From: Acidimicrobiales bacterium
GTDB taxonomy: Bacteria; Actinomycetota; Acidimicrobiia; Acidimicrobiales; MedAcidi-G1
Direction of reading: 5' to 3'
Length of the DNA: 64,000 bases
Assembly (NCBI GenBank): GCA_014239855.1
Contig: JAAZXY010000002.1
Coordinates: 62,001-126,000, forward strand
How positions within the stretch are numbered: the first letter of the stretch is position 1; each line of letters begins with the position of its first letter. The notes beneath the pieces are model-generated. The model did not search any database, was not told the origin of the DNA, and worked only from the letters and a program-made list of their open reading frames with translations. The position numbers were made by a program, and so were the translations under genes. Of the stretch, positions 1 to 64,000 are shown in pieces.

Positions 1-462
1 GAGCGCGACCTGGGCGACGGCATCGGTCCGACACCCGAGTTGACGGCGGCCGGCGTGGCCCTCGCCCTGGGCAGCGACTCGCACGCGGTGATCGACCTGT
101 TCGAGGAGGCCCGGGCCACCGAACTCGACGAACGACTCCGCTCCGAACAGCGGGGCATCCACTCGGCCACCGAGTTGCTGGCCATGGCCGGCCGCAACGG
201 ACACCGCAGCCTCGGCTGGGACGACGCCGGGTCCATCGCCGTGGGCCGACGAGCCGACCTGGTGACGGTCTCCCTGGCTTCGGTCCGCACCGCGGGCACC
301 ACACAGGCCACGGCCGCCGAGGCGACGGTATTCGCGGCGACGGCCGCCGACGTGACCGACGTGGTGGTTGACGGTCGTCCGGTGGTCACCGATGGCCACC
401 ACGCCACCATTGACGTGGCGGCGGAACTCTCGGCGTCCATCGGCCGGATTCTCCATGCCTGA
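1..462 (+). CDS. hutF: Formimidoylglutamate deiminase, C-terminal part (window-truncated)
   Basis: The gene enters from the left edge in frame 1. The first residues read [14 protein letters not shown] and are followed by [15 protein letters not shown] and ELDERL, the conserved C-terminal part of formimidoylglutamate deiminases. These amidohydrolase-fold enzymes deaminate N-formimino-L-glutamate in histidine breakdown. The Asp of GSDSH is the expected metal/catalytic Asp of the fold. A short beta-strand tail ([17 protein letters not shown]) closes the composite domain. The stop lies at 460-462, inside the first unit of a 15-bp tandem repeat, and imidazolonepropionase follows on the same strand, so this is a hut operon. 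The N-terminal two thirds are missing because of the window boundary, not because the gene is broken. Confidence 0.9.
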
Positions 463-501
463 GAGAGCGACGCCTGAGAGAGCGACGCCTGAGAGCGCGA
501 C
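457..501. repeat. Three 15-bp tandem repeats at the hutF-hutI junction
   Basis: Unit GCCTGAGAGAGCGAC occurs at 457-471 and 472-486, with a one-base variant at 487-501. The hutF stop codon lies in the first unit. Because the unit is 15 bp it keeps frame, and translation from an ATG at 455 would read a PERAT-type repeat in front of HutI. Confidence 0.9.
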
Positions 502-514
502 GCCGGAACGCACG

Positions 515-1744
515 ATGGGCCGGTCGCTGGTGGTCGACCGCATCGGGTCGCTGATCACCAACGATCCGACGCTGGGTCGGGGCCCGCTGGGCATCATCGA
601 GGATGCCTCGCTGGTCATCGTCGACGGCCTGGTGGCCGCCGTCGGACCGTCCGGCGCGGTGGCCGATGAACGCATCGACGCCGACGGGGCGTGCGTCCTC
701 CCCGGGTTCGTCGACTCCCACACCCATCTGGTGTTCGCCGGCGACCGGTCCGAGGAGTTCACCACCCGGATGGCCGGACAGCCCTACGACGGCGGCGGGA
801 TCCGGGTGACCACCGAGGCCACCCGTCGGACCGACACCGCCGAACTGGACCGCCTGCTCGGGCTCCGCCTGGCCGAGGCACACCGGGCCGGCACCACGAC
901 CATCGAGATCAAGTCGGGCTACGGCCTCGACGTCGACCACGAGGTCCGGAGCCTGGAGGTGGCCGGTGTCCACACCGCCGAGACGACCTTCCTGGGTGCC
1001 CACCTGGTGCCCGCCGAGTATCAGGGCCGGACCGACGACTACGTCGACCTGGTGTGCGGGGCCATGTTGGATGCCGCGGCACCCCACGCCCGCTGGATCG
1101 ACGCCTTCTGCGAGGAGGGTGCGTTCGACGTCGACCAGAGCCGGGCCGTGCTGGAAGCGGGGCGGGCGGCCGGTCTCGGCCTCCGCCTGCACGGCAACCA
1201 ACTGGGCGAGGGACCGGGGGTGGCCCTCGCCGTGGAGTGCGGCTGTGCCTCGGTCGACCACTGCACCCACCTGTCCGATGCCGACGTCGACGCGCTGGCC
1301 GGCAGCGACACGGTGGCCACCTTCCTGCCGGCGTGCGACTTCTCGACCCGCCAGCCCTACCCGGACGCCCGCCGGGTGATCGACGCCGGGGCCACGGTGG
1401 CCATCGCCTCGAACTGCAACCCGGGGTCCAGCTACACCACGTCCATCCAGTTCTGCATCGCCCTGGCCGTGCGCGACATGCACATGACCATCGACGAGGC
1501 CGTACAGGCCGTGACCGTCGGCGGCGCGGCGGCCCTCCGACGCAGCGACGTGGGACGCCTCACTCCCGGCTCGGCCGGCCACGCGGTGGTGCTCGACGCC
1601 CCCAGCCACCACCACCTCGCCTACCGACCCGGCGTGCCCCTGATCCGCCAGACGCTGGGCCCTTTGGGAACCAGCCCTCTGGGAACCAGCCCTCTGGGAA
1701 CCAGCCCTCTGGGAACCGGCCCTCGGGCCGGCAGTCCGACCTAG
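515..1744 (+). CDS. hutI: Imidazolonepropionase
   Basis: Encodes 409 residues of a metal-dependent amidohydrolase that opens imidazolone-5-propionate to N-formimino-L-glutamate in the third step of histidine degradation. Visible motifs are [15 protein letters not shown] (metal-binding HTH), [27 protein letters not shown] and [12 protein letters not shown] chose ATG 515 because [18 protein letters not shown] matches the usual family N terminus and GGAA lies upstream. An ATG at 455 would add a repeat-encoded extension overlapping the hutF stop. The normal C terminus, [11 protein letters not shown], is followed by a low-complexity tail encoded by four 15-bp repeats. The stop overlaps that of the convergent holB. 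Confidence 0.93.
1665..1724. repeat. Four 15-bp tandem repeats in the 3' end of hutI
   Basis: Unit TGGGAACCAGCCCTC at 1665-1679, 1680-1694 and 1695-1709, with a one-base variant at 1710-1724. In the hutI frame this gives an LGTSP repeat as a C-terminal tail that normal HutI proteins lack. The first copy's boundary is TTTGGGA in the flanking sequence. Confidence 0.93.
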
Positions 1745-2916
1745 CCGAGATCCGCTGCCGGCAGGTCGAGCAGCAGGGCCTGGAGCAGGAGGGTCTCGTT
1801 CGGGTTGCGGACCAGGTCACCGGTGGCCTCGGTGATCCGCTCAGTGGCCGACAGGAACACGTCTGCTCCCGAAGAGAGGCCCACAGGAAGCCCGTCGGCG
1901 ACCAGGCCCGTCCGGGCCAGGTAGGCCCGACTCAGGGTGGCCAGGCCGAAGCGGAGCTCGTCGTCGCGGTGGCGCCTGACCTCGCGCTTCTGGCGTTCGC
2001 CCATCTCGCGGCGTCCCGAGCCACGGGTTCCGAACGCCTCCTCGCGTTCGGTCAGGGCCTCGATCTCCTCGCGGTGACGGGCCTCCAGCGGGCCCTGGGC
2101 TGCGTCGATGAGGTCCCGCAGTTCAGCGACCAGCACGGCCACCGCCGCACCCGACCCGTCGAGGCGATCGGGCACCGAATGCCAGGCATCCCGTCGGCCC
2201 AGGAAGGCCGGATCGGCGGCCAACAGGCGGGCCCGGGCCACGCTGCCCGCCGCGGCCTCGGCCAACCCGGTGGCCCGGTCAGCCGGTACCCCTTCGGCCA
2301 CCAGGGCCTCGGCCACCACGGCATCGGGCACCGGAGGCAGGTCGACCCGGACGCAGCGCGAGGCAATGGTGACGTGCTCGTCGGGTACCTCCTCGGCCAG
2401 CAGGACGAATACCGCCGAGGCGGGCGGCTCCTCGATGGTCTTGAGCAGGCTGGCCGCCGCGGTTGGTTCCGCGGTGTCGAACCGGTCCACCACGATGACC
2501 TTGTGGTCGGCCTCGATGGGCGACCGCCAGCCCTCCACGGTGATCCGCTCGGCGTCGGCCACCAACAGGGAACGGCCCTCGGGCTCCACCAGGATCAGGT
2601 CGGGGTGACGCCCGGCGACGGCCAGGCCCCGATGCCGGTGCCCGTCCTCCGACGATGGGTCAGACGGACCGGCGGACCCGTTCCCGGCGGACCCGTTCCC
2701 GGCAAACCCGTCCCCGGCAAACAGGGCGCCGGCGAAGGCCCGGGCCGCCTCGGTTCGACCGGCCCCCGGCGGGCCGACCAGCAGATAGGCGTGTACCGGT
2801 TGAGCGGCGGCCCGCCGCAGCAGCGTCACCGCCGCCTCCTGGCCCACCACCGTCGCCCACAGTGCCGCATCGTCCAGAAGGGGCAGGCCGTCCGACGCGC
2901 CCGAGTTGACGGTCAC
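1741..2916 (-). CDS. holB: DNA polymerase III delta-prime subunit
   Basis: Encodes 391 residues of a clamp-loader AAA+ protein. The N-terminal [20 protein letters not shown]...[24 protein letters not shown] is typical of delta-prime, with a degenerate P loop (GPPGAGRT). Later motifs are [19 protein letters not shown] and VFVLLAEE. The start is GTG 2916, overlapping the tmk stop as GTGA, which indicates translational coupling. The segment after the first helix, where bacterial homologs usually carry four zinc-binding cysteines, is instead a GNGSAG-type stretch encoded by 15-bp repeats at 2671-2722. It has no cysteines. The C-terminal third is poorly conserved, as usual for this family. Gene order tmk-holB is typical of bacteria. 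Confidence 0.88.
2671..2722. repeat. 15-bp tandem repeats inside holB
   Basis: Two identical units of GGCGGACCCGTTCCC (2671-2685, 2686-2700), a diverged third (2701-2715) and a partial fourth. On the minus strand they encode [11 protein letters not shown] where the zinc-binding loop of delta-prime normally lies. Confidence 0.85.
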
Positions 2917-3557
2917 CGATCCCGCCCGGAATCCAACCGGGCGTCCACCGCGGCAGCCACCCGGGCCGCCACCTCGTCGACCGTGCCGCCACCATCGACG
3001 ACGACCCAACGGTCCGGATCAGCGGCCGCCATGGCCCGGTAGGCGTCGACCACCACGGTCTGGAGGTCGTGGCCCGCCTGCTCGATCCGGTCCAGTTCAC
3101 CCTCGCGGTCGTCGCCCAGTCGGCTGCCGGCCACCGGCGTGGCCACCTCGATCAGGACCACCAGATCGGGGGCCAGTCCCCCGGTGGCGAACTCGTTCAC
3201 CTCGGCGACCGGTGCGGCACCGAGACCGCGGCCATGGCCCTGGTAGGCAATCGACGACGCCACGTACCGGTCGGAGACCACGTCACGACCGTCAGCCAGC
3301 GCGGGTCCCACCACCATCTCGACGTGCTGGGCCCGGGCGGCCGCCATGAGCAGCGCCTCGGCCCGATCCACCGGTGTCGGGCCGGACGGATCCAGCACCA
3401 GGTCGCGGATCCGCTCGCCCAGGGGCGTTCCCCCCGGTTCCCGGGTGAACAGCGCCCCGAGCCGTTCGGCCAGCAGCCGGGCCTGCGTGCTCTTGCCCGT
3501 GCCGTCAGCACCCTCGACGGCGATGAACCGACCCGTCTCCGGCAAGCGGTCGCTCAC
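2913..3557 (-). CDS. tmk: Thymidylate kinase
   Basis: Encodes 214 residues, the usual length. It phosphorylates dTMP to dTDP for DNA synthesis. The P loop is in RFIAVEGADGTGKSTQ, the DRx motif in SDRYVASSIAYQG, and TREPGGTPLGERIRDLVL is the dTMP-binding region. I chose GTG 3557 because it overlaps the stop of the upstream MFS gene as GTGA and places the P loop at residues 16-23. The gene ends with the same type of overlap onto holB. An upstream in-frame extension is possible but is proline/glycine-rich and not family-like. Confidence 0.95.
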   Translation of the reverse strand: MSDRLPETGRFIAVEGADGTGKSTQARLLAERLGALFTREPGGTPLGERIRDLVLDPSGPTPVDRAEALLMAAARAQHVEMVVGPALADGRDVVSDRYVASSIAYQGHGRGLGAAPVAEVNEFATGGLAPDLVVLIEVATPVAGSRLGDDREGELDRIEQAGHDLQTVVVDAYRAMAAADPDRWVVVDGGGTVDEVAARVAAAVDARLDSGRDR

Positions 3558-4981
3558 GACGGGTCCTCCCCACGACGGACCCCGGCCTTCAGGGAGCCGA
3601 CGGCCACCGCTCCCGAGGCCAGGATGATGAGCGAGGCCAGCCACAGGGTGAGACGCACCCCCGGCACGTCGATGCCCACGCCGAACAGCTCCACGTGGCG
3701 GTCCCACAGGACGCTGGACAGGCGGTCCAACAGGTCCTCCATGAGCGGTCCGACGACCAGGGCCAGCAGCACGCAGCCCCGTACCAGCAGGTAGAAGGTC
3801 GAGAAGATCCGACCCCGCAGGTCGTCTTCCACGTTCTCGTGCAGGAGGGTGAACCCGAGGACGTAGACCGCCCCGGCGCAGATCCCGATGCCGAACACCA
3901 TGGCCGTCGACAGGTGCACCTGGCTGATCGACGCCGCCAGGGCCAGGAAGATCCCCGCCCCGACGAGAGCCAGCGTGAAGGTTCGGGCCTTGTCGAGACG
4001 TCGCTGCAGCAGCGAGACGAGGCCCACGCCGGCGGCCACCCCCAGGCCGAGGGCCGTGATGAGCACGCCCAGACCCGACTTTCCGGCGCCCAGGACCTCG
4101 TCGGCGTAGATGGCCCCCAGGGGCACCAGCATCCCGCCACCCATCAGACCGGTGGCCAGGCCCATGTTGACCGTGCGGACCACCGGGTTCACGAAGGCGA
4201 ACCTCCAGCCCTCGCGGAGTTCGGCGATCGGGTGGGCCAGGGCGGCCCGGCGGCCCTTCGCCGCGTCCTTCTCGGCCCGGGGACGCCTGGGTAGGTCCAG
4301 GGTCAGGATCAGCCAGCCGGTGACCAGGAACGACAGGGCGTTGGCGTAGAAGGCCAGGCCCATGTCGTCAAGCCGCACGTTGTCGGCCCACGACGAATCG
4401 AAGAGTGCCGTGGAAAGGCGCCCGAACAGGGCCATGAGCAGCGCACCCACGGGAAACGTCCCGTAGGCGGCGACCAGCGACAGGGAGTTGGCGGTGGCCA
4501 GCTGGTCGGCCGGCACCACATGGGGCACCGATGCCTCCTTGGCCGGACCCCAGAGCATGGTGAACGCCTCCAGCAACAGCGAGGCCAGGAACAGCCCGAC
4601 CAGGGTGTCCACGAACGGAAGAGCCAGCATCACCATGGCCCGGCCCACGTCGCAGGTGACCATGGTGCGTTTGCGGTCCCACCGGTCGACCAGCACACCG
4701 GCCACCGGACCGAAGAAGAACCCGGGCACGATCCGGGCGGCCAGCACCAGGCTCAGCGCCGCTCCCTCGTTGCCCGAACCCAGGCGGATGGCCAGGATCG
4801 AGATGGCCAGAAGCCCCAGCCAGTCACCGGTGGCCGAGACGACCTGGGCCATCCAGAGGCGGAAGAAGGCCGGGGTACCGAACAGGCGGGTCCGCAGCGG
4901 CGGGCGTCCCTCCAGGGGCAGGAACGGGGTGAATTCGTCCCCAGGGCGGGGGTCGCCCGGGTCCCGTCCCGTCTCTTCCAT
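3554..4981 (-). CDS. MFS transporter
   Basis: Encodes 475 residues with about twelve hydrophobic segments. FRLWMAQVVSATGDWLGLLA and GVLVDRWDRKRTMVTCDVGRA are MFS loop 2-3 type motifs with the D-R-x-x-R/K signature. It is a putative drug or metabolite exporter of the MFS_3-like group; the substrate cannot be read from the sequence. The start is ATG 4981, with a GTG directly in front at 4984. The stop overlaps the tmk start (GTGA). It lies in a minus-strand series nhaA-topA-MFS-tmk-holB, so it is probably expressed with housekeeping genes. The 64-nt gap after topA contains a GC-rich inverted repeat that may attenuate read-through. Confidence 0.85.
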   Translation of the reverse strand: MEETGRDPGDPRPGDEFTPFLPLEGRPPLRTRLFGTPAFFRLWMAQVVSATGDWLGLLAISILAIRLGSGNEGAALSLVLAARIVPGFFFGPVAGVLVDRWDRKRTMVTCDVGRAMVMLALPFVDTLVGLFLASLLLEAFTMLWGPAKEASVPHVVPADQLATANSLSLVAAYGTFPVGALLMALFGRLSTALFDSSWADNVRLDDMGLAFYANALSFLVTGWLILTLDLPRRPRAEKDAAKGRRAALAHPIAELREGWRFAFVNPVVRTVNMGLATGLMGGGMLVPLGAIYADEVLGAGKSGLGVLITALGLGVAAGVGLVSLLQRRLDKARTFTLALVGAGIFLALAASISQVHLSTAMVFGIGICAGAVYVLGFTLLHENVEDDLRGRIFSTFYLLVRGCVLLALVVGPLMEDLLDRLSSVLWDRHVELFGVGIDVPGVRLTLWLASLIILASGAVAVGSLKAGVRRGEDPS

Positions 4982-5048
4982 CACCGGGCCATCACCCGAC
5001 CACTCTAAGGGAGAGGAGCCGACCGCCCGGGGGCGGACAGGCGCCCGG

Positions 5049-8000
5049 TCAGCGTTTCTTCTTGGCCGGACCCTTCATCCGCCGTTCGGCGAGGAGCTCC
5101 GATGCCCGCTCGTCGGTGAGTTCCTCGACGGCGTCCCCCCGCTTCAGCGAGGCGTTGAACTCGCCGTCGGTCACGTAGGGACCCCAGTTGCCGTCCTTGA
5201 GGAACATCGTCTTCCCGCTCTCCGGATCGGCGCCCAGTTCGCGCAGCGGCGGCTTCGGGGCGTTGCGGCCCCGACGCTTGGGCTGGGCCAGGAGCGCCAG
5301 GCACTCGTCGAGCGTGATGGTGAGGAGCTGCTCCTCAGTCTCGATGTTCCGGCTGTCCGAGCCCCTCCTGAGGTAGGCGCCGTGGGGACCATTGTGCACG
5401 GTGACCTCGACCCCGTCGGCCGGGTCGACGCCCACCGACCGGGGCAGGCTCAACAACTCGAGGGCCTCCTCGAAGGTGATGCGATCCAAGGTCATGGTCT
5501 GGAACAGCGAAGCCGTCTTCGGCTTCGGGATGTCGCCGGCCCCGGCCTGACGGTCCAGTTCATCGAGGAGCGACTCGAGGTCGTCGAACCCGTCCACGGC
5601 ATCGGCCAACTTCTCCAGGTTGGCCAGGCGAGCCTCGCCACCGTCGTCGGCGGCCCGGATCTCGTCGCCGTAGCCCGAGGATTCGATGGCCGCCTCGATC
5701 ACGACCCTCGGCCCCTCCGAACGGACGCCGGACAACTCCTCCCCCAGGGAAAGGAAGGCCTCGATGCCGGCCGCCGCCTTGGCCGAAACCCCGAGGGCCT
5801 CGGTGTCCCGCAGCACGTCGAGCACCGGGCACCCCGCCTCGGTCGCCTCGACGACCTTCTTGACGGCCGCCGCGCTGACCCCGCGTGCCGGCACGTTCAG
5901 CACCTTCCTCGCCGAGGCCGCGTCGAGTCGACCAGCCGCCAGGCGCAGGTAGCCGAGGGCCACGTTGATCTCCTTGCGGTTGCCCGGCAGGGCCATGAGA
6001 CGGCCGGCGGGCGATGACGGCGCCGGACGTTCGGGCGGACGGCCCAGCGACACGTAGGGACCAAATCGTCCCGATCGGGCCACCACCACGAGCCCCGTGT
6101 CGGGGTCGGTGCCCAGTTCCCGGTCGGCCGGGGCGTTCAGGAACTCGAGCGCCCGGGCCACCGTCAGCTCGTCGGGCGGCACGTCGTCGGGGATCGACGC
6201 CGTCTCGTCACCCACCTGGACGTACGGGCCGAACTTGCCGAAGCGGGCCACCACCGGCTCACCGTCCGACGTCGCCCCGAGTTCGACCGTGCTGACCCCC
6301 CGGGGGTCGATGTCGCCGAGGCGGGTGGTGACCTTGGCGTGCAGGCCGATGTCGGCGTCGGACCCGAAGTAGAAGGCGTGCAACCACGGGACGCTCTCCG
6401 CCTCACCGTTGGCGATGTCGTCGAGGTCGTCCTCCATGCCCGCCGTGAAGTCGTAGTCGACCAGGCGGGGGAAGTGCCGTTCCAACAGGTTGGTGACCGC
6501 GAAGGCACTCAACGTCGGCACCAACGCCGCGCCCTTCTTGAACACGTACTTCCGTTGGATGGTCTCCATGATGGAGGCGTAGGTGGAGGGTCGGCCCACC
6601 CCGTGTTCCTCCATGCCCTTGACGAGCGATGCCTCGGTGTAGCGGGCGGGGGGCTGGGTGGTGTGGCCCTCGGCGGTCGCCGACACCACGTCGACGGCCT
6701 CATCGACGGTCACCGCCGGGAGCACCAGCTCCGCAGCATCGTCGTCGTCACCCTTGCTGTCGGCACCCCGTCGAGGCGACTCGTCACGGGTCTCCTCGTA
6801 GGCCCGACGGAACCCCTGGTGGTGGATGACGGTGCCGCTGGCCGCCAGCGTGGCCCGGGACCCGACCCCTCCGGCATCGGTGCCCGACGCCAGGTCGGCC
6901 CCCATGCGGAGGCGGACCGTCTCGCCGGTGGCGTCGGTCATCTGGGAGGCCACCGTGCGGCGCCACACCATCTCGTAGACATCGGCCTCGGACTTCGGGA
7001 GTTCGCCACGGACCGTGTCGGGATGACGGAAGCGATCGCCGGCCGGCCGGATGGCCTCGTGGGCCTCCTGAGCGTTGCGGACCTTGTTGGCGTAGGTCCG
7101 GGGCGCATCGGGGACGTGATCGCCGCCGAAGCGTTCGGTGGCTTCGGCCCGGGCGGCCCGCACCGCGGTGTCCGACAACGTGGTGCTGTCGGTCCGCATG
7201 TAGGTGATGTACCCCTTCTGGTACAGGCCCTGGGCGGCGTGCATGGCCCGCGATGCGGAGAGCTTCAGACGCCGGCCGGCCTCCTGCTGGAAGGTCGAGG
7301 TGGTGAACGGTGCCGATGGTCGACGCCGGTACGGCTTGGGTTCGACGGACTCCACGGTGGCGGGACGACCCTCCAGGTCGTCGCGCACCGCACCGGCCGA
7401 CGCCTCGTCCAGGACCAGGACGTCGTCGCGCGACAGGTTGCCGTCATCGCCGAAGTCCCGCCCGAGGGCCACCCGGCGACCGTCCACCTCCACGAGGCGC
7501 GCCGTGAAGCCGGCCCCCGCACCCTCCCGAGCGCGGGTCGCCATGGCACACGTCAGGTCCCAGTAGCCCGCCGGATTGAAGGCCATCCGGTCGCGCTCGC
7601 GCTCCACGATCATGCGGGTGGCCACGCTCTGCACCCGGCCCGCCGACAGCCCGGCACCGATCATCCGCCACAGCACCGGCGAGAGCTCGTAGCCGTAGAG
7701 ACGGTCGAGGATCCGACGGGTCTCCTGGGCATCGACCAGACGGCGGTCCAGCTCGCGGGTGTTCTCCAACGCCTCGGTGATGGCGCCCTTGGTGATCTCG
7801 TGGAAGACCATCCGGTGGACCGGGACCTTGGGGTTCAGGACCTCCAGCAGGTGCCAGGCAATGGCCTCGCCCTCACGATCCTCATCCGTGGCCAGGTACA
7901 GGACGTCGGCCTTCTTCAACAGGCGCTTCAGATGCGTCATCTGCTGCTTCTTGTCGGCGTTCACGACGTACAACGGCTTGAAGTCGTTGTCGACGTCGAC

Positions 8001-8171
8001 GCCCGTCTTGGCCCACGGCTCGCCCTTGTAGGCGGCCGGCACGTCCGAGGCCCGCATCGGGAGGTCGCGGACGTGGCCGATGGACGACTCCACGACGAAG
8101 CCGTCTCCGAGGTAGCCGGCAATGGTCTTGGCCTTGGCCGGGGACTCGACGATGACCAGTGCGTTAGTCAT
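5049..8171 (-). CDS. topA: DNA topoisomerase I with a UvrD-like inserted domain
   Basis: Encodes 1040 residues, longer than usual actinobacterial TopA (about 930). It relaxes negative supercoils by single-strand passage. The Toprim domain starts MTNALVIVESPAKAKTIAGYLG and contains LATDEDREGEAIAWHL (DxDxE). The catalytic tyrosine is in GYITYMRTDST. C-terminal repeat modules have G-P-Y cores near residues 646-651 (KFGPYV), 702-707 (RFGPYV), 928-934 (PHGAYL) and 995-1000 (NWGPYV). The protein ends in a basic PAKKKR tail. Between the second and third modules, residues 715-882 are an insertion described separately. The reading frame is continuous across it. The start ATG overlaps the nhaA stop by 8 nt. 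Confidence 0.96.
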   Translation of the reverse strand: MTNALVIVESPAKAKTIAGYLGDGFVVESSIGHVRDLPMRASDVPAAYKGEPWAKTGVDVDNDFKPLYVVNADKKQQMTHLKRLLKKADVLYLATDEDREGEAIAWHLLEVLNPKVPVHRMVFHEITKGAITEALENTRELDRRLVDAQETRRILDRLYGYELSPVLWRMIGAGLSAGRVQSVATRMIVERERDRMAFNPAGYWDLTCAMATRAREGAGAGFTARLVEVDGRRVALGRDFGDDGNLSRDDVLVLDEASAGAVRDDLEGRPATVESVEPKPYRRRPSAPFTTSTFQQEAGRRLKLSASRAMHAAQGLYQKGYITYMRTDSTTLSDTAVRAARAEATERFGGDHVPDAPRTYANKVRNAQEAHEAIRPAGDRFRHPDTVRGELPKSEADVYEMVWRRTVASQMTDATGETVRLRMGADLASGTDAGGVGSRATLAASGTVIHHQGFRRAYEETRDESPRRGADSKGDDDDAAELVLPAVTVDEAVDVVSATAEGHTTQPPARYTEASLVKGMEEHGVGRPSTYASIMETIQRKYVFKKGAALVPTLSAFAVTNLLERHFPRLVDYDFTAGMEDDLDDIANGEAESVPWLHAFYFGSDADIGLHAKVTTRLGDIDPRGVSTVELGATSDGEPVVARFGKFGPYVQVGDETASIPDDVPPDELTVARALEFLNAPADRELGTDPDTGLVVVARSGRFGPYVSLGRPPERPAPSSPAGRLMALPGNRKEINVALGYLRLAAGRLDAASARKVLNVPARGVSAAAVKKVVEATEAGCPVLDVLRDTEALGVSAKAAAGIEAFLSLGEELSGVRSEGPRVVIEAAIESSGYGDEIRAADDGGEARLANLEKLADAVDGFDDLESLLDELDRQAGAGDIPKPKTASLFQTMTLDRITFEEALELLSLPRSVGVDPADGVEVTVHNGPHGAYLRRGSDSRNIETEEQLLTITLDECLALLAQPKRRGRNAPKPPLRELGADPESGKTMFLKDGNWGPYVTDGEFNASLKRGDAVEELTDERASELLAERRMKGPAKKKR
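5547..5978 (-). other. UvrD/PcrA 2B-subdomain-like insertion inside TopA
   Basis: TopA residues 732-875. The segment starts NRKEINVALGYLRLA, continues with RKVLNVPARGVS and LGVSAKAAAGIEAFLSL, then VIEAAIESSGY and RLANLEKLADAV, and ends FDDLESLLDEL. Each block has its counterpart, in the same order and spacing, in subdomain 2B of UvrD/PcrA/Rep helicases (E-I-x-D-A-L-A-Y-L-R; R-x-I-N-V-P-x-R-G-I-G; S-A-K-A-x-x-x-I-x-x-F; L-E-x-x-G-Y; R-x-E-N-L-x-E-L; L-x-x-F-L-E-x-V). No helicase ATPase motifs are present here. Flanks are normal topoisomerase: RFGPYVSLG before and KPKTASLFQTMTLD after. Identification is by motif reading and is an inference, but a strong one. Confidence 0.8.
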
Positions 8172-9504
8172 GGAATACGACGTCCTCGTCAGTGGATCGG
8201 GCCCCCAGCAGGATGACCACGCCGATCAGGGCAGCGACCATCGAGGCCACGAGGATGCCCACCTTGGCCTCGTCCTGTATCGCCAGATCGTCGAAGGCCA
8301 GGCCGGTCACGAACAGCGAGACGGTGAAGCCGATCCCGGCAATGGCCGAGATGCCGACCATGTGCCGGACCGTCGCCCCCGACGGCAGCGCCGAGATGCC
8401 GAGGCGCACCGCACCGAGGGTGAACAGGCTGACGCCCACCACCTTGCCGACCACCAGGCCGAGGGCCACGCCGATGGTCACCCCTGACCCCATCGCGTCG
8501 CGCAGCGAGTCCCCGCTGATCTCGATCCCGGCGTTGGCCAGCGCGAAGACGGGGATGATCAGGAAACCGGTGATGGGATGAAGGCGTTGTTCCAGCCGGG
8601 CCGCCACCGAGATCGACTCGTTCATCCGGAATCTGGCCGCCCGGAGACCATCGGCGTCCAGGGTCCCCACACCGACCGGCGCCTCGTCGTCCGGCCCGAT
8701 GAGGGCGGCTGCGGGAGCCATCAGACCCATGATGACGCCGGCGATGGTGGCGTGCACCCCGGAGCGGAACATGGCGTACCAGAGCACCGACCCCAACACG
8801 ATGTACAACGGCGTGTACCAGACCCTGAGCCGGATCAGGATGACCACGGCCACCGTGGTGATGGCGGCCAGCACCAGCCATTCGGTGGCCAGGTCGCTCG
8901 TGTAGAAGATGGCGATCACGATGATCGCCCCGATGTCGTCGACGATGGCCAGTGACAGCAGGAAGACCTTCAGGGGCGTCGAGATCCGGTTGCCCAGAAG
9001 GGACAGCACCCCGACGGCGAAGGCGATGTCGGTGGCCATGGGGATCCCCCACCCGGCCGAAGCGTCGCCCGAGGTGTTGAAGGCGAAGTAGATGGCTGCC
9101 GGGACGACCATGCCCCCCAGCGCCCCGGCGGCCGGGAGCAGGGCGGCCCGTCGGTCCCGCAGGTGACCGGCCACCCACTCACGCTTGATCTCGAGGCCCA
9201 CCACGAAGAAGAAGATGGCCATCAGGGCGTCGTTCACCAGTTGGGCCAGCGTCAGCGGGTGCCCGTGGTGTTCGAGTCGCAGATCGCCGATGCCCAGGTG
9301 GAACTCGGTGTGCCAGAGCTCGTGGTAGCTCCCCGACCAGGGGGAGTTGGCCCAGACGAGGGCCGCCACGGTGGCCACCATGAGCAGGATGCCGCCGGCC
9401 GCCTCGATACCCAGGAAGCGCATGACGGGTCGGCCGATGGTGCGCGCCAGAGGACGGTCACTGCCCAACCAGGTGGGTCTCGATGCAGGTTGTGGACCGG
9501 ACAT
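8164..9504 (-). CDS. nhaA: Na+/H+ antiporter NhaA
   Basis: Encodes 446 residues from ATG 9504. It exchanges external protons for internal sodium at the inner membrane. Visible features are FLGIEAAGGILLMVATVAALVWANSPW (TM1), NDALMAIFFFVVGLEIKRE (TM2), IPMATDIAFAVGVLSLLG and SLAIVDDIGAIIVIA, whose paired Asp residues form the ion-binding centre of NhaA. About eleven membrane segments are seen. Earlier in-frame starts at 9609 and 9603 exist but add an unlikely hydrophilic leader; GGAA lies before 9504. The stop overlaps the topA start by 8 nt. It is the first gene of the nhaA-to-holB series. Confidence 0.93.
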   Translation of the reverse strand: MSGPQPASRPTWLGSDRPLARTIGRPVMRFLGIEAAGGILLMVATVAALVWANSPWSGSYHELWHTEFHLGIGDLRLEHHGHPLTLAQLVNDALMAIFFFVVGLEIKREWVAGHLRDRRAALLPAAGALGGMVVPAAIYFAFNTSGDASAGWGIPMATDIAFAVGVLSLLGNRISTPLKVFLLSLAIVDDIGAIIVIAIFYTSDLATEWLVLAAITTVAVVILIRLRVWYTPLYIVLGSVLWYAMFRSGVHATIAGVIMGLMAPAAALIGPDDEAPVGVGTLDADGLRAARFRMNESISVAARLEQRLHPITGFLIIPVFALANAGIEISGDSLRDAMGSGVTIGVALGLVVGKVVGVSLFTLGAVRLGISALPSGATVRHMVGISAIAGIGFTVSLFVTGLAFDDLAIQDEAKVGILVASMVAALIGVVILLGARSTDEDVVFHD

Positions 9505-9687
9505 CGTCGCTTCCAGCACTCCCTCGGGGTTCGTCTCCGGCCGGATCCCGTTGATCCCGCCAGCCGCTGCGTCGCCCGAACGGTAACCGTCACCCTGTGA
9601 CATCACCATGGATGCCGACCCGCCGATGTCGGCTCAGAGCCGGTTTTTCATGGGCGCGACGGCGATTTCGCGGATCTGACCCGCCAA

Positions 9688-10158
9688 TCAGCCCGGGCGG
9701 ATCATGAGACGGACCGTCGTGCCGTCCGGGCCGCTCTCCACCTCGGCCCCATCGGCCAGACGGTGCATCAACGCCACACCCAGACCCGACTCGTGACGAA
9801 GTCGCTCCGGTGTCTCCACGTCGGGCAGGTCGGGTACGGCGTCGGGATCGAACCCCGGGCCGTGGTCCACCACCTCGACCAGGACCTGGTCGTCGTCCAC
9901 CCGACACCGGACCAGGATCCGGTCGGGCGCACCGACCACCCCCTGGGCCTCGATGGCGTTGGTGACCGCCTCGGACACCACCAGTCGCAGGTCGGCCACC
10001 CGTCCCGGGTCGAGCGGTGATTCCCCGCCGGTACCTGAACCGGTACCTGCACGAGCACCCGCACCGGCGGCCGCGCCGATCACGGCCCGAACCAACTGCA
10101 GGAACTCGGGATGCGGCGGAACGGCCAACTCGATGCCCGTCGAAGGAACCCCGCTCAT
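9688..10158 (-). CDS. Anti-sigma-factor-like serine kinase (HATPase_c_2, RsbW/SpoIIAB type)
   Basis: Encodes 156 residues. The ATP-binding (Bergerat) fold shows an N box, LRLVVSEAVTNAIEAQ, a G1 box, VEVVDHGPGFDP, and ESGLGVALMHRLAD. Such proteins bind and inhibit alternative sigma factors and phosphorylate STAS antagonists. The start ATG 10158 overlaps the stop of the upstream STAS gene as ATGA, matching the usual antagonist/anti-sigma pairing. An alanine-glycine-rich insert (residues about 28-45) separates the first strand from the N box. No sigma factor gene is adjacent. A small inverted repeat at 9614-9633, beyond the stop, may end the transcript. Confidence 0.85.
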   Translation of the reverse strand: MSGVPSTGIELAVPPHPEFLQLVRAVIGAAAGAGARAGTGSGTGGESPLDPGRVADLRLVVSEAVTNAIEAQGVVGAPDRILVRCRVDDDQVLVEVVDHGPGFDPDAVPDLPDVETPERLRHESGLGVALMHRLADGAEVESGPDGTTVRLMIRPG

Positions 10159-10556
10159 GCCAGAGCCCGCCCGTCCATGGCCGCCACCGCGGCGGCATCC
10201 ACGTCCCCGTGCAGGGTGAACACCCGATCCAGGTCGCACATCTCGAACACCCGACGGATCCGGGGCTCCGGACACACCACCAGCAGGTCTCCGTCGTGCG
10301 CCCGGAGCCGACGGAGGGCACCGACCACCACACCGAGCCCCGCGGAGTCCACGAAGTCGACCGCTGTCAGATCCAGGACCACCAGCCGGGCACCGCCGGC
10401 CACCTCGGTCACCACGACCTGGCGGAGACCGGGGGCGCCGGCCATGTCGAGGTCACCCAGCACGGTCAGCACCACACCGCCGGGGTCTCCGATGCCCACG
10501 GGACCACCGGACGCCCGTGACGGGTCCAGGTCACGGCGGTGGACGTCGAACTTCAC
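10155..10556 (-). CDS. Anti-sigma factor antagonist (STAS domain)
   Basis: Encodes 133 residues. The STAS core reads VVLTVLGDLDMAGAPGLRQVV...RLVVLDLTAVDFVDSAGLGVVVGALRRLR. The serine of DSAGLG is the phosphorylation position in SpoIIAA/RsbV proteins. I chose GTG 10556 because GGAGGG lies about 10 nt upstream, and the sequence before it is unlike the family. It overlaps the downstream anti-sigma kinase gene by ATGA. The pair probably forms a partner-switching module; a second STAS gene lies at 34364-34708. Confidence 0.87.
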   Translation of the reverse strand: MKFDVHRRDLDPSRASGGPVGIGDPGGVVLTVLGDLDMAGAPGLRQVVVTEVAGGARLVVLDLTAVDFVDSAGLGVVVGALRRLRAHDGDLLVVCPEPRIRRVFEMCDLDRVFTLHGDVDAAAVAAMDGRALA

Positions 10557-10683
10557 CTGACCGGTTTCCCTCCGTGTGGTCGATCCGGCCCGTCCCGGTT
10601 CGCCGCCGACGCTAGACCACCGATCCGGCCCCGGTCCCTCACGAGACCCGTATCCGGGGAGCGCCGGCTTCTGGGGCGACACC

Positions 10684-11067
10684 TCACTCCAGATACATCA
10701 CGGCCGAAGCGGTCAACACCACGTCAGGCAGCACCGGGCCGATCAGCGGCGTGTCGGTCCGAGCCAGATGGTGGACGGTCACCGTCACCCGGTCACCCTC
10801 GACCACCCGCTCGACCTCGGTGTCCAACGGGTTCAGGCCCGCCGAGCCGATCACCGCATCGGCCACCCGGCGCGACGACCCACCCACCGCGGCCACCCGG
10901 ACCCCCTCACGCGCCGCGTGCTGGACGAGCACCGCGGTCCGGGCCACCGTCCCCACCTCGACGATCACCATGGCCAGCACGATCAGGACCGGGAGGATCA
11001 GGGCCAGCTCGACGGTGGCCTGACCACGGTCGTCCCGACGCACCTGGCGGGCCAGCCGCCGGCGCAT
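10684..11067 (-). CDS. TadE-like pilus assembly protein
   Basis: Encodes 127 residues. The N terminus MRRRLARQVRRDDRGQATVELALILPVLIVLAMVIVEVG is the TadE pattern: a basic stretch, then G-Q-A-T-V-E-L at a prepilin-peptidase-like site, then one membrane helix. The rest is extracytoplasmic (QHAAREGVRVAAVGG is typical of TadE). It is the last gene of the Tad run, beginning 2 nt after the stop of the pilin-like gene, so the two are coupled. TadE-type pseudopilins help assemble Flp pili. Confidence 0.83.
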   Translation of the reverse strand: MRRRLARQVRRDDRGQATVELALILPVLIVLAMVIVEVGTVARTAVLVQHAAREGVRVAAVGGSSRRVADAVIGSAGLNPLDTEVERVVEGDRVTVTVHHLARTDTPLIGPVLPDVVLTASAVMYLE

Positions 11068-11069
11068 GC

Positions 11070-11363
11070 TCAACCCACCTTGTTGGTGATCGAGTTGATG
11101 ACCCGGTCGAACAGGCGCGAGACCTTGTCGGTGGCCGAGGCCCAACTGGTCACCAGGATGGCGATGGTCGCCGCCCCGAGGATCAGGAGCACGTACTCGG
11201 CCGTCGTCTGACCGGCATCGTCCTCCTCACCTTCGACGGACCCGGTGGCGGATCCGGTGGCGGGCCCGGTGATCGGCCCCAGGTGGATCCGGGCATGGAT
11301 ACCGATCAGGCCGACGACCAGACGGTCACGGATGGCGGGCAGGGACGTCATGGGATCAGGCAC
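11070..11363 (-). CDS. Flp/DUF4244-like pilin candidate
   Basis: Encodes 97 residues. A long charged leader is followed by EDDAGQTTAEYVLLILGAATIAILVTSWA, a type IV/Flp-like prepilin signature with the conserved Glu at +5 after Gly-Gln and one hydrophobic helix. The leader before the cleavage-like Gly is unusually long (about 51 residues) and includes a repetitive GPATGSATGSVEG stretch. The GTG start at 11363 has GAGAAGGA upstream. It sits between tadC and tadE and is the best candidate for the major subunit in this locus. The name DUF4244 is by resemblance only. Confidence 0.7.
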   Translation of the reverse strand: MPDPMTSLPAIRDRLVVGLIGIHARIHLGPITGPATGSATGSVEGEEDDAGQTTAEYVLLILGAATIAILVTSWASATDKVSRLFDRVINSITNKVG

Positions 11364-11443
11364 TACGAAATTCCTTCTCTGAGCAGCGGAGCTGGCGGTC
11401 CTGGCCGGCGACCGTGGTCGCGAGGGGCGGGCGGCCGTGTGGA

Positions 11444-12199
11444 TCAGCCGTACCCGAGATCGCGGAGCGAGGCGGCCACCATCGGCACCACCGACAACAG
11501 AATGAAGGCCGGAAGGATGCAGGTGACGAGGGGGAACAGCATCCGGACCGGGACCTTCCTGGCCTGGACCTCGGCCCTCCGCCGGGCCCGGAGTCGGAGG
11601 TCAGCGGCCACCAGGTCCAGCGCTGGCCCGATGGGAGCCCCGTGACGAATGGATCCCACCAGTGCGGCGACCAACGGGCGGCCGTCCTCACCGAACTCGA
11701 CGCGGAGGCCGTCCACCGCATCGGCCATGGCCACCCCCCGTTCGGTTCGTCCCAACGCCGAGACCAGGGCGCTCGACGCCGGCCCCGTGCCCCGGTCCGC
11801 AGCCTCGGACAACGCCCGCCCCACCGGCAGACCGGCCCCCACGCCCACCCGGATCAGACCGGCCAACCAGGACAGCTCCCCGGCCACCAGGTCGCGGTGT
11901 CGCCGTACGGCCGTCCGTTGCCGCCACCACGGCCACCCGAAGGTGGCGGTGATCAGAACGACGGCCAGGAGCGGCTGGAGGACCACCAGCGCCGGGATAC
12001 CGATGGCCAACAGCCCCAGCCGTCGATCATTCGGACCGCCGGGTGGCACCCGACACCGCACCCGCACCGTGGCGCCCAGCCGGTCCACGAGTCCCGGCGT
12101 CGACACCCGACGGGCCCTCCGGCCGGCCGACCGGTGGACGGGCCGACCCACCCGGACCGCCGTCACGATCACCGCCGCCACCCACCAGACCGAGAGCAT
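11444..12199 (-). CDS. tadC: TadC-like type II/IV secretion F-domain protein
   Basis: Encodes 251 residues with an N-terminal membrane segment, a hydrophobic pair near the middle (LLAIGIPALVVLQPLLAVVLI), and a C-terminal pair ending AFILLSVVPMVAASL. LVAGELSWLAGLIRVGVGAGLPVGRALSEAAD and GAPIGPALDLVAADLRLRARRRAEVQARKVPVRMLFPL are T2SSF-domain hallmarks. The ATG at 12199 shares one base with the tadB stop (TGATG). It is the inner-membrane platform for Flp pilus assembly together with TadB. Confidence 0.87.
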   Translation of the reverse strand: MLSVWWVAAVIVTAVRVGRPVHRSAGRRARRVSTPGLVDRLGATVRVRCRVPPGGPNDRRLGLLAIGIPALVVLQPLLAVVLITATFGWPWWRQRTAVRRHRDLVAGELSWLAGLIRVGVGAGLPVGRALSEAADRGTGPASSALVSALGRTERGVAMADAVDGLRVEFGEDGRPLVAALVGSIRHGAPIGPALDLVAADLRLRARRRAEVQARKVPVRMLFPLVTCILPAFILLSVVPMVAASLRDLGYG

Positions 12200-12918
12200 C
12201 ACCGGGTGGTCGGCGGTCCGACCACCGGCGAGCCGCTCAGCCGCCACATCCACCAGAGGCCCACCCCGTCCAGGACCAGCCCGAGGGCCAGCACCACCAT
12301 CCCCGGCCCGGTGGTCAGAAACCCCGCGGTGCCCGACGGAGCCATCATCACGGCAAAGCCCACGGGTGCCAGTGCCACCACGGCGGCTGACGAACGGGCC
12401 TGGGTGGCCAGGGCCCGAGCCTCCTCGCTGACCTCCAGTTCATCGCGGATGGCCTCGCCCACCGTGCCCAGCAGTCGTGACGGCTCGCCACCGGTGGTCA
12501 CCGCCAGGTCGACGGCCGCCACCAACTGACCCACCCGGGTGCCCGGTCGGCGTTCCGCCCATCGGGAGAGTGCGACACCCAACGGTGCGCCGGACCGCAG
12601 GTCTGCGCCAACCAGCTGGAGATCGGCCGACACCGGGCCCCCGTCGTCGGCGGCCTCCACCAGCGCCCCGGCCAACGTGCTCCCCGACTGCAACGACCGG
12701 ATGAGCTCGTCCACCAGCCCCGGCAGTGACCGGTCCACCCGATGGCTGGTTCGTCGAGGATCCCACCGTGTCCACCACGGCACCGTGGAGTCCGGCAACA
12801 GTGCGGTTTCGACCGGCCAGCCCGGGGGACGACGGACCCTCCCCACCGGCGGGCCCACGGCCCCCACCACGGCCAGGATCATCAGGGCCACCAGCCAGGG
12901 AGCGCCGCTGCCCGTCAC
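12199..12918 (-). CDS. tadB: TadB-like type II/IV secretion F-domain protein
   Basis: Encodes 239 residues. It has an N-terminal membrane helix (WLVALMILAVVGAVG), the F domain (LPGLVDELIRSLQSGSTLAGALVEAAD; GAPLGVALSRWAER; QLVAAVDLAVTTGGEPSRLLGTVGEAIR), and two C-terminal helices. The GTG at 12918 overlaps the cpaF stop as GTGA. Partner of TadC in the pilus motor platform. Confidence 0.87.
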   Translation of the reverse strand: MTGSGAPWLVALMILAVVGAVGPPVGRVRRPPGWPVETALLPDSTVPWWTRWDPRRTSHRVDRSLPGLVDELIRSLQSGSTLAGALVEAADDGGPVSADLQLVGADLRSGAPLGVALSRWAERRPGTRVGQLVAAVDLAVTTGGEPSRLLGTVGEAIRDELEVSEEARALATQARSSAAVVALAPVGFAVMMAPSGTAGFLTTGPGMVVLALGLVLDGVGLWWMWRLSGSPVVGPPTTR

Positions 12919-14054
12919 CGACCCCACCGCCGCCCCGCCGCCCCGCCGGTCACCCCATTGGCCAGCCGCCCATCAAGCACGAGCGGACACACCGCCGGCT
13001 CCGACCCGGGCGGTCGCACCTCGATCACCTCGGCCACCCGCCGTACGGCACCGTCGCGGACCACGTGCACGATGACGTCGATGCTCCCGGCCACCATGGC
13101 CGCCGCCACGTCGGCCGACAGGCCGGTCGACGCCAACAGGACCATGGTGGCCAGGCGTCGCAGGCCGTCGACCGGCCCGTTGGCGTGGCAGGTGGACAAC
13201 GAGCCGTCATGGCCGGTGTTCAACGCCTGGAGCATGTCGAACGCCTCCGGACCCCGGACCTCGCCGACCACGATCCGATCGGGTCGCATCCGCAGCGCGT
13301 TGCGAACCAGGTCGCGGACCGTGACCTCGCCCACTCCCTCGCAGTTGGCCGGCCTCGCCTCGAGGCGCACCACGTGCACCGCCTCGGGTCGGAGTTCCGC
13401 GGCGTCCTCCACCACCACGATCCGCTCGTCGGGGCCGACGGCCGAGGCCATGGCGCCCAGCAACGTGGTCTTTCCCGAACCGGTCGCCCCGGTGACGACC
13501 ACGTTGCAACGGGCGTCGACCAGATCCTGCAGAAGGGCGGCCACCGGTGGGTCCGCCAGGTCCGTCAGACGGAACCGGTGCTCCCCGAAACGTCGCACCG
13601 TCAGGTACGGGCCGTCGAGGGCGATGGGTGGCACGACCACGTTGATCCGGGATCCATCGGCCAGGCGACCATCGGCCCACGGGCTGGAACGGTCCACCCG
13701 TCGGCCGGTGGGCGCCACCATCCGTTCGACCAGTCGCTCCAACTCGGCGGCATCCACCCGCACGTCGGTGGCCTCCAGACGGCCCGCCCGCTCCACGAAG
13801 ACCGACCCCGGACCGTTGACCATCACCTCGGTGACCGTCCGGTCGGCGAACAGCGCCTCCAGCGAACCCAGGCCGGAGACGCGGGCCAGTACGGCGTCGA
13901 CCACACACCGTCGGGCATCAGGGCCGAGCAGGGGCTCGCGCCGGACCACCGCGGCGGCCACCACCTCCTCCAGTGACCCCGTCGGCACGGGAGGACCGTC
14001 GAGGACCTCGGCGTGGACCGTGTCGACCAGCAGCGCGACCTCCACCGAGCTCAC
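12915..14054 (-). CDS. cpaF: CpaF/TadA secretion ATPase
   Basis: Encodes 379 residues. The ATPase powers Flp pilus assembly. Visible motifs are VTEVMVNGPGSVFVERAGRL (N-terminal domain), the Walker A in VVVTGATGSGKTTLLGAM, the Asp box VVEDAAELRPE, the Walker B region DRIVVGEVRGPEAFDMLQALNTGHDGSLSTCHANG, and the His box. The GTG at 14054 overlaps the upstream cpaE-like stop (GTGA), and the end overlaps tadB in the same way. Length matches the family minus the long N-terminal extension found in some homologs. Confidence 0.94.
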   Translation of the reverse strand: MSSVEVALLVDTVHAEVLDGPPVPTGSLEEVVAAAVVRREPLLGPDARRCVVDAVLARVSGLGSLEALFADRTVTEVMVNGPGSVFVERAGRLEATDVRVDAAELERLVERMVAPTGRRVDRSSPWADGRLADGSRINVVVPPIALDGPYLTVRRFGEHRFRLTDLADPPVAALLQDLVDARCNVVVTGATGSGKTTLLGAMASAVGPDERIVVVEDAAELRPEAVHVVRLEARPANCEGVGEVTVRDLVRNALRMRPDRIVVGEVRGPEAFDMLQALNTGHDGSLSTCHANGPVDGLRRLATMVLLASTGLSADVAAAMVAGSIDVIVHVVRDGAVRRVAEVIEVRPPGSEPAVCPLVLDGRLANGVTGGAAGRRWGR

Positions 14055-14737
14055 GCGGATCCCACGGCACGGAGCAGCGACCGGGGAATCCGGCGGGCCA
14101 GCAGACCGGCATCCACGGATCGGGCCACCGCCGGGTCCACCGGAATCCGCATGGTCACCGGCGCTCCGACCACCGCTTCGACGTCGTGACGGTCCAGCGC
14201 CCGGCCCGGTTCGACCACCAGCGCCACCTCCGACGGACGGCGATCCTGACGGGAGATCCGACGGAGCCCCAGGTAGCAGGCCCGGGTCACCAGGACCGAC
14301 CGATCGGCGGCCTCCAACAGCGGATCGATCAGGTCCCCGGGCGGGCCGGCCTCCGGACGTCCGGTGAAGAGGTCACCGGCATCGACCACCGGGGTGCGAT
14401 GGCCCGTTGACGCCGACCGGGCCACCAGGTCGTCGACGAGCGCCGCCATCCGGGTCGGCTCCGCGGCGGACCATCGGGTCGTGCCCCTCGGCAGGACGCG
14501 GAGCCCACCGGGCACCTCGACGGCCAGACGGTCCAGCGCCTCGACGCCCACGCCCTGTCCGGCCGCACACCAGTCCGTCACACCCGGACCCGAGCCATCG
14601 ACACCGAGGACCGCGGGAAGGTCACCCGCCAGGTCCACCACCGTCACCGGGACACCGTCGCCCGCGGCGGCCAACGCCATCGCAGCGGCCACCACCGTGG
14701 TCCCCTGACCACCCTTCACCGACCAGCAGATCTCCAT
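14051..14737 (-). CDS. CpaE-like MinD/ParA-family protein of the Tad locus
   Basis: Encodes 228 residues from ATG 14737. MEICWSVKGGQGTTVVAAAMALAAA is a P-loop start in which the deviant Walker A reads KGGQGTT; VTVVDLAGDLPAVLG follows as switch region. Position first in the Tad run suggests a CpaE/septum-site-determining role in placing the pilus apparatus. GGGAG lies just upstream of the ATG. It faces the HAD gene at 14860 across a divergent 120-bp region. The final Lys of a classical GKT/S motif is absent, so nucleotide hydrolysis may be weak. Confidence 0.75.
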   Translation of the reverse strand: MEICWSVKGGQGTTVVAAAMALAAAGDGVPVTVVDLAGDLPAVLGVDGSGPGVTDWCAAGQGVGVEALDRLAVEVPGGLRVLPRGTTRWSAAEPTRMAALVDDLVARSASTGHRTPVVDAGDLFTGRPEAGPPGDLIDPLLEAADRSVLVTRACYLGLRRISRQDRRPSEVALVVEPGRALDRHDVEAVVGAPVTMRIPVDPAVARSVDAGLLARRIPRSLLRAVGSA

Positions 14738-14859
14738 CACCACTCCCACGCGATCGTTCGTCGCCGGGGAAGGCGCAGGAGCCGGTCGGGCTCCGGGCGC
14801 CGAACCGTACCGGGCCGGTGCGCCATCCCGACCCGGGTTGGCGCAATAGGATCCGAACC

Positions 14860-15657
14860 GTGGAGGCGGCCTTCTTCGACCTCGACAAGACGGTCATCGC
14901 ACGAGCATCGATGGCCGCGTACGGCCCGGCACTCCACCGGGCGGGCTACCTCAGTGCACCGATGGCCCTGCGGGCCGCCTGGGGACAGCTCCTGTTCCGG
15001 TTCTTCGGCGCCGACGAGGGGAGCATGGCCCGGGCCCGCCAGACCGCCCTGCGCCTGGCCGCCGGCTGGGATCAGGAAGCCCTGCAGCGGTTCGCCCGGG
15101 ACCACCTGGCCGAGGTGATCGAACCCATTGTCTACGACGAGGCCCTCGACCTCTTCGCCCACCACCGCGCCGAGGGCCGCCTGCTCATCCTGGTGTCGGC
15201 GTCACCGGTGGAGATCGTGGCCCCACTGGCCGAACACCTCGGCGTCGACGAGTTCATCGCCACCACCCCGGAGACCGACGACGACGGGAAGTACACCGGC
15301 GAGGTCGAGTTCTACGCCCAGGGTCCGGACAAGGCCCACGCCATCAAACGACTGGCCGCCGAGCGGGGCATCGACCTCGAAGGATCGTGGGCCTATTCGG
15401 ACTCGGCCACCGACGTGCCGATGCTGGACGCCGTCGGCCACCCCGTGGCCGTGAACCCCGATCGGGATCTCCGCCGAACGGCGGAGATCCGGGGCTGGCT
15501 GATCCGGGAGTTCGAGAACCCGGTGCCACTGGGGGATCGGGTGCCCATCGACCGGAACTGGATCGCCGCCAGCGCGCTCTCCGCGGTGGTCGTGGTGGCC
15601 GTCGTGGCTCTGGCGCGTCGTATCGGACGCCGCCCGGCCGACGGGTCGGCCAACTGA
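14860..15657 (+). CDS. HAD-superfamily phosphatase, SerB-like, with C-terminal membrane helix
   Basis: Encodes 265 residues. HAD motif I is at residues 7-11 (DLDKT), motif II in ILVSASPVEIV, and motifs III/IV in KAHAIKRLA and WAYSDSATDVPMLDAVG. This is the HAD-IB group (phosphoserine phosphatase-like, often lysophospholipid or CicA-type). A helix near the C terminus (AASALSAVVVVAVVALA) probably anchors it to the membrane. GTG 14860 is chosen because TAGGAT lies exactly 7 nt upstream (14847-14852), fitting a leaderless transcript, and because the protein then begins directly at the motif I strand. The substrate is not evident. Confidence 0.85.
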   Translation: MEAAFFDLDKTVIARASMAAYGPALHRAGYLSAPMALRAAWGQLLFRFFGADEGSMARARQTALRLAAGWDQEALQRFARDHLAEVIEPIVYDEALDLFAHHRAEGRLLILVSASPVEIVAPLAEHLGVDEFIATTPETDDDGKYTGEVEFYAQGPDKAHAIKRLAAERGIDLEGSWAYSDSATDVPMLDAVGHPVAVNPDRDLRRTAEIRGWLIREFENPVPLGDRVPIDRNWIAASALSAVVVVAVVALARRIGRRPADGSAN

Positions 15658-15690
15658 AGCGGCCAACTGAACCGGGCAGTCTGAGCGGGT

Positions 15691-15711
15691 GCCGGGATCG
15701 ATGGACCCGGC
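15691..15711 (+). terminator. Hairpin after the HAD gene
   Basis: GCCGGG (15691-15696) pairs with CCCGGC (15706-15711). A second inverted repeat ACCCCT/AGGGGT follows at 15713-15725. They lie between the HAD gene stop and the stop of the small minus-strand gene, so they may act in both directions. There is no long U tract. Confidence 0.4.
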
Positions 15712-15726
15712 CACCCCTCAGGGGTT

Positions 15727-15801
15727 CTAGATGGCGCGGACCTTCTTGACCGCGACGGCAACCAGGGTGCCGAGTGCCGCCAACATCAGGAGCTTCTTCA
15801 T
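15727..15801 (-). CDS. Very small membrane peptide (24 aa)
   Basis: Encodes 24 residues beginning MKKLLMLAALGTLVAVAV and ending in a basic tail KKVRAI. It is a single hydrophobic helix between lysines, the type of short membrane peptide actinobacteria often encode. Support for a real gene is the TAGCAT hexamer (15809-15814 on the minus strand) ending 7 nt before this ATG, the same arrangement seen at many genes here. An ATG 9 nt further upstream overlaps that hexamer. No function can be assigned. Confidence 0.55.
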   Translation of the reverse strand: MKKLLMLAALGTLVAVAVKKVRAI

Positions 15802-15900
15802 GGTCCTCATGCTAGGTCCGGACCCCGCTACGTGCACGGGGCGCCAGCCACCCACTGGGAACCGGCCGTGCACGGGGTGGTCGCATCACGCCCGAGGCCG

Positions 15901-15906
15901 TACCGT
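15901..15906 (+). promoter_or_regulatory. -10 element of selC
   Basis: TACCGT ends 7 nt before the first base of the mature tRNA-Sec (15914), so the transcript may start at or next to the mature 5' end. The same spacing is seen for the tRNA-Ser at 54271. Confidence 0.6.
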
Positions 15907-15913
15907 CACCGAT

Positions 15914-16009
15914 GGAGGTGTCTGAGTACCTGGTGGGCTCCCCCGCCTTCAAAGCGGGTGGGACGGGCGATCCCCGTCCGGCGGGTTCGATTCCCGTCCA
16001 CCTCCGCCA
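15914..16009 (+). tRNA. selC: tRNA-Sec (anticodon UCA)
   Basis: A 96-nt tRNA-like gene with encoded CCA. The anticodon arm is CCCGC-CTTCAAA-GCGGG, giving anticodon TCA that reads UGA. The long variable arm GGACGGG/CCCGTCC, an extended D arm, and the T arm GCGGG-TTCGATT-CCCGT fit selenocysteine tRNA. The acceptor stem GGAGGTG pairs perfectly with CACCTCC; the eighth pair expected for bacterial tRNA-Sec is a T-C mismatch. Discriminator is G. It supplies Sec for UGA decoding with SelA (29439) and SelB (30795). Confidence 0.93.
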
Positions 16010-16074
16010 CTCGCCTGCGACCCGACGAGCGGGTCGGCCGGCCAGCCAATCAGGCCAGCGGGCAGAACGGTTGC

Positions 16075-17013
16075 TCAGACGGCCAGAAGGTCGCGTGCGC
16101 CGGTGTCGCTGCTCGGATGACGAAGCTTGGACATGGCCCGGGCCTCGATCTGACGGATCCGCTCCCTGGTCAGGTTGAAGTGCTCCCCGACCTCTTCGAG
16201 CGTGCGGGGCTCGCCCCGGTCCAGCCCGAAGCGAAGCTTCAGGATCTCCCGTTCCCGGGTGTCCAGCGGTGCCAGCAGGCGGCTGATCTCCTCGGGCAGC
16301 AGGGAGGTGGCGGCCACCTCGAACGGCGACTCGGCCGCCCGGTCCTCCACGACGTCGCCCAACTCGGCATCGCCGTCTTCACGCAACGGTTCGCTCAACG
16401 AGAGCGGCTCGGCGGCAAAACGCAGGGCCTCGGTGACCTTCTCCTCGGGCATCTCGACCTCGGCCGAGAGCTCGGCCAGCGTGGCCTGACGTCCGAACTT
16501 CAGCTCGAGGCGGGACCGCGCCTTCTGCAGGCGAGCCAGGGTGTCGCCGGCGTGCACCGGGAGGCGGATGGTGCGTCCGGTGTTGGCGATGCCGCGGGTG
16601 ATGGCCTGACGGATCCACCACGTGGCGTAGGTGGAGAACTTGAAACCCTTTCGCCAGTCGAACTTCTCGACGGCGTGCATCAGGCCGAGGTTGCCCTCCT
16701 GGATGAGGTCGAGCAGCGGCAGGCCGGAGGCCTGGTACTTCTTGGCGATGGAGACGACCAACCGGAGGTTGGACTGGACGAAGGTGCGCTCGGCCTCCTC
16801 GCCCCGCTTGATGTTGCGCTTGAGCTCGCGCTTGCGGGCCGGTGCGAGGTTGTCGCCCTTGGCGGCCATCTCGGCTCGGCCCTCGGTGCCCGCTTCGATC
16901 TGCTGGGCGAGTCGGACCTCGCCCTCCTTGGTCAGCAGTGGGTACTGACCGATATCGGTGAGATACAGCCGGACGAGGTCTTCCTCGTCCCGTTCGACCC
17001 GCTCTTTGGCCAC
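16075..17013 (-). CDS. RNA polymerase sigma factor, primary (group 1/2) type
   Basis: Encodes 312 residues. Region 1.2 is DLVRLYLTDIGQYPLLTKEGEVRLAQQIE. Region 2 contains FVQSNLRLVVSIAKKYQASGLPLLDLIQEGNLGLMHAVEKFDWRKGFKFSTYATWWIRQAI, including the -10 recognition helix. Region 3 is TIRLPVHAGDTLARLQKARSRL. Region 4 ends LTRERIRQIEARAMSKLRH. Region 1.1 is absent, as in SigB/HrdD-like actinobacterial sigma factors and some principal ones. The GTG at 17013 has a strong GGAGGAGACGAGG site. A TTGGCA-16-TATGGT promoter about 150 nt upstream gives a long leader. Whether this is the principal sigma or a paralog cannot be decided from the window. Confidence 0.93.
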   Translation of the reverse strand: MAKERVERDEEDLVRLYLTDIGQYPLLTKEGEVRLAQQIEAGTEGRAEMAAKGDNLAPARKRELKRNIKRGEEAERTFVQSNLRLVVSIAKKYQASGLPLLDLIQEGNLGLMHAVEKFDWRKGFKFSTYATWWIRQAITRGIANTGRTIRLPVHAGDTLARLQKARSRLELKFGRQATLAELSAEVEMPEEKVTEALRFAAEPLSLSEPLREDGDAELGDVVEDRAAESPFEVAATSLLPEEISRLLAPLDTREREILKLRFGLDRGEPRTLEEVGEHFNLTRERIRQIEARAMSKLRHPSSDTGARDLLAV

Positions 17014-17166
17014 CCTCGTCTCCTCCAGCCGGGGGAACGTCCGGCCCGTCTGGCGGGACCGTCGTTCACCGAATCATTCGCCTGTCAACACACCCGATCG
17101 GCTCGCCCCGGAGGGCGGATGGTGGGTCGGATGACAACGTTGCCCCCACTCCCCCGATCGACGGTC

Positions 17167-17194
17167 ACCATATCCACGACCCTCTGGATGCCAA
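17167..17194 (-). promoter_or_regulatory. Probable promoter of the sigma factor gene
   Basis: On the minus strand TTGGCA (17189-17194) and TATGGT (17167-17172) are separated by 16 bp. Inverted GGTGACC/GGTCACC sequences flank the pair, and could bind a dimeric regulator. The predicted leader is about 145 nt. Confidence 0.5.
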
Positions 17195-17252
17195 CGCGAA
17201 AAGGTGACCATCGTCACGAAGCATGACGATTCCGATCGGACCTGTCACGGAT

Positions 17253-17297
17253 GGCCCCTTCATGGGTGGCCCCTTCATGGGTGGCCCCTTCATGGGT
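17253..17297. repeat. Three perfect 15-bp tandem repeats
   Basis: GGCCCCTTCATGGGT at 17253-17267, 17268-17282 and 17283-17297. The last copy contains the stop codon of the minus-strand gene 17290-17769. Each unit carries TGA on that strand, so a stop remains however many copies exist. Confidence 0.95.
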
Positions 17298-17769
17298 GAC
17301 GGGGCCGGTCCTCCAGATCGGCGAGCACCAGCCGCAGCACGCGGCGCGCCGGAGCGTCACCGACCGGCGAGAGCCGATCGGCCAGACCGATCAGGTGGGC
17401 GATCACCCCGTCCAGGAGGAGGGCGGCCGCGGTGGCCCGATCCGACGGGTCGACGTCGAGCATGGCCAGCACGGCGGTCAGCCGATCGGGGTCCGAGGCT
17501 TCCTCACGTGCCTCGGCCAGCAGCACCGACTCGGGGATCCGGTCGCGCCACCATCCAGCGTGTTCGGCGAGGCGCGCCGAGAGGGAGGCCATGGTGGCCG
17601 CTGAAGCCGGATCGGCCCCGTCGGTCGACCAGTCGCCCAACCGTCCGGCCAGGGCCTCGCAGAGTTCGGCCAACTGCGTGAACTCGTGGGCTCCGCCCTC
17701 GGCGGTGAGTGGAATGGACCCGTCATTCACCGGCCCGTCATTCTCTGGAGCAGGGGTCACGGCGTTCAT
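17290..17769 (-). CDS. Conserved-looking hypothetical protein downstream of nadE
   Basis: Encodes 159 residues, acidic and mostly helical, with no signal peptide or membrane segment. I do not recognise the family. Readable stretches are FTQLAELCEALAGRLGDW, LAEHAGWWRDRIPESVLLAEAREEA, LLLDGVIAHLIGLADRLSPVGDAPARRVLRLVLADLED. The layout of a helical bundle with W/H residues resembles ferritin-like or DUF hypothetical bundles, but no metal ligands are clear. The ATG overlaps the nadE stop (ATGA), so it is translated with nadE. Its stop lies in a tandem repeat. Confidence 0.7.
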   Translation of the reverse strand: MNAVTPAPENDGPVNDGSIPLTAEGGAHEFTQLAELCEALAGRLGDWSTDGADPASAATMASLSARLAEHAGWWRDRIPESVLLAEAREEASDPDRLTAVLAMLDVDPSDRATAAALLLDGVIAHLIGLADRLSPVGDAPARRVLRLVLADLEDRPRHP

Positions 17770-19484
17770 CCCCGGAAGTGGTTGACGATCGGCATGCGGC
17801 GGTCACGGCCGAAGCCCCGGGTGGTCACCTTCGGGCCGAGCGGCGTCTGGCGGCGCTTGAACTCCGCGCCGTCCACCAGACGGACCACCCGGTCCACCAG
17901 ATCGGGGTCGTGGCCCTCGGCCACCAGCTCGGTCCGGGTCAGGTTGCCCTCCACGTAGGCCTCCAGCAGGGGGTCCAGAACGTCGTAGGTCGGGAGGCTC
18001 TGATCGTCGGTCTGGTCGGGCCGGAGTTCGGCCGACGGCGGCTTGGTGAGGATGTGTTCAGGGATGACCAGTTCTCCGTCCAACCCCGGTTCCCGGGCGT
18101 TTCGCCAGCGGCAGAGGTCGTAGACCCGGGTCTTGTAGAGGTCCCGGATCACCGCGTAGGCCCCCGCAGTGTCCCCGTACAGCGTCGAGTAGCCGACCGC
18201 CGACTCGCTCTTGTTGCCGGTGGTGAGCACCATCCATCCGTGGGCGTTGGACAGACCCATCAGGAGCACGCCACGGATCCGGGCCTGCAGGTTCTCGTCG
18301 GCCAGGCCGACTGGGCCTCCGTCGATGGCCCCGGACAGCACGCCCGACAGCGCCTGATGGGCCTCCTCGATGGGAAGGAGGTGGGCGTCGAGCCCCTGGG
18401 AGGCGGCCAACGCCCGGGCGTCGTCCACCGAGTGGTCGCTCGAGTAGCGCGACGGCATGAGCACCGCGTGGACGTGGTCCGGACCCAGGGCGTCTGCGGC
18501 AATGGTGGCCACCAGAGCCGAATCAACGCCGCCCGACAGACCGAGGCACACGTCGGTGAAACCGCTCTTGGTGACGTAGCCCCGGGTGGCGGTCACCAAC
18601 GCCCCGTACAGCTCGGCGGTCTCGTCCAACGGGGCCAGGGCGGGCACCACCAGATGGTCGGACCGTTCCACCATCCCGGAGACCTCGACGACCAGCAGGT
18701 CGGCGCCTGCCCCCGGGTTCCCGGCGACCTCGACGTCTCCGGCGACATCGACGTCCACGATCACCACAGCCTCGTCGAACCGCGGTGCCCGGGCCACGAT
18801 CCGTCCCGACGGATCGGCCACCATCGAGCCCCCGTCGAACACCAGTTGGTCCTGGCCCCCGACCAGGTTCAGGTAGGCCACCGGCCGACCCGAGGCGGCA
18901 GCCGTGGCGGCCACCACCGACTCGCGGGCCGCCTGCTTGCCCAGGTGGTACGGCGATCCGTTCACCGTGGCGATCAGGTCGGCACCACCGGCCACCAGGC
19001 GTTCGACCGGACCGCCGGCCACCCACAGGTCCTCACAGATGGCCAGACCCACCCGCACCCCACCGATGCGGTGGAGGACCAGCGGCGCGGTGCCCGGCGC
19101 GAAGTCCCGTGCCTCGTCGAACACGTCGTAGGTGGGGAGGCACTCCTTGTGGTACGTCCCGACGATCCGGCCGCCGTGGCAGACAGCCACCGCATTGTGG
19201 GCCGGGCCGTCCGGGCCGTCGGGCCCGACATCGGCGAAGCCGACCACCAGGGTGCACCGACCACTCGCGGCGGCCACCCGCTCCACGGCCTCACGGCTGC
19301 GGGTCACGAAGCCGGGCTTGTGGACCAGGTCCTCCAGCGGATACCCGGTGACCGCCATCTCCGGGAAGAGGGCCAGATCACAGTCGGCCACCTCGTCGAG
19401 GGTGGCCAGCACCCGGTCGACGTTGCCGTCCAGGTCACCGACGACGGTGTCGATCTGCACCAACGCCAGCCGGACCCGGGTCAT
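17766..19484 (-). CDS. nadE: Glutamine-dependent NAD+ synthetase
   Basis: Encodes 572 residues and makes NAD from nicotinate adenine dinucleotide, ATP and glutamine. The N-terminal glutaminase (carbon-nitrogen hydrolase) domain has the Glu in LALFPEMAVTGYPLEDLV, Lys in HKECLPTYDVFDE, and catalytic Cys in GLAICEDLW. The C-terminal synthetase domain carries the PP-loop SGGVDSALVA, TGNKSESAVGYSTLYGD and KPPSAELRPDQTDDQSLPTYDVLD. The ATG at 19484 follows TACGCT by 6 nt (19491-19496 on the minus strand), so the mRNA is probably leaderless. A 159-aa hypothetical protein is coupled downstream. Confidence 0.96.
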   Translation of the reverse strand: MTRVRLALVQIDTVVGDLDGNVDRVLATLDEVADCDLALFPEMAVTGYPLEDLVHKPGFVTRSREAVERVAAASGRCTLVVGFADVGPDGPDGPAHNAVAVCHGGRIVGTYHKECLPTYDVFDEARDFAPGTAPLVLHRIGGVRVGLAICEDLWVAGGPVERLVAGGADLIATVNGSPYHLGKQAARESVVAATAAASGRPVAYLNLVGGQDQLVFDGGSMVADPSGRIVARAPRFDEAVVIVDVDVAGDVEVAGNPGAGADLLVVEVSGMVERSDHLVVPALAPLDETAELYGALVTATRGYVTKSGFTDVCLGLSGGVDSALVATIAADALGPDHVHAVLMPSRYSSDHSVDDARALAASQGLDAHLLPIEEAHQALSGVLSGAIDGGPVGLADENLQARIRGVLLMGLSNAHGWMVLTTGNKSESAVGYSTLYGDTAGAYAVIRDLYKTRVYDLCRWRNAREPGLDGELVIPEHILTKPPSAELRPDQTDDQSLPTYDVLDPLLEAYVEGNLTRTELVAEGHDPDLVDRVVRLVDGAEFKRRQTPLGPKVTTRGFGRDRRMPIVNHFRG

Positions 19485-19534
19485 GGTCCCAGCGTACCGA
19501 CGGGCCCCTCAGGAGGCCCGACCGGGAAGACCTG

Positions 19535-20116
19535 TCAAGAGGCCTGACGGTGCATGGACCGGTGGACACCCGACGGCCCGCCGCGGCGGGCGGGACGCTC
19601 GCCGTTGACCCGGGCCGCGGCCCGTTCCTCGGCCCCGGCCAGGATCTCGTCGGCCCGGTCACGATCCAACTTGCCCTCGGCCACGGCCTGTTCGATCCGC
19701 TCGGAGGCCGTGGCCACCAACTCGGCCACCAGCTCGTCGGTCCGGTCGCCGGCCAGATCGGCCAGGGTCGCCCCCTCGCGCAACGCCTCACCCAGCTCGT
19801 GTCGATCCATGTCCAGGAAGTCCGCCACCTGGCCGGCGAAGTGGGCCCGGCGTGCCCGATGCTTCCCGACCTGGTCGGTCCGGTCACCCTTCTCGTGGCT
19901 TCCCGCCTCCCGGTGGGCCATCTCCCGGCGGCCCGTCTCCCGGTGGGCATCGAACCGCTCCCGCATCTCGAGCATCCGCTCGTCGCCATCGGCCGCGGCC
20001 TCCGGCACCGGATCGGCACCCGCCGAACCGATCGGCGACAGCGTGGCCACCAGCACCGAGCCGGCCACCAGCGACACCGCCGTGGCGACCACCCGGATCG
20101 TCATCTTCTTCTTCAT
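19535..20116 (-). CDS. Secreted, charged helical protein of unknown function
   Basis: Encodes 193 residues. The N terminus MKKKMTIRVVATAVSLVAGSVLVATLSPIGSAGA is a Sec signal peptide with a probable cleavage near AGA-DP. The mature protein is highly charged with a His/Arg/Glu-rich stretch (RREMAHREAGSHEKGDR) followed by a helical domain, FLDMDRHELGEALREGATLADLAGDRTDELVAELVATASERIEQAVAEGKLDRDRADEILAG. That pattern resembles small secreted DUF2680-like domains, an uncertain match. GGAG lies 6 nt before the ATG at 20116. The histidine-rich part could bind metal, which is speculative. Confidence 0.75.
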   Translation of the reverse strand: MKKKMTIRVVATAVSLVAGSVLVATLSPIGSAGADPVPEAAADGDERMLEMRERFDAHRETGRREMAHREAGSHEKGDRTDQVGKHRARRAHFAGQVADFLDMDRHELGEALREGATLADLAGDRTDELVAELVATASERIEQAVAEGKLDRDRADEILAGAEERAAARVNGERPARRGGPSGVHRSMHRQAS

Positions 20117-20274
20117 CGCCTGCTCCAGTTCTCCCGATCCTCGATGGCCCGGGCTCCGTGACCACCGTCGGTCGGTGGCATGGAGGAAACGATGCCGAGG
20201 CCAGATGAGGAGACGATGAAGACCGTCGGAGGACCCGATAAGGAAAATCCAGCGAAAGACACGCCCCAGAACGG

Positions 20275-20310
20275 CCGATGCCCCCGGGCGGTTGAACCCG
20301 GGGACATCGG
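20275..20310 (-). terminator. Strong terminator hairpin after glnII
   Basis: On the minus strand CCGATG-T-CCCCGGG pairs with CCCGGGG-G-CATCGG around an 8-nt loop, giving a stem of about 14 bp. T-rich sequence follows further downstream. It separates glnII from the secreted-protein gene on the same strand. Confidence 0.8.
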
Positions 20311-20348
20311 ACAGCGGCCGGGGGAACCGGCCGGACGTAGGGGGCCGG

Positions 20349-21362
20349 TCAGCCGGCGAGGGCCTCACAACAGGTGTTGGTGATCAGGCGGGTGACCACG
20401 TACGGATCCATGTTGGCGTTGGGCCGACGATCCTCGATGTAGCCCTTCTGGTCCAGGTTGACCTGCCACGGGATACGGACCGACGCGCCCCGGTCCGACA
20501 CGCCGTAGCTGAACTGGTCGTACCGCTGGGTCTCATGCGCACCGGTGAGACGCTCCTCGGAACCCAGGCCGTAGCCGGCGATGTGCTCAGCCGGCTTGCC
20601 CTCGGCACCCAGCGATTCGCACGCCGTGATGATGGCGTCGTAGCCCTCGCGCATGGCGTTGGTGGAGAAGTTGGTGTGCGCACCGGCACCGTTCCAGTCG
20701 CCCTTGATGGGCTTGGCGGCCACCGAGGCGTCCACGCCAAAGTCCTCGGCGACCCGGTACAGCAGGTAGCGGGCCATCCAGAGCTGGTCGGCCACGGCCA
20801 CCGTGTCGACCGGTCCGATCTGGAACTCCCACTGGCCGAGCATGACCTCGGCGTTGGTACCCGAGATGGCCAGACCGGCATCCATACAGGCCTTGGTGTG
20901 GGCCTCGACGATGTCACGACCGGCGATCTCGATGGCGCCCACGCCGCAGTAGTAGGGACCCTGCGGCGCCGGGTAGCCCTCGACCGGCCAACCCAGCGGG
21001 CGGCCCTCCTGGAAGAAGGTGTACTCCTGCTCGATGCCGAAGATCGGCTCCTGGTCGGCGTACTTCTCGAACGACTCCACGCAGGCGGCCCGCGAGTTCG
21101 TGGGGTGCGGGGTCATGTTCCCGTCGGGGAGGCAGACGTCGCACAGCACGAGGATGTCGTCGCCGCCACGGATCGGATCCGGGCACGAGAACACGGGCCG
21201 CAGCACGCAGTCCGAGTTGTCGCCGGGCGCCTGGTTGGTGCTCGAACCATCGAAGCCCCAGATGGGGAGATCCTGCGGGTCGTCGATGATCTTGGTCTTC
21301 GATCGGACGTAGGGAAGCGGCTCGGTGCCGTCGATCCAGATGTACTCAGCCCTGATGGCCAT
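20349..21362 (-). CDS. glnII: Glutamine synthetase type II (eukaryote-like)
   Basis: Encodes 337 residues, the typical GSII length, and condenses ammonia with glutamate. MAIRAEYIWIDGTEPLPYVRSKTKII, LPIWGFDGSSTNQAPGDNSDCVLRPV, FGIEQEYTFF, GDWNGAGAHTNFSTNAMR and DRGASVRIP match GSII catalytic segments (metal-binding Glu in EQEY, ATP/glutamate-binding GAGAHTN). The ATG at 21362 has GGAGATCACC in front. It is divergent from a GSI gene at 21549 across a 186-bp region containing 11-bp-spaced direct repeats. GSII enzymes are usually not adenylylated, so regulation is likely transcriptional. Confidence 0.95.
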   Translation of the reverse strand: MAIRAEYIWIDGTEPLPYVRSKTKIIDDPQDLPIWGFDGSSTNQAPGDNSDCVLRPVFSCPDPIRGGDDILVLCDVCLPDGNMTPHPTNSRAACVESFEKYADQEPIFGIEQEYTFFQEGRPLGWPVEGYPAPQGPYYCGVGAIEIAGRDIVEAHTKACMDAGLAISGTNAEVMLGQWEFQIGPVDTVAVADQLWMARYLLYRVAEDFGVDASVAAKPIKGDWNGAGAHTNFSTNAMREGYDAIITACESLGAEGKPAEHIAGYGLGSEERLTGAHETQRYDQFSYGVSDRGASVRIPWQVNLDQKGYIEDRRPNANMDPYVVTRLITNTCCEALAG

Positions 21363-21464
21363 GGTGATCTCCTGATCCTTGGGTCGGTCTGTGGGTCGGT
21401 TGAACGGACCCGGACGGCCGGCCGCGCTGCCGGACACGGGAAACCTACGGGGGGAGCGGTTTCA

Positions 21465-21498
21465 TGACTGTTTTCTGACTGTGAACGCCATGTGAACG
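21465..21498. promoter_or_regulatory. 11-bp-periodic direct repeats between glnII and glnA (PHO-box/GlnR-like)
   Basis: TGTGAACG occurs at 21480-21487 and again at 21491-21498, exactly 11 bp apart; read on the minus strand this is GTTCAC-N5-GTTCAC. Upstream on that strand the 11-bp rhythm continues with GAAAACAGTCA and TGAAACC. The arrangement matches the direct-repeat style of actinobacterial PhoP boxes (GTTCACC repeats), with GlnR-like GAAAC half-sites. Binding is inference. Confidence 0.5.
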
Positions 21499-21548
21499 AC
21501 GTACCCCGGAACTGGTGCCGCGGGCCCCGATCGCCCCATGCTGGTCCC

Positions 21549-22934
21549 ATGGACATCGAGCAGACCAGCGAAGACGCGGGCGGCGGGCCCGACCGCGAAC
21601 AGCGGCAACGCAACCAACGGGACTACGTACTCCGCACGGTCGAGGAACGCGGGGTACGCCTGATCCGGCTCTGGTTCACCGACGTACTGGGCCGCCACAA
21701 GTCGGTGGCCATCTCCCCGGCCGAGTTGGAGACGGTGCTCGACGAGGGTCTGCAGTTCGACGGTTCGGCCATCGACGGGTTCAGTCGTGTCCAGGAGAGC
21801 GACGTGCTGGCCCGGCCCGACCCGTCCACCTTCGAGCTCCTTCCGTGGGCCGACCCGTCCGAACCGTCGGGAACGATCTTCTGTGACATCACCAACCTGG
21901 ACGGGACGTCGTTCGAGGGCGACCCCCGCCAGGTGCTGCGCCGCAACGTGGACCGGGCCCGGGCCGCCGGCTTCGAGATGTTCTGCGCTCCGGAGGTCGA
22001 GTTCTTCTACTTCGCCGATTCGGGACCCGAGCCCGTTCCCCTGGACCGGGCGTCGTACTTCGACCTGACCACCACCGACGTGGCATCGGATCTCCGCAAG
22101 CAGACCCTGCACATGCTCGAGGCCCTGTCCATCCCGGTCGAGTACTCCTTCCACGAGGACGGCCCCAGCCAGCACGAGATCGACCTCCAGTACACCGACG
22201 CCCTGGCCATGGCCGACTCGGTGATGACGTTGCGTCTGGCCGTGAAGAAGATCGCCATGGACCGGGGGGTGTACGCCACGTTCATGCCCAAGCCCCTCAA
22301 CGGCGTCCAGGGCTCGGGGATGCATACCCACCTGTCGTTGTTCCGCGACGGGAAGAACGCCTTCCACGACCCCGACACCCCGGATGGCCTGTCGGCCACC
22401 GCCGGTTCGTTCATCGCCGGGCTGCTCCGCCATGCCCGGGAGATCACCGCGGTCACCAACCAGTTGGTCAACTCGTACAAGCGGATCAACGAGGGCTACG
22501 AGGCTCCCCGCTACGTGTCGTGGGCGCGTAACAACCGGTCGGCGCTCGTCCGGGTTCCCATCCCCAAGCCGGGCAAGGTCGATTCGACTCGGATCGAGTA
22601 CCGGGCGTTGGACCCGGCGTGCAATCCGTACCTGGCCTTCTCGGTGCTGCTGGCCGCCGGCCTGCGAGGGATCGAGGACGGCCTGGAGTTGCCCCCGGAA
22701 GCAGCGGTCAACCTCTACGACCTGAGTCGTGACGAGCAGCGTGAGCTCGGCGTGGCCAGCCTTCCGGACAACCTGAACGAGGCGTTGGACGAGATGGAAG
22801 CCTCCGAACTGGTGCGCGAGGCCCTCGGCGACCACATCTTCGAGTGGTTCCTTCGAAACAAGCGAGCCGAGTGGAACGAGTACCAACGCCAGGTCACGCC
22901 ATTCGAGCTCGACACGTATCTCCCCAACTGGTGA
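21549..22934 (+). CDS. glnA: Glutamine synthetase type I
   Basis: Encodes 461 residues. Family segments seen are IRLWFTDVLGRHKSVAISPAELE, FDGSAIDGFSRVQESDV, the metal site APEVEFFYF, FMPKPLNGVQGSGMHTHLSLF, and RNNRSALVRVPIP. NLYDL near residue 395 holds the tyrosine that is adenylylated in regulated GSI enzymes. The sequence resembles mycobacterial GlnA2-type enzymes more than GlnA1. The start ATG 21549 has CATGCT ending 6 nt upstream, close to the leaderless pattern. A GlnR-like regulator follows. Confidence 0.93.
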   Translation: MDIEQTSEDAGGGPDREQRQRNQRDYVLRTVEERGVRLIRLWFTDVLGRHKSVAISPAELETVLDEGLQFDGSAIDGFSRVQESDVLARPDPSTFELLPWADPSEPSGTIFCDITNLDGTSFEGDPRQVLRRNVDRARAAGFEMFCAPEVEFFYFADSGPEPVPLDRASYFDLTTTDVASDLRKQTLHMLEALSIPVEYSFHEDGPSQHEIDLQYTDALAMADSVMTLRLAVKKIAMDRGVYATFMPKPLNGVQGSGMHTHLSLFRDGKNAFHDPDTPDGLSATAGSFIAGLLRHAREITAVTNQLVNSYKRINEGYEAPRYVSWARNNRSALVRVPIPKPGKVDSTRIEYRALDPACNPYLAFSVLLAAGLRGIEDGLELPPEAAVNLYDLSRDEQRELGVASLPDNLNEALDEMEASELVREALGDHIFEWFLRNKRAEWNEYQRQVTPFELDTYLPNW

Positions 22935-23022
22935 TCTCCCCTCCGATCCCCGTCAGGGCATGCGCTCGTCGGAACGGGCAGACTGAGGGTGCGGGACGCC
23001 GCCGGTGACCCGCGGAACCACC

Positions 23023-23703
23023 ATGGACCCCCTACTCGTCTTCCCGAATCCCCCACCTCCGGAACTGGCCCAGTGCCTGGACCTGGACGGCTGGTCGTGG
23101 AAGGCCGTCGCCGATGCCGACGCCGCCATGGCCGAGGAACCCGACGAGGGCTGGTCAGGCGCCGTGGTGGTGGCCGACACCGACCCCGAGGGGGCCTTCG
23201 CCCTGTGCCGCCGCCTCCGCAAGGTGGAGATGCCGCTGCAACCGCTGCTGGTCCTGGTGGGGGGCGGCCAACTCGACGCCCTGGAACTCCGCGACGACCT
23301 GTTCGACGACTTCTGCCTGACCCCGCTGCGACCCGCCGAACTCCGGGCCCGGATCGAGCACCTGTTCTCGCGCACCGGTAGGGGCACCCGCCCCGAGTTG
23401 GTGGAGTACGGACCACTGGCCCTGAACCTCGAGACCTATCAGGCGGCCATCGACGGCGAACCGCTCGACCTCACCTACATGGAGTACGAGCTGCTCAAGT
23501 TCCTGGCCGCCCACCCCGGCAAGGTGTTCACCCGCGAGACCCTGTTGAGCCGGGTCTGGGGCTACGACTACTACGGCGGCGCCCGCACCGTCGACGTCCA
23601 CATCCGGCGGCTCCGGGCCAAGCTCGGCGAGGAGCACGCCAACCTGATCCACACGGTGCGATCGGTGGGCTACCGGTTCGGCCAGTCCCGCTGGGGCGTC
23701 TGA
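23023..23703 (+). CDS. GlnR-like winged-helix response regulator
   Basis: Encodes 226 residues. The C-terminal OmpR-type domain, PLDLTYMEYELLKFLAAHPGKVFTRETLLSRVWGYDYYGGARTVDVHIRRLRAKLGEEHANLIHTVRSVGYRFG, is very close to actinobacterial GlnR. The N-terminal receiver-like domain is atypical, lacking the clear acidic triad and conserved Lys, as in orphan GlnR proteins that work without phosphorylation. It lies directly after glnA, so it probably controls the glutamine synthetase pair and other nitrogen genes. ATG 23023 was preferred to an in-frame GTG at 23005. No histidine kinase gene is adjacent. Confidence 0.85.
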   Translation: MDPLLVFPNPPPPELAQCLDLDGWSWKAVADADAAMAEEPDEGWSGAVVVADTDPEGAFALCRRLRKVEMPLQPLLVLVGGGQLDALELRDDLFDDFCLTPLRPAELRARIEHLFSRTGRGTRPELVEYGPLALNLETYQAAIDGEPLDLTYMEYELLKFLAAHPGKVFTRETLLSRVWGYDYYGGARTVDVHIRRLRAKLGEEHANLIHTVRSVGYRFGQSRWGV

Positions 23704-23759
23704 CCGCTGAGACCCTCTGGCCGGTCGTGCCGGCCCGTGGCGTCAGCTCGTCGCGCTGG

Positions 23760-23945
23760 TCAGTCGGCCGGTGCTGCCCAGGGGTCGGTGTCGCTCAGTT
23801 CGAGCAGTTCCGAACCCTCGTGTGTCGTGTCGACGTCCTTCTTGAGGACGCCACCCAGCAGGGCGGCGGCCAACGCTCCCGTCATCAGGATGCCGACCGG
23901 CATCACCACGACGAGCAACAGGATCATCAGGACGGCGCCGAGCAT
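23760..23945 (-). CDS. Small single-pass membrane protein
   Basis: Encodes 61 residues. One long hydrophobic segment, MLGAVLMILLLVVVMPVGILMTGALAAALLG, is followed by an acidic tail, KKDVDTTHEGSELLELSDTDPW. The combination of start position and acidic tail looks like a real conserved small actinobacterial membrane protein, but I do not know its function. It lies after the RidA gene on the same strand with an 80-nt gap. The start at 23945 is the first Met of the helix. Confidence 0.6.
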   Translation of the reverse strand: MLGAVLMILLLVVVMPVGILMTGALAAALLGGVLKKDVDTTHEGSELLELSDTDPWAAPAD

Positions 23946-24025
23946 GGCCGCAGTCTGCCATCTCCCGTCGGGCCGGCGCGCTTGCGTGCCGCCGGCCTCC
24001 GAGATCAGCGGTCGGGGTCGCCGGT

Positions 24026-24400
24026 TCAGCCGACGTGGACGACGGCCTCCACCTCGAAGATGGCGCCGAGGGGCAGGGCGGCCACGGCCACACACGAACG
24101 GGCCGGACGGCTGTCGCCGAACGCCTCGCAGTAGATCTCGTTCATCGCCGAGAAGTTGCCCATGTCGGTCAGGAACACCGTGGTCTTGACGATCTGGTCG
24201 AGGGTGGCCCCGTTGGCCTCCACCTGGGCCCGCAGGTTGGCCAACGCCTGGGTGGCCTGAGCCTTGAGATCGTCACCGGCGAGGCTGCCGGCCACCGGAC
24301 CATCGACGGTGCTGCCGTCCACGATGCCGATCTGGCCGCTGACGAACAGGAAGTCGCCGGCGGGCACGACGGGGGTGTAGGGACCAGCGGTGTTGCTCAT
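24026..24400 (-). CDS. RidA family protein (reactive enamine/imine deaminase)
   Basis: Encodes 124 residues. GPYTPVVPAGDFLFVSGQIG, QATQALANLRAQVEANGATLDQIVKTTVFLTDMGNFSAMNEIY and SRPARSCVAVAALPLGAIFEVEAVV match the YjgF/YER057c/UK114 fold. The Arg in RPARS is the catalytic residue that binds the imine carboxylate in deaminating RidA proteins. ATG 24400 has GGAG 8 nt upstream. Likely cytosolic, removing 2-aminoacrylate-type intermediates. Confidence 0.92.
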   Translation of the reverse strand: MSNTAGPYTPVVPAGDFLFVSGQIGIVDGSTVDGPVAGSLAGDDLKAQATQALANLRAQVEANGATLDQIVKTTVFLTDMGNFSAMNEIYCEAFGDSRPARSCVAVAALPLGAIFEVEAVVHVG

Positions 24401-24472
24401 GGGGGGGCTCCGTAACTCGGTGGGAATCAGATTCCGTATGGGAACGGGATCCTGCCACAACCCGGTGGGCCG

Positions 24473-26083
24473 CTATCCGGTCGGCAGATCCCCTGGACAG
24501 TCCCGATGGACCCACGTGGCGGCGGCCACCGCGGCGAACACGGCATCGGATCCGTTGATCGGCGGGCCCTCATCGACCTCGACCTCGACGGTGATCGGTG
24601 GGGTCTCGGTGGCCCGGACGATGCCGAACGACCGGATGGTCAGGTCGTGGACCACCCCGTCGCCGTCCACCGACAGGCCCTCCGAGGTGATCCAACTCCA
24701 CGCCATGTGGGCCGCACCGATGCAGTACGAACGGAGCACCACCTCGTCGAGCGGGTCACCGCACCGGATGGTCACCCGGATGCCGTCGTGGTCGACCGTC
24801 GCCGATGCCTCCGCCCCTTCGGGCGACACCACGGGCTGGCCGGGCGTCAACGCCCCGGCGCCGGTGAGCAGGACCACGGCCTCGGCCCAGCCGGCGGCCC
24901 GGGCACTGGCCGTGGTCGGTGGGCCGGCCACGTCGACCTCGACGACGTCCAGACCGGGCGCCACGGCAGCCACCGCCTCGACGATTCCCGGGGTGCGGAC
25001 CACCCGCAGGATGCCGCTGCCGTCCGCCGAGGCGCCACCGGCCACCGGGGGCCTCTTGGGACCAGACCGCACGGTGTCCTCGCGCGACGGGCTGACCAGC
25101 ACCGGCCGGCCATGGGTATCGGCCAGGGACCTGGCGATGGCCGGCAGGAGCGATTCGACCTTGGCCCCGAAGGCCCCACCGTTGGCCAGCGGTCCGACCG
25201 GTTCGCCCCCGGGCACGCACCAGACGGCATCGGTTTCCAGCGGAGCCGGTTCCACCCACGCGGTCCGCAGGACCCCGGCCCAGTCGCCGGCCGGTGTCTC
25301 CAGTGGCGGCACGACGTCGGCCGTGGTCCGACGGCCCTGGACCTTGCCCGCCGCCCGACGGGCGCCAGCCAGCGTGTCAGACACCACCCAGTTCCCGGGA
25401 TCGTCGACCGGTCCGTCGCCGGGCACGGCGATCAGGGCGTCGGCCGGCGCCGTGTCGGCCGCGAACCCCCCTCGACCGAGCGCCACCTCGGGACCCACCG
25501 TCTGGGGGCTGCGTCCCTCGAGCGTGGCCCGGCGGGCCGAGGCGTCACGATCGACCGGCTCAGCCGATGGGTCCCGGTCTGGCGTCCGGATGCCGACGGC
25601 CACCTCCCAGGCGTCGAGCACGGTCTGCCAACCGGTGCAGCGACACAGATGGGCGTGCAGGGCCCGGGCCGCCCGGTCCCGGTCCGGTGGAGTCCCGTCG
25701 GATGTTGAATCCTCGAGTCCGGCGAACCGCAGGATGATGCCCGGCGTGCAGAAGCCGCACTGGCTGCCGCCGGTGGCGCAGAAGGCTTCGGCCCACCGAT
25801 CGGCGTCGCCGGCCGGCAGGCCGTCCAGCGTGGTGACCGACCGTCCGGCGACGCGTCGCAACGGGGTCACACACGACACCCGTGGTTGACCGTCGACCAG
25901 CACGGTGCAGCAGCCGCACTGGCCCTGCGGGCTGCATCCGTCCTTGACCGACCGGTTCCCCAGCGGGCCTCGCAGCGCGTCGAGCAGCGTTCCACCGTCG
26001 TCGGCCACCTCGACCGGTCGGCCGTCGACCGTCAGGTGCACCACCCCCGGGGTCAACGGGTCATCAGAAGTGGGCGCGTCCAT
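24473..26083 (-). CDS. Fusion of xanthine dehydrogenase-type 2Fe-2S subunit with a shortened molybdenum-subunit-like region
   Basis: Encodes 536 residues. Residues about 15-170 are a CoxS/XdhC-type double 2Fe-2S protein: plant-type cluster ligands in DGCSPQGQCGCCTVLVDGQPRVSC, and the second cluster in GSQCGFCTPGIIL...HLCRCTGW. Residues about 195-470 echo the large molybdopterin subunit but are much reduced: GRGGFAADTAPADALIAVPG (hammerhead start), RTAWVEPAPLETDAVW, and NGGAFGAKVESLLPAIARSLADTHGRPVLVSPSREDTV (counterpart of GGGFGGK). Complete large subunits are about 750 residues. No FAD subunit or full large subunit is adjacent. Alternative: an electron-transfer or regulatory paralog. Possibly inactive on Moco. 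Confidence 0.75.
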   Translation of the reverse strand: MDAPTSDDPLTPGVVHLTVDGRPVEVADDGGTLLDALRGPLGNRSVKDGCSPQGQCGCCTVLVDGQPRVSCVTPLRRVAGRSVTTLDGLPAGDADRWAEAFCATGGSQCGFCTPGIILRFAGLEDSTSDGTPPDRDRAARALHAHLCRCTGWQTVLDAWEVAVGIRTPDRDPSAEPVDRDASARRATLEGRSPQTVGPEVALGRGGFAADTAPADALIAVPGDGPVDDPGNWVVSDTLAGARRAAGKVQGRRTTADVVPPLETPAGDWAGVLRTAWVEPAPLETDAVWCVPGGEPVGPLANGGAFGAKVESLLPAIARSLADTHGRPVLVSPSREDTVRSGPKRPPVAGGASADGSGILRVVRTPGIVEAVAAVAPGLDVVEVDVAGPPTTASARAAGWAEAVVLLTGAGALTPGQPVVSPEGAEASATVDHDGIRVTIRCGDPLDEVVLRSYCIGAAHMAWSWITSEGLSVDGDGVVHDLTIRSFGIVRATETPPITVEVEVDEGPPINGSDAVFAAVAAATWVHRDCPGDLPTG

Positions 26084-26121
26084 CCGAGGAGTGTGCCCGG
26101 TCACCAGTACGGTCACCGACC

Positions 26122-27114
26122 ATGAAGGAGCCCACGGTCGGAGCGTCGGCCTCGACCGGTCGTCGACAGGTGCTGACCGGTCGTCGACAGGTGCTGGCCG
26201 GGATGACCGCGGGAGCGCTGCTGGTCGCCTGCGGTGGGCGCCCCGGGAGCTCCTCGGCCACCACATCGGCCCCGGTGGCCACCACCGGTTCGACGGCCTC
26301 CGGTTGGCGGCTGGGCGCCCGTTTCGCCGACGGCTATGTGGCCCCCAGCGCCCTCGTCGCCGGCTCGCCCCAGCGAGCGCCGTACGTCCTCCTCGGATCG
26401 GACGGCTGGCCGATGGGCACCGAGGGCCCGGACCGATTGGATCTCGTCATCCGCCGGGCCGGTGCCGCCGATGACACCGGTACCGCTGGCGGACCGGTGG
26501 TGGCCACCCACACCGTCGAGCGCCACGGGGACGAGCAGGCCACCCCGTACTTCCCGTTGGTCTTCGAGGTCGACGAGCCGGGTGGGTACGTCGTGCACGT
26601 GACTACCGGGTCCACCGGGGACGCCGGGTCCGACCCCCACCACCTCCGGGTGGTCGGGCGCGACGAAACCACCCTCATCCAGGTGGGCGACCGACTCCCG
26701 GCGATGACCACCCCCACCGAGACCGATCCGGCGGGTGTCGATCCGATCTGCACCCAGCCCAACGGCCCGTGCTCGTTCCACCGGCTCTCGGTGGCCGAGG
26801 CCCTGGTCCAGCCGGGGCCCGTCGCGCTGCTGGTCTCCACGCCACGGTTCTGCCAGTCCGACGTCTGCGGTCCGACCATCGGCCTACTGCGGTCCGCCCT
26901 GCGGGTCCGGTCCGAGCCGTGGTCAGCCGTGCACGCCGAGGTCTACGTGGCCCCCGACGCCAACGACTTCTCGACCACGCCGACCGTGGCCGACCTCGGA
27001 CTCAGCTTCGAACCCAGCCTGGTGGTGGCCGACGCCGACGGAATCGTCACCGCGGCCCTGCACTTCACCATGGACGCCACCGAGGTGGCCGCCGCCCTGG
27101 CGACCGCCGTCTGA
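26122..27114 (+). CDS. Tat-type lipoprotein with thioredoxin-like CxxxxC segment
   Basis: Encodes 330 residues. The N terminus carries twin-arginine motifs, TGRRQVL, twice in a row because of a 21-bp duplication, then a hydrophobic helix and lipobox LLVACGG. A threonine/serine-rich linker follows. Near residue 235 the segment VALLVSTPRFCQSDVCGPTIGLL resembles the active-site strand and CxxxxC of thioredoxin/peroxiredoxin-like proteins, followed by AEVYVAPDANDFSTTPTVADLGL and PSLVVADADGIVTAAL. A beta-sandwich-like domain precedes it. It is probably an extracytoplasmic redox or thiol protein, but the family is uncertain. TACGGT ends 8 nt before the ATG, consistent with leaderless expression. 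Confidence 0.72.
   Translation: MKEPTVGASASTGRRQVLTGRRQVLAGMTAGALLVACGGRPGSSSATTSAPVATTGSTASGWRLGARFADGYVAPSALVAGSPQRAPYVLLGSDGWPMGTEGPDRLDLVIRRAGAADDTGTAGGPVVATHTVERHGDEQATPYFPLVFEVDEPGGYVVHVTTGSTGDAGSDPHHLRVVGRDETTLIQVGDRLPAMTTPTETDPAGVDPICTQPNGPCSFHRLSVAEALVQPGPVALLVSTPRFCQSDVCGPTIGLLRSALRVRSEPWSAVHAEVYVAPDANDFSTTPTVADLGLSFEPSLVVADADGIVTAALHFTMDATEVAAALATAV
26155..26196. repeat. 21-bp tandem duplication in the signal peptide of a lipoprotein
   Basis: Two identical 21-bp units (26155-26175, 26176-26196), each beginning ACCGGTCGTCGACAGG. They encode TGRRQVL twice, so the twin-arginine motif is doubled. Confidence 0.92.
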
Positions 27115-27238
27115 GGCCAGTGTCTGAAGCCGGTGTCTGAGGTCAGGTCCCCGAGAGAGAGAGCTGAAAACCACGAAAGCCGACGCCCCGGGGCGCCGGC
27201 CGGTGGTCACCCCGCAGGGCGATCAGGAGGTTGTCTGC

Positions 27239-27559
27239 TCAGCTGAAGGACTGGCCGCAGCCGCAGGTGCGCTGGGCGTTCGGGTTGTCAATGGAGAACC
27301 CGGCCTCGTTCAGGCCATCCTTGTAGTCCAGCGTGGCGCCCTCGAGCAACTGGGCACTCGACTGGTCGACCACCACCCGGACATCTCCGAACGCCTCTTC
27401 GAGGTCATCGGCGGCCCGCTCGGTGTCGAAGTACATCTCGTAACTGAAACCGGAGCATCCGCCGGGGCGCACGGCCACGCGGAGGGCCAGGCCCTCTTCG
27501 GACTCACTGGCGATGAGAAGGCCCACCTTGGTGGTGGCTTCGTCGGTCAACGTGATCAT
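27239..27559 (-). CDS. A-type Fe-S cluster carrier/assembly protein (HesB/IscA/ErpA family)
   Basis: Encodes 106 residues. MITLTDEATTKVGLLIASE...LALRVAVRPGGCSGFSYEMYFD and the C-terminal CGCGQSF give the three conserved cysteines (Cys35, Cys99, Cys101) that bind an iron-sulfur cluster. GGAGG lies 7 nt before the ATG at 27559. It is divergent from the Mrp/NBP35-type ATPase, another Fe-S handling protein, which fits a shared role in cluster maturation. Confidence 0.95.
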   Translation of the reverse strand: MITLTDEATTKVGLLIASESEEGLALRVAVRPGGCSGFSYEMYFDTERAADDLEEAFGDVRVVVDQSSAQLLEGATLDYKDGLNEAGFSIDNPNAQRTCGCGQSFS

Positions 27560-27677
27560 CGATTCCTCCCGGAACTCCGATGGTTGTCGGTGTCCATAGT
27601 GTAACGACCAGCCAGCCCCGATGGCCCAACGCGGATCCGACCCGGGCGGCCGGGGGACACCCTCGTAACATGGAGCC

Positions 27678-28874
27678 ATGGAGCACGAACCCGGAGACCA
27701 GACGACCGTGTCCGGTACCGGCCCGACCGAGGCCGATGTCCTCGGCGTGCTCCGGGGCGTCATCGACCCGGAGTTGGGTACCGACATCGTCGAGCTGGGA
27801 ATGGCCCGCGCCGTGACCATCCACGATGACGGCCGGGTCGACGTCACCATTGCCCTGACCACCTCGGGCTGCCCGTTACGGGCCCAGATCCAACGCGACG
27901 TCCGGACCCGGGTCGCCGACCTGCCCGGCGTGTCGTCGGTCCACCTCTCGTGGGACGAACTCAACGCCGAGGAAAAGGCCACGGCCATGGCCCGGGCCCG
28001 GTTCAACGTGAGCCGCAACGCCCCCGACACCGAGGTTCCGGCGACCACCAAGGTCCTGATGGTGGCCTCGGGCAAGGGAGGCGTCGGGAAGTCATCGGTG
28101 ACGGTGAACCTGGCCGCCGCCATGGCCGCCCGCGGCATGACCGTGGGCGTCATGGATGCCGACATCTGGGGCTTCTCGGTGCCACGGATGCTGGGCGTCG
28201 AGGGGCGCCTCGGAGGATCTCCCGAGGTCGGCAAGATCGCCCCCATCGAGGTCCCGATCGGAGACGGCCTCGTGAAGGTCGTGTCGATGGGCCTGCTCGT
28301 CGACAACGAGGAGTCGGCGCTCATGTGGCGTGGCCTGATCCTGAACCGGGCCGTCCAGCACTTCTGCGAGGACGTGGCCTGGGGCCCGATGGACTACCTG
28401 CTGATCGACATGCCGCCCGGCACGGGGGACGTGCAGATGGGCCTGGCCAAGATGCTCCCGCAGGCCGAGATGATCGTGGTGACCACGCCCGCTCTGGCTG
28501 CCCAGAAGGTGGCCGTGCGGGTGGCCAACATGGGTCGGGCCAACTACCTCCGCATCGTCGGCGTGATCGAGAACATGAGTGCCTACATGGCGCCCGACGG
28601 CAGCCGCCACGAACTGTTCGGCGCCGGCGGCGGCGGTTCGCTGGCCGACCAGGTGGGTGCCCCACTGCTGGGCAGCATCCCGCTCGACGGCGCGGTGGCC
28701 ACGGCCGGCGACACCGGCTGCCCGGTCTCGCTGGGCGAGGGTCCGGCGGCCGACGCCTACCGGGAGATCGTGGAACGCATCGTCACCGAGGCCGCACCAC
28801 CCATAGAGATGGCGGGCTGCAGCGCCCGACTGCTGGCCGCCGCCGAGGACGCCCTGGACGCCGCCGGGGCCTGA
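27678..28874 (+). CDS. Mrp/NBP35-type Fe-S cluster carrier ATPase
   Basis: Encodes 398 residues. The N-terminal MIP18 (DUF59) domain is EADVLGVLRGVIDPELGTDIVELGMARAV...TTSGCPL. The ParA/MinD-like ATPase has VLMVASGKGGVGKSSVTVNLA, DADIWGFSVPRMLG, and LLIDMPPGTGDVQMGL. The CxxC pair that bridges clusters in many homologs is absent: the stretch reads ENMSAYMAPDGSRHELFG, as in other actinobacterial Mrp proteins. TAACAT ends 6 nt before the ATG. Adjacent to an A-type carrier. Confidence 0.92.
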   Translation: MEHEPGDQTTVSGTGPTEADVLGVLRGVIDPELGTDIVELGMARAVTIHDDGRVDVTIALTTSGCPLRAQIQRDVRTRVADLPGVSSVHLSWDELNAEEKATAMARARFNVSRNAPDTEVPATTKVLMVASGKGGVGKSSVTVNLAAAMAARGMTVGVMDADIWGFSVPRMLGVEGRLGGSPEVGKIAPIEVPIGDGLVKVVSMGLLVDNEESALMWRGLILNRAVQHFCEDVAWGPMDYLLIDMPPGTGDVQMGLAKMLPQAEMIVVTTPALAAQKVAVRVANMGRANYLRIVGVIENMSAYMAPDGSRHELFGAGGGGSLADQVGAPLLGSIPLDGAVATAGDTGCPVSLGEGPAADAYREIVERIVTEAAPPIEMAGCSARLLAAAEDALDAAGA

Positions 28875-28883
28875 CCCCGACCC

Positions 28884-29369
28884 TCAGGCCTCTGGTTCGT
28901 CGGGGCCACCGTCCGCCGGTCCGGGTTCCCAGGAGCCGGCGTCGATGATTCCGCCAGTCGAGGGATCCTCGCCCCGCCAGCCGTATCGGAAGGTGGTGCG
29001 TCCGCTGGCCATCGAACGGGTCAGCCGGCGGGTGGCCACCGCCCGCACCAACGCCCGGGTGGGCGGGAACAGCAGGGCCAGACCCACGGCATCGGTCACG
29101 AACCCCGGGGTGAGCATGAGGGCGCCGGCACCCAGCACGAGCAGGCCGTCGACGATCTCCCGTCCGGGAATCCGACCCCGGGCCGCCTCCTGCTGGGCCC
29201 GCTGCAGGATGCCCAGGCCCTCGCGACGCACGAGCCACGCCCCGACCACGCTGACCAGCACCAGGAGCCCGATGGTGTTCATCACGCCGGTGGAGCCCGC
29301 CACCTGCACGATGACGGCCAACTCGACAATCGGGGTGACCACGAACACCAGGAACAGGATCAGGAGCAC
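28884..29369 (-). CDS. fxsA: FxsA family membrane protein
   Basis: Encodes 161 residues. Four hydrophobic segments, beginning VLLILFLVFVVTPIVELAVIVQVAGSTG and including ALMLTPGFVTDAVGLALLFPPTRALVR, follow the FxsA pattern, with the conserved G-A-L-L-L/M-x-P-G-F-x-T-D. The hydrophilic C terminus is acidic. FxsA homologs are inner-membrane proteins whose overproduction relieves phage F exclusion; the cellular role is unknown. GTG 29369 is preceded by TAGCAT at 6 nt (29376-29381), a leaderless arrangement. Divergent from selA. Confidence 0.88.
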   Translation of the reverse strand: MLLILFLVFVVTPIVELAVIVQVAGSTGVMNTIGLLVLVSVVGAWLVRREGLGILQRAQQEAARGRIPGREIVDGLLVLGAGALMLTPGFVTDAVGLALLFPPTRALVRAVATRRLTRSMASGRTTFRYGWRGEDPSTGGIIDAGSWEPGPADGGPDEPEA

Positions 29370-29438
29370 GGCCGCATGCTAGGGCGGCCTGTCGGGGGCA
29401 GGCGGTCGAAGGCAGGCCCCGCCTATCCTCGCGACCAC

Positions 29439-30791
29439 ATGACCCGCCCCTCGGAGAGTTCCCCCTCAGCGACCGGCCCCCAGCCTGATCGGCCCCCCAG
29501 CGTCGACCGGCTGGCCCGGTCCCTGGTCGACATCGGCCTGCCCCACCCTCTGCTGGTCGACGCGGCACGGACCGCGGTGGCCGAGGCGGTGGCCGCCGAC
29601 GATCCGGCCAGCGCCCCGATCCGGGCCCGCGAACTGGCCGAGGGCACGGCACGGGCCCTGCTGTCCGACGTGGTCAACGCCACCGGCGTACTGCTGCACA
29701 CCAACCTGGGCCGGGCCCCGTGGAGCCCGCCGGTGGGCGACGACCGCCGCTACACCACGCTGGAGTTCGACCTGGCCAGCGGTTCACGGGGTTCCCGACA
29801 GGACCGGGCTCCGGCGCTGCTGGCCCGGGCCTGTGGCGCCGAGGCAGCCATGGTGGTCAACAACTGCGCCTCGGCGGTCCTCCTGGTGCTGGCCGCTCTG
29901 GCGGCCGGGCGGAGCGTGGCCGTGTCGCGCGGCGAGATGGTCGAGATCGGCGGCGGCTTCCGCATCCCCGACGTGATGGACCAGTCAGGTGCCCGTCTGG
30001 TCGAGGTCGGGACCACCAACCGGACCCGCATCGGTGACTTCTCGACCGCCATCGCCGCCGGGCCCGACGTCGCCCTGACCCTGTCGGTCCACCAGTCCAA
30101 CTACCGGATCGAGGGCTTCACCGAGTCGGCGTCGGTGGCCGAGTTGGCCGCTCTCGACGTGCCGGTGGTGGCCGACATCGGATCGGGGCTGCTGGATGCC
30201 GCCTGCCCGTGGTTGGCCGACGGCCCGCCCGGGTGGCTGGCTGACGAGCCCGCCGCCCGACAGACGCTGGAGGCCGGCGCGGCACTGGTCACGTTCTCGG
30301 GCGACAAGCTGCTGGGCGGACCCCAGGCCGGAATCATCGCCGGCCGGGCCGACCTGGTCGCCGCCTGTGCCGCCCACCCGCTGGCCCGCGCCCTTCGACC
30401 GGGAAGCCTCGTGCTGCAGTCCCTCCAGGATCTGGCGCTGGCCTACCTGGCCAGGGACGGCCGGGCCATCCCGTTCTGGCGTATGGCCACTGAACCGGTC
30501 GCCGACCTGCGGGCCAGGGCGGAACGCATCGCCCCCGAACTGGTGGCCGACACGGTGGCCGTACCCGGGGGCGGGACGCTGCCCGGCGTGGAGATCCCGT
30601 CGGCCGGCCTGGTGCTGACCGGTGACCGGGTGGCCGAGTTGCGTGCCGGTTCGCCCGCCGTGGTGGCCCGGGTGACCGATGGCGCCACGGTGCTCGACCT
30701 CCGGACCGTCCACCCCGACGATGACGACGTGGTCGCCGAGGCCATTGCCGGGCTGGCACCCGCCGCCACCCCCTCCAGCGACGGGCCCTGA
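29439..30791 (+). CDS. selA: L-seryl-tRNA(Sec) selenium transferase
   Basis: Encodes 450 residues. This PLP enzyme converts Ser-tRNA(Sec) to Sec-tRNA(Sec) using selenophosphate. Family markers are an N-terminal helical domain (SVDRLARSLVDIGLPHPLLVDAAR), VVNATGVLLHTNLGRAPW, VNNCASAVLLVLAALA, SVHQSNYRIEGFTE, and the PLP lysine in TFSGDKLLGGPQAGIIAGR. TATCCT lies 9 nt before the ATG. The stop is 3 nt before selB, so the two genes form an operon. With tRNA-Sec at 15914 and the UGSC gene at 58630, a working Sec pathway is implied; selD was not seen. Confidence 0.95.
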   Translation: MTRPSESSPSATGPQPDRPPSVDRLARSLVDIGLPHPLLVDAARTAVAEAVAADDPASAPIRARELAEGTARALLSDVVNATGVLLHTNLGRAPWSPPVGDDRRYTTLEFDLASGSRGSRQDRAPALLARACGAEAAMVVNNCASAVLLVLAALAAGRSVAVSRGEMVEIGGGFRIPDVMDQSGARLVEVGTTNRTRIGDFSTAIAAGPDVALTLSVHQSNYRIEGFTESASVAELAALDVPVVADIGSGLLDAACPWLADGPPGWLADEPAARQTLEAGAALVTFSGDKLLGGPQAGIIAGRADLVAACAAHPLARALRPGSLVLQSLQDLALAYLARDGRAIPFWRMATEPVADLRARAERIAPELVADTVAVPGGGTLPGVEIPSAGLVLTGDRVAELRAGSPAVVARVTDGATVLDLRTVHPDDDDVVAEAIAGLAPAATPSSDGP

Positions 30792-30794
30792 CCG

Positions 30795-32513
30795 GTGCAC
30801 GTCGTCGCCACGGCGGGCCACGTCGACCACGGCAAATCGACCCTCGTCGAGGCCCTCACCGGGACCGACCCCGACCGGTTCGCCGAGGAGAAGGCCCGGG
30901 GCCTGACCATCGACCTGGGGTTCGCGGCGACCACCCTCCCGTCAGGGGCCGCCCTCTCACTGGTCGACGTCCCCGGCCACGTGCGGTTCCTCAAGAACAT
31001 GCTGGCCGGCGTGGGGGCCGTCGACGCCTGCCTGTTCGTGGTGGCGGCCACCGAGGGCTGGAAGCCCCAGTCCGAGGAACACCTCCGGATCCTGGAGCTG
31101 CTGGGCATCAGCCACGGCGTGATCGCCCTGACCAAGGTCGGTCCGGCCGACGAGGACCTGGTCGACCTGGCCCGCCTGGAGATCGCCGAACAGGTGGAGG
31201 GCACGTTCCTCGACGGGGCGCCGGTGGTGGCCACCGACGCACCGACCGGGGTGGGCCTCGACGACCTCCGGGCGGCGTTGGACGATCTCGTGGCCACCAC
31301 GCCCACCGCGGTGGACCACGGTCGCCCACGCCTGTGGGTGGACCGGGCGTTCTCAGCCAGGGGAGCCGGCACCGTGGTCACCGGGACGCTGTCCGGCGGA
31401 GCCCTGCGGGTCGACGACGAGCTGGCCATCCACCCGGCGGGCACCGCGGTCCGGGTGCGATCGCTGGAGAACCACCACGCCAGCCACCTCGAGCTGCCTC
31501 CCGGCAGCCGGTGCGCGGTCAACCTCGTCGGTGCCGCCCATGACGAGGTGGTCCGGGGCGACGTCCTCGTCCGGTCCGACCAGTGGCACCACACGACGGT
31601 GATCGACGCCTCGCTCCGGGTACTGGATCGGCTCGACCATCCGGTCTCACGCCGGGGAGCCCACGTCGTCTACCTCGGCTCGGGTGAACATCCGGTGCGG
31701 ATGCGGATCCTCGGTCCCGACGTGTTGGAGCCCGGGTCCGAGGGATCGGTCCGGATCCACCTCCCCCGACCGCTCCCGCTGCTACCCGGCGACCGGTTCG
31801 TCCTGCGTGAATCGGGACGATCCGAGACGGTCGGTGGTGGCGAGGTACTCGATGTCGCCCCCACCGAAAAGGCCTCGACGGCCCGGCCCGACCGATCGGT
31901 GGATCGGGTGATCCGCGAGCGGGGCTGGGTGGACGCCGACGAGTTGGAGCGACTGACCGGTGAACGTCGCGATCCCGATGTCGACGCCTGGGTGGTCGAT
32001 CCGGGCGTACTCCACCAGACCATCGAAGGGCTCCGGGCCGCCCTCGAGGACGCGGGCCCCATGGGCCTCGAGTTGGCCGGGCTCTCACCGTTCGAGCGGG
32101 CCACCACCGGCCTGCTGGGTGAAGCGGAGATAGAAGCCGGTCGGCTGGTGACGGTGGGGGCCGTCGATCCGCTGGCCGACCACCCGTTCGTGGCCGCCCT
32201 GGCCGCCTCGCCGTTCGTCCCTCCCGCACCCGACGGCGTCGACCGGGGTGAGTTGCGTGAGCTGGTCCGACGGGGCGACGTGATCGAGGTCGAGGGGATC
32301 TTCTACGCCGCCTCGGCCATCGGCGAGGCGGCCCGGCTGGCCGCCCGGCTGCTGGTCGACCAGCCCGACGGGTTCACCGTGTCGGCGTTCCGGGAAGCGG
32401 CGGGCAACACCCGCAAGCACGCCATGCCGTTGTTGTCCCATCTGGACGGCACGGGTATGACCCGGCGGCGCGGCGATGTCCGGATTGCCGGCCCGCGCCT
32501 TCCCGCTCGCTGA
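30795..32513 (+). CDS. selB: Selenocysteine-specific elongation factor
   Basis: Encodes 572 residues. It delivers Sec-tRNA(Sec) to UGA codons marked by SECIS hairpins. G domain: VATAGHVDHGKSTLVEAL (G1), GLTIDLGFA (switch I), LVDVPGHVRFLKNM (G3). The G4 motif reads TKVG rather than the usual T/N-K-x-D, which may alter guanine recognition. Beta-barrel domains follow (SARGAGTVVTGTLSGG), then winged-helix domains ending DQPDGFTVSAFREAAGNTRKHAMPLLSHLDGTGMTRRRGDVRI, which bind the hairpin. The GTG start is 3 nt after selA. The stop falls in a 12-bp tandem repeat. Confidence 0.95.
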   Translation: MHVVATAGHVDHGKSTLVEALTGTDPDRFAEEKARGLTIDLGFAATTLPSGAALSLVDVPGHVRFLKNMLAGVGAVDACLFVVAATEGWKPQSEEHLRILELLGISHGVIALTKVGPADEDLVDLARLEIAEQVEGTFLDGAPVVATDAPTGVGLDDLRAALDDLVATTPTAVDHGRPRLWVDRAFSARGAGTVVTGTLSGGALRVDDELAIHPAGTAVRVRSLENHHASHLELPPGSRCAVNLVGAAHDEVVRGDVLVRSDQWHHTTVIDASLRVLDRLDHPVSRRGAHVVYLGSGEHPVRMRILGPDVLEPGSEGSVRIHLPRPLPLLPGDRFVLRESGRSETVGGGEVLDVAPTEKASTARPDRSVDRVIRERGWVDADELERLTGERRDPDVDAWVVDPGVLHQTIEGLRAALEDAGPMGLELAGLSPFERATTGLLGEAEIEAGRLVTVGAVDPLADHPFVAALAASPFVPPAPDGVDRGELRELVRRGDVIEVEGIFYAASAIGEAARLAARLLVDQPDGFTVSAFREAAGNTRKHAMPLLSHLDGTGMTRRRGDVRIAGPRLPAR

Positions 32514-32562
32514 CCCGCTCGCTGGCCCGCTCGCTGGCCCGCTCTCTGGCCCGCTCTCTGAT
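32503..32562. repeat. Five 12-bp tandem repeats between selB and whiB
   Basis: Unit CCGCTCGCTGGC, five consecutive copies (32503-32562) with one to three changes in copies 1, 4 and 5. The selB stop codon TGA is in copy 1. The array ends 6 bp before the stop codon of the convergent WhiB gene. Confidence 0.9.
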
Positions 32563-32567
32563 CGGGC

Positions 32568-32828
32568 TCAGTTGGCGAGCAGGACCCGACGTTCGGACTC
32601 GTTGGTCCCGCCCCAGATCCCGTGGGCCTCACCGCGGTCCACGGCGAACTCGAGGCACCGGCCGGCCACCACGCAACGGTCACAGATCGCCTTGGCCCGG
32701 AGTTCCCGGAGACGTTTCTCATCGCGGCGTTCGCCGGAGCCCGGCGGGTAGAACACGCCAGCCTGCGGCCCCCGACACGCCGCCTTCAACTGCCACTCCC
32801 GGAAGTTGCCGTCTGTCGGCATCCGCAC
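32568..32828 (-). CDS. WhiB-family Fe-S transcriptional regulator
   Basis: Encodes 86 residues. Four cluster cysteines are visible: ACRG (Cys18), then AICDRCVVAGRC (Cys49, Cys52, Cys58, spacing C-x2-C-x5-C). EAHGIWGGTNESERR is the G-[I/V]-W-G-G turn that contacts the sigma factor. A basic C terminus (ERRVLLAN) is short, so DNA contact may be limited. WhiB proteins bind region 4 of the principal sigma factor and are found only in Actinobacteria and their phages. A TTGTCC-17/18-TAGGTT promoter with three 14-bp repeats just upstream precedes it. Confidence 0.95.
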   Translation of the reverse strand: MRMPTDGNFREWQLKAACRGPQAGVFYPPGSGERRDEKRLRELRAKAICDRCVVAGRCLEFAVDRGEAHGIWGGTNESERRVLLAN

Positions 32829-32873
32829 ACCCCCTGTGGTCCATCGGCCCGTTCGATCGGGCCGTAGATGCCG

Positions 32874-32903
32874 AACCTATGACGCGCGTCCCCGTCAGGA
32901 CAA
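32874..32903 (-). promoter_or_regulatory. Probable whiB promoter
   Basis: On the minus strand TTGTCC (32898-32903) and TAGGTT (32874-32879) are separated by 18 bp (17 bp if ATAGGT is taken). The start codon is about 45 nt downstream. A tandem repeat array abuts the -35 element. Confidence 0.5.
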
Positions 32904-32904
32904 G

Positions 32905-32946
32905 GGTGATCTGATTGGGGTGATCTGATTGGGGTGATCTGATTGG
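32905..32946. repeat. Three perfect 14-bp tandem repeats upstream of whiB
   Basis: GGTGATCTGATTGG at 32905-32918, 32919-32932 and 32933-32946. They lie immediately upstream of the -35 element of the whiB promoter and could be operator sites or an expansion array. Confidence 0.95.
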
Positions 32947-32964
32947 GCCGACCTGATGGTCGGC
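32947..32964 (-). terminator. Hairpin directly after nfeD
   Basis: GCCGACC (32947-32953) and GGTCGGC (32958-32964) form a perfect 7-bp stem with a 4-nt loop. It begins at the base following the nfeD stop codon. No U tract follows, so termination is uncertain. Confidence 0.45.
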
Positions 32965-34266
32965 TCAGCGTCGCCGGTAGTCGCGGGCCGCACCGTCCAC
33001 CGGCTCGACCTCCAACCACAGGCCGTCGACCCCGGTCACCCGGATGTCGCCACCGGGTTCCACCGGGGTGGCCCGGTTGGTGGTGGCCCGCCACACGGCA
33101 TCGCGCACCCGCACCGTGCCGTTCGGCGACAGCTCGTCCTCGGCGGTGCCTTCCTCACCGATGATCCACTCCCGTCCGATGGTCGGCGTGGAGAAGCGGG
33201 TCCGGACCATGGTCGGCATCCCGCCGACCACACCGGCCACCGTGCCCAACAGCCCGACCACCAGGGTGATCCACGAGAAGGACTGGCCTTCGAAGAGGAA
33301 CACCGAGCCGACAACCAGGGCGATCGTGCCGATGATCGACCACAGGCGCGGTACACCGGCCTGAACGTCGATGGCGAAGCCCACGAAGGCGAACACGAGC
33401 ACGCCCACCGCCCATGCCCGGGCCGGCAGGACGCCCAGGCCGTAGGTCGACAGGAGGAAGCATCCGGCACCGATGACACCGGCGATGCCCACGCCCGCCG
33501 TGTACAGCTCGAAGACCAGCAGCCCCAGACCGATCAGCAGCAGCAGGTAGGCCACCGCCGGACTGGCCACCGTGTGGAAGAACTGGGCCACCACGTCGAG
33601 TTGGCGGAAGCGGGTCGGGGTGACGGGCTGGATTGACGGGCCGTCGTCGCCGTCGACCGTCCGGACCTCGAATCCGGGCACCCCCACCAGCTGTTCCAGG
33701 AGCACGGGAGCGGGACGGGCCAGACCGCGTTCGATGGCCTCGTCGTAACCCACGGCCCGGTCCACCAGATCGGTGTTAGCGGGCAGACCGAACGGCAGGC
33801 CGAAGCCGTCACCCAGGACGGGTTCGCCCAAGGCTCCGAGGTGGGCGCCGGGCGCGATGCCGACGTCATCACCGAGGGCCACCAGCCGGGCCATCGGCCC
33901 GGTGGCCTCGGCACCCGACGGTCCGACCCAGAACGAGACGGGGACCGGTGCGGCCACGATCAGTTCAGCCAGACGGACCAGTTCGGCGTCGTCGACCACC
34001 GAGGTGGTGCTGTCGACCTGGAAGACCACGGCGACCGTCTCGACCGGGTCGAGGGACTGGAGGACGTCGGCCAGCATGTCGACCAGCACCGGATCCAGGA
34101 AGCCCTGGACCTCCACCACGTCGACCACGGCCGGCGGGGTGTGCACCTCGCCCTCGTGTTCGGAATGGGCCATGGCGGCTGGTGCACCGAGGCCCACGAG
34201 GGCTGTCACGACCAGCAGGCCGGCCACCACACGGCGGATGACGGGGAGGGAAGGGGTGAGGTGCAT
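32965..34266 (-). CDS. NfeD-family membrane protein with ClpP-like N-terminal domain
   Basis: Encodes 433 residues with a signal peptide (LLVVTALVGLGAPAAMAHS). A ClpP/SppA-like periplasmic domain follows: VDVVEVQGFLDPVLVDMLADVL and PVSFWVGPSGAEATGPMARLVALGDDVGIAPGAHLGA. Where active NfeD proteases have S-A-G, this protein reads T-G-P, so the nucleophile appears lost. Four or five membrane helices follow (VAYLLLLIGLGLLVFELYTAGVGIAGVIGAGCFLLS), then a C-terminal OB fold (GREWIIGEEGTAEDELSPNGTVRVRDAVWRATT). NfeD proteins partner with membrane stomatins. No stomatin gene is adjacent. Confidence 0.87.
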   Translation of the reverse strand: MHLTPSLPVIRRVVAGLLVVTALVGLGAPAAMAHSEHEGEVHTPPAVVDVVEVQGFLDPVLVDMLADVLQSLDPVETVAVVFQVDSTTSVVDDAELVRLAELIVAAPVPVSFWVGPSGAEATGPMARLVALGDDVGIAPGAHLGALGEPVLGDGFGLPFGLPANTDLVDRAVGYDEAIERGLARPAPVLLEQLVGVPGFEVRTVDGDDGPSIQPVTPTRFRQLDVVAQFFHTVASPAVAYLLLLIGLGLLVFELYTAGVGIAGVIGAGCFLLSTYGLGVLPARAWAVGVLVFAFVGFAIDVQAGVPRLWSIIGTIALVVGSVFLFEGQSFSWITLVVGLLGTVAGVVGGMPTMVRTRFSTPTIGREWIIGEEGTAEDELSPNGTVRVRDAVWRATTNRATPVEPGGDIRVTGVDGLWLEVEPVDGAARDYRRR

Positions 34267-34363
34267 CACGGAGCGGGGAGAGAGAAAAAGGTCAGTGGCG
34301 GAAGGACCGTACGGGCCCGACCGACGGCCAAGCCTAGGAGCCCTGAACCGGTGACGGTTCGGG

Positions 34364-34708
34364 TCAGACGCCCGCTTCGCCGAGGGCCAGCGCGGCCTCC
34401 TCGACGGTCTCACGCACCGGCACGATCCGATCGAAGCCCGTGGTGTGCAGCAGTCGGGTCAGCGCCGGGCGGTTGCAGGCCACGGCCACGTCGCCGTCGT
34501 TCTCCCGGGCCCGCCGGATGCCGCCGATGAGCGCACCGAGACCGGCCGAATCCATGAACGGCACGTCGGAGAGGTCGACCAGGATGAAGGCCTCGACGGC
34601 CAGATCGGTCAACGACTCGCGGAACTGGGCCACCGTGTAGGCGTCGAGTTCGCCGGCGGGTCGGCACAGGACGTAGCCATCGTGTCGTTCGACCGTGATC
34701 TCGAGCAT
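34364..34708 (-). CDS. Anti-sigma factor antagonist (STAS domain)
   Basis: Encodes 114 residues. The STAS fold reads MLEITVERHDGYVLCRPAGELDAYTVAQFRESLTDLA...ILVDLSDVPFMDSAGLGALIGGIRRAREND. The serine of MDSAGLG is the phosphosite. Upstream AGGAGG is 8 nt before ATG 34708, which decides the start against a longer in-frame reading. It is divergent from a single-domain receiver protein. Its cognate anti-sigma kinase is not adjacent, though one lies at 9688-10158. Confidence 0.9.
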   Translation of the reverse strand: MLEITVERHDGYVLCRPAGELDAYTVAQFRESLTDLAVEAFILVDLSDVPFMDSAGLGALIGGIRRARENDGDVAVACNRPALTRLLHTTGFDRIVPVRETVEEAALALGEAGV

Positions 34709-34816
34709 CGGGGTCGCCTCCTGACCGGTTCGACGTGCGTGGAGGCACGTCTGTTGGGGGAAACGTAGTCGGCCGACGGCGGCAACGGTCACCGACCCCC
34801 CGGTACGCTCCGGCCC

Positions 34817-35212
34817 ATGAGCGAGACCCCTGCATCGGCAACTGGCCTCTCCACGGTGCTGGTGGCCACCGACGCCGACCACGTCCACGACGAGGTGGAC
34901 GCGGCTCTGGGCGGCGACCACACGGTGGTCCGGGTGCACGCCGGGGCCGAGGTGTTGGCCGCGGTGGCCGCCCACCAGCCGGCGCTGGTGGTGCTCGACC
35001 TCCAGATCGGCAACATGGGCGGGATGGCCACCTGTATGGACCTACGCCTCGAACAGCGGGCCGACCGGATTCCCATGCAGCGGATCGTGATGCTCCTGGA
35101 CCGTGACGCGGACGTGTTCCTGGCCCAGCGGGCCGAGGCCGACGCCTGGATGGTCAAGCCGGTCGACGCGCTGGTCCTCCGACGCACCGCCCGCGACGCA
35201 CTGGTGGCCTGA
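34817..35212 (+). CDS. Single-domain response-regulator receiver protein
   Basis: Encodes 131 residues with a CheY-like fold. The phosphoacceptor Asp is in [16 protein letters not shown], and the conserved Lys is in [11 protein letters not shown]. The first acidic pair (TDADHVHDE) is present but degenerate. There is no output domain, so it may signal by protein contact, perhaps to the STAS system across the divergent promoter. TACGCT ends 7 nt before the ATG, consistent with a leaderless mRNA. Confidence 0.85.
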
Positions 35213-35255
35213 CCCGCCGGTCCCCGTAGGGCGCCGGTACCCTTGCCCGCTGAAT

Positions 35256-35332
35256 CGGGTAGTGGCGCAGCTTGGTAGCGCGCCTCGTTCGGGACGAGGA
35301 GGTCGTGGGTTCAAATCCCGCCTACCCGACCA
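35256..35332 (+). tRNA. tRNA-Pro (anticodon CGG)
   Basis: A 77-nt tRNA with encoded CCA. Acceptor CGGGTAG/CTACCCG, anticodon arm CCTCGT-TCGGGA-CGAGG with anticodon CGG, T arm GTGGG-TTCAAAT-CCCGC. TACCCT (35238-35243) is a plausible -10 element. Confidence 0.96.
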
Positions 35333-35369
35333 GTCCAATAAGGGGCGTCAGCCCATCAGGAGGAATCCA

Positions 35370-35561
35370 ATGGCCACCTACACCTGCGCTTCATGCGGAA
35401 TGTCCGTCAACGCCACCTGTGGAGCGTGCGACGCTCCGCTGGTGAACGCCACCCTGACCAAGGACGACGGATCGACCGTGCAGGTCTCCAAGTGCCCCAA
35501 CGACCACGGGAAGATCAAGTCCCCGCTGTGCTGTGGCGCCGACATGGCGTGCGCGCTCTGA
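35370..35561 (+). CDS. Small cysteine-rich (zinc-ribbon-like) protein
   Basis: Encodes 63 residues with eight cysteines: TCASCGMSVNATCGACDAPL gives two C-x2-C pairs, followed by SKCPNDHGKIKSP and LCCGADMAC. The paired knuckles suggest a zinc ribbon or a metal-binding carrier. I know no function. A strong AGGAGG site lies 7 nt before the ATG, implying good expression, and it directly follows tRNA-Pro, possibly on one transcript. Confidence 0.8.
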   Translation: MATYTCASCGMSVNATCGACDAPLVNATLTKDDGSTVQVSKCPNDHGKIKSPLCCGADMACAL

Positions 35562-35622
35562 TCTGACTCTGGATTCTGACCGGCCCTGACGGGTCGGGCC
35601 GATTCCTGGTCGGTACCGCCGA

Positions 35623-36279
35623 TCAGCAGAGACGGAACACGGCCACCGGCGACGTCAGGTCCACGTTGGGCCCCGCTCCGTAGGTGGCCACCCGACGGAC
35701 GGTCGGTTCGGTGATGGTTCCGGCGACCACGTCGGCGGCGAACCGGGCCTCGAACCCGTGGGCCGTGAAGTGGTCGGGGTTGATCCCGATGGCGAACAAC
35801 GCCCCGGGCCGGGCGATGCGGTACAGCTCATCGAACGCTTCGGGCCCCACATGGCCATGGGTGAACGTGCCACAACTGGTGATGGCCCCGTAGGAGCCGT
35901 CGGCCAGGGGCAGCACGTCGGTCAGGTCGCCCACGTGAAGGTCCGCGTAGGTGGGGTCGCCCGAGGCCGTGCACTTGGTGCGGGCCTGATCGATCATCTC
36001 CGGCGACAGGTCCAGCCCGTCCAGCGGTGACGGGCAGCGGGGATCGGCCCGCAGCGCCTCGCCGACCAGACCGGTGCCACAACCCACGTCGAGCACCGGT
36101 CCGTCGTCGGGACCCGCCTCGTCGAGGAACGCGCCAGCCACCCCGAGGTGGTACCGGTAGGCGTTGTCGGTGATGAACCCCGACTCGTAGGTGTCGGCCC
36201 ACCGGGCGTAGAGGTCCCGGTTGTCGTCCGGCGTCTCGACCGCGTAGGCGTCACCCAGGTCGAAGTCACCATCTCCCAC
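35623..36279 (-). CDS. Class I SAM-dependent methyltransferase
   Basis: Encodes 218 residues. Motif I is GPVLDVGCGTGLVGEAL, followed by DGLDLSPEMIDQAR (motif II) and YGAITSCGTFTHGHVGPEAFDELYRIARPGALFAIGIN (motifs IV and V). YARWADTYESGF near residue 25 is typical of small-molecule methyltransferases of the UbiE/Williams-Beuren type. GTG 36279 is chosen because GAGGAGG lies about 8 nt upstream. The substrate is not evident. Confidence 0.85.
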   Translation of the reverse strand: MGDGDFDLGDAYAVETPDDNRDLYARWADTYESGFITDNAYRYHLGVAGAFLDEAGPDDGPVLDVGCGTGLVGEALRADPRCPSPLDGLDLSPEMIDQARTKCTASGDPTYADLHVGDLTDVLPLADGSYGAITSCGTFTHGHVGPEAFDELYRIARPGALFAIGINPDHFTAHGFEARFAADVVAGTITEPTVRRVATYGAGPNVDLTSPVAVFRLC

Positions 36280-36398
36280 GGGTCCACCTCCTCTCGGATC
36301 GACCGTCGGGCACGAATGTTCCCGGCAGGCGCGAGGGCGCAAGGTCTATCGGAGGGTCCAGGGCGACACAAGGCCAACCTTGCTGCCCAAAACGCGAC

Positions 36399-36424
36399 GG
36401 AGCCGGGGCGCTGGCCCCGGCTCC
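36399..36424 (-). terminator. Rho-independent terminator after the 79-aa gene
   Basis: A perfect 11-bp inverted repeat GGAGCCGGGGC/GCCCCGGCTCC around a 4-nt loop. On the minus strand it is followed by CGTCGCGTTTTGGG, a short T run. Confidence 0.8.
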
Positions 36425-36459
36425 GGTTCGCGTACTGCTGCGCCCTGAAGGACGCTCGA

Positions 36460-36699
36460 TCAGGCAGCCAGATCGAAGTCGGTGGTGTCCCGGCTGACCT
36501 CGGTGTCGGCCGCCCGGTGAACCGGCGGGACCGGACGCTGGCGGTCGGCCACCATCTGCTCGCCGACGGCCATCATCGTGCGGACGGCACGGTCGCTGGC
36601 CCCCGCGAAGTGGCCGTAGCCGGCCGCCTGGTTCAGGGCCAGAAAGAGGTCCTGCTGGGGGTGCCGGAGGTTGTGGAATGAACGGTTGCTGGAACGCAT
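36460..36699 (-). CDS. Small protein of unknown function (79 aa)
   Basis: Encodes 79 residues starting MRSSNRSFHNLRHPQQDLFLALNQAAGYGHFAGASDRAVRTMMAVGEQMVADRQRP. It is soluble, basic in the first part, with no recognisable domain. Reasons to believe it: it has its own strong terminator at 36399-36424, the ATG at 36699 has a purine-rich AAGAG leader, and more than 200 bp of non-coding sequence lie upstream. Those traits suggest a separately regulated, well-expressed gene. Confidence 0.6.
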   Translation of the reverse strand: MRSSNRSFHNLRHPQQDLFLALNQAAGYGHFAGASDRAVRTMMAVGEQMVADRQRPVPPVHRAADTEVSRDTTDFDLAA

Positions 36700-36913
36700 G
36701 TCTCTTGCTCTTTTTTCGGTGTGGTCCGACGGCCGTCGTCCGGAATCCTCCGGGGGCTCGTCGAAGCTGTTGTTGTGTCTGACCTGCACCTTCGGCAACT
36801 TCCTGCGAAAGTTACCCACCGGTAGGTCGATGCACTGATTCTGGGGCCGGGACCACGCGAATCCACGGCGACTGTGGTCACAGGTGACCCCGGTCGCACC
36901 CCGGAACCCGCCG

Positions 36914-38446
36914 TCAGGAACCGAGGACGATCATCCCTCCGGGCAACGCCAGGTGGTCGGAGAGTTCCTGCTCGTCGGTGGCCATCCGCCAGTCCAGGAG
37001 GGCCGACGCGTACCGGCCCATGGCCGGATGGTCGGCCAACGGTCGCTGCTCCCCCGGATCATCATCGAGGTCGAAATAGATCGGGGACAGACCGGCGAAG
37101 TGGACGTACTTGCCCCGATGGTCCCGGTGCACCGCCAGGTTGCACCGGTGGGCCGGCACGTCGACCAACCCTTCGGCACCCACCCACGCCCGGAAGTCGA
37201 ACTCCCAGTGCACCGCGGTCCGCCAATCATCGGGCGCGCCGCCATCGGCCACCGAACCGTCGAGGAAGGGTCGCAGCGACCGGCCCTGGCACTGGCGGGG
37301 CACCTCGACCCCCGCCAGGTCGAGCACCGTGGGCATCACGTCGATGTTCTCGGTGAAGCCCTCGACCACCCGGCCCTCCGCGGCCGACGCCGTTGAGCCC
37401 GCGGTGACCGTCGCCGCCGGGGCCCGGACGATCAGGGGGATGTGGAACGACTGGTCGTGGAAGCCCAGCTTCGACATGAGGTCGTGGTCGCCCAGCATCT
37501 CTCCGTGGTCCGAGGTCACCACCACGACGGTCTCGTCGGTGGCCCCCAGATCATCCAACGCGGCGAGGAGGCGACCGACCTGATCGTCGACCTCGGCCAT
37601 CATCCCGTAGTAGGTGGCCCGCACCTGTCGGAGATCGAGGTCGTCGGCCGGTGGTCGGTAGGCACCGAAGCCGCGCGCCGCGGCCACGAACGGATGAGGG
37701 TCAGCCCCGTCATACCCCTCGTCGACCAGGGGATCGGGCACCGTCGCCGGGTCTACGAGGTCGTGGAAGGGGGCCGGCACCGTGAACGGCGGGTGGGGTC
37801 GGTAGATCGAGGCGTGGACGAACCACGGGTCACCGACGTCGTCCAACCGGGCCAGTTCATCGATCACCTCCCCCACCAGGAACGCCGTCTCGGTCTCATC
37901 TGCGGCGAACGGGGGAGGCGGCCACGAGGCTCCACGACCCTCGGGGACGGCCATGTCGTCACGAGGTCGCAGGAACCGGTCGCGGTCCGACACGTCGTGA
38001 CCCCGGGCCTCCAACCACCGGTACCAGGGCTCACGATGTTCGGGAAGGTCCAGACCCACCCGGAACCCGGGCAGCGGCCCCTCGTAGTCCCCGAGCCTCG
38101 GGTCGTCGGCCGGCACCGTGCGCGGGTCGACCGTGGTGTCGGTGTGGCCGAACAACACCGGGTCGTACCCGGCGTCCCGCATGGCCAGCGCCACATTGGT
38201 GAAGCGGGCATCCAGCGGGGTGCCGTTCAGGACCGACCGGTGCACGTGCTGGTAGGTACCGGTCAGCAGGCTGGCCCGGCTGGGCCCACAGGGCGCGGCC
38301 TGGGCGAAGTGCGAGGTGAAGCGCACCCCCTCGGCGGCCAGCCGGTCCAGGTTCGGGGTGGACACCGATGGGTGGCCGGCCGATGACAGGCAGTCACCTC
38401 GCCACTGGTCCAGGGTCACCAGCAGGACGTTGGGTCGTCGCATCAT
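36914..38446 (-). CDS. Sulfatase (type I, formylglycine-dependent)
   Basis: Encodes 510 residues. The catalytic cysteine that is oxidised to formylglycine is Cys53 in APCGPSRASLLTG (C-x-P-S-R). Metal ligands are in VTLDQWRGD near the start and in VVVTSDHGEMLGDHDLMSK. There is no signal peptide, so it is probably cytoplasmic. ATG 38446 has GGAAGG 8 nt upstream. Substrate is unknown; marine and soil actinobacteria use such enzymes on sulfated sugars or choline sulfate. No maturase gene is nearby. Divergent from an EamA transporter. Confidence 0.94.
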   Translation of the reverse strand: MMRRPNVLLVTLDQWRGDCLSSAGHPSVSTPNLDRLAAEGVRFTSHFAQAAPCGPSRASLLTGTYQHVHRSVLNGTPLDARFTNVALAMRDAGYDPVLFGHTDTTVDPRTVPADDPRLGDYEGPLPGFRVGLDLPEHREPWYRWLEARGHDVSDRDRFLRPRDDMAVPEGRGASWPPPPFAADETETAFLVGEVIDELARLDDVGDPWFVHASIYRPHPPFTVPAPFHDLVDPATVPDPLVDEGYDGADPHPFVAAARGFGAYRPPADDLDLRQVRATYYGMMAEVDDQVGRLLAALDDLGATDETVVVVTSDHGEMLGDHDLMSKLGFHDQSFHIPLIVRAPAATVTAGSTASAAEGRVVEGFTENIDVMPTVLDLAGVEVPRQCQGRSLRPFLDGSVADGGAPDDWRTAVHWEFDFRAWVGAEGLVDVPAHRCNLAVHRDHRGKYVHFAGLSPIYFDLDDDPGEQRPLADHPAMGRYASALLDWRMATDEQELSDHLALPGGMIVLGS

Positions 38447-38540
38447 TCCGCATCCTTCCAGCCCGCCCGTCTCGCGACGGGACATCCCGGGAGCGCGCCG
38501 GGGCGCAGGCCGGGTGCTCCGCCACCACTAACGTCCGGCG

Positions 38541-39473
38541 ATGGTCAGGACACCCACCTTGCGGTCCCCCTTCGCCCGGATCCCCCGATCCGGTCGCCCC
38601 CTCGGGCTGCTCCTGGCCTTCACCGGGATGTTCCTGGTCTCGTCCGACGCCCTCCTGGTCCGGGTGGCCGAACGTGACTCGGAGGTGGACGGATGGACCA
38701 TCGCCTTCATGGTCGGGGTCTTCTCGTCCCCCGTGGCCTGGAGCCTGGCCGCCCGCAACATCGGTCGTGGCCTGGGGCGGGAGCTGGTCCGATGGCGACG
38801 CCCGCTCCTGGTGACCGGGATACTTAGCGCGGTCGGCACCACGGCGTTCCTGACCGCGGTGACCCTGACCGCGGCATCCAACGTGGTGGCCATCATCGCC
38901 TCGGGTCCCATCTTCGCCGCCGTCCTGGCCCGTATCGCCCTCCATGAACGCACCTCGAGGCGTACCTGGCGGGCCATCGCCCTGACCCTGATCGGCATCG
39001 TGGTCATCGTCGGCGGGTCGATGGCCGGCGGAGGCATCGCCGGCGACCTGGTGGCCCTGTTGGCCATCATGAGCTTCGCCATCAACCTCGTGATCTGGCG
39101 CCGATACCCCGACCTGCCCCGGACCCTGGTGGTCGCCGTCGCCGCCAGCTGCATCTTCCTGATGACCGCCATCCCCGCCGACCCGTCGCTCCTCGACCGC
39201 CGGGCCCTGCTGGCCACCCTGGCCATGGGTGGCTTCTTCGGACCCATTGCCCGGCTGTGCATGTCGACGGCCACCCGCCATGCACCGCCCGCTGAGGTCA
39301 GCCTCTTCACTCCGGTGGAGACGATCGCCGCGTCGATGTGGGTGTGGCTGTGGTTCGACGAGGTGCCGGCCACCCCGACGTTCATCGGCGGCGCCATCGT
39401 GGTCGTCGCGGTGTTCTACGGACTGACCGGTCCAGCCCGCGAGGTCGACCCCGAACCACCGAGACAGGCATGA
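38541..39473 (+). CDS. EamA/DMT-family transporter
   Basis: Encodes 310 residues with about ten membrane helices arranged as two EamA repeats: LLLAFTGMFLVSSDALLVRVAE opens the first half, and the second begins DLVALLAIMSFAINLVIWRR. ETIAASMWVWLWFDEVPATPTFIGGAIVVVAVFYG is the typical last repeat. Probable metabolite exporter; specificity unknown. TAACGT ends 6 nt before the ATG. The stop overlaps the next gene (ATGA). Confidence 0.9.
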   Translation: MVRTPTLRSPFARIPRSGRPLGLLLAFTGMFLVSSDALLVRVAERDSEVDGWTIAFMVGVFSSPVAWSLAARNIGRGLGRELVRWRRPLLVTGILSAVGTTAFLTAVTLTAASNVVAIIASGPIFAAVLARIALHERTSRRTWRAIALTLIGIVVIVGGSMAGGGIAGDLVALLAIMSFAINLVIWRRYPDLPRTLVVAVAASCIFLMTAIPADPSLLDRRALLATLAMGGFFGPIARLCMSTATRHAPPAEVSLFTPVETIAASMWVWLWFDEVPATPTFIGGAIVVVAVFYGLTGPAREVDPEPPRQA

Positions 39474-40015
39474 CTTCCCACGACCCCGTCTCTGGACCCA
39501 TGCCAGATCCGGTGTTCGACCAGTTGGCCGCCCTCGGCATCGACCACGAGGTCATGGCGTGTGACCCGGCGCTGGCCGACACGGCCGACTTCTGTGCCGC
39601 CTACGGCATCGACCCCGCCGACTCGGCCAACGCCATCCTGGTGGCCGGCAAGGCCCGCGAAGGCGAGGACCGGCCCTTCGCCCTCTGTCTGGTGCTGGCC
39701 ACCCACCGCCTCGACGTCAACGGCACGGTCCGCAAGCGCCTGGGTTCCCGCAAGGCCTCGTTCGCCGGAGCCGACGAGACGGCGGCCATGACCGGCATGC
39801 AGATCGGCGGCGTGACCCCGTTCGGCCTGCCCGACGGCTGCACCGTGCCCATCTGGATCGACGCCGACGTGATGGCCCGGGACCGGGTGGTGGTCGGTGG
39901 CGGTTCACGCGACCGCAAGCTGCTGCTGCCACCGGTCGGACTGCTGGCCCTCCCGGGCGCCGAGGCGGTCCAGGACCTGGCGCGACCCTTGCCACCACCA
40001 CAGCCGGAAACCTGA
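39470..40015 (+). CDS. YbaK/aminoacyl-tRNA deacylase-like protein
   Basis: Encodes 181 residues. FDQLAALGIDHEVMACDPALADTADFCAAYGIDPADSANAILVAGK, VNGTVRKRLGSRKASFAGADETAAMTGMQIGGVTPFGLP and DRKLLLPP follow the YbaK/ProX editing-domain pattern, including the conserved Lys in the R-K-A-S-F segment. These proteins hydrolyse misacylated tRNA. The ATG overlaps the upstream EamA stop, so translation is coupled. Confidence 0.88.
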   Translation: MTSHDPVSGPMPDPVFDQLAALGIDHEVMACDPALADTADFCAAYGIDPADSANAILVAGKAREGEDRPFALCLVLATHRLDVNGTVRKRLGSRKASFAGADETAAMTGMQIGGVTPFGLPDGCTVPIWIDADVMARDRVVVGGGSRDRKLLLPPVGLLALPGAEAVQDLARPLPPPQPET

Positions 40016-40053
40016 CCTTCAGACGACTGTTCGGGGGCCTCGCTGGCCGCCCC

Positions 40054-40398
40054 TCAGGAACGCGCCAGGTGTCGGGCCAGGGCGTCACGGGCGCTGCCCG
40101 GAGGCGCCTCGTCGATCAGGTGGCGCACAGTCTCGTCACGCCCCAGAGCGATCAACAGGTCGGCGGCCATGGTGTCCACCACGCACAGGAGGTCCAGTCG
40201 GGTGCCCTCGGTGAGCGGATCGGCAATCAGCCCGTCGATCGACGGACCGGCCGACAACTCGGCCCGGACCAACTTGACGGCTGCAGCCTCCAGTTCGTCG
40301 AGCGCATCCAGCGCCCGCATGACCTGGGTGGCCTGACCTCTGGGAAGTAGGCCTGCCTCCTCAAACCCATCGGCAGCCTGCTGGTCATCGTTCGACAC
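40054..40398 (-). CDS. Hypothetical helical protein (114 aa)
   Basis: Encodes 114 residues from GTG 40398. It is acidic and helical (QATQVMRALDALDELEAAAVKLVRAELSA...GTRLDLLCVVDTMAADLLIALGRDETVRHLIDEAP), soluble, with no recognised motif. CACACT ends 6 nt before the GTG, a weak match to the leaderless pattern. It lies convergent with the YbaK gene and divergent from the MazG gene. Confidence 0.6.
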   Translation of the reverse strand: MSNDDQQAADGFEEAGLLPRGQATQVMRALDALDELEAAAVKLVRAELSAGPSIDGLIADPLTEGTRLDLLCVVDTMAADLLIALGRDETVRHLIDEAPPGSARDALARHLARS

Positions 40399-40475
40399 CC
40401 GGGGAGTGTGGATCGAACACACGCGCGACCGGTGGATGCCCCCTGACCTGCACGGCGACCGGTACCGTCCGCTTC

Positions 40476-40727
40476 GTGGAACTCGCCGAGGTGCAGTCGC
40501 TCATGGAAGACCTGTACGGCGAGGCCGACCGGGCCCGCGGCATTCCGGCCACCGTGGCCTGGCTGTGCGAGGAACTCGGCGAGCTGGCCCAGGCCACCCG
40601 CAAGGGCACGACCGACCAGCAACTCCACGAGTTGGGCGACGTGCTGGCCTGGCTGTCCAGCCTGGCCAATCAACTGGACCTGTCGCTTGACGAGGCGATG
40701 GCCCGTTACGTCACGGACCCGCCCTGA
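40476..40727 (+). CDS. MazG-like nucleotide pyrophosphohydrolase
   Basis: Encodes 83 residues. WLCEELGELAQATRKGTTDQQLHELGDVLAWLSSLANQLDLSLDEAMARY contains the E-E-x-x-E and E-x-x-D metal-binding motifs of single-domain MazG/all-alpha NTP pyrophosphatases, which remove noncanonical or excess NTPs. GTG 40476 follows TACCGT by 7 nt, consistent with a leaderless mRNA; there is no ribosome-binding site. Confidence 0.9.
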   Translation: MELAEVQSLMEDLYGEADRARGIPATVAWLCEELGELAQATRKGTTDQQLHELGDVLAWLSSLANQLDLSLDEAMARYVTDPP

Positions 40728-40761
40728 CCCGACGGGCCTGAACCCACCGGCCGGGTCCGGA

Positions 40762-41856
<1,095 letters not shown>

Positions 41857-42564
41857 CTATTCGGCGGCGGGGGCGAAGAGGTCGGCCATCGACTCCATGA
41901 TCGGGAAGCCACGCCCGCAGGAACCGTCCACGAAGGCCCCCAGCCGCCGGGCCGAGAGGTCCAACTCGTGGGCGTCGACCACCGGCGAGTCGAGGACGTA
42001 GGTGAAGACCAGGGCCTGGAGGCGGGGCATGGTCACCGTGTCGGGATCCAGACGGTCCAGCTGGATCCCCAGATCGGCGTACACCCGGTTCAGCAGGCCC
42101 ACGTCGGCTCGGAGTTCGGCCGGCACCCGGTTGTTGGTCCATGCCAGGAGATTGCGGGTGGCCAGCAACAGGGCGTGCTGGCTGCGCGGGTCCAGGAGAC
42201 CGTCGTCCGGCAGCACCCTCTCCACCTCGAGGATCAACTCGCCGGACTCCACGGCCAGTTCGGCACAGAATCCGGTGGCCGCCTCGGGGATCGGACCGCC
42301 AGCCAGCGAGGTGGTCGGTGCCGGCTCGGGTTGTGCCGACGTGCTCGGGACCGGCACCACGGTGGTCGAGGCCGACACCATCGAGGTCGGAGACCCCGTG
42401 CCTGAGGGGGCCACGGTGCTGCCCGGCACCGATGGCACGACGGTGATGTCACCAGCGTCCGTCGACGTCCCACCACAGGCCGAGGCCACCAGACCCGTCA
42501 CCGCCACCAGGAGTGGCACCGCGAACCGTGCGACGGACCGGTTCGGCCCGCCACCTCCCGGCAT
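41857..42564 (-). CDS. Lipoprotein of unknown function
   Basis: Encodes 235 residues. The signal peptide ends in lipobox LVASACGG (Cys30), followed by a Thr/Ser/Pro-rich linker of about 65 residues. The mature domain is helical (FCAELAVESGELILEVERVLPDDG...LLLATRNLLAWTNNRVPAELRADVGLLNRVYADLGI) and has paired Cys residues (FCAEL and GSCGRG) that could form a disulfide. It shares its start with the stop of the preceding lipoprotein gene (TGATG), so both are co-translated. The related layout suggests two related surface proteins. Confidence 0.78.
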   Translation of the reverse strand: MPGGGGPNRSVARFAVPLLVAVTGLVASACGGTSTDAGDITVVPSVPGSTVAPSGTGSPTSMVSASTTVVPVPSTSAQPEPAPTTSLAGGPIPEAATGFCAELAVESGELILEVERVLPDDGLLDPRSQHALLLATRNLLAWTNNRVPAELRADVGLLNRVYADLGIQLDRLDPDTVTMPRLQALVFTYVLDSPVVDAHELDLSARRLGAFVDGSCGRGFPIMESMADLFAPAAE

Positions 42565-43676
42565 CAGACCCCCATGCCGGTCAGCAGGTCGAACAACATC
42601 GACGACGAATCACCACAGGTGTCCACCGTCCAGTCCCGCAGGCGGGACGCCGCCGCTTCCACCTCGTCCATGTCGGCCTCCAGGTCCGCGGCGATGCGCG
42701 CCATCATCCCCAGGAAGGCGGCCATCCGTGCCTCATCGGCCGCGGGGTCGGCCGCCGGGTCGCCCGCGGCATCCTCCTCGGCCATTTCAGCCAGATCAGC
42801 GAGGGCCTCGGCCATCAGGGTCCCGATCCGCCCGGTGGTCTCGCGTACCAACTCGGCATCGCCCCGCAGATCGGGGGGAACCTCGTCAACCAGCCAGGCG
42901 AACACCTCGTCGGTCACCCGGAACACAGCCACCAGAGCGAACGGATCCGGCTCGTCGCCCTCCTCAGGCTCCATGTCCATGAGAGTGGCCATCATCTGAC
43001 CGAGGCGTTCGGCCAGACCGGCACACACCGCCGGCGCATCGGCCGACACGCCCAACATGGCCTCGGTGGAGCACCGGATCATGTTGGCCATCACCGGGGT
43101 GTCCAACAACAGGTCCATGGCCTCGTCGTCGTCGAGGTCCACCGCGCCGGACTCGAAACGGGCCTGCAGAAAAGGAACCAGGTCCTCAGCCGTCACACCC
43201 TCGAGCAGGCATTCGGGCTCAATGGGCGGCGCGTCGGGATCGGCAGCCAGTGACTGACCAATGCCCAGGCTCACCACGGAGACCACCAGGTCACAGTCCC
43301 CGAGGGCGGCCACGGCCAGGGACGCCTGGTCGGGACGGGGACCGTTGCGGGTCAGGGCCACCACCTCGGCCGGATCCATCTCGGCCAGCAGACGGTCGGC
43401 CACGCACCCCAGGTCGGCCTCGGTGAGACCCTCGAGGATCGGTGCGGCGGCCGCCACGTCGGAGACGAAGCCACTACGGGCCTCATCCGACGAGACCGTG
43501 GTGGTCGACACCTCCAGCATCGTGGTCGACACCGCCTCGCTGGTACCGGTCTCGGCCGGGTTGGATGCAGTATCGGCGGCAGTCCCGGCGGGTGCGGCAC
43601 CCGAGCCACAGGCCGAGAGCACCAGCACCGCGCTGAAGAGAAGACCGGCGATCGCCGATCGTGGATTGGTCGTCAT
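42564..43676 (-). CDS. Lipoprotein of unknown function, acidic
   Basis: Encodes 370 residues with lipobox LVLSACGS near residue 23, a Thr/Ser-rich linker (STTMLEVSTTTVSSDEA), and an acidic helical domain. Motifs include GLTEADLGCVADRLLAEMDPAEVVALT, DCDLVVSVVSLG, IEPECLLEGVTAEDLVPFLQARFE and a C-terminal CGDSSSMLFDLLTGMG. Cysteines are scattered in pairs. Probably anchored to the outer face of the membrane. The family is not recognised. It is the first gene of a pair placed between lysC and asd. Confidence 0.75.
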   Translation of the reverse strand: MTTNPRSAIAGLLFSAVLVLSACGSGAAPAGTAADTASNPAETGTSEAVSTTMLEVSTTTVSSDEARSGFVSDVAAAAPILEGLTEADLGCVADRLLAEMDPAEVVALTRNGPRPDQASLAVAALGDCDLVVSVVSLGIGQSLAADPDAPPIEPECLLEGVTAEDLVPFLQARFESGAVDLDDDEAMDLLLDTPVMANMIRCSTEAMLGVSADAPAVCAGLAERLGQMMATLMDMEPEEGDEPDPFALVAVFRVTDEVFAWLVDEVPPDLRGDAELVRETTGRIGTLMAEALADLAEMAEEDAAGDPAADPAADEARMAAFLGMMARIAADLEADMDEVEAAASRLRDWTVDTCGDSSSMLFDLLTGMGV

Positions 43677-43766
43677 GGGAACCCCTTCAGGTTCGTCTGT
43701 TCACCGGGGAAGATGGCCGCCCAGCGGGCAAAGGTTCAAAAGGTGAGAGGGATCGGAGGACGGGAC

Positions 43767-44984
43767 TCAGGCCTCGGCCAACCCGAAGGCCTCGTGCAGG
43801 GACCGGACCGCGTCCTCGACCCGCTCGCCGTCGACCACGCAACTCACCCGGATGGCCGACGTGGAGATCATCTGGATGTTCACCCCGGCGGCGGCCAACG
43901 TCTCGAACATGGTGGCGGCCACACCGGGATTTGACCGCATGCCGGCACCCACCACGCTCACCCGGGCGATCGAGTCGTCCGACGTCACGCCGCCCGCTCC
44001 GACCTCGGTGGCCAGGCGCTGCGTGTGTTCCACGGCTCGCGCCAGATCGGCGTGAGGCACGGTGAACGAGATGTCGGTCACGCCATGGTCGGACACGTTC
44101 TGCACGATCATGTCCACGTTCACCTCGAGGTCGGCCAACGCACGGAACACCGTGGCTGCCACCCCGGGCTGGTCGGGCACGCCGGCCAACGTCATCTTGG
44201 CCTCGGACGTGTCGTGGGTGACCGCCGAGACAATGGCCTGTTCCATGTCGGGTACCTCCTCGTCGACCCACGTCCCCTCCTGCCAGGTGAAGGCGGAACG
44301 GACGTGGAGGCGCACCCCGTGGGTGCGTGCGTATTCAACCGACCGCATGGCCGGCTTGGGACAACCGGTGGCCGTCATCTCCAACAACTCGTCGAACGAG
44401 ATGGCGGGCATTCGCCGGGCCGTCGGCACGACCCGGGGGTCGGTGGTGTACACCCCGGTCACATCGGTGTACAGCTCGCACGCGTCGGCGCCGAGGGCGT
44501 GGGCGATGGCCACCGCCGTGGTGTCGGACCCGCCACGACCCAGAAAGGTCACGTCGTTGTCGGTCGAGACGCCCTGGGAGCCTCCGATGACCGGCACCCG
44601 ACCGGCATCCAGCGACGCCCGTACCCGATCGGGCCGGACGTCGACGATCTTGGCGTTCTGGTGGTTGGTGTCGGTCAGGAAGCCGGCCTGGCTGCCGGTG
44701 AACGACTCGGAATCCACACCGATGTGGTGCAGGGCCATGCACACCAGTGCCATGGCCTTGCGTTCGCCGGCCGTGATGAGCATGTCCATCTCCCGGCCGG
44801 GGTGGACGATCGACACCTCGCCGGCCAGGCGCAGCAACTCGTCGGTCTCCTTGCCCATGGCCGAGACCACGAGCACCACCTGATCGCCGCGCCGCACGGT
44901 GCGGGCGACGTGATCGGCCACCTCGCGCATGCGATCCGCATCCGCGACCGAGGTGCCTCCGAACTTCTGGACGACGAGTGCCAC
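43767..44984 (-). CDS. lysC: Aspartate kinase
   Basis: Encodes 405 residues. The kinase domain begins MALVVQKFGGTSVADADRMREVADHV and includes GGSQGVSTDNDVTFLGRGGSDTTAVAIAHALGAD and YTDVTGVYTTDPRVV. Two ACT domains follow (TLAGVPDQPGVAATVFRALADLEVNVDMI and VSVVGAGMRSNPGVAATMFETLAAAGVNIQMIST), which bind lysine/threonine for feedback control. The GTG at 44984 is preceded by TAGCGT at 8 nt and by GGAG. A typical actinobacterial lysC would overlap asd. Confidence 0.96.
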   Translation of the reverse strand: MALVVQKFGGTSVADADRMREVADHVARTVRRGDQVVLVVSAMGKETDELLRLAGEVSIVHPGREMDMLITAGERKAMALVCMALHHIGVDSESFTGSQAGFLTDTNHQNAKIVDVRPDRVRASLDAGRVPVIGGSQGVSTDNDVTFLGRGGSDTTAVAIAHALGADACELYTDVTGVYTTDPRVVPTARRMPAISFDELLEMTATGCPKPAMRSVEYARTHGVRLHVRSAFTWQEGTWVDEEVPDMEQAIVSAVTHDTSEAKMTLAGVPDQPGVAATVFRALADLEVNVDMIVQNVSDHGVTDISFTVPHADLARAVEHTQRLATEVGAGGVTSDDSIARVSVVGAGMRSNPGVAATMFETLAAAGVNIQMISTSAIRVSCVVDGERVEDAVRSLHEAFGLAEA

Positions 44985-45081
44985 GGGGCTCCACGCTACC
45001 GGCGCGCCACGCGCCGACTGCTGCAGGTTCGGGCCCGGTTACCGGTCCAGTTCCCGGTCCGGTCGATCTGCTACCGGCCAC

Positions 45082-45113
45082 CGTCGGTAGGGTGCCGCGT
45101 CGGTAGGGTGCCG
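45082..45113. repeat. Two perfect 16-bp repeats doubling the -10 element
   Basis: CGTCGGTAGGGTGCCG at 45082-45097 and 45098-45113. Each contains TAGGGT, so the -10 element of the cyclophilin gene is duplicated in tandem; the second copy ends 8 nt before the ATG. Confidence 0.9.
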
Positions 45114-45117
45114 CCCC

Positions 45118-45930
45118 ATGGTCCAGAAGTCCCGACGTCCCAGTGCCCAGAGTCCCCGTTCCGGAGGACCCGGCCAGCAACGCTCGACCACCATCCGGGT
45201 GGTGGCCGGTGTGCTGGCCCTGATGATGGTGGGCAGCCTGGCCTTCGTGGTCGTGGGCACCGCCGGATCAGGAGGCGAGGATCAGGCGACCCCGCCGACC
45301 CTGCCCATCCCCGATGACTGCCCGGCCGAGGACAAGTCCGACGCCCCCCGGCTGGCCTTCACCAGCCGCCCCACCTGGTGCCTGTCCCCCGGGGCGAGTT
45401 ACACCGCGGTCTTCAATACCACCGAGGGTGAGATCCGGGTCGCCCTGGACAAGGCCCGCACCCCGGAGACGGTCAACAACTTCGTGGTCCTCACCCGGTA
45501 CGGGTACTACGACGCCACGATGCTGTTCCGCTTCGACCCGTCGATCGACATCATCCAGGGCGGGGCACCGAACACCAACGACTGGTCCGATCGGGGACCC
45601 GGCTACACCATCCCCGACGAGGGCGGCGAGTTCCGGGCCACTGCCTCGGGACAGCTCACCGGCCCCTTCACCTATGAGGCGGGTGACCTCGTGATGGCCC
45701 GCTCGGCCGGCCCCGACAGCTCGGGCGCCCAGTTCTTCTTCGCCACCGGCCCCCGCACCTCGCTGCTGGACGCCCAGGGCACCTACATCGTCTTCGGCCG
45801 GGCCGACGAGGCCGGCACGGCGGTGCTCCAGGCGATGATGGGGCTCTACGAGGTCGACGAGACCTCGCAGTACGGCGGTGGGCCGAGCCGCGACGTGATC
45901 GTCCGCTCGGTCACCATCGAAGCCGGCTGA
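45118..45930 (+). CDS. Membrane-anchored cyclophilin-type peptidyl-prolyl isomerase
   Basis: Encodes 270 residues. After a basic leader, one membrane segment (VVAGVLALMMVGSLAFVVVG) anchors an extracytoplasmic domain. The cyclophilin core contains YTAVFNTTEGEIRVALDKARTPETVNNFVVLTRYGYYDATMLFRFDPSIDIIQGG and AGDLVMARSAGPDSSGAQFFFATG. The Phe-Arg-Phe active-site segment of canonical cyclophilins (here FRFDPSIDIIQGG) is present. Two cysteines (DDCPAEDK, TWCLSPG) precede the domain. Probably assists folding of exported proteins. Confidence 0.93.
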   Translation: MVQKSRRPSAQSPRSGGPGQQRSTTIRVVAGVLALMMVGSLAFVVVGTAGSGGEDQATPPTLPIPDDCPAEDKSDAPRLAFTSRPTWCLSPGASYTAVFNTTEGEIRVALDKARTPETVNNFVVLTRYGYYDATMLFRFDPSIDIIQGGAPNTNDWSDRGPGYTIPDEGGEFRATASGQLTGPFTYEAGDLVMARSAGPDSSGAQFFFATGPRTSLLDAQGTYIVFGRADEAGTAVLQAMMGLYEVDETSQYGGGPSRDVIVRSVTIEAG

Positions 45931-45971
45931 CCGTTCCCACCCGACGCCGCCCGACGTCAGCGAGCCGGACC

Positions 45972-46664
45972 GTGCCGATGCCCGGAACGCGTCCGCCCAT
46001 CGAGCCGCCGCCCAGCACCTGGGCGTTCCCCCGGGCCGACACGGCCGATCCGAACGGCGTGGTCGGCGTCGGAGCCGATGTCGACCCCGGCACCCTGCTG
46101 ACCGCCTACCGGTCGGGCCTGTTTCCCATGCCCGTGGAACCCGGTGGGCCCATGGCCTGGTGGTCGCCCGACCCACGGGGCGTGCTGGAGCCGGGCGACC
46201 TGCGGGTGTCCCGGTCGCTGCGGCGGTCGCTGGACCGCTACGAGATCCGGGTCGACACGGCGTTCGCCGACGTGGTGGTGGCCTGTGCCGATCCCGCACG
46301 GGACCGGGGCTGGATCGACGAGCGCATCGCCGGGGCCTACACCGAACTCCACCATCTGGGCTGGGCCCACTCCGTCGAGGCCTGGGACGAGAACGGTCTG
46401 GCCGGTGGTCTCTACGGGGTGGCCGTCGGGGGCCTGTTCGCCGGTGAGTCGATGTTCCACCGTCGCACCGACGCCTCCAAGGTCGCCCTGCACGGCCTCG
46501 TCGAGCTCATGGGCACCGGGACCCATCGCCTGATCGACGTGCAGTGGTGCACACCGCATCTGGCACGTATGGGGGCCGGTGAGATGGACCGGGAGGACTA
46601 TCTGGAGCGGCTGGCCGACCTGGCCACGGTGTCCGGCCCTCGCTGGCCGGACCGGGCAACCTAG
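45972..46664 (+). CDS. aat: Leucyl/phenylalanyl-tRNA-protein transferase
   Basis: Encodes 230 residues from GTG 45972 (ATG at 45978 is an alternative). FPRADTADPNGVVGVGADVDPGTLLTAYRSGLFPMPVEPGGPMAWWSPDPRGVLEP is the signature start, followed by RGWIDERIAGAYTELHHLGWAHSVEAW and GGLYGVAVGGLFAGESMFHRRTDASKVALHGLVE. The enzyme attaches Leu or Phe to N-terminal Arg/Lys of proteins for ClpS/ClpAP degradation. It follows the cyclophilin gene at 41 nt. Confidence 0.95.
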   Translation: MPMPGTRPPIEPPPSTWAFPRADTADPNGVVGVGADVDPGTLLTAYRSGLFPMPVEPGGPMAWWSPDPRGVLEPGDLRVSRSLRRSLDRYEIRVDTAFADVVVACADPARDRGWIDERIAGAYTELHHLGWAHSVEAWDENGLAGGLYGVAVGGLFAGESMFHRRTDASKVALHGLVELMGTGTHRLIDVQWCTPHLARMGAGEMDREDYLERLADLATVSGPRWPDRAT

Positions 46665-46909
46665 GAACCCAGCCCCGTTCGGGCCCGGCGGACCGGCAGG
46701 TCTCCCGCTCGCCACCACCGACCCGAGAATCGCCACGCTCCGGGAACGGACGGCACCCGGACATCGCCACCCGGCTTGGGCCATAGGGCCTCGACGGCGG
46801 CGAGGATGGCCGCCAGTTCCTGGGGGGTCGCACCCTCGGCGGTGACGCGGATGCCCGGCTGACCGGGTTCCACCGGCTGCTCAGATGCCGTCAATCGTTC
46901 AGAAGCCAT
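46661..46909 (-). CDS. Acyl-CoA carboxylase epsilon subunit-like protein
   Basis: Encodes 82 residues. EGATPQELAAILAAVEALW and WRFSGRWWRAGD match the small epsilon subunit (AccE/PccE) that stabilises actinobacterial acyl-CoA carboxylases. It follows the carboxyltransferase gene on the same strand at 23 nt, which is the usual position. The stop overlaps the 3' end of aat. GGAACGGGC precedes the ATG. Confidence 0.83.
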   Translation of the reverse strand: MASERLTASEQPVEPGQPGIRVTAEGATPQELAAILAAVEALWPKPGGDVRVPSVPGAWRFSGRWWRAGDLPVRRARTGLGS

Positions 46910-46932
46910 GCCCGTTCCCCGATCGCCGCCCG

Positions 46933-48489
46933 CTAGAGGGGCACGTTCCCGTGCTTGCGGCGGGGTGACTCCTGATCCTTGGTGACCAGCATCCGGAGTC
47001 CGGCCACCAACTTGATCCGGGTGTCGGCCGGGTCGATCACGTCGTCGACGTAGCCACGTTCGGCGGCCACGTACGGGTTGGCGAACTTTTCCGTGTACTC
47101 GTCCACCAACTCGGCCCGTCGGGCGTCGGGATCCGCGGCATCCTGGAGTTCCCGGCGGTGGACGATCTCGACGGCTCCCTGCGGGCCCATGACGGCCAAC
47201 TCGGCGGTCGGCCAGGCCAGCGACAGGTCCGAACCGACCGACTTGGAGTCCATGACGACGTAGGCGCCGCCGTAGGCCTTGCGGGTGATGACCTGGATGC
47301 GGGGCACCGTCGCCTCGCAGTAGGCGTAGAGCAGCTTGGCCCCGTGGCGGATGATGCCGCCGTACTCCTGGTCGACGCCGGGCAGGAACCCGGGTACGTC
47401 CACGAAGGTGATGATGGGGACGTTGAAGGCGTCGCACGTCCGCACGAACCGGGCCGCCTTCTCCGAGGCCTCGATGTCGAGCACCCCGGCGAAGTGCATG
47501 GGCTGGTTGCCGACCACGCCGACGCTGCGACCGTCGAGTCGCCCGAAGCCGCACACGATGTTGCCGGCCCATGCCGCGTGGTACTCGAGGAAGTGGCCGT
47601 CGTCGAGCACCGTCTCGATGACCGTGCGCATGTCGTACGGCATGTTGGCGCTGTCCGGCATGAGGTCGTTCAACTCGGGACACCGGCGGTCGCCCGGGTC
47701 GTCGGTCTCGACGAGCGGGGCCTCCTCGAGGTTGTTGGAGGGCAGTTGGGCCAGCAGCGCCTTGACCTCGTCGAGCACCTCGTGTTCGTCCTCGCAGACG
47801 AAGGTGGCCACACCGGACTTCGTCGAGTGGCTGCCGGCGCCTCCCAGTTCCTCGAGGGTGACCTCCTCACCGGTGACCGTCTTGACCACGTCGGGACCGG
47901 TGATGAACATGTGCGACTTCTCGCGGACCATGAAGATGAAGTCGGTCATGGCCGGGCTGTACACGGCCCCGCCGGCACAGGGACCGAGGATCACGCTGAT
48001 CTGCGGGATGACCCCGGAGGCCTGGACGTTGCGCCAGAAGATCCCGCCGTAGCCGTCGAGGCTGACCACGCCCTCCTGGATCCGTGCCCCGGCCCCGTCG
48101 TTGAGGCCGATGAACGGCGCGCCGACGCTGAGGGCCAGGTCCATGACCTTGTGGATCTTCTCGGCGAACACCTCGCCGAGCGCCCCGCCGAACACCGTGA
48201 AGTCCTGGGAGAACAGGAAGACCTTGCGGCCGTCGACGGTGCCCCACCCGGTGATCACGCCGTCGGTGTAGGGACGTTCCTCGATGCCGCTCTCATGGGC
48301 CCGATGACGGGCCAGCATGTCGAGTTCGTGGAACGACCCGGGGTCGACCAGATACTCGATCCGCTCCCTGGCCAGCATCTTTCCCTTGTCGTGCTGGCGC
48401 TGGACGGCCCGGTCGGGACCGGCGTGGATCGCCGCCTCACGGCGCTCATTCAACCCGTCGAGGCGTTCGGACATCGTGTGATCGGCCAT
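46933..48489 (-). CDS. Acyl-CoA (propionyl-CoA type) carboxylase beta subunit
   Basis: Encodes 518 residues. The carboxyltransferase family shows [93 protein letters not shown], and [29 protein letters not shown]. The second half ends with [38 protein letters not shown]. It transfers CO2 from biotin to propionyl- or acetyl-CoA. The epsilon subunit follows; the biotin-carrying alpha subunit is not in the window. A methylmalonyl-CoA epimerase at 50030 fits propionyl-CoA metabolism. Confidence 0.94.
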
Positions 48490-48551
48490 GGTGGGCCACA
48501 GGGTACCGAACTCGGTCGTCCCATCTGGAAGCCGACCGGTACGGTCCGGTC

Positions 48552-49103
48552 ATGGCGCTCGGCGTGTTCTGCGGATCCCGTGCCGGTATCGACGACTCGG
48601 CCCTCGTTCTGGCCCGTGAACTGGGCGGGGCCATGGCCGCCTCGGGCATCGACCTCGTCTACGGCGGGGCGGGGATCGGGGTGATGGGTGCGGTGGCCGA
48701 CGCCGTGCTCGACGCCGGCGGCCGGGTCATCGGCGTCATCCCGTCGGGGCTGTTCAGCCACGAGGTGCCGCACCGGGGTCTCACCGAGCGGATCGAGGTG
48801 GCCGACATGCACGAGCGGAAGCGCACCATGTACGCCCGGTCCGACGCGTTCTGTGGCCTCCCGGGCGGCTACGGCACCCTCGAGGAGTTGTTCGAAGCGG
48901 CCACGTGGACCCAGTTGGGCCTCCACGAACGGCCCAAGCCGATCGCCCTGCTGGACGGTGGCGCACCCGGGTCACCGGGTTTCTGGTCCCACCTCGAGGC
49001 GTTTCTGGACACCATGGTGGCCGCCGGATTCGCCAAGCCCGAGAGTCGGAGCATCGTCCGGCGGGTGGAGACGGTGGACGAGGTGCTGGCGCTCCTCGAC
49101 TGA
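48552..49103 (+). CDS. LOG family protein (TIGR00730-type)
   Basis: Encodes 183 residues. GVFCGSRAGIDD, YGGAGIGVMGAVADAVLDAGGRVIGVIP, MHERKRTMY and LPGGYGTLEELFEAATW are the Rossmann-like LOG signatures, including the P-G-G-x-G-T-x-x-E active motif. Such proteins hydrolyse cytokinin nucleotides or other nucleoside 5'-monophosphates. TACGGT ends 6 nt before the ATG, divergent from the carboxylase gene. Confidence 0.94.
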   Translation: MALGVFCGSRAGIDDSALVLARELGGAMAASGIDLVYGGAGIGVMGAVADAVLDAGGRVIGVIPSGLFSHEVPHRGLTERIEVADMHERKRTMYARSDAFCGLPGGYGTLEELFEAATWTQLGLHERPKPIALLDGGAPGSPGFWSHLEAFLDTMVAAGFAKPESRSIVRRVETVDEVLALLD

Positions 49104-49117
49104 GCCGGGTGCGACCG

Positions 49118-50020
49118 TCAGCCGCGTTCGGCGGCCAGCCGGCGGGCCCGTTCTGCGACACGGGGAGCATCGATGTGGGCGCACACCGCCTCGAGGTGGT
49201 CGGCCGGACCGGTCCAGCGGAGGTCGGCCACGTCGGCCATGACCGGGGCGTCGAGGTCCAACGTGGCCAGGTGCCGGTAGAGCTCGGCATCGTCGCGTCG
49301 CTCGGCGAGTGTGGCGGCCAGCTTCACGGCGCCCCGGACCGGAATGTCCCAGTCGGCGGCGTCGGCTGGAATCGACTCGAGATGGCCGTACCGGGCCAGC
49401 ACCGTGGCCGACGACTTGGCGCCCCATCCGGGCAGGCCGGGAATCCCGTCGGCGGTGTCGCCGACCAGGGCCAGCCAGTCGGGGATGGAGCCCGGCTCGA
49501 CGCCGAACTTCTCGACCACCCCGGCCCGGTCGTAGAGGACCTCCCGCCGGCGATCCAGTTGGGCGATGCCCGTCGTGTCGTCCACCACCTGGGCGAGGTC
49601 CTTGTCCGGCGTGCAGATGTGCACGGCATCGACACGGGGGTCGGCTGCTGCACGGACCGCCGCAGCCCCCATGGCGTCGTCCGCCTCGTGCTCCACCATG
49701 GCGAACACCGTGAATCCCGCCGCCTCCAGGGCGGCCTCCAGGAGCGGGAACTGGGCGAACAGCTCGGGGGGCGTGCCCTCACCGGTCTTGTAGCCGTCGA
49801 ACAGGTCGTTGCGGAACGACTCGACCACCCGGTCGGTGGCCACCCCCACATGGGTGGCGCCGTCGGCCAACAGGCTGAGCATCGATCCCAGCACGCCCCG
49901 GGTGGCCGCCACCTCGACGCCTTCGGCCGTCACGTGGGACGGCACGGCGAAGTGGAACCGGAAGAGCTCGTAGGTGCCGTCGATCAGGTGGACGACCGGG
50001 ATGCGGCCGGGGTCGGTCAC
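49118..50020 (-). CDS. 5'-3' exonuclease (flap endonuclease family)
   Basis: Encodes 300 residues. Conserved Asp-rich blocks are VHLIDGTYELFRFHF, VATDRVVESFRNDLFDGYKTG, FTVFAMVEHEADDAMGAAAV, VHICTPDKDLAQVVDD and GDTADGIPGLPGWGAKSSATVLA (helix-hairpin-helix, with the metal-binding Asp residues). It lacks polymerase domains, so it is a stand-alone paralog of the PolA N-terminal domain. The start GTG 50020 is 10 nt after the mce stop, so the two are co-transcribed. Confidence 0.93.
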   Translation of the reverse strand: MTDPGRIPVVHLIDGTYELFRFHFAVPSHVTAEGVEVAATRGVLGSMLSLLADGATHVGVATDRVVESFRNDLFDGYKTGEGTPPELFAQFPLLEAALEAAGFTVFAMVEHEADDAMGAAAVRAAADPRVDAVHICTPDKDLAQVVDDTTGIAQLDRRREVLYDRAGVVEKFGVEPGSIPDWLALVGDTADGIPGLPGWGAKSSATVLARYGHLESIPADAADWDIPVRGAVKLAATLAERRDDAELYRHLATLDLDAPVMADVADLRWTGPADHLEAVCAHIDAPRVAERARRLAAERG

Positions 50021-50029
50021 CGTCGACCC

Positions 50030-50443
50030 CTACTCCTGGACCCGTTCTTGAACCAACTCGATGAGCGTGCCGAACGAGCCCTTGGGATGGACGAAGGCCA
50101 CGGTCGTTCCCCGGGACCCGGGTCGGGGTTCGGGGTCGATGGCCCGGCCGCCGGCGGCCACGATGGCGGCCAACGCCTCGGCGCAGTCGTCCACCCGGTA
50201 GCCGATGTGGTGGATGCCCTCGCCCCGCTTGGTCAGGAAGGTGGTGATGGCCGAATCGGGACGGGTTCCGGTCGTCAACTGCAGATAGGACTCACCGATC
50301 TTCAGGAGGGCCTCGTCCACCCCGTCGCGTTCGACCACCTCCCGGTGGTGAACCTCGGCGCCGAAGGCCCGCTGGTGGTAGTCGATGGCCGCCTCGAGGT
50401 CGTGAACGGCAATGGCCACATGGTCGATCTGGGTCAGCAGCAC
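50030..50443 (-). CDS. mce: Methylmalonyl-CoA epimerase
   Basis: Encodes 137 residues. The vicinal oxygen chelate fold begins LLTQIDHVAIAVHDLEAAIDYHQRAFGAEVHHREVV and has ERDGVDEALLKIGESYLQL, GIHHIGYRVDD and VHPKGSFGTLIELVQ. His10 and the paired His and Glu residues (HIGYR, LIELVQ) form the metal site. It interconverts (2S)- and (2R)-methylmalonyl-CoA in propionate oxidation. GTG 50443 has AGGAGG 8 nt upstream. Confidence 0.94.
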   Translation of the reverse strand: MLLTQIDHVAIAVHDLEAAIDYHQRAFGAEVHHREVVERDGVDEALLKIGESYLQLTTGTRPDSAITTFLTKRGEGIHHIGYRVDDCAEALAAIVAAGGRAIDPEPRPGSRGTTVAFVHPKGSFGTLIELVQERVQE

Positions 50444-50518
50444 GAGGTGCCTCCTGTCTGGTTCGGTTTTGGGTTGATCGACGGGTTCCAGAGACTGGCA
50501 CGCATGCTCCAGCCCCGG

Positions 50519-50811
50519 ACATCCACAGGGTCGCCGCCCGGCCTGTGGACAGCCCTGTGGACAACTCGGTCACCCCGACGGTCGGGTACCGATCTCGTCC
50601 GATCAGCCCCGATCTGGCCGTTCTGTGACGATTCGCGGGGTATTTCAGCCCGACTTGTCATGATCTCGTCAATGTTGTAATGTGATTGCAACAGTTGGGA
50701 ACCACCCCTCCACCCAACTCGGAGGCGACCCCTCGGCGTGGCGAGAGCCCCCGGGGGGCGTTTCCATGTCAGGGGCCGTGACAGGACCCCCTCATCCACC
50801 GGGTGTCCACA
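50519..50811. promoter_or_regulatory. Cluster of DnaA-box-like sites in a 393-bp intergenic region
   Basis: TGTGGACAA at 50556-50564 is a perfect TTGTCCACA (minus strand), the actinobacterial DnaA box. Near matches are TGTGGACAG (50544-50552) and GTGTCCACA (50803-50811), with a weaker CATCCACA (50520-50527). Four sites in under 300 bp is more than chance would suggest in this GC-rich sequence. The region between mce and recR has no protein-coding gene that I can support. Confidence 0.45.
50655..50765 (+). ncRNA. Probable small RNA with promoter and C-rich-loop hairpin
   Basis: TTGTCA (50655-50660) and TAATGT (50678-50683) are separated by 17 bp, a near-consensus promoter, and predict a start near 50690. 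The RNA would begin with AGTTGGG/CCCAACT (50693-50699, 50713-50719), whose 13-nt loop reads AACCACCCCTCCA. A second stem CCCCTCGG/CCGGGGGG (50729-50736, 50751-50758) is followed by CGTTTCC. The C-rich loop recalls the actinobacterial 6C RNA, which is a hypothesis. There is no open reading frame. The ncRNA is about 50690-50765; the promoter is included in the coordinates. Confidence 0.4.
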
Positions 50812-50836
50812 GGGCAGGTGACCACAGGGCACCGGA

Positions 50837-51439
50837 TCAACCACCGTCCAGCTGACGGCGACCCTCGAGCGCCCGTCCCAGCGTGAGTTCGTCGGCATAT
50901 TCCAGGTCACCCCCGACGGGCAGCCCACTGGCGATCTTGGTGACCACCAGACCCAACGGCCCCAGAAGACGAGCCAGGTACATGGCCGTGGCCTCCCCCT
51001 CGATGTTCGGGTTGGTGGCCAGGATCACCTCGCTCACCCCCTCGGGATCCAACCGGGCCAGCAGTTCCCGGATCCGGAGCTGATCGGGACCGATCCCCTC
51101 GATGGGACTGATGGCCCCACCCAGAACGTGATACCGACCACCGAACTCGCCCGTGCGTTCGACGGCCACGATGTCCCGGGGCTCCTCGACCACACACAGG
51201 ATCGACCGGTCGCGGCGGTCGTCGGCACACACCGGACACAGTTCGGCCTCGGCGATGTTGAAGCACCGGTCGCAGAACCGCACCCGGGCCTTCATCTCGT
51301 CGATGGCCACCGTCAGACGGGTGGTGTCCTCGACGGTGAGCTTCATCAGGTGGAAGGCCAGACGCTGGGCCGACTTGGGTCCGACGCCCGGCAGGCGACC
51401 CAACTCGTCGATCACCGCCTGGACGGCATCCGCGTACAC
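50837..51439 (-). CDS. recR: Recombination mediator RecR
   Basis: Encodes 200 residues, the usual length. The helix-hairpin-helix part is [23 protein letters not shown]; the zinc finger is [16 protein letters not shown]; the Toprim domain has [43 protein letters not shown] and [26 protein letters not shown] 51439 was chosen because AGAGG lies upstream and the protein then starts at the usual position. It follows dnaX after 19 nt, the conserved dnaX-recR pairing. RecR loads RecA with RecF/RecO. Confidence 0.96.
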
Positions 51440-51458
51440 CTCGACAGCCTCTGTCCGG

Positions 51459-53342
51459 TCAGTCCGGGTCGACCAGGGCGGCCCCCGGGAAGGCCTGGGT
51501 GAGCCGTTCCACGGCCGAGCCCTCGGCGGCGTCGGCATCCACGAGGGCCGACAGGTCGACCTCGTCGTCGGCCTCGGGCTGGCGGGGTGACGAAACCGTC
51601 TTCGCCCCGGCGGCCGACCTCGGTTCGACCGGACCGTCATCGACCACCAGCCGGACGGGAATCGCCGTCTGGAACCGGTCGGCCAGGACGGCTTCCAGCT
51701 CGCCACGGAGATCTTCGCAGCGCTTCCGGTGGGGCTCGTTGGGCAGCCCCATGACCGCGGTGCCGTCCTCGACGGCGATGAACCGGCCCGCGGAGAAACG
51801 GGCGCGCCCCTTGCGGCTCATCTTCTCCAACAGGTCGTCGACCCACGCCCCGGCCAGTACATCGAGATTCGGAACGGATCCGGTGCCCACCGGAGCCGCG
51901 GCGGGAGCCTCCGCGGGAGCGTCCGCAGAAGCGGACGCATCGGGCACGGATTCAGGCGCCGGCACAGAAGCCGGCGCGGGCGGCGGGGCCGCGGCTGCCG
52001 TGGCCGCCGGAGGAGCAGGTGGCGGCGGGGGCGGGGGCGGCGGCGCGCTCGAACGAGCCTCGGCCAGACGGGCTCGACCCTCGGCCGCCGGACCAGATCC
52101 CGAGGACGGTGGCGGGGGCGGTGGAGGTGCGGACGCCGAGGAGGGCGACGACGGGGCAGCGGCCGCCGGTGTTCCGCCCCCGGAGCCAGCCGTAGAGCTC
52201 AGGGCCGCTTCGAGTCGCTCGATTCGTCGGGTGAGCGCGGCAATGGTCGCTGAAGCATCGCCGGCCCCCGAATCCGACCCTGCTCCCGCACCCGGACCGG
52301 CAGGGGACGCCCCGGCGGTGAGACGGACGAGGGCCACCTCCAGATCGACCCGGGGATCCGGTGAGCGACGCATGGCCACCAACGCCGACCCGAGGGCCTC
52401 GAGTGAACGGGTGATGACCGCCGGGGTGACCTGTTCGGCGAACGCCTCGGCACGGACCCGGTCGGCCTCGGCCAACTGGGTGGCCGGCACCCCCATGGAC
52501 ACCAGGAAGGCCTCGCGGAGAGCGGCCAGCAGCGCCTCGCCGGTGACCCGGGGCTCTCGACCACGGGCGATTCCAGCGGCCAGGGCACCCAGTGCCGCAC
52601 CCGCGTCGCCGGCGGCCAGAGAAGCCAGCAGGGCGTCGGTGGTGCTGTCGTCGTCGGTCATCCCCCCGGCCACCACACGGTCCAGCGCCGACAACGTGTC
52701 GCGCGCCGAGCCCCGTCCGGAACGCACGGCGTGGGCGATCCCGGCCTCGTCCACGTCGAGACCAGCATCGGCCACCACGTCACGGGCCAGAGCCTCGAGC
52801 TGTTCGGCCGGCAGGAGGTTCAACTCGAGATGCTGGGACCGGCTCCGGATCGTCTCGACGACCTTGTGGGGTTCGGTGGTGGCCAGCACGAAGATCACGT
52901 GGTCGGGCGGTTCCTCGAGGGTCTTGAGCAACGCGTTCTCCGCTCCCGAGGTGAGCATGTGGACCTCGTCCAACAGGTACACCTTGGTACGTCCGGGGGT
53001 GCCCAGGGCGACCTTGGCCAGCAGGTCACGCATGTCGTCGACCTTGTTGTTGGACGCGGCATCCAACTCGTGGAGGTCGAACGACGTCCCGGCGTCGACG
53101 GCCTCACAGGAGGCGCACGCGCAACACGGTTCGCCGCCGTCGGGCTGGGTGCAGTTCAGGGCCTTGGCCAGGATCCGGGCGGCCGTCGTCTTGCCGGTGC
53201 CGCGGGGCCCGCTCAACAGGTAGGCGTGCAGGACGCGCTCTTCGGCCACCGCATTTCGCAGAGCGGCCACCACGTGTTCCTGGCCCCGCATCTCGGAAAA
53301 CCGGCGCGGTCGGTACCGGCGGTAGAGGGAGGTGTAGGCCAC
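51459..53342 (-). CDS. dnaX: DNA polymerase III gamma/tau subunit
   Basis: Encodes 627 residues. Clamp-loader ATPase: [21 protein letters not shown], Walker [22 protein letters not shown] (residues 45-52), zinc-binding Cys64/73/76/79, Walker [11 protein letters not shown] (DEVH at 125-128), and sensor residues in [15 protein letters not shown] long Ala/Pro/Glu-rich linker ([24 protein letters not shown]) precedes a C-terminal tau-like domain. GTG 53342 has TAGGGT 6 nt upstream (leaderless pattern). Gene order dnaX-recR is conserved. No slippery frameshift site for a separate gamma form is evident. Confidence 0.96.
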
Positions 53343-53389
53343 GGGCCGACCCTACAACCGGGCGGTGACGGGAGGCCGGGGCCGATCGG

Positions 53390-53476
53390 CGGAGGGAGTG
53401 GGATTCGAACCCACGGTGACGGTGAAGCCACACACGCGTTCCAGGCGTGCCGAATCGTCCGCTCTCGCATCCCTCC
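53390..53476 (-). tRNA. tRNA-Ser (anticodon GGA)
   Basis: Read on the minus strand from 53476: acceptor GGAGGGA/TCCCTCC, anticodon arm CACGC-CTGGAAC-GCGTG with anticodon GGA, long variable arm, T arm GTGGG-TTCGAAT-CCCAC. No CCA is encoded. Confidence 0.95.
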
Positions 53477-53524
53477 GGGAACCGGCCGGGGCCGGGATCC
53501 GGGCGCCAAGGGTATCGTTGCCGG

Positions 53525-53665
53525 GCACCCGTTCTGGAGTGTGGCGGTCGGGTCCTGTGCGATCGGAGCCCGTGAATCGAGTCAGGGCCGGAAGGCAGCA
53601 GCTCTCAGCGGAACCTCCGAGGTGCCGCAGATCACCTGGCCGCCACTCTCGAGAACGGGTGCCGG
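53525..53665 (+). ncRNA. ffs: Signal recognition particle RNA (4.5S/small SRP)
   Basis: The Ffh-binding domain GTCAGGGCCGGAAGGCAGCAGC (53581 onward), with the GGAA tetraloop and asymmetric loop, is unmistakable. The ends pair: GCACCCGTTCT (53525-53535) with AGAACGGGTGC (53652-53662). TATCGT (53513-53518) is a -10 element at the right distance. GCCGGCCTTTTCCGG after the 3' end may terminate it. It lies between tRNA-Ser and tadA, the same neighbourhood as in Bacillus (tadA-scr-dnaX-recR). Confidence 0.93.
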
Positions 53666-53745
53666 CCTTTTCCGGGTTTCCGGGTCCCGGCCTGTCGTCA
53701 GCAGCCGATCCTCAGCCACTGACGCCCGCCCCCTATCGTCGGCGC

Positions 53746-54219
53746 ATGGCCTCCACCGACCCCCCGTCCGCGGACCGGCTGCACGAGTGGATGGGCCTCG
53801 CCCTGGCCGAGGCCGAGACGGCAGGCACCGCGGGCGAGGTCCCGATCGGTGCCGTGGTGGTCATTGACGGCGAGGTGGTGTCCCGACGCCACAACGAGCG
53901 CGAGGCCACCGGTGATCCGACGGCCCACGCCGAGGTCCTGGCGTTGAGGGACGCTGCGGCCCACGTCGGGACGTGGCGGCTGTCGGAGGCCACCCTGGTG
54001 GTCACGCTGGAACCCTGCCCGATGTGTGCCGGGGCGGCATGGGCGGCCCGGGTCGACCACGTGGTCTGGGGTGCGGCCAACGACGACGCCGGCGCCATGG
54101 GCAGCCTCTACAACCTGGCTGCTGATCCCCGCCTGAACCACGAGCATCGGGTCACCGCAGGGGTCCGGGCCGAGGAGTGCGGGGCGCTCCTCGTCGACTT
54201 CTTCACCGAACGACGCTGA
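53746..54219 (+). CDS. tadA: tRNA(adenine34) deaminase
   Basis: Encodes 157 residues. It deaminates A34 to inosine in the tRNA-Arg anticodon. The zinc site is DPTAHAEVLAL (His, catalytic Glu) and LEPCPMCAGAAW (Cys pair). VPIGAVVVIDGEVVSRRHNERE and YNLAADPRLNHEHRVTAGV complete the family pattern. TATCGT ends 6 nt before ATG 53746, decisive for the start against upstream in-frame sequence that overlaps the SRP RNA. Confidence 0.95.
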   Translation: MASTDPPSADRLHEWMGLALAEAETAGTAGEVPIGAVVVIDGEVVSRRHNEREATGDPTAHAEVLALRDAAAHVGTWRLSEATLVVTLEPCPMCAGAAWAARVDHVVWGAANDDAGAMGSLYNLAADPRLNHEHRVTAGVRAEECGALLVDFFTERR

Positions 54220-54270
54220 TCCCACCGCCGCCGGTTGGCCGGTCTCCGGCGCCTCAGTAGCCTCGTCGGT

Positions 54271-54360
54271 GGAAGGTTGCCAGAGCGGACGAATGGGGCG
54301 GCCTCGAAAGCCGTTGTGGCCTCCGGGTCACCGTGGGTTCAAATCCCACACCTTCCGCCA
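54271..54360 (+). tRNA. tRNA-Ser (anticodon CGA)
   Basis: Acceptor GGAAGGT/ACCTTCC with encoded CCA, anticodon arm CGGC-CTCGAAA-GCCG giving CGA, long variable arm (TTGTGGCCTCCGGGTCACC), T arm GTGGG-TTCAAAT-CCCAC. TAGCCT (54258-54263) ends 7 nt before the mature 5' end, so the primary transcript probably starts near the mature end. Confidence 0.95.
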
Positions 54361-54366
54361 CCTGCA

Positions 54367-54396
54367 CGATGCCCGGGTCCCACGACCCGGGCATCG
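54367..54396 (+). terminator. Terminator after tRNA-Ser(CGA)
   Basis: A perfect 12-bp stem CGATGCCCGGGT/ACCCGGGCATCG with a 6-nt loop, followed by GCTCTTTTGA. A strong rho-independent terminator. Confidence 0.9.
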
Positions 54397-54444
54397 GCTC
54401 TTTTGACCCAGGCCTGACATGGTCCCCTGACATGGGGACCGGGT

Positions 54445-55956
54445 TCAGCGGACGTTGGTGGGTGGTGAGATCGCCATCCAGTAGCCGTCCTCGTGGTTCC
54501 ATTCGGCCAGGCTCAGGGTGTCACGGGCGTCCGCCTTGTCCGGGCCCAGCGAGGCATAGGGAATCCCTGACATCGAGAACGTGCCCAGCGACTCGGCAGC
54601 CGCCCGGAAGGAGTCGTTGGTGAGATCCGGTCCGGCCGCCGTGGCGATGTGGCGGAACAGTTCAAAGGACTTGCAGGAGTTCTGGAGACCCGCCCAGTAG
54701 TTGGTCTCGCCCTCCGACAGCAGGTCGGGAGACAACACCTCGTGGCCCAGCCCCTCTTCGACGAGGGCCACACAGTCGGCCATGTTCTCGTCACCGCGGG
54801 ACTCGAAGGACTTATTGGTCAGGAGGGGGCCCGACTGGTCGATCCCGTCGGGAGGGGACCCCGACCACCGGTTGGCCGAGTCGCCGTTCAGGATCAGGAC
54901 CGTGAACTCGTCGCCCAGTCTGAACAGGTACTGGAGCGCGTAGGCCGCCTCGCCCACCGTGAAGATGGTGGACACGCCCTCGGTCCGGGCCTTCTCGAGG
55001 AGTACCTCGAGATGGGCAATGGTGGCCGCCTCGTCGCCCGTGGCCTCGTTGTAGACGCTGATCGGGACCTCGATCCCTGCGGAGACCAGCGCCGCCTCGG
55101 TGTCGGCCATGATCGGTTCGTACTCGGCGTTGGCCCCGTAGACCATGACCGGACCGAGTCCGTCGAGCCGGCCGGTCTCACGCAGCAGGTTGACGAAGGC
55201 CCGGCCCCGACGACCCAGGCTGATGTCATAGGAAATCCAGGGCGCCGTGGACTGGGCCAGCTGTTCGGGCGTGGGCTTTCCGCCGATCAGGATGGTGTCG
55301 TAGGTGCCCGGAAAACAGGTGTTGACGTTCTCGGCTCCCGGCCCGGCGAATCCGTTGAGCACCACGAACACCTGGTGGTCCTCGGCCAGCTCCACGCAGG
55401 CCGACTCGGCGGTCACCGGTCCGACGGGCAGGAAGTGGACGTGGACGAGGTCGACCATCCGCCCCAGGATCCCCCCGGTGGCGTTGACGTGGTCGACGTA
55501 CACCTGGACGACGTCGTCGTAGTTGGCGTACGTGAGGTTGAAGCCGTAGGTCTCGTTGAACTTCTCGAAGTCGATCGAGACGAAGCCGACCTTGATCGTC
55601 TCGGCGGTGACCCCGCGGAACGAGTCGGTCAGCACGATCGGAGGTTCAGTGGTTGTCGGGGGTGCCGTGGTGGTGGTCTCGGCCGGCGCCGGATCGTCCT
55701 CGGCTGGCTCAGCCGTCGTGGGAGGCGGCTCGGTGGTCGGCGGCGCAGTGGTGGGCGCGGCCAACGGGGCGTCGGGCGCCTCGGTGGTGGTCGGCGCAGT
55801 GGTGGGCGCGACCGTCGTGGTGGTCTCGGCCGGCGCCACCTCTTCCACGGTCGCGTCGGTCCCGCCACAGGCTGCTGCCGTGAGGGCCAGCACCAACAGC
55901 GCTGCGGACAGCGGCCCCGGAGCGAACCCCCTTCGGATCCTCGTCATCATCCCCAT
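54445..55956 (-). CDS. ABC transporter substrate-binding lipoprotein (branched-chain amino acid/amide type)
   Basis: Encodes 503 residues. Lipobox LTAAACGG near residue 30 follows a signal peptide. A long Thr/Pro/Ala linker with many TTT and APTTAPTT units spans about residues 40-108. The periplasmic-binding-protein I fold begins ETIKVGFVSIDFEKFNETYGFNLT and includes YVDHVNATGGILGRMVDLV and NGFAGPGAENVNTCFPGT, like the Leu/Ile/Val and urea/amide binding proteins. ATG 55956 has AAGGAGG 7 nt upstream. No permease or ATPase genes are adjacent, so it is an orphan. Confidence 0.88.
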   Translation of the reverse strand: MGMMTRIRRGFAPGPLSAALLVLALTAAACGGTDATVEEVAPAETTTTVAPTTAPTTTEAPDAPLAAPTTAPPTTEPPPTTAEPAEDDPAPAETTTTAPPTTTEPPIVLTDSFRGVTAETIKVGFVSIDFEKFNETYGFNLTYANYDDVVQVYVDHVNATGGILGRMVDLVHVHFLPVGPVTAESACVELAEDHQVFVVLNGFAGPGAENVNTCFPGTYDTILIGGKPTPEQLAQSTAPWISYDISLGRRGRAFVNLLRETGRLDGLGPVMVYGANAEYEPIMADTEAALVSAGIEVPISVYNEATGDEAATIAHLEVLLEKARTEGVSTIFTVGEAAYALQYLFRLGDEFTVLILNGDSANRWSGSPPDGIDQSGPLLTNKSFESRGDENMADCVALVEEGLGHEVLSPDLLSEGETNYWAGLQNSCKSFELFRHIATAAGPDLTNDSFRAAAESLGTFSMSGIPYASLGPDKADARDTLSLAEWNHEDGYWMAISPPTNVR

Positions 55957-56020
55957 GATCGGCCTCCTTCTTCGAACCCCGACGGTAGACGCGCCCCCGA
56001 ACGGCCGCATCACAGGCCGC

Positions 56021-56917
56021 TCAGAACAGGCCCCTCAGAACCCGGCCGGTGGCCTCGACGACCTGCCGGGCCGCACCGGCGGTTCCGGCCTCGGCCAGCA
56101 GGTCACGGTTGAACACCTCCGGACAGACCACCGGATCGGCCCCGATCCCGTGGAGCAGATCCAGCAGGTGGCCGTGGTCGACCACGCCGGCACCGGGCAG
56201 CGGCCGGGCCGCCATGCACTCGGACATCGGGTCGTCCCACGGTTCGGCGCCCGCGTCACACACCTGGAGCACCGGAACGGCCCAGCCCGGCATCGACGCC
56301 AGCGTCTCGGCGTGCCTCCCGTGGGGCCCACCCGGTTGGCGGTGCCAGTGCCACGAATCCAACAGCACGCCCACGTTGCGACGGCCGGTGGCCTGCAACA
56401 GCTCCCAACAGGTCGTGAGGTCGGGAATCCCCGTCCACGGGAGGAACTCCACCACCACGGTCACCCCGGACTCGCCCGCCCGGTCGGCCACCGCGGCGAG
56501 ATTGGCCACGGCGCGATCCATCGACCCGAGCTCGGGGCCGAGGCACACGGCAGCCAGGTTGGGCGCAGCGTGTGCTTCGGCGATGGCGATCGACGGCTCG
56601 GCATCGGCCACCGCCTCGGCCGGGGTGGCGGCGTCGACCCAGCCGTAGATGGCCTCCACGCATCCCACGGTCAGACCGGCATCAGCGAACCTGGATCGGA
56701 TGTCGTCGGCGGACATGCCTCCCGTCGGGCCTCCGCCGTTCAGGACCATCTCGTGCAGCGTCCACCACGAGAGGCCCACCGCTCCGACTCCGACGAGGGC
56801 GTCGACGCACTCCTCGAACGCGGCCCGGTCGATGCTGAACGGGTCGGCCAGCAGGGTGGACAGACAGGGCTGGAGGCCGCGGCCCCCGATCCGGTGTGGC
56901 GTGGTTCCGGAGGTCAT
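56021..56917 (-). CDS. Sugar phosphate isomerase/epimerase-like TIM-barrel protein
   Basis: Encodes 298 residues. LQPCLSTLLADPFSIDRAAFEECVDALVGVGAVGLSWWTLHEM, VVVEFLPWTGIPDLTTCWELLQATGRRNVGVLLDSWHWHRQPGG and LQVCDAG match the AP endonuclease family 2 (xylose isomerase-like) barrel, with Glu in VEF, Asp-x-W-H-W-H, and Cys-Asp as likely metal ligands. It overlaps the upstream TetR gene (ATGA). Substrate unknown; a role in the catabolic cluster is likely. Confidence 0.8.
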   Translation of the reverse strand: MTSGTTPHRIGGRGLQPCLSTLLADPFSIDRAAFEECVDALVGVGAVGLSWWTLHEMVLNGGGPTGGMSADDIRSRFADAGLTVGCVEAIYGWVDAATPAEAVADAEPSIAIAEAHAAPNLAAVCLGPELGSMDRAVANLAAVADRAGESGVTVVVEFLPWTGIPDLTTCWELLQATGRRNVGVLLDSWHWHRQPGGPHGRHAETLASMPGWAVPVLQVCDAGAEPWDDPMSECMAARPLPGAGVVDHGHLLDLLHGIGADPVVCPEVFNRDLLAEAGTAGAARQVVEATGRVLRGLF

Positions 56918-57510
56918 CGGTCCTTTTCCATTCGGTCCTGTTCCAGTCGGTCGAGTGGCAGCCGGTCGACGAGCGCGGCGACCACGTGGTCGACGGTGGT
57001 CGACGGGTCGGGAGACCGGGTGAGGCGTCCGTCCCGGACGAGGGCGGTGAAGCCCACGGTGAGGGCCAGTTGCAACCGGATCCAGTGCACCCGCTGGTCG
57101 TCGTCCAGACCCAGCGAGGCGAGCACCGTCTGGAGCGGTCGCCCGGCCCGCTCGACCGCCGTGATCAGGTCGGGGTCGTCACCCGGTGGATGCAGTGAGG
57201 CCTCGGATCGACCCGGGTACCGGAGGGCGTATGCCAGGTGGGCCCGGACAATGGCCTCCACCGCGTCACGACCCGACCGTCCGACGGCGGCCACCGTGAC
57301 CACCTCGGCCACCTCTCCGAGGGTCCGGAGGGCCAGAAGACGACGAAGGCCCTCCACCCCGTCCACATGGGCGTACAACGACTGGCTGCGGATGCCGAGG
57401 CGGCCGGCCACCGTCCCCGGTCGGACGGCGTCCACCCGCCCGACCTCGTCGAGAACGTGCAGGGCGGCCTCGGCCACCTGTTCGGAGGTCACCCCCCGTC
57501 GTGCTGCCAT
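56914..57510 (-). CDS. TetR family transcriptional regulator
   Basis: Encodes 198 residues. The N-terminal HTH reads TSEQVAEAALHVLDEVGRVDAVRPGTVAGRLGIRSQSLYAHVDGVEGLRRLLALRTLGEVAEVV, in which the recognition helix is IRSQSLYAHV. The C-terminal domain is helical. It is divergent from the UGSC-cluster gene at 57569, whose start region carries an inverted repeat (57563-57581) that is a good operator candidate. It is co-transcribed with the sugar-isomerase-like gene (ATGA overlap). Confidence 0.9.
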   Translation of the reverse strand: MAARRGVTSEQVAEAALHVLDEVGRVDAVRPGTVAGRLGIRSQSLYAHVDGVEGLRRLLALRTLGEVAEVVTVAAVGRSGRDAVEAIVRAHLAYALRYPGRSEASLHPPGDDPDLITAVERAGRPLQTVLASLGLDDDQRVHWIRLQLALTVGFTALVRDGRLTRSPDPSTTVDHVVAALVDRLPLDRLEQDRMEKDR

Positions 57511-57562
57511 GACCGTCGATTCAATCGGGCCTTGCGCTCTCAGTCAACACTCGACAGACTTG

Positions 57563-57581
57563 TGTCTAATGATTGTAGACA
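57563..57581. promoter_or_regulatory. Inverted repeat over the start codon of the UGSC-cluster gene
   Basis: TGTCTA (57563-57568) and TAGACA (57576-57581) flank 7 bp containing the ATG at 57569. A related ACAGAC...GTGTC motif lies just upstream (57554-57566). The position between the TetR gene and the cluster suggests a repressor site, which is inferred. Confidence 0.55.
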
Positions 57582-58636
57582 TACCAGCAGACGCCGACCT
57601 GGTGGCCGAGATGGCCGCCCACGGTTGGGGCGACGGCCTCCCGCTGGTGGCCCCCACCCCGGAGCGGGTCGAGGCCATGCTGGCCGGGAGCCCCCACGCC
57701 GACCCCGACGAGGTCATCGCCGTCCTGCCTCCCCGCTTCGGCGAGGCCACCCGACAGATCCTGGCCGTCAATGCCGTGATGGCCGGCTGTCTCCCGGTGC
57801 ACCTCCCCGTGCTGGAGGCCGCCGTCCGGGCCCTGGCCCGCCCCGAGCTGAACCTGCGAGGGGTGAACGCCACCACCCACTGCGTGGCTCCGCTGCTGGT
57901 CGTCCACGGCGAGGTGGCCCGCACCGGCGGCTACCACGGTGGCCTCGGTGCCTTCGGCCCCGGCAACCGGGCCAACGCCACGACCGGTCGGGCCCTCCGA
58001 CTGGTCCTGTTGCATGTGGCCGGCGCCACCATTGGTGACGGCGATGCCTCGACCCAGGGCGGGCCGGCCAAGTACGGCTACTGCGTGGCCGAGAACGCCG
58101 AGGCCTCCCCGTGGCCCGCCTACCCGACCACCGTCGGTGTGGACGCCCCCTCGGCGGTGACCGTGCACTGCGGTGAGGCGCCCCACAACGTCCACGACAT
58201 GGAGTCCGACGACCCGGCCCGGATCCTCGACAAGGTCGCTTCGGCCATGGCCACCACGGCCCAGAACAACGCCTGCATCAGTCAGGGCGAGTACCTGGTG
58301 GCCCTGTGCCCCGAGCACGCCGCCACCTGCGCCGAGGCCGGTTGGTCGCGCCGCGACGTGGCGTCGTACCTCTTCCAGAAGGCCCGCCTTCCGGCTGCCG
58401 AGCTGAAGCGGGCCTTCGCCCTGCGGGCCTGGGAACCGTGGATGGAACGGCTAGGCGACGACGATCCGGCGCCCATGACCGCCCACCCGGACAACATCCG
58501 GATCCTCGTGGTGGGCGGTGCCGGAAAGCACAGCTCGGTGATCCCCAGCTGGGGGATGACCCGCAGCGTCACGGTGCCCGTGACCCTGTCCGTGAATCCT
58601 GAGGACGAGCCCAAGGGGGGCGAACCCGCATGTTGA
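57569..58636 (+). CDS. Cysteine-rich protein co-encoded with UGSC selenoprotein
   Basis: Encodes 355 residues and overlaps the UGSC gene by 7 nt. Readable motifs are MAAHGWGDGLPLVAPTPERVEAMLAGSP near the start, AGCLPVHLPVLEAAVRAL, ATTHCVAPLLVVHGEVARTGGYHGGLGAFGPGNRANATTGRALRLVLLHVAGA, GPAKYGYCVAENAEASPW, VTVHCGEAPHNVHD and RILVVGGAGKHSSVIPSWG. Conserved-looking Cys and His residues suggest a metal or thiol centre. I do not recognise a named family; it probably forms a complex with, or acts on the same substrate as, the selenoprotein. The overlap and shared promoter support this. No signal peptide. Confidence 0.8.
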   Translation: MIVDIPADADLVAEMAAHGWGDGLPLVAPTPERVEAMLAGSPHADPDEVIAVLPPRFGEATRQILAVNAVMAGCLPVHLPVLEAAVRALARPELNLRGVNATTHCVAPLLVVHGEVARTGGYHGGLGAFGPGNRANATTGRALRLVLLHVAGATIGDGDASTQGGPAKYGYCVAENAEASPWPAYPTTVGVDAPSAVTVHCGEAPHNVHDMESDDPARILDKVASAMATTAQNNACISQGEYLVALCPEHAATCAEAGWSRRDVASYLFQKARLPAAELKRAFALRAWEPWMERLGDDDPAPMTAHPDNIRILVVGGAGKHSSVIPSWGMTRSVTVPVTLSVNPEDEPKGGEPAC

Positions 58637-59163
58637 TCCACCGTCCCGACGGTGCCGTGGCCACGCCTCCGGCGTTACTCGCCCCGTCACCGACCGTCCT
58701 GTCCGGCAGGCGCATCGGCCTTCTCGACAACCGCAAGCCCAACGCCGACGTGTTGCTGGAGCATCTGGCCGAACGACTGGTGGAACGCACCGGCGCCACC
58801 GTGGTCCGGACCGAGACCAAGAACGCCGCCATCCCGTGTGACGATCAGGTCCTGGGCCTGCTGGCCGAAGAGGTCGACGTGATCCTCACCGGAACCGCCG
58901 ATTGAGGAAGTTGCACGTCGTGGAGTGTCCACGACACCGTGAAGCTCGAAGCGGCCGGACGGCCCACCGTGCTGGTGGCCACCGGTGCCCTGCGGGAACT
59001 GGCCGACCAGACGGCCCACGATCTCGGGTTGGATGACCTCCGGGTCGTCTCGGTGGCCCACCCGATCGGGGGCGTGGACCCCGATGAGATCCGACGCCGG
59101 GCCGACGCCGTGGTCGACGAGGTCCTGGGGCTGTTGACCGGAACCACCGGAGGGAACTCATGA
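58630..59163 (+). CDS. UGSC-family selenoprotein (UGA 58903-58905 read as Sec)
   Basis: Encodes 177 residues counting selenocysteine at position 92. The upstream part ends VDVILTGTAD, then TGA, then GSCTSWSVHDTVKLEAAGRPTVLVATGALRELADQTAHDLG, all in one frame. The motif Sec-Gly-Ser-Cys is that of the UGSC-containing selenoproteins known from metagenomes; Sec92 and Cys95 form a likely redox pair. A perfect hairpin (58917-58935) follows the UGA. The gene ends with an ATGA overlap onto the SDR gene, and begins overlapping the upstream cysteine-rich gene. tRNA-Sec, SelA and SelB are in the same window. Function unknown, probably redox. Confidence 0.92.
58917..58935 (+). promoter_or_regulatory. Bacterial SECIS-like hairpin
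   Basis: GTCGTGGA (58917-58924) and TCCACGAC (58928-58935) form a perfect 8-bp stem with a GTG loop. The loop starts 19 nt after the UGA, within the 16-37 nt distance known for bacterial SECIS elements, and has a G in its first position as SelB requires. Confidence 0.85.
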
Positions 59164-60005
59164 CCATCACCATCGACCACACCGGCCGTCGGGCGCTGGT
59201 CACCGGGGCGGGAGCCGGCATCGGCCGGGAGATCGCCCGTTGGCTGGCCCGGGCCGGCGCCACGGTGGCCGTCAACGACCTGGTGTCCGAGCGGGCCGAG
59301 GCCACCACCCGGGAGATCAACGCCGAGACCGGTCCGGGTGCGGGAACCGCCATTGCCGTGCCCGCCGACTGCCGGGACGACGCGGCCGTCGACGCCATGG
59401 TGGCCACCACCGTCGAACGCCTGGGAGGCCTGGACCTGGCCGTCAACAACGTCGGCATGCTGCCCGCGGGACGCCGCCCCCAGCCCTTCGTGGCCAATCG
59501 GGGCGAGGACTGGCGCGACATCGTCGACCAGAACCTGATCGTGGCCGCCCTCTGCGCCCGGGCCGAGGCCGAGGCGATGCTCAGGGCCGGTACCGGCGGT
59601 TCGATCCTGTTCGTGACATCGGGGGAGACGACCCGTCCGGCTCCCTACAACGCCGTCTACGCGGCGGCCAAGGCCGCGGTCAACCATCTCGTGACCACGA
59701 TGGCTGTCGAGCTGGGTCCCGAGGGGATCCGGGTCAACGCCATGGCGCCGGGCACCACGCTGACCGAGACGGTGGCCGCCGCCTTCACCGAGGAACGGGT
59801 CGCCGCGTTGGTGGCCTCCACGCCGCTTCGCCGCATGGTCGACCATGACGAGTTGGCCCGCCTGGCCGTGTTCCTGACCAGTGACCTGGCCCGGTGCATC
59901 ACCGGCCAGTTCATCCTGGCCGACGCCGGGGCGTTCCTGTCCCGGAGCCGGCCAGCCAATGACGAGGGCCTGGTCAGCCCTCTCAGCGGGTCAAACGCCC
60001 GCTGA
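59160..60005 (+). CDS. SDR-family oxidoreductase
   Basis: Encodes 281 residues. Cofactor motif VTGAGAGIGREIARWLA (TGxxxGIG), NNVG (NNAG counterpart), catalytic Ser in LFVTSGETTRP and Tyr-x-x-x-Lys in YAAAKAAVNHLV. It lacks an acidic residue after the second strand that would clearly fix NAD, so NADP use is possible. The ATG overlaps the stop of the selenoprotein gene (ATGA), so it belongs to that operon. Confidence 0.92.
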   Translation: MTITIDHTGRRALVTGAGAGIGREIARWLARAGATVAVNDLVSERAEATTREINAETGPGAGTAIAVPADCRDDAAVDAMVATTVERLGGLDLAVNNVGMLPAGRRPQPFVANRGEDWRDIVDQNLIVAALCARAEAEAMLRAGTGGSILFVTSGETTRPAPYNAVYAAAKAAVNHLVTTMAVELGPEGIRVNAMAPGTTLTETVAAAFTEERVAALVASTPLRRMVDHDELARLAVFLTSDLARCITGQFILADAGAFLSRSRPANDEGLVSPLSGSNAR

Positions 60006-60015
60006 CACCAGCCGA

Positions 60016-60915
60016 TCAGAGCCCCATCTGGTGGTGGGGCGGCAGGTCGAGCGCACCGATGGCGTCGGCCCGTCGGTGCAACAGATCAACCGTGTCGTCG
60101 AGATCCCGGGCGATCACGTACTGACGGTTCGCCACACGGTCCACGACCCAGCGGCCCATCTCATCCAGATCGGCCACCTTGACATCCCGGCCGCCCTTCT
60201 CCAGCAGCCCCTTCATCTCGTCAAAGGTCATCGACACACGCCCGGTGCCACCCCGGATCCGCTCCAGTTCGGTCGGGCGGTTCCGCTGCGAGGTGAACAG
60301 GCCGGTGTCCATCAGGCCTCCGGACGGGTAGAAGACCGACGCCCCGACCTGATCGGAGTCCTCGGCCAGTTGATGGGCCAGCGCCTCGGTGAGACAGCTC
60401 ACCGCGGCCTTGGACGAGGCGTACACGCCGGCGTTGGGTACCGGGGCGAAGCCGCCGTCGCCCGACGACGTGTTGACCACGTGGCCCGGTTCGCCTGACT
60501 CCAGCATCCGGCCCACGAACGACATGATCCCGTTGGCCACGCCGAACACGTTCACCGAGTAGCACCAACGCCAGTCGTTGGGCTCGTGGGTCCACATCCG
60601 TCCGCCACCACCCGAACCGACCCCGGCGTTGTTGAACAACAGGTTGCAGCGACCATGGGTGGCGAACACCTGGTCGGCCAACGCATCGGTCGACGAGTCG
60701 TCGATCACGTCGGTCACCACGCCGCTGACCCGGCCCGGGTGGCTGGCCGACAGGGCGGCCACCGTGGTGTCCAGGACGTCCTGTTCGATGTCGGCCACCA
60801 TCACGGTGGCGCCGGCCTCCAACAGCGCCCGCACGATGCCCCGACCGATCCCGCTGGCCCCACCGGTGACCACGGCGACCGACCCGGCTACCTCGATGGG
60901 AGCCATGTCGCTCAT
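60016..60915 (-). CDS. SDR-family oxidoreductase
   Basis: Encodes 299 residues. VAVVTGGASGIGRGIVRALLEAGATVMVADIEQDVLD shows the TGxxxGIG cofactor motif with Asp/Glu favouring NAD, NNAGVG follows, and the active site is VNTSSGDGGFAPVPNAGVYASSKAAVSCLTEAL (Ser, Tyr-x-x-x-Lys). The ATG overlaps the upstream amidohydrolase stop (ATGA), so both are in one operon. It is convergent with the SDR of the UGSC operon. Confidence 0.92.
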   Translation of the reverse strand: MSDMAPIEVAGSVAVVTGGASGIGRGIVRALLEAGATVMVADIEQDVLDTTVAALSASHPGRVSGVVTDVIDDSSTDALADQVFATHGRCNLLFNNAGVGSGGGGRMWTHEPNDWRWCYSVNVFGVANGIMSFVGRMLESGEPGHVVNTSSGDGGFAPVPNAGVYASSKAAVSCLTEALAHQLAEDSDQVGASVFYPSGGLMDTGLFTSQRNRPTELERIRGGTGRVSMTFDEMKGLLEKGGRDVKVADLDEMGRWVVDRVANRQYVIARDLDDTVDLLHRRADAIGALDLPPHHQMGL

Positions 60916-62234
60916 GCCGCGGCCTGCGTCTGGTTCTGGGGCGCCATCCCGGGGCAGCCCTTGGCCGTGTCGGGAATCTCGGCGTAGTTGATTCCTGAGG
61001 CCACGTGGACCTTGGTCGGGCAGTGTTCGTCGGCCAGGGCCTGCAACGCCGCAACGTCGAACTTGTAGAGCTTCGCCGCGTTGGTGGTCAGCACCTGCGT
61101 GGCCTCGTCGGCGGTCATCTCGCCGAAGGTCAACCGCAGATGCTCGTCGGTGTTGGGGTGGGACCCCTCGATGTGGGGGTAGTCCGATCCCCACATGACC
61201 TTGTCGACGCCGATCTCGCGCACCACGGCAGCCTCGGTGGGCCGCAGGAAACTGGCCCCCACGTGGCACTGGCGCTGCCAGTACTCCGACGGGGTGAGTG
61301 ACATACCGGCAACCGCCGCACCGCCGAAGATGGCCTCCGAGCCGTACTTGGAGGTCTTCATCCGGTCGTAGAAGTCGTCGAGGCGGGCCAGCGTGTCGGG
61401 CACCCAGGCCGTGCCGGTCTCGGTGTTCACCCACTGCAGGTCGGGATGACGCTCGAACACCCCCGAGAACATGAGGTGCCAGAGGGCCCGCTGGCTCCAC
61501 CAGGTGACCTCCAGCATGAACATGGCCAACGAGGCGGGGAAGTGGTTGCCGAAGTTGGGGGTGGCCCCACCAGAGTGGTGGTTCAACGGCATGTCACAGG
61601 CCTCGGCGGCCGCCCAGATGGGTCGGTAGGCCTTGGCGTACAGCGGCTCGAACGGCGAGTCGGGTGGCGTGCCGGGCACGAGAATCCCACCCCGCAGCCC
61701 GTTGGCGGCCGCCCACTCGATCTCGGCCACCGACCCCTCGACGTCGCCCAGGAAGATCTGGGCGATGCCGGCCCGACGCTCCGGGGCCTCGGCCACGAAG
61801 TCCAGCAGCCACCGGTTGTGGGCCTTCAGACCGGCCCAACGGTGGCCGTAGTTGTCGCTGTAGGCCGGAGCCTCGAACTGGGTGGCCGCTGCCGGAGCGA
61901 ACGGCGGCTGGGTGTTGGGGAACAGCACGGCGGCCACCACCCCGTCGGCCTCCTGCTCACGCAGGCGCCGGTCGGAGTCGTAGTTCCGGTTTCCGTCGAT
62001 GACCGGGTCACCGTCCACGCCGACGTTCAGCGGCGAACGCTCCGCGTCCTTGAAGGCCTCGGCGGTGCGCCGTTCGCCTTCCTCGATACCCCGGGCCCAA
62101 TCATCGAAGTCGTCGTGGTACTTCTTCTCCAGGTAGTCCTTGTAGTCCCAGAGGGCGGCACCACAGTGGGTGTCTGCCGAGATGACCACGTGATGTTCAG
62201 AGGACGGGTGTTCGGATGTCGGGTTCGCGCTCAT
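60912..62234 (-). CDS. Amidohydrolase (ACMSD-like TIM barrel, PF04909 type)
   Basis: Encodes 440 residues. Metal ligands are in VVISADTHCGA, MPLNHHSGGATPNFG and VDKVMWGSDYPHIEGSHPNT. The barrel region is similar in layout to the neighbouring amidohydrolase and to metal-dependent decarboxylases/hydrolases of aromatic or cyclic compounds. GAGAAGGA lies upstream of the ATG. The two paralogs (60912 and 62280) form an operon with the SDR at 60016. Substrate unknown. Confidence 0.9.
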   Translation of the reverse strand: MSANPTSEHPSSEHHVVISADTHCGAALWDYKDYLEKKYHDDFDDWARGIEEGERRTAEAFKDAERSPLNVGVDGDPVIDGNRNYDSDRRLREQEADGVVAAVLFPNTQPPFAPAAATQFEAPAYSDNYGHRWAGLKAHNRWLLDFVAEAPERRAGIAQIFLGDVEGSVAEIEWAAANGLRGGILVPGTPPDSPFEPLYAKAYRPIWAAAEACDMPLNHHSGGATPNFGNHFPASLAMFMLEVTWWSQRALWHLMFSGVFERHPDLQWVNTETGTAWVPDTLARLDDFYDRMKTSKYGSEAIFGGAAVAGMSLTPSEYWQRQCHVGASFLRPTEAAVVREIGVDKVMWGSDYPHIEGSHPNTDEHLRLTFGEMTADEATQVLTTNAAKLYKFDVAALQALADEHCPTKVHVASGINYAEIPDTAKGCPGMAPQNQTQAAA

Positions 62235-62279
62235 CGGTTTCGCTTCCTTCTCTCAGATACCGGCGTTCAAATACAGGCT

Positions 62280-63560
62280 CTAGGCGTACTGCATCTCGCA
62301 GCCGTACTCGTCCAGCCACCAACGGGCCTTGCGGGTGGCGTCGGCGGGCGTACGAACGTCCAACGCCTGACCCAGATCCGCAGGGGTGGGGCCGATCCGG
62401 TCGGCCACGACCTGCAGGCCCGCCTCATCCAGGCCGTAGCAGTCGACGGCGTTGAGCCCCAGCAGGCGCCGGGTGTCCTCGACCGTGGCGTCCTGGAAGT
62501 CGTTCTTCAGGCGGGCCCGGGTGTTGGGCCACGACCCCTCGGGGTGCGGGTAGTCGGTCCCCCACATGAGGGCGTCGATGCCGTTGACGTGCCGGCGACG
62601 AACCTCTTCGCGCGACATGGTCGAGGCGCCGATGAACACGTTGGTGCCGAAGTACTCCGACGGGAGGCGGGTGATCAGGCCCTTCATGCGCGAGCCCATC
62701 TTCTTGACCTTGAAGCTGGCTCCGAAGCTCACGTCGGCCTTCCAGAGCAGGTCGCCGACCCAGAACGACCCGCACTCCACCACGGCGTACCGCAGGTTGG
62801 GGAACTGGTCGAACTTGCCGGAGTACAGCAGCTGCCAGAGGATCCGGTGGGTCCAGAACGGCACCTCGGCCATGTACATGGCCACGTTCTCGCCGTAGGA
62901 GGCGAAGTCGGCCTCACCCGAGTGGGTGTGGACGACCAGACCGGCGTCGGCACAAGCGGCCCAGAAGCGGTCGTAGTGGTCGGACCCGTAGGCCGGGAAG
63001 TCGTGCCACATGGTCGGCACCATGACGCCCCTGATGCCGGGCTTGCCGGCCAGGGCCTCGACCTCCTTGACGGCCAGATCCACGTCGTGGACGACGGGGA
63101 TGAGCGCCACACCGGCACGCCTCACCGGATCGGTGGCGCAGAACTCCTCCAGCCAGCGGTTGTGGGCGCGGGCCCCGCCGAAGGCCTGCCGGGCGTCGGT
63201 GATCTGGCCGGCGGCCAGGCCGGCACCGAAGGGCGGCGACTCCTGCCCGGTGACAGCGTCACCGTCGGCGAAGATGATCTCTCCGGCCACACCGTCGGCG
63301 TCCAGCACCGGGTCGCGCACCTCGGGGTCGTAGGCACCCTGCAGGCCCCACTCGTTGTCGCCCTCCCACTGCTCGATGAACTCGGCGTTCAGCTCCTCGG
63401 CGATCTGGCGGTGCTGGTGGCGTTCGGCCACGTACACGTCGAACTCCTCGTGCAGCGACGAGTCGAGGTACGGCCGGTACTCCTCGCACTGCAGACCGGC
63501 GTGGGTGTCCGACGAGACGACGATGTACGGCTCGCTCCCCGTGCTGACTTCGCGTTCCAT
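62280..63560 (-). CDS. Amidohydrolase (ACMSD-like TIM barrel, PF04909 type)
   Basis: Encodes 426 residues. Metal-binding motifs are IVVSSDTHAGL, LVVHTHSGEADFASYG and IDALMWGTDYPHPEGSWPNTRARL, with the Asp of GTDYPHPE as the general base position. Paralogous to the gene at 60912 (same TDYPHPEG and HSG pattern). ATG 63560 has GGGGGAG upstream; an earlier ATG at 63602 is possible. Divergent from a TetR regulator, with a strong inverted repeat between. Confidence 0.9.
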   Translation of the reverse strand: MEREVSTGSEPYIVVSSDTHAGLQCEEYRPYLDSSLHEEFDVYVAERHQHRQIAEELNAEFIEQWEGDNEWGLQGAYDPEVRDPVLDADGVAGEIIFADGDAVTGQESPPFGAGLAAGQITDARQAFGGARAHNRWLEEFCATDPVRRAGVALIPVVHDVDLAVKEVEALAGKPGIRGVMVPTMWHDFPAYGSDHYDRFWAACADAGLVVHTHSGEADFASYGENVAMYMAEVPFWTHRILWQLLYSGKFDQFPNLRYAVVECGSFWVGDLLWKADVSFGASFKVKKMGSRMKGLITRLPSEYFGTNVFIGASTMSREEVRRRHVNGIDALMWGTDYPHPEGSWPNTRARLKNDFQDATVEDTRRLLGLNAVDCYGLDEAGLQVVADRIGPTPADLGQALDVRTPADATRKARWWLDEYGCEMQYA

Positions 63561-63608
63561 CGTGTGCTCCCCCGGGTCCTGCCCGTGCCTGTCGACGACC
63601 ATCCCTCT

Positions 63609-63641
63609 TGGACAGCGTCACATGATCTCTTGTACACTGTC
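63609..63641 (+). promoter_or_regulatory. Promoter and palindromic operator upstream of a TetR gene
   Basis: TTGGAC (63609-63614) and TGTACA (63631-63636) are 16-17 bp apart, a plausible promoter for the TetR gene. The near-palindrome GACAGCGT...ACACTGTC (63611-63618 and 63634-63641, one mismatch) overlaps it, as expected for autoregulation and control of the divergent amidohydrolase operon. Confidence 0.55.
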
Positions 63642-63687
63642 GCAGAGAACAGGCCCGATGGCAACCCGGGCACCCGACGGAGATCCC

Positions 63688-64000
63688 ATGTCCACCCAGT
63701 CACCCCACAACGAACGCCTCCCGGATTCCGGAAACGACGCCGGTCCGAGCCGACGGGCCGGGCTGGATGCCGGCGAGATCCTCGACCGGGCCATCGCCCT
63801 GGTCGAGTCCGAAGGCGCGGATGCCCTGACCATGCGTCGCCTGGCCACCGAACTGGGCGTGGCCACCACCTCGATCTACTGGCACGTCGGCAACCGGAAC
63901 GACCTGGTCACCGCACTGGTCGGACGGCACGGCGAACGCCTGGCCCGCCAACCCATCGAGGGCGACACGGCCCGCGACCGGGTGCAGGCCGTGGCCCGGA
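63688..64000 (+). CDS. TetR family transcriptional regulator, N-terminal part (window-truncated)
   Basis: The frame is open from ATG 63688 to the window end (104 codons). The HTH domain reads LDAGEILDRAIALVESEGADALTMRRLATELGVATTSIYWHVGNRNDLVTALVGRHGERLA, a clear TetR signature with recognition helix TTSIYWHV. GGAG lies 6 nt before the ATG. The ligand-binding domain lies beyond the window. It is probably the local repressor of the divergent amidohydrolase/SDR operon. Confidence 0.9.
   Translation, partial: MSTQSPHNERLPDSGNDAGPSRRAGLDAGEILDRAIALVESEGADALTMRRLATELGVATTSIYWHVGNRNDLVTALVGRHGERLARQPIEGDTARDRVQAVAR

Follow-up and report, generated by a model that had tools for sequence, protein, structure and literature searches.

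The window, the whole stretch of Acidimicrobiales DNA that was analysed (64,000 nucleotides), carries on its reverse strand a topA gene that reads without interruption from its ATG start, and whose product is a topoisomerase I with a foreign domain set into its C-terminal repeats. The features are as follows, all on the (-) strand.

5049..8171 (-), topA, chimeric DNA topoisomerase I, 1040 aa (TIGR01051, 734.9 bits; cut-off 456.4)
7794..8159 (-), Toprim domain, residues 5-126 (PF01751, E 4.7e-21)
6393..7751 (-), type IA topoisomerase core, residues 141-593 (PF01131, E 3.1e-106)
6132..6290 (-), C-terminal repeat 1 (D5), residues ~628-680 (PF13368; strands in the full model)
6042..6071 (-), D6 beta2-beta3 signature GRFGPYVSLG, residues 701-710 (sequence; model strand 704-709)
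5526..6029 (-), insert, residues 715-882 (absent from 17 aligned insert-less TopAs)
5544..5981 (-), part homologous to PcrA/UvrD 2B, residues 731-876 (TIGR01073, phmmer, Foldseek)
5874..5882 (-), position of the duplex-binding GIG motif, residues 764-766, here G-V-S (alignment of 38 inserts and 46 PcrA)
5502..5528 (-), resumption of D6, PKPKTASLF, residues 882-890 (alignment; model strand 885-888)
5286..5441 (-), C-terminal repeat 3 (D7), residues ~911-962 (PF13368; model strands)
5073..5243 (-), C-terminal repeat 4 (D8), residues ~977-1033 (PF13368, best stretch 982-1037; model)
5052..5063 (-), C-terminal tail KKKR, free of lysine repeats (tail comparison)

By its TIGR01051 match, Toprim domain and tyrosine region the protein is a bacterial TopA, for which relaxation activity is predicted from sequence. 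T323, Y324, R326, T327 and D328 are invariant in TopA alignment A1, and Y324, in the motif YMRTDS, is what we take to be the likely active-site tyrosine. It is the only TopA found in a search of its own genome (a MAG, 83% complete).

A helicase 2B subdomain inside topoisomerase I

The first finding of this study is that the insert is nearly the whole 2B subdomain of a UvrD/PcrA/Rep helicase, placed in D6, within the loop between strands beta3 and beta4, shortly after the GRFGPYVSLG signature. The original prediction, which proposed that residues 715-882 of an intact frame interrupt the topoisomerase repeats and that residues 732-875 resemble a 2B domain, stands in each of these respects: the five 2B sequence blocks that it quoted all occur in the translation in the order given, PF13368 repeats (five stretches, the D5 label following repeat order and alignment to Mycobacterium smegmatis TopA) lie on either side, and the same boundaries emerge from the alignments with insert-less TopAs and with M. 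smegmatis TopA, in the latter of which residues 715 and 881 flank M. smegmatis residues 742-759. An ordinary topoisomerase repeat or a known TopA extension was rejected, as the insert columns hold only 6-12 residues in the 17 insert-less proteins and the words UvrD, helicase and Acidimicrob do not occur in the main text of a survey of TopA C-terminal motifs (PMC9369019).

Homology to helicases is evident at several levels, and the profile, fold and whole-protein checks that the prediction called for all gave the expected answer. Searched with the whole protein, the PcrA model TIGR01073 (NCBIfam) matches residues 731-876 at E 3.5e-16 (model positions 381-533) and the UvrD model TIGR01075 reaches E 4.2e-11; both match 36/36 inserts of alignment A2 at E<=0.01. 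A phmmer comparison with Bacillus stearothermophilus PcrA (2pjr) gives E 4.1e-12, and the PcrA of the same genome is 40% identical to the insert (E 1.9e-25). Pfam UvrD_C stays below its gathering score of 25.6 (14.7 bits for the whole protein, 18.8 for the insert alone), and of the 350 positions in that model only 109-167 are matched. A structural model of the insert built from TopA rows only has a pLDDT of 91.8, and with it Foldseek ranks UvrD/PcrA first: every hit from rank 1 to 24 belongs to UvrD/PcrA/Rep/AddAB (lowest E 1.0e-4, with E<=0.001 for 11 hits; TM 0.58-0.69 on the query, rmsd 2.5-9.4). In the model of full-length TopA the insert is all-helical and sits between two beta strands. 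Helicase models match the protein within residues 731-876 only, and no RecA-like or Walker region of a helicase motor was found. The prediction's remark that the combination was undescribed agrees with the titles and abstracts among the open-licence PMC matches listed, which do not describe a 2B domain in TopA.

Distribution, loop conservation and tails

The insert is a lineage trait, a point that the prediction had proposed to check, and extends beyond the host family. It is present in 41/48 genomes of the host family, the remaining seven being incomplete and showing no TopA, and in 23/23 of those of good quality; an insert-less TopA was not seen in the family. Among the matches listed, best first, at least 39/397 genomes of the order carry it, including parts of two other families (this set overlaps with the 48). 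None was found outside the order in the class sample or in the phylum sample (396 genomes, the share lying outside the class not being given), and the per-genome searches scored at most 7, 14 (order, class) or 19 (phylum) first-look candidates; coverage beyond the phylum consisted of one contig scan with a single peptide pattern, and one scan with one peptide pattern returned no viral carrier. Two genomes, G576 (f27 g32, 76% complete) and G610 (f59 g108, 93% complete), show a helicase-type match only, although their genera are insert-bearing. The bacteria concerned are seemingly marine.

Many positions conserved in helicase 2B have been lost from the inserts, and the loop that binds duplex DNA in helicases is retained in most of them. 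Three insert columns (A738, P761 and G764) are invariant in all 38 rows, two of them within this loop, and R763 is kept in 36/38. G-x-G occurs in 31/38 inserts and is followed by Lys or Arg in 30/38, compared with 0/46 PcrA, helicases having Asp or Glu there. The protein in the window has G-V-S; its clade (5/38 rows) reads RGVSA, the second Gly and the new Lys being gone, and two further rows have GIA in place of GIG. In drUvrD it is the GIG loop that binds duplex, the G424T change weakening DNA binding 3-4 fold and G426T having no significant effect (PMC3797037). The insert is under purifying selection (dN/dS 0.074-0.316, median 0.141, in the 14 estimable of 15 pairs, several of which share sequence), and its evolution outpaces that of the repeats on either side (median 0.141 versus 0.053, with no estimate for the insert in 1 pair, the core in 2 and the flanking repeats in 1). 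Over the whole domain, net charge averages -4.8.

Insert-bearing TopAs lack a long lysine-rich tail. The tail holds at most 10 Lys plus Arg in 37/37 of them, KKKR being that of the window's own protein, and more than 10 in 45/52 insert-less TopAs (7/52 have <=10), counts that omit L088 (insert-bearing, 1/38) and L027 (insert-less, 1/53), whose loci end before the stop. Small genomes follow the same pattern, 16/19 insert-less genomes of <=2.4 Mb having more than 10; about two evolutionary transitions underlie the correlation. When its lysine repeats are missing, TopA dissociates from DNA more easily and its processivity is much lower (PMC7398561).

A proposed duplex clamp and its rivals

The best explanation, to which we assign a probability of roughly 0.57, is that a transplanted PcrA-type 2B acts as a duplex-DNA clamp in TopA in place of the lysine-rich tail. 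A helicase 2B would have been copied once into the D6 beta3-beta4 loop of topA; its helix-loop-helix (PxRG[VI]G) would grip duplex next to the single-stranded DNA that the C-terminal repeats hold, which might keep the enzyme bound over many strand-passage cycles, and the insert would have assumed the role of the tail. DNA binding, a position adjacent to the T-strand, an effect on processivity and replacement of the tail are what we infer for the insert. The 2B homology and fold, the single clade formed by the inserts (see below), the conserved duplex-binding loop, the low dN/dS, the short tails and a site that in mycobacterial TopA holds a basic insertion all speak for a clamp. Decay of GIG in the window's own clade and in the two GIA rows, faster evolution, negative mean charge, a tail correlation built on some two transitions and the 7/52 insert-less TopAs whose tails are likewise poor in basic residues speak against it. 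Of the two roles offered in the original prediction, the evidence leans to regulation of DNA contact over coupling to a partner.

Such coupling is possible, if on the whole unlikely: the 2B of TopA may instead be a docking module, its partner being either the 2B of PcrA/UvrD or some protein that ordinarily contacts helicase 2B, and would bring the topoisomerase to sites where helicases act. Precedents exist in the M. tuberculosis UvrD1 dimer, which is joined by 2B-2B contacts, and in the binding of MutL to UvrD 2B (PMC13238157), and a helicase 2B match is found in 39/41 host-family genomes with an insert-bearing TopA (that in G044 being weak). However, the insert has drifted away from the 2B of its own genome's PcrA, with which it shares 40% identity, and the best-kept insert residues include those that contact DNA in helicases, although their conservation is also compatible with docking because in the M. 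tuberculosis dimer this loop is close to where the two 2B domains meet.

We regard as improbable that the insert is a passenger of little or no function, a compact domain with its ends close together that is tolerated in an exposed loop. Its faster evolution and the decayed motif in 7/38 inserts would fit, but dN/dS is well below 1 in 14/14 estimable pairs (some sharing sequence), no good-quality genome of the host family is without it, topA is chimeric in other families where PcrA follows taxonomy, and short tails accompany it. Clamp and docking could also be combined in a scenario that we consider quite doubtful, in which the pcrA 2B replaced the lysine-tail clamp in topA, spread horizontally among ocean Acidimicrobiia, and both grips duplex and pairs with PcrA through 2B-2B contacts; if true, this would amount to a physically linked topoisomerase-helicase machine achieved without motor fusion.

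Origin of the insert and known systems

In a tree with 47 PcrA 2B domains, the 38 inserts all fall together in a single clade, which points to one origin followed by spread. The donor was most likely the host lineage's own PcrA-type helicase: 15 inserts and 27 host-family PcrA rows form a clade with SH-aLRT 98 (15/38 inserts were used in this tree and in the insert-placement AU tests). As to the exact donor branch, the AU test does not distinguish a placement of the inserts within the f1 PcrA clade from one at its stem or among other PcrA rows (p-AU 0.52-0.53). Sequences with N runs (L077, L104) were left out of A1 and A2 and entered the trees with N as gaps; the divergent helicase L156 is in the 47-row tree and was omitted from the PcrA counts (46) and the SH-aLRT-98 tree. 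That 2B was instead inserted independently in different families is very improbable. In its favor, the TopA cores of f59 g142 and g151 group with the insert-less f59 g64 (SH-aLRT 99 and 100), and the AU test rejects a topology that unites every insert-bearing core in a single clade (p-AU 5.4e-5, optimistic as are all the p-values here, the groups having partly been picked after the trees were seen). Yet besides the single clade, grouping of the f59 insert with f59 PcrA is itself rejected (p-AU 0.00135), and the inserts have in common a TopA-specific linker before 2B (SSPEGRLMALP-like). As to an exchange of the C-terminal segment in f59, neither grouping is rejected in the C-terminal repeats (p-AU 0.746 and 0.469). 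An assembly artefact or chimeric contig can be dismissed, for although the named records are nearly all MAGs or single-cell assemblies, the same site is occupied in the family and order genomes counted above, from many separate assemblies.

Comparison with known systems highlights similarities and differences. M. smegmatis and M. tuberculosis topoisomerase I (Topo_C_Rpt type, D1-D8) share the core, the repeat type and the D6 beta3-beta4 site, where they carry a disordered basic insertion of ~20 residues that "could contribute" to DNA affinity (PMC7192597; further papers cited are PMC5973834 and PMC10969213), whereas here a folded 2B domain of ~165 residues replaces the short basic loop and there is no long basic tail. 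In TopA from Streptomyces and other actinobacteria an accessory C-terminal element retains DNA and raises processivity (PMC7398561), as we propose for the insert, but the lysine repeats are absent here and a helicase-derived domain is present instead. With the 2B of PcrA/UvrD/Rep (2pjr, 2is1, 3lfu, 4c2u, 9dci), the inserts share sequence for the most part, fold and, in most cases, the GIG helix-loop-helix; they differ in being without motor domains, in lying inside a topoisomerase and in the Lys or Arg that usually follows GIG. Reverse gyrase and RecQ-Topo III complexes also join helicase parts to a type IA topoisomerase, the helicase there being an ATP-driven motor. In contrast, only a non-motor regulatory subdomain is found here. 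Helicase 2B is itself an insertion inside 2A; in the chimeric TopA, nature has plainly put such a domain to use a second time as an insertion, now within an unrelated enzyme. Because the insert separates 2B from the motor, it offers a direct test of 2B as duplex anchor versus autoinhibitory or protein-docking element, and ties that debate to the question of how topoisomerase I gains processivity.

A helicase 2B domain within topoisomerase I

The main finding of this analysis is that a topoisomerase I, which belongs to a known enzyme family, carries a helicase 2B domain inside its C-terminal repeats, an architecture that seems to be a new one for this family. The genes concerned are as follows.

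Window 5049-8171, minus strand: topA, topoisomerase I, 1040 residues (TIGR01051, 734.9 bits against a cut-off of 456.4)
Window 8164-9609, minus strand: nhaA, Na+/H+ antiporter, with an 8-base overlap with the topA start

Pfam detects Toprim, the type IA core and C-terminal repeats in this TopA—the single TopA match in the organism's assembly, which is 83% complete—and Pfam matches of the neighbouring proteins give the gene order nhaA-topA-MFS-tmk-holB. Of the 53 loci on named contigs with a match, 32 have nhaA upstream of topA, some of the remaining loci being incomplete; it is missing there in L192 and L216, both from f59, another family of the order. Two very long ORFs, one antisense to topA (window 6339-8216, plus strand) and one at 55556-58636 (plus strand), may be expectable in 70% GC DNA.

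The five 2B sequence blocks named in the original prediction are all present in the translation. Residues 731-876 match profiles of PcrA (TIGR01073, E 3.5e-16) and UvrD (TIGR01075, E 4.2e-11), and phmmer matches the protein to PcrA/UvrD chains in the PDB (2pjr, E 4.1e-12). A profile of 36 TopA inserts reaches 2pjr at 1.6e-29 over helicase residues 388-527, and all 36 individually match TIGR01073 (E<=0.01); for Pfam UvrD_C, the window TopA scores under the model's cut-off and 34/36 inserts match at E<=0.1. The AlphaFold2 model of the insert, whose input held TopA rows only and zero helicase rows, is all helical (mean pLDDT 91.8), and in a Foldseek search of the PDB ranks 1-24 are taken by UvrD, PcrA, Rep and AddAB structures, with a best E of 1.0e-4, a query TM of 0.58-0.69 and an rmsd of 2.5-9.4. 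In the full-length model (pLDDT 85.7), helices 721-878 lie between strands 704-709 and 885-888.

Distribution and origin

Insert-bearing TopA occurs in 41 of 48 host-family (f1) genomes and in all 23 with >=90% completeness and <=5% contamination; the other seven (69-85% complete) have no TopA match at all. Among these, G049 shows an in-frame TAA inside its match (contig C18:8384-9559), which may be sequencing error or decay. Order-wide, a junction profile matches 39/397 genomes at E<=2.3e-30, the next matches being helicase-type (E>=2.5e-13). By tally of the matches listed, insert-bearing genomes comprise 17/17 sampled from f1, 14/15 from genus g32 of family f27, and eight from f59 (genera g108, g142, g151, g253 and g268). 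Among the matches listed, seven f59 g64 genomes, f27 g127, f27 g282 and the remaining families give a weak helicase-type match or none, as do G576 (f27 g32) and G610 (f59 g108) despite their insert-bearing genera. Wider samples yield 5/296 genomes in the class, all f1, and only the window's own genome among 396 in the phylum.

Named loci include MedAcidi-G1, MedAcidi-G3, MED-G01 and AG-410-I20, isolate names from which we read the group as marine. The match at L225 is interrupted by N and a stop, and that at L226 ends before the insert; L226:1973-4516 encodes an insert-less TopA nearest the f59 g64 rows, with a GRFGPYVSLG signature and a long terminal lysine-repeat tail. One MAG with 7% contamination (G008) has two different insert-bearing TopAs (L084 and L083), and its second TopA clusters with f59 g108 TopA. 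Genomes of f65 g169 (0.6-1.1 Mb, same class) show at most one weak match to the TopA C-terminus or 2B; their TopA may have a very different C-terminal end or none.

The trees call for caution, since f27, among others, has long branches and an unusual composition. In the 2B tree, one branch splits 38 inserts from 47 PcrA rows (SH-aLRT 100), and when 15 inserts are added to a backbone of full-length PcrA they form a clade with the 27 f1 PcrA rows (support 98), with placement of the inserts within or beside f1 PcrA not distinguishable by AU test (p 0.52-0.53). Grouping the f59 insert with f59 PcrA was rejected (p-AU 0.00135), as was holding together the TopA cores of f27 (2.6e-10) or of f59 (4.8e-5). 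Because the cores (residues 1-600) of f27 g32 and f59 g108 nest inside those of f1, while the PcrA tree keeps the families (f27 rows together, 98; f59 g64 and g108 rows together, 99), the sequences point to transfer of the chimeric gene. The f59 g142/g151 cores cluster with insert-less f59 g64 (support 100), and a tree that unites every insert-bearing core in a single clade is rejected (p-AU 5.4e-5). Either recombination therefore moved the insert or the C-terminal part, or the gain is older and was followed by many losses. Tested likewise, the C-terminal repeats gave no decision on the grouping of insert-bearing TopAs.

Possible function

Most likely, the insert is a duplex clamp adjoining the ssDNA-binding repeats, where it would bind DNA, support processivity and take the place of a lysine tail. 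The data establish the homology and fold, the insertion site, a single clade of inserts, selection on them and the short tail; binding to DNA, an effect on processivity and substitution for the tail are inferences. By analogy, the inserted 2B might instead be a protein-contact element that docks a partner or another 2B, since 2B-2B dimers of Mtb UvrD1 and MutL binding have been described (PMC13238157).

As to the duplex clamp, the corresponding loop of D. radiodurans UvrD binds duplex, and this binding is weakened by changing the first Gly and not significantly affected by changing the second (PMC3797037), and a role for the motif is also reported in E. coli UvrD (PMC5973834). P761 and G764 are unchanged across 38 inserts and 46 PcrA, and R763 is conserved in 36/38 inserts. 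The G-x-G motif is kept in 31/38 inserts versus 46/46 PcrA, followed directly by Lys/Arg in 30/38 versus 0/46 (Asp/Glu in 39/46 PcrA); the window's own clade (5 rows) reads RGVSA and two further inserts GIA. Over the whole domain the inserts are less acidic than the PcrA 2B (mean net charge -4.8 versus -10.0). A738, outside the loop, is likewise invariant among inserts. The loop is one of the best-kept parts and not the single best, which slightly lowers confidence in a clamp and slightly raises that in a passive insertion with little or no function. Insert dN/dS values are 0.074-0.316 (median 0.141, 14 estimable of 15 close pairs; medians 0.085 for the core, 13 pairs, and 0.053 for flanking repeats, 14 pairs). 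Between L100 (G050) and L101 (G051), dN is 0.26 in the core and 0.03-0.04 in the insert and repeats, as if the G050 core were partly replaced or frame-shifted.

A lysine-rich C-terminal tail is present in most insert-less TopAs of the order and not in insert-bearing ones. Counting basic residues after the last repeat, 37/37 insert-bearing TopAs have <=10 and 45/52 insert-less ones >10, a comparison of related rows with about two transitions, for which a Mann-Whitney p is not a proper test. Within f59, one g142 and one g151 genome have 0 such residues and four g64 genomes 22-24. Small genome size alone does not explain short tails, since 16/19 insert-less genomes of <=2.4 Mb have >10. When Streptomyces TopA lacks its lysine repeats, it comes off DNA more easily and its processivity is lost (PMC7398561).

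Insertion site

Our literature search found, among the matches listed, no TopA with a helicase 2B insert; term searches found no UvrD, helicase or Acidimicrob in the main text of a survey of TopA C-terminal motifs (PMC9369019) and no UvrD in the searched text of PMC10969213. In alignment, window TopA residues 715 and 881 flank residues 742-759 of M. smegmatis TopA (6pcm), placing the insertion point in the D6 beta3-beta4 loop, where 17 aligned insert-less TopAs hold 6-12 residues. In M. smegmatis TopA, this same loop carries a disordered insertion of ~20 residues, positively charged, which could add DNA affinity (PMC7192597, PMC10969213), whereas here it holds a helical 2B domain.
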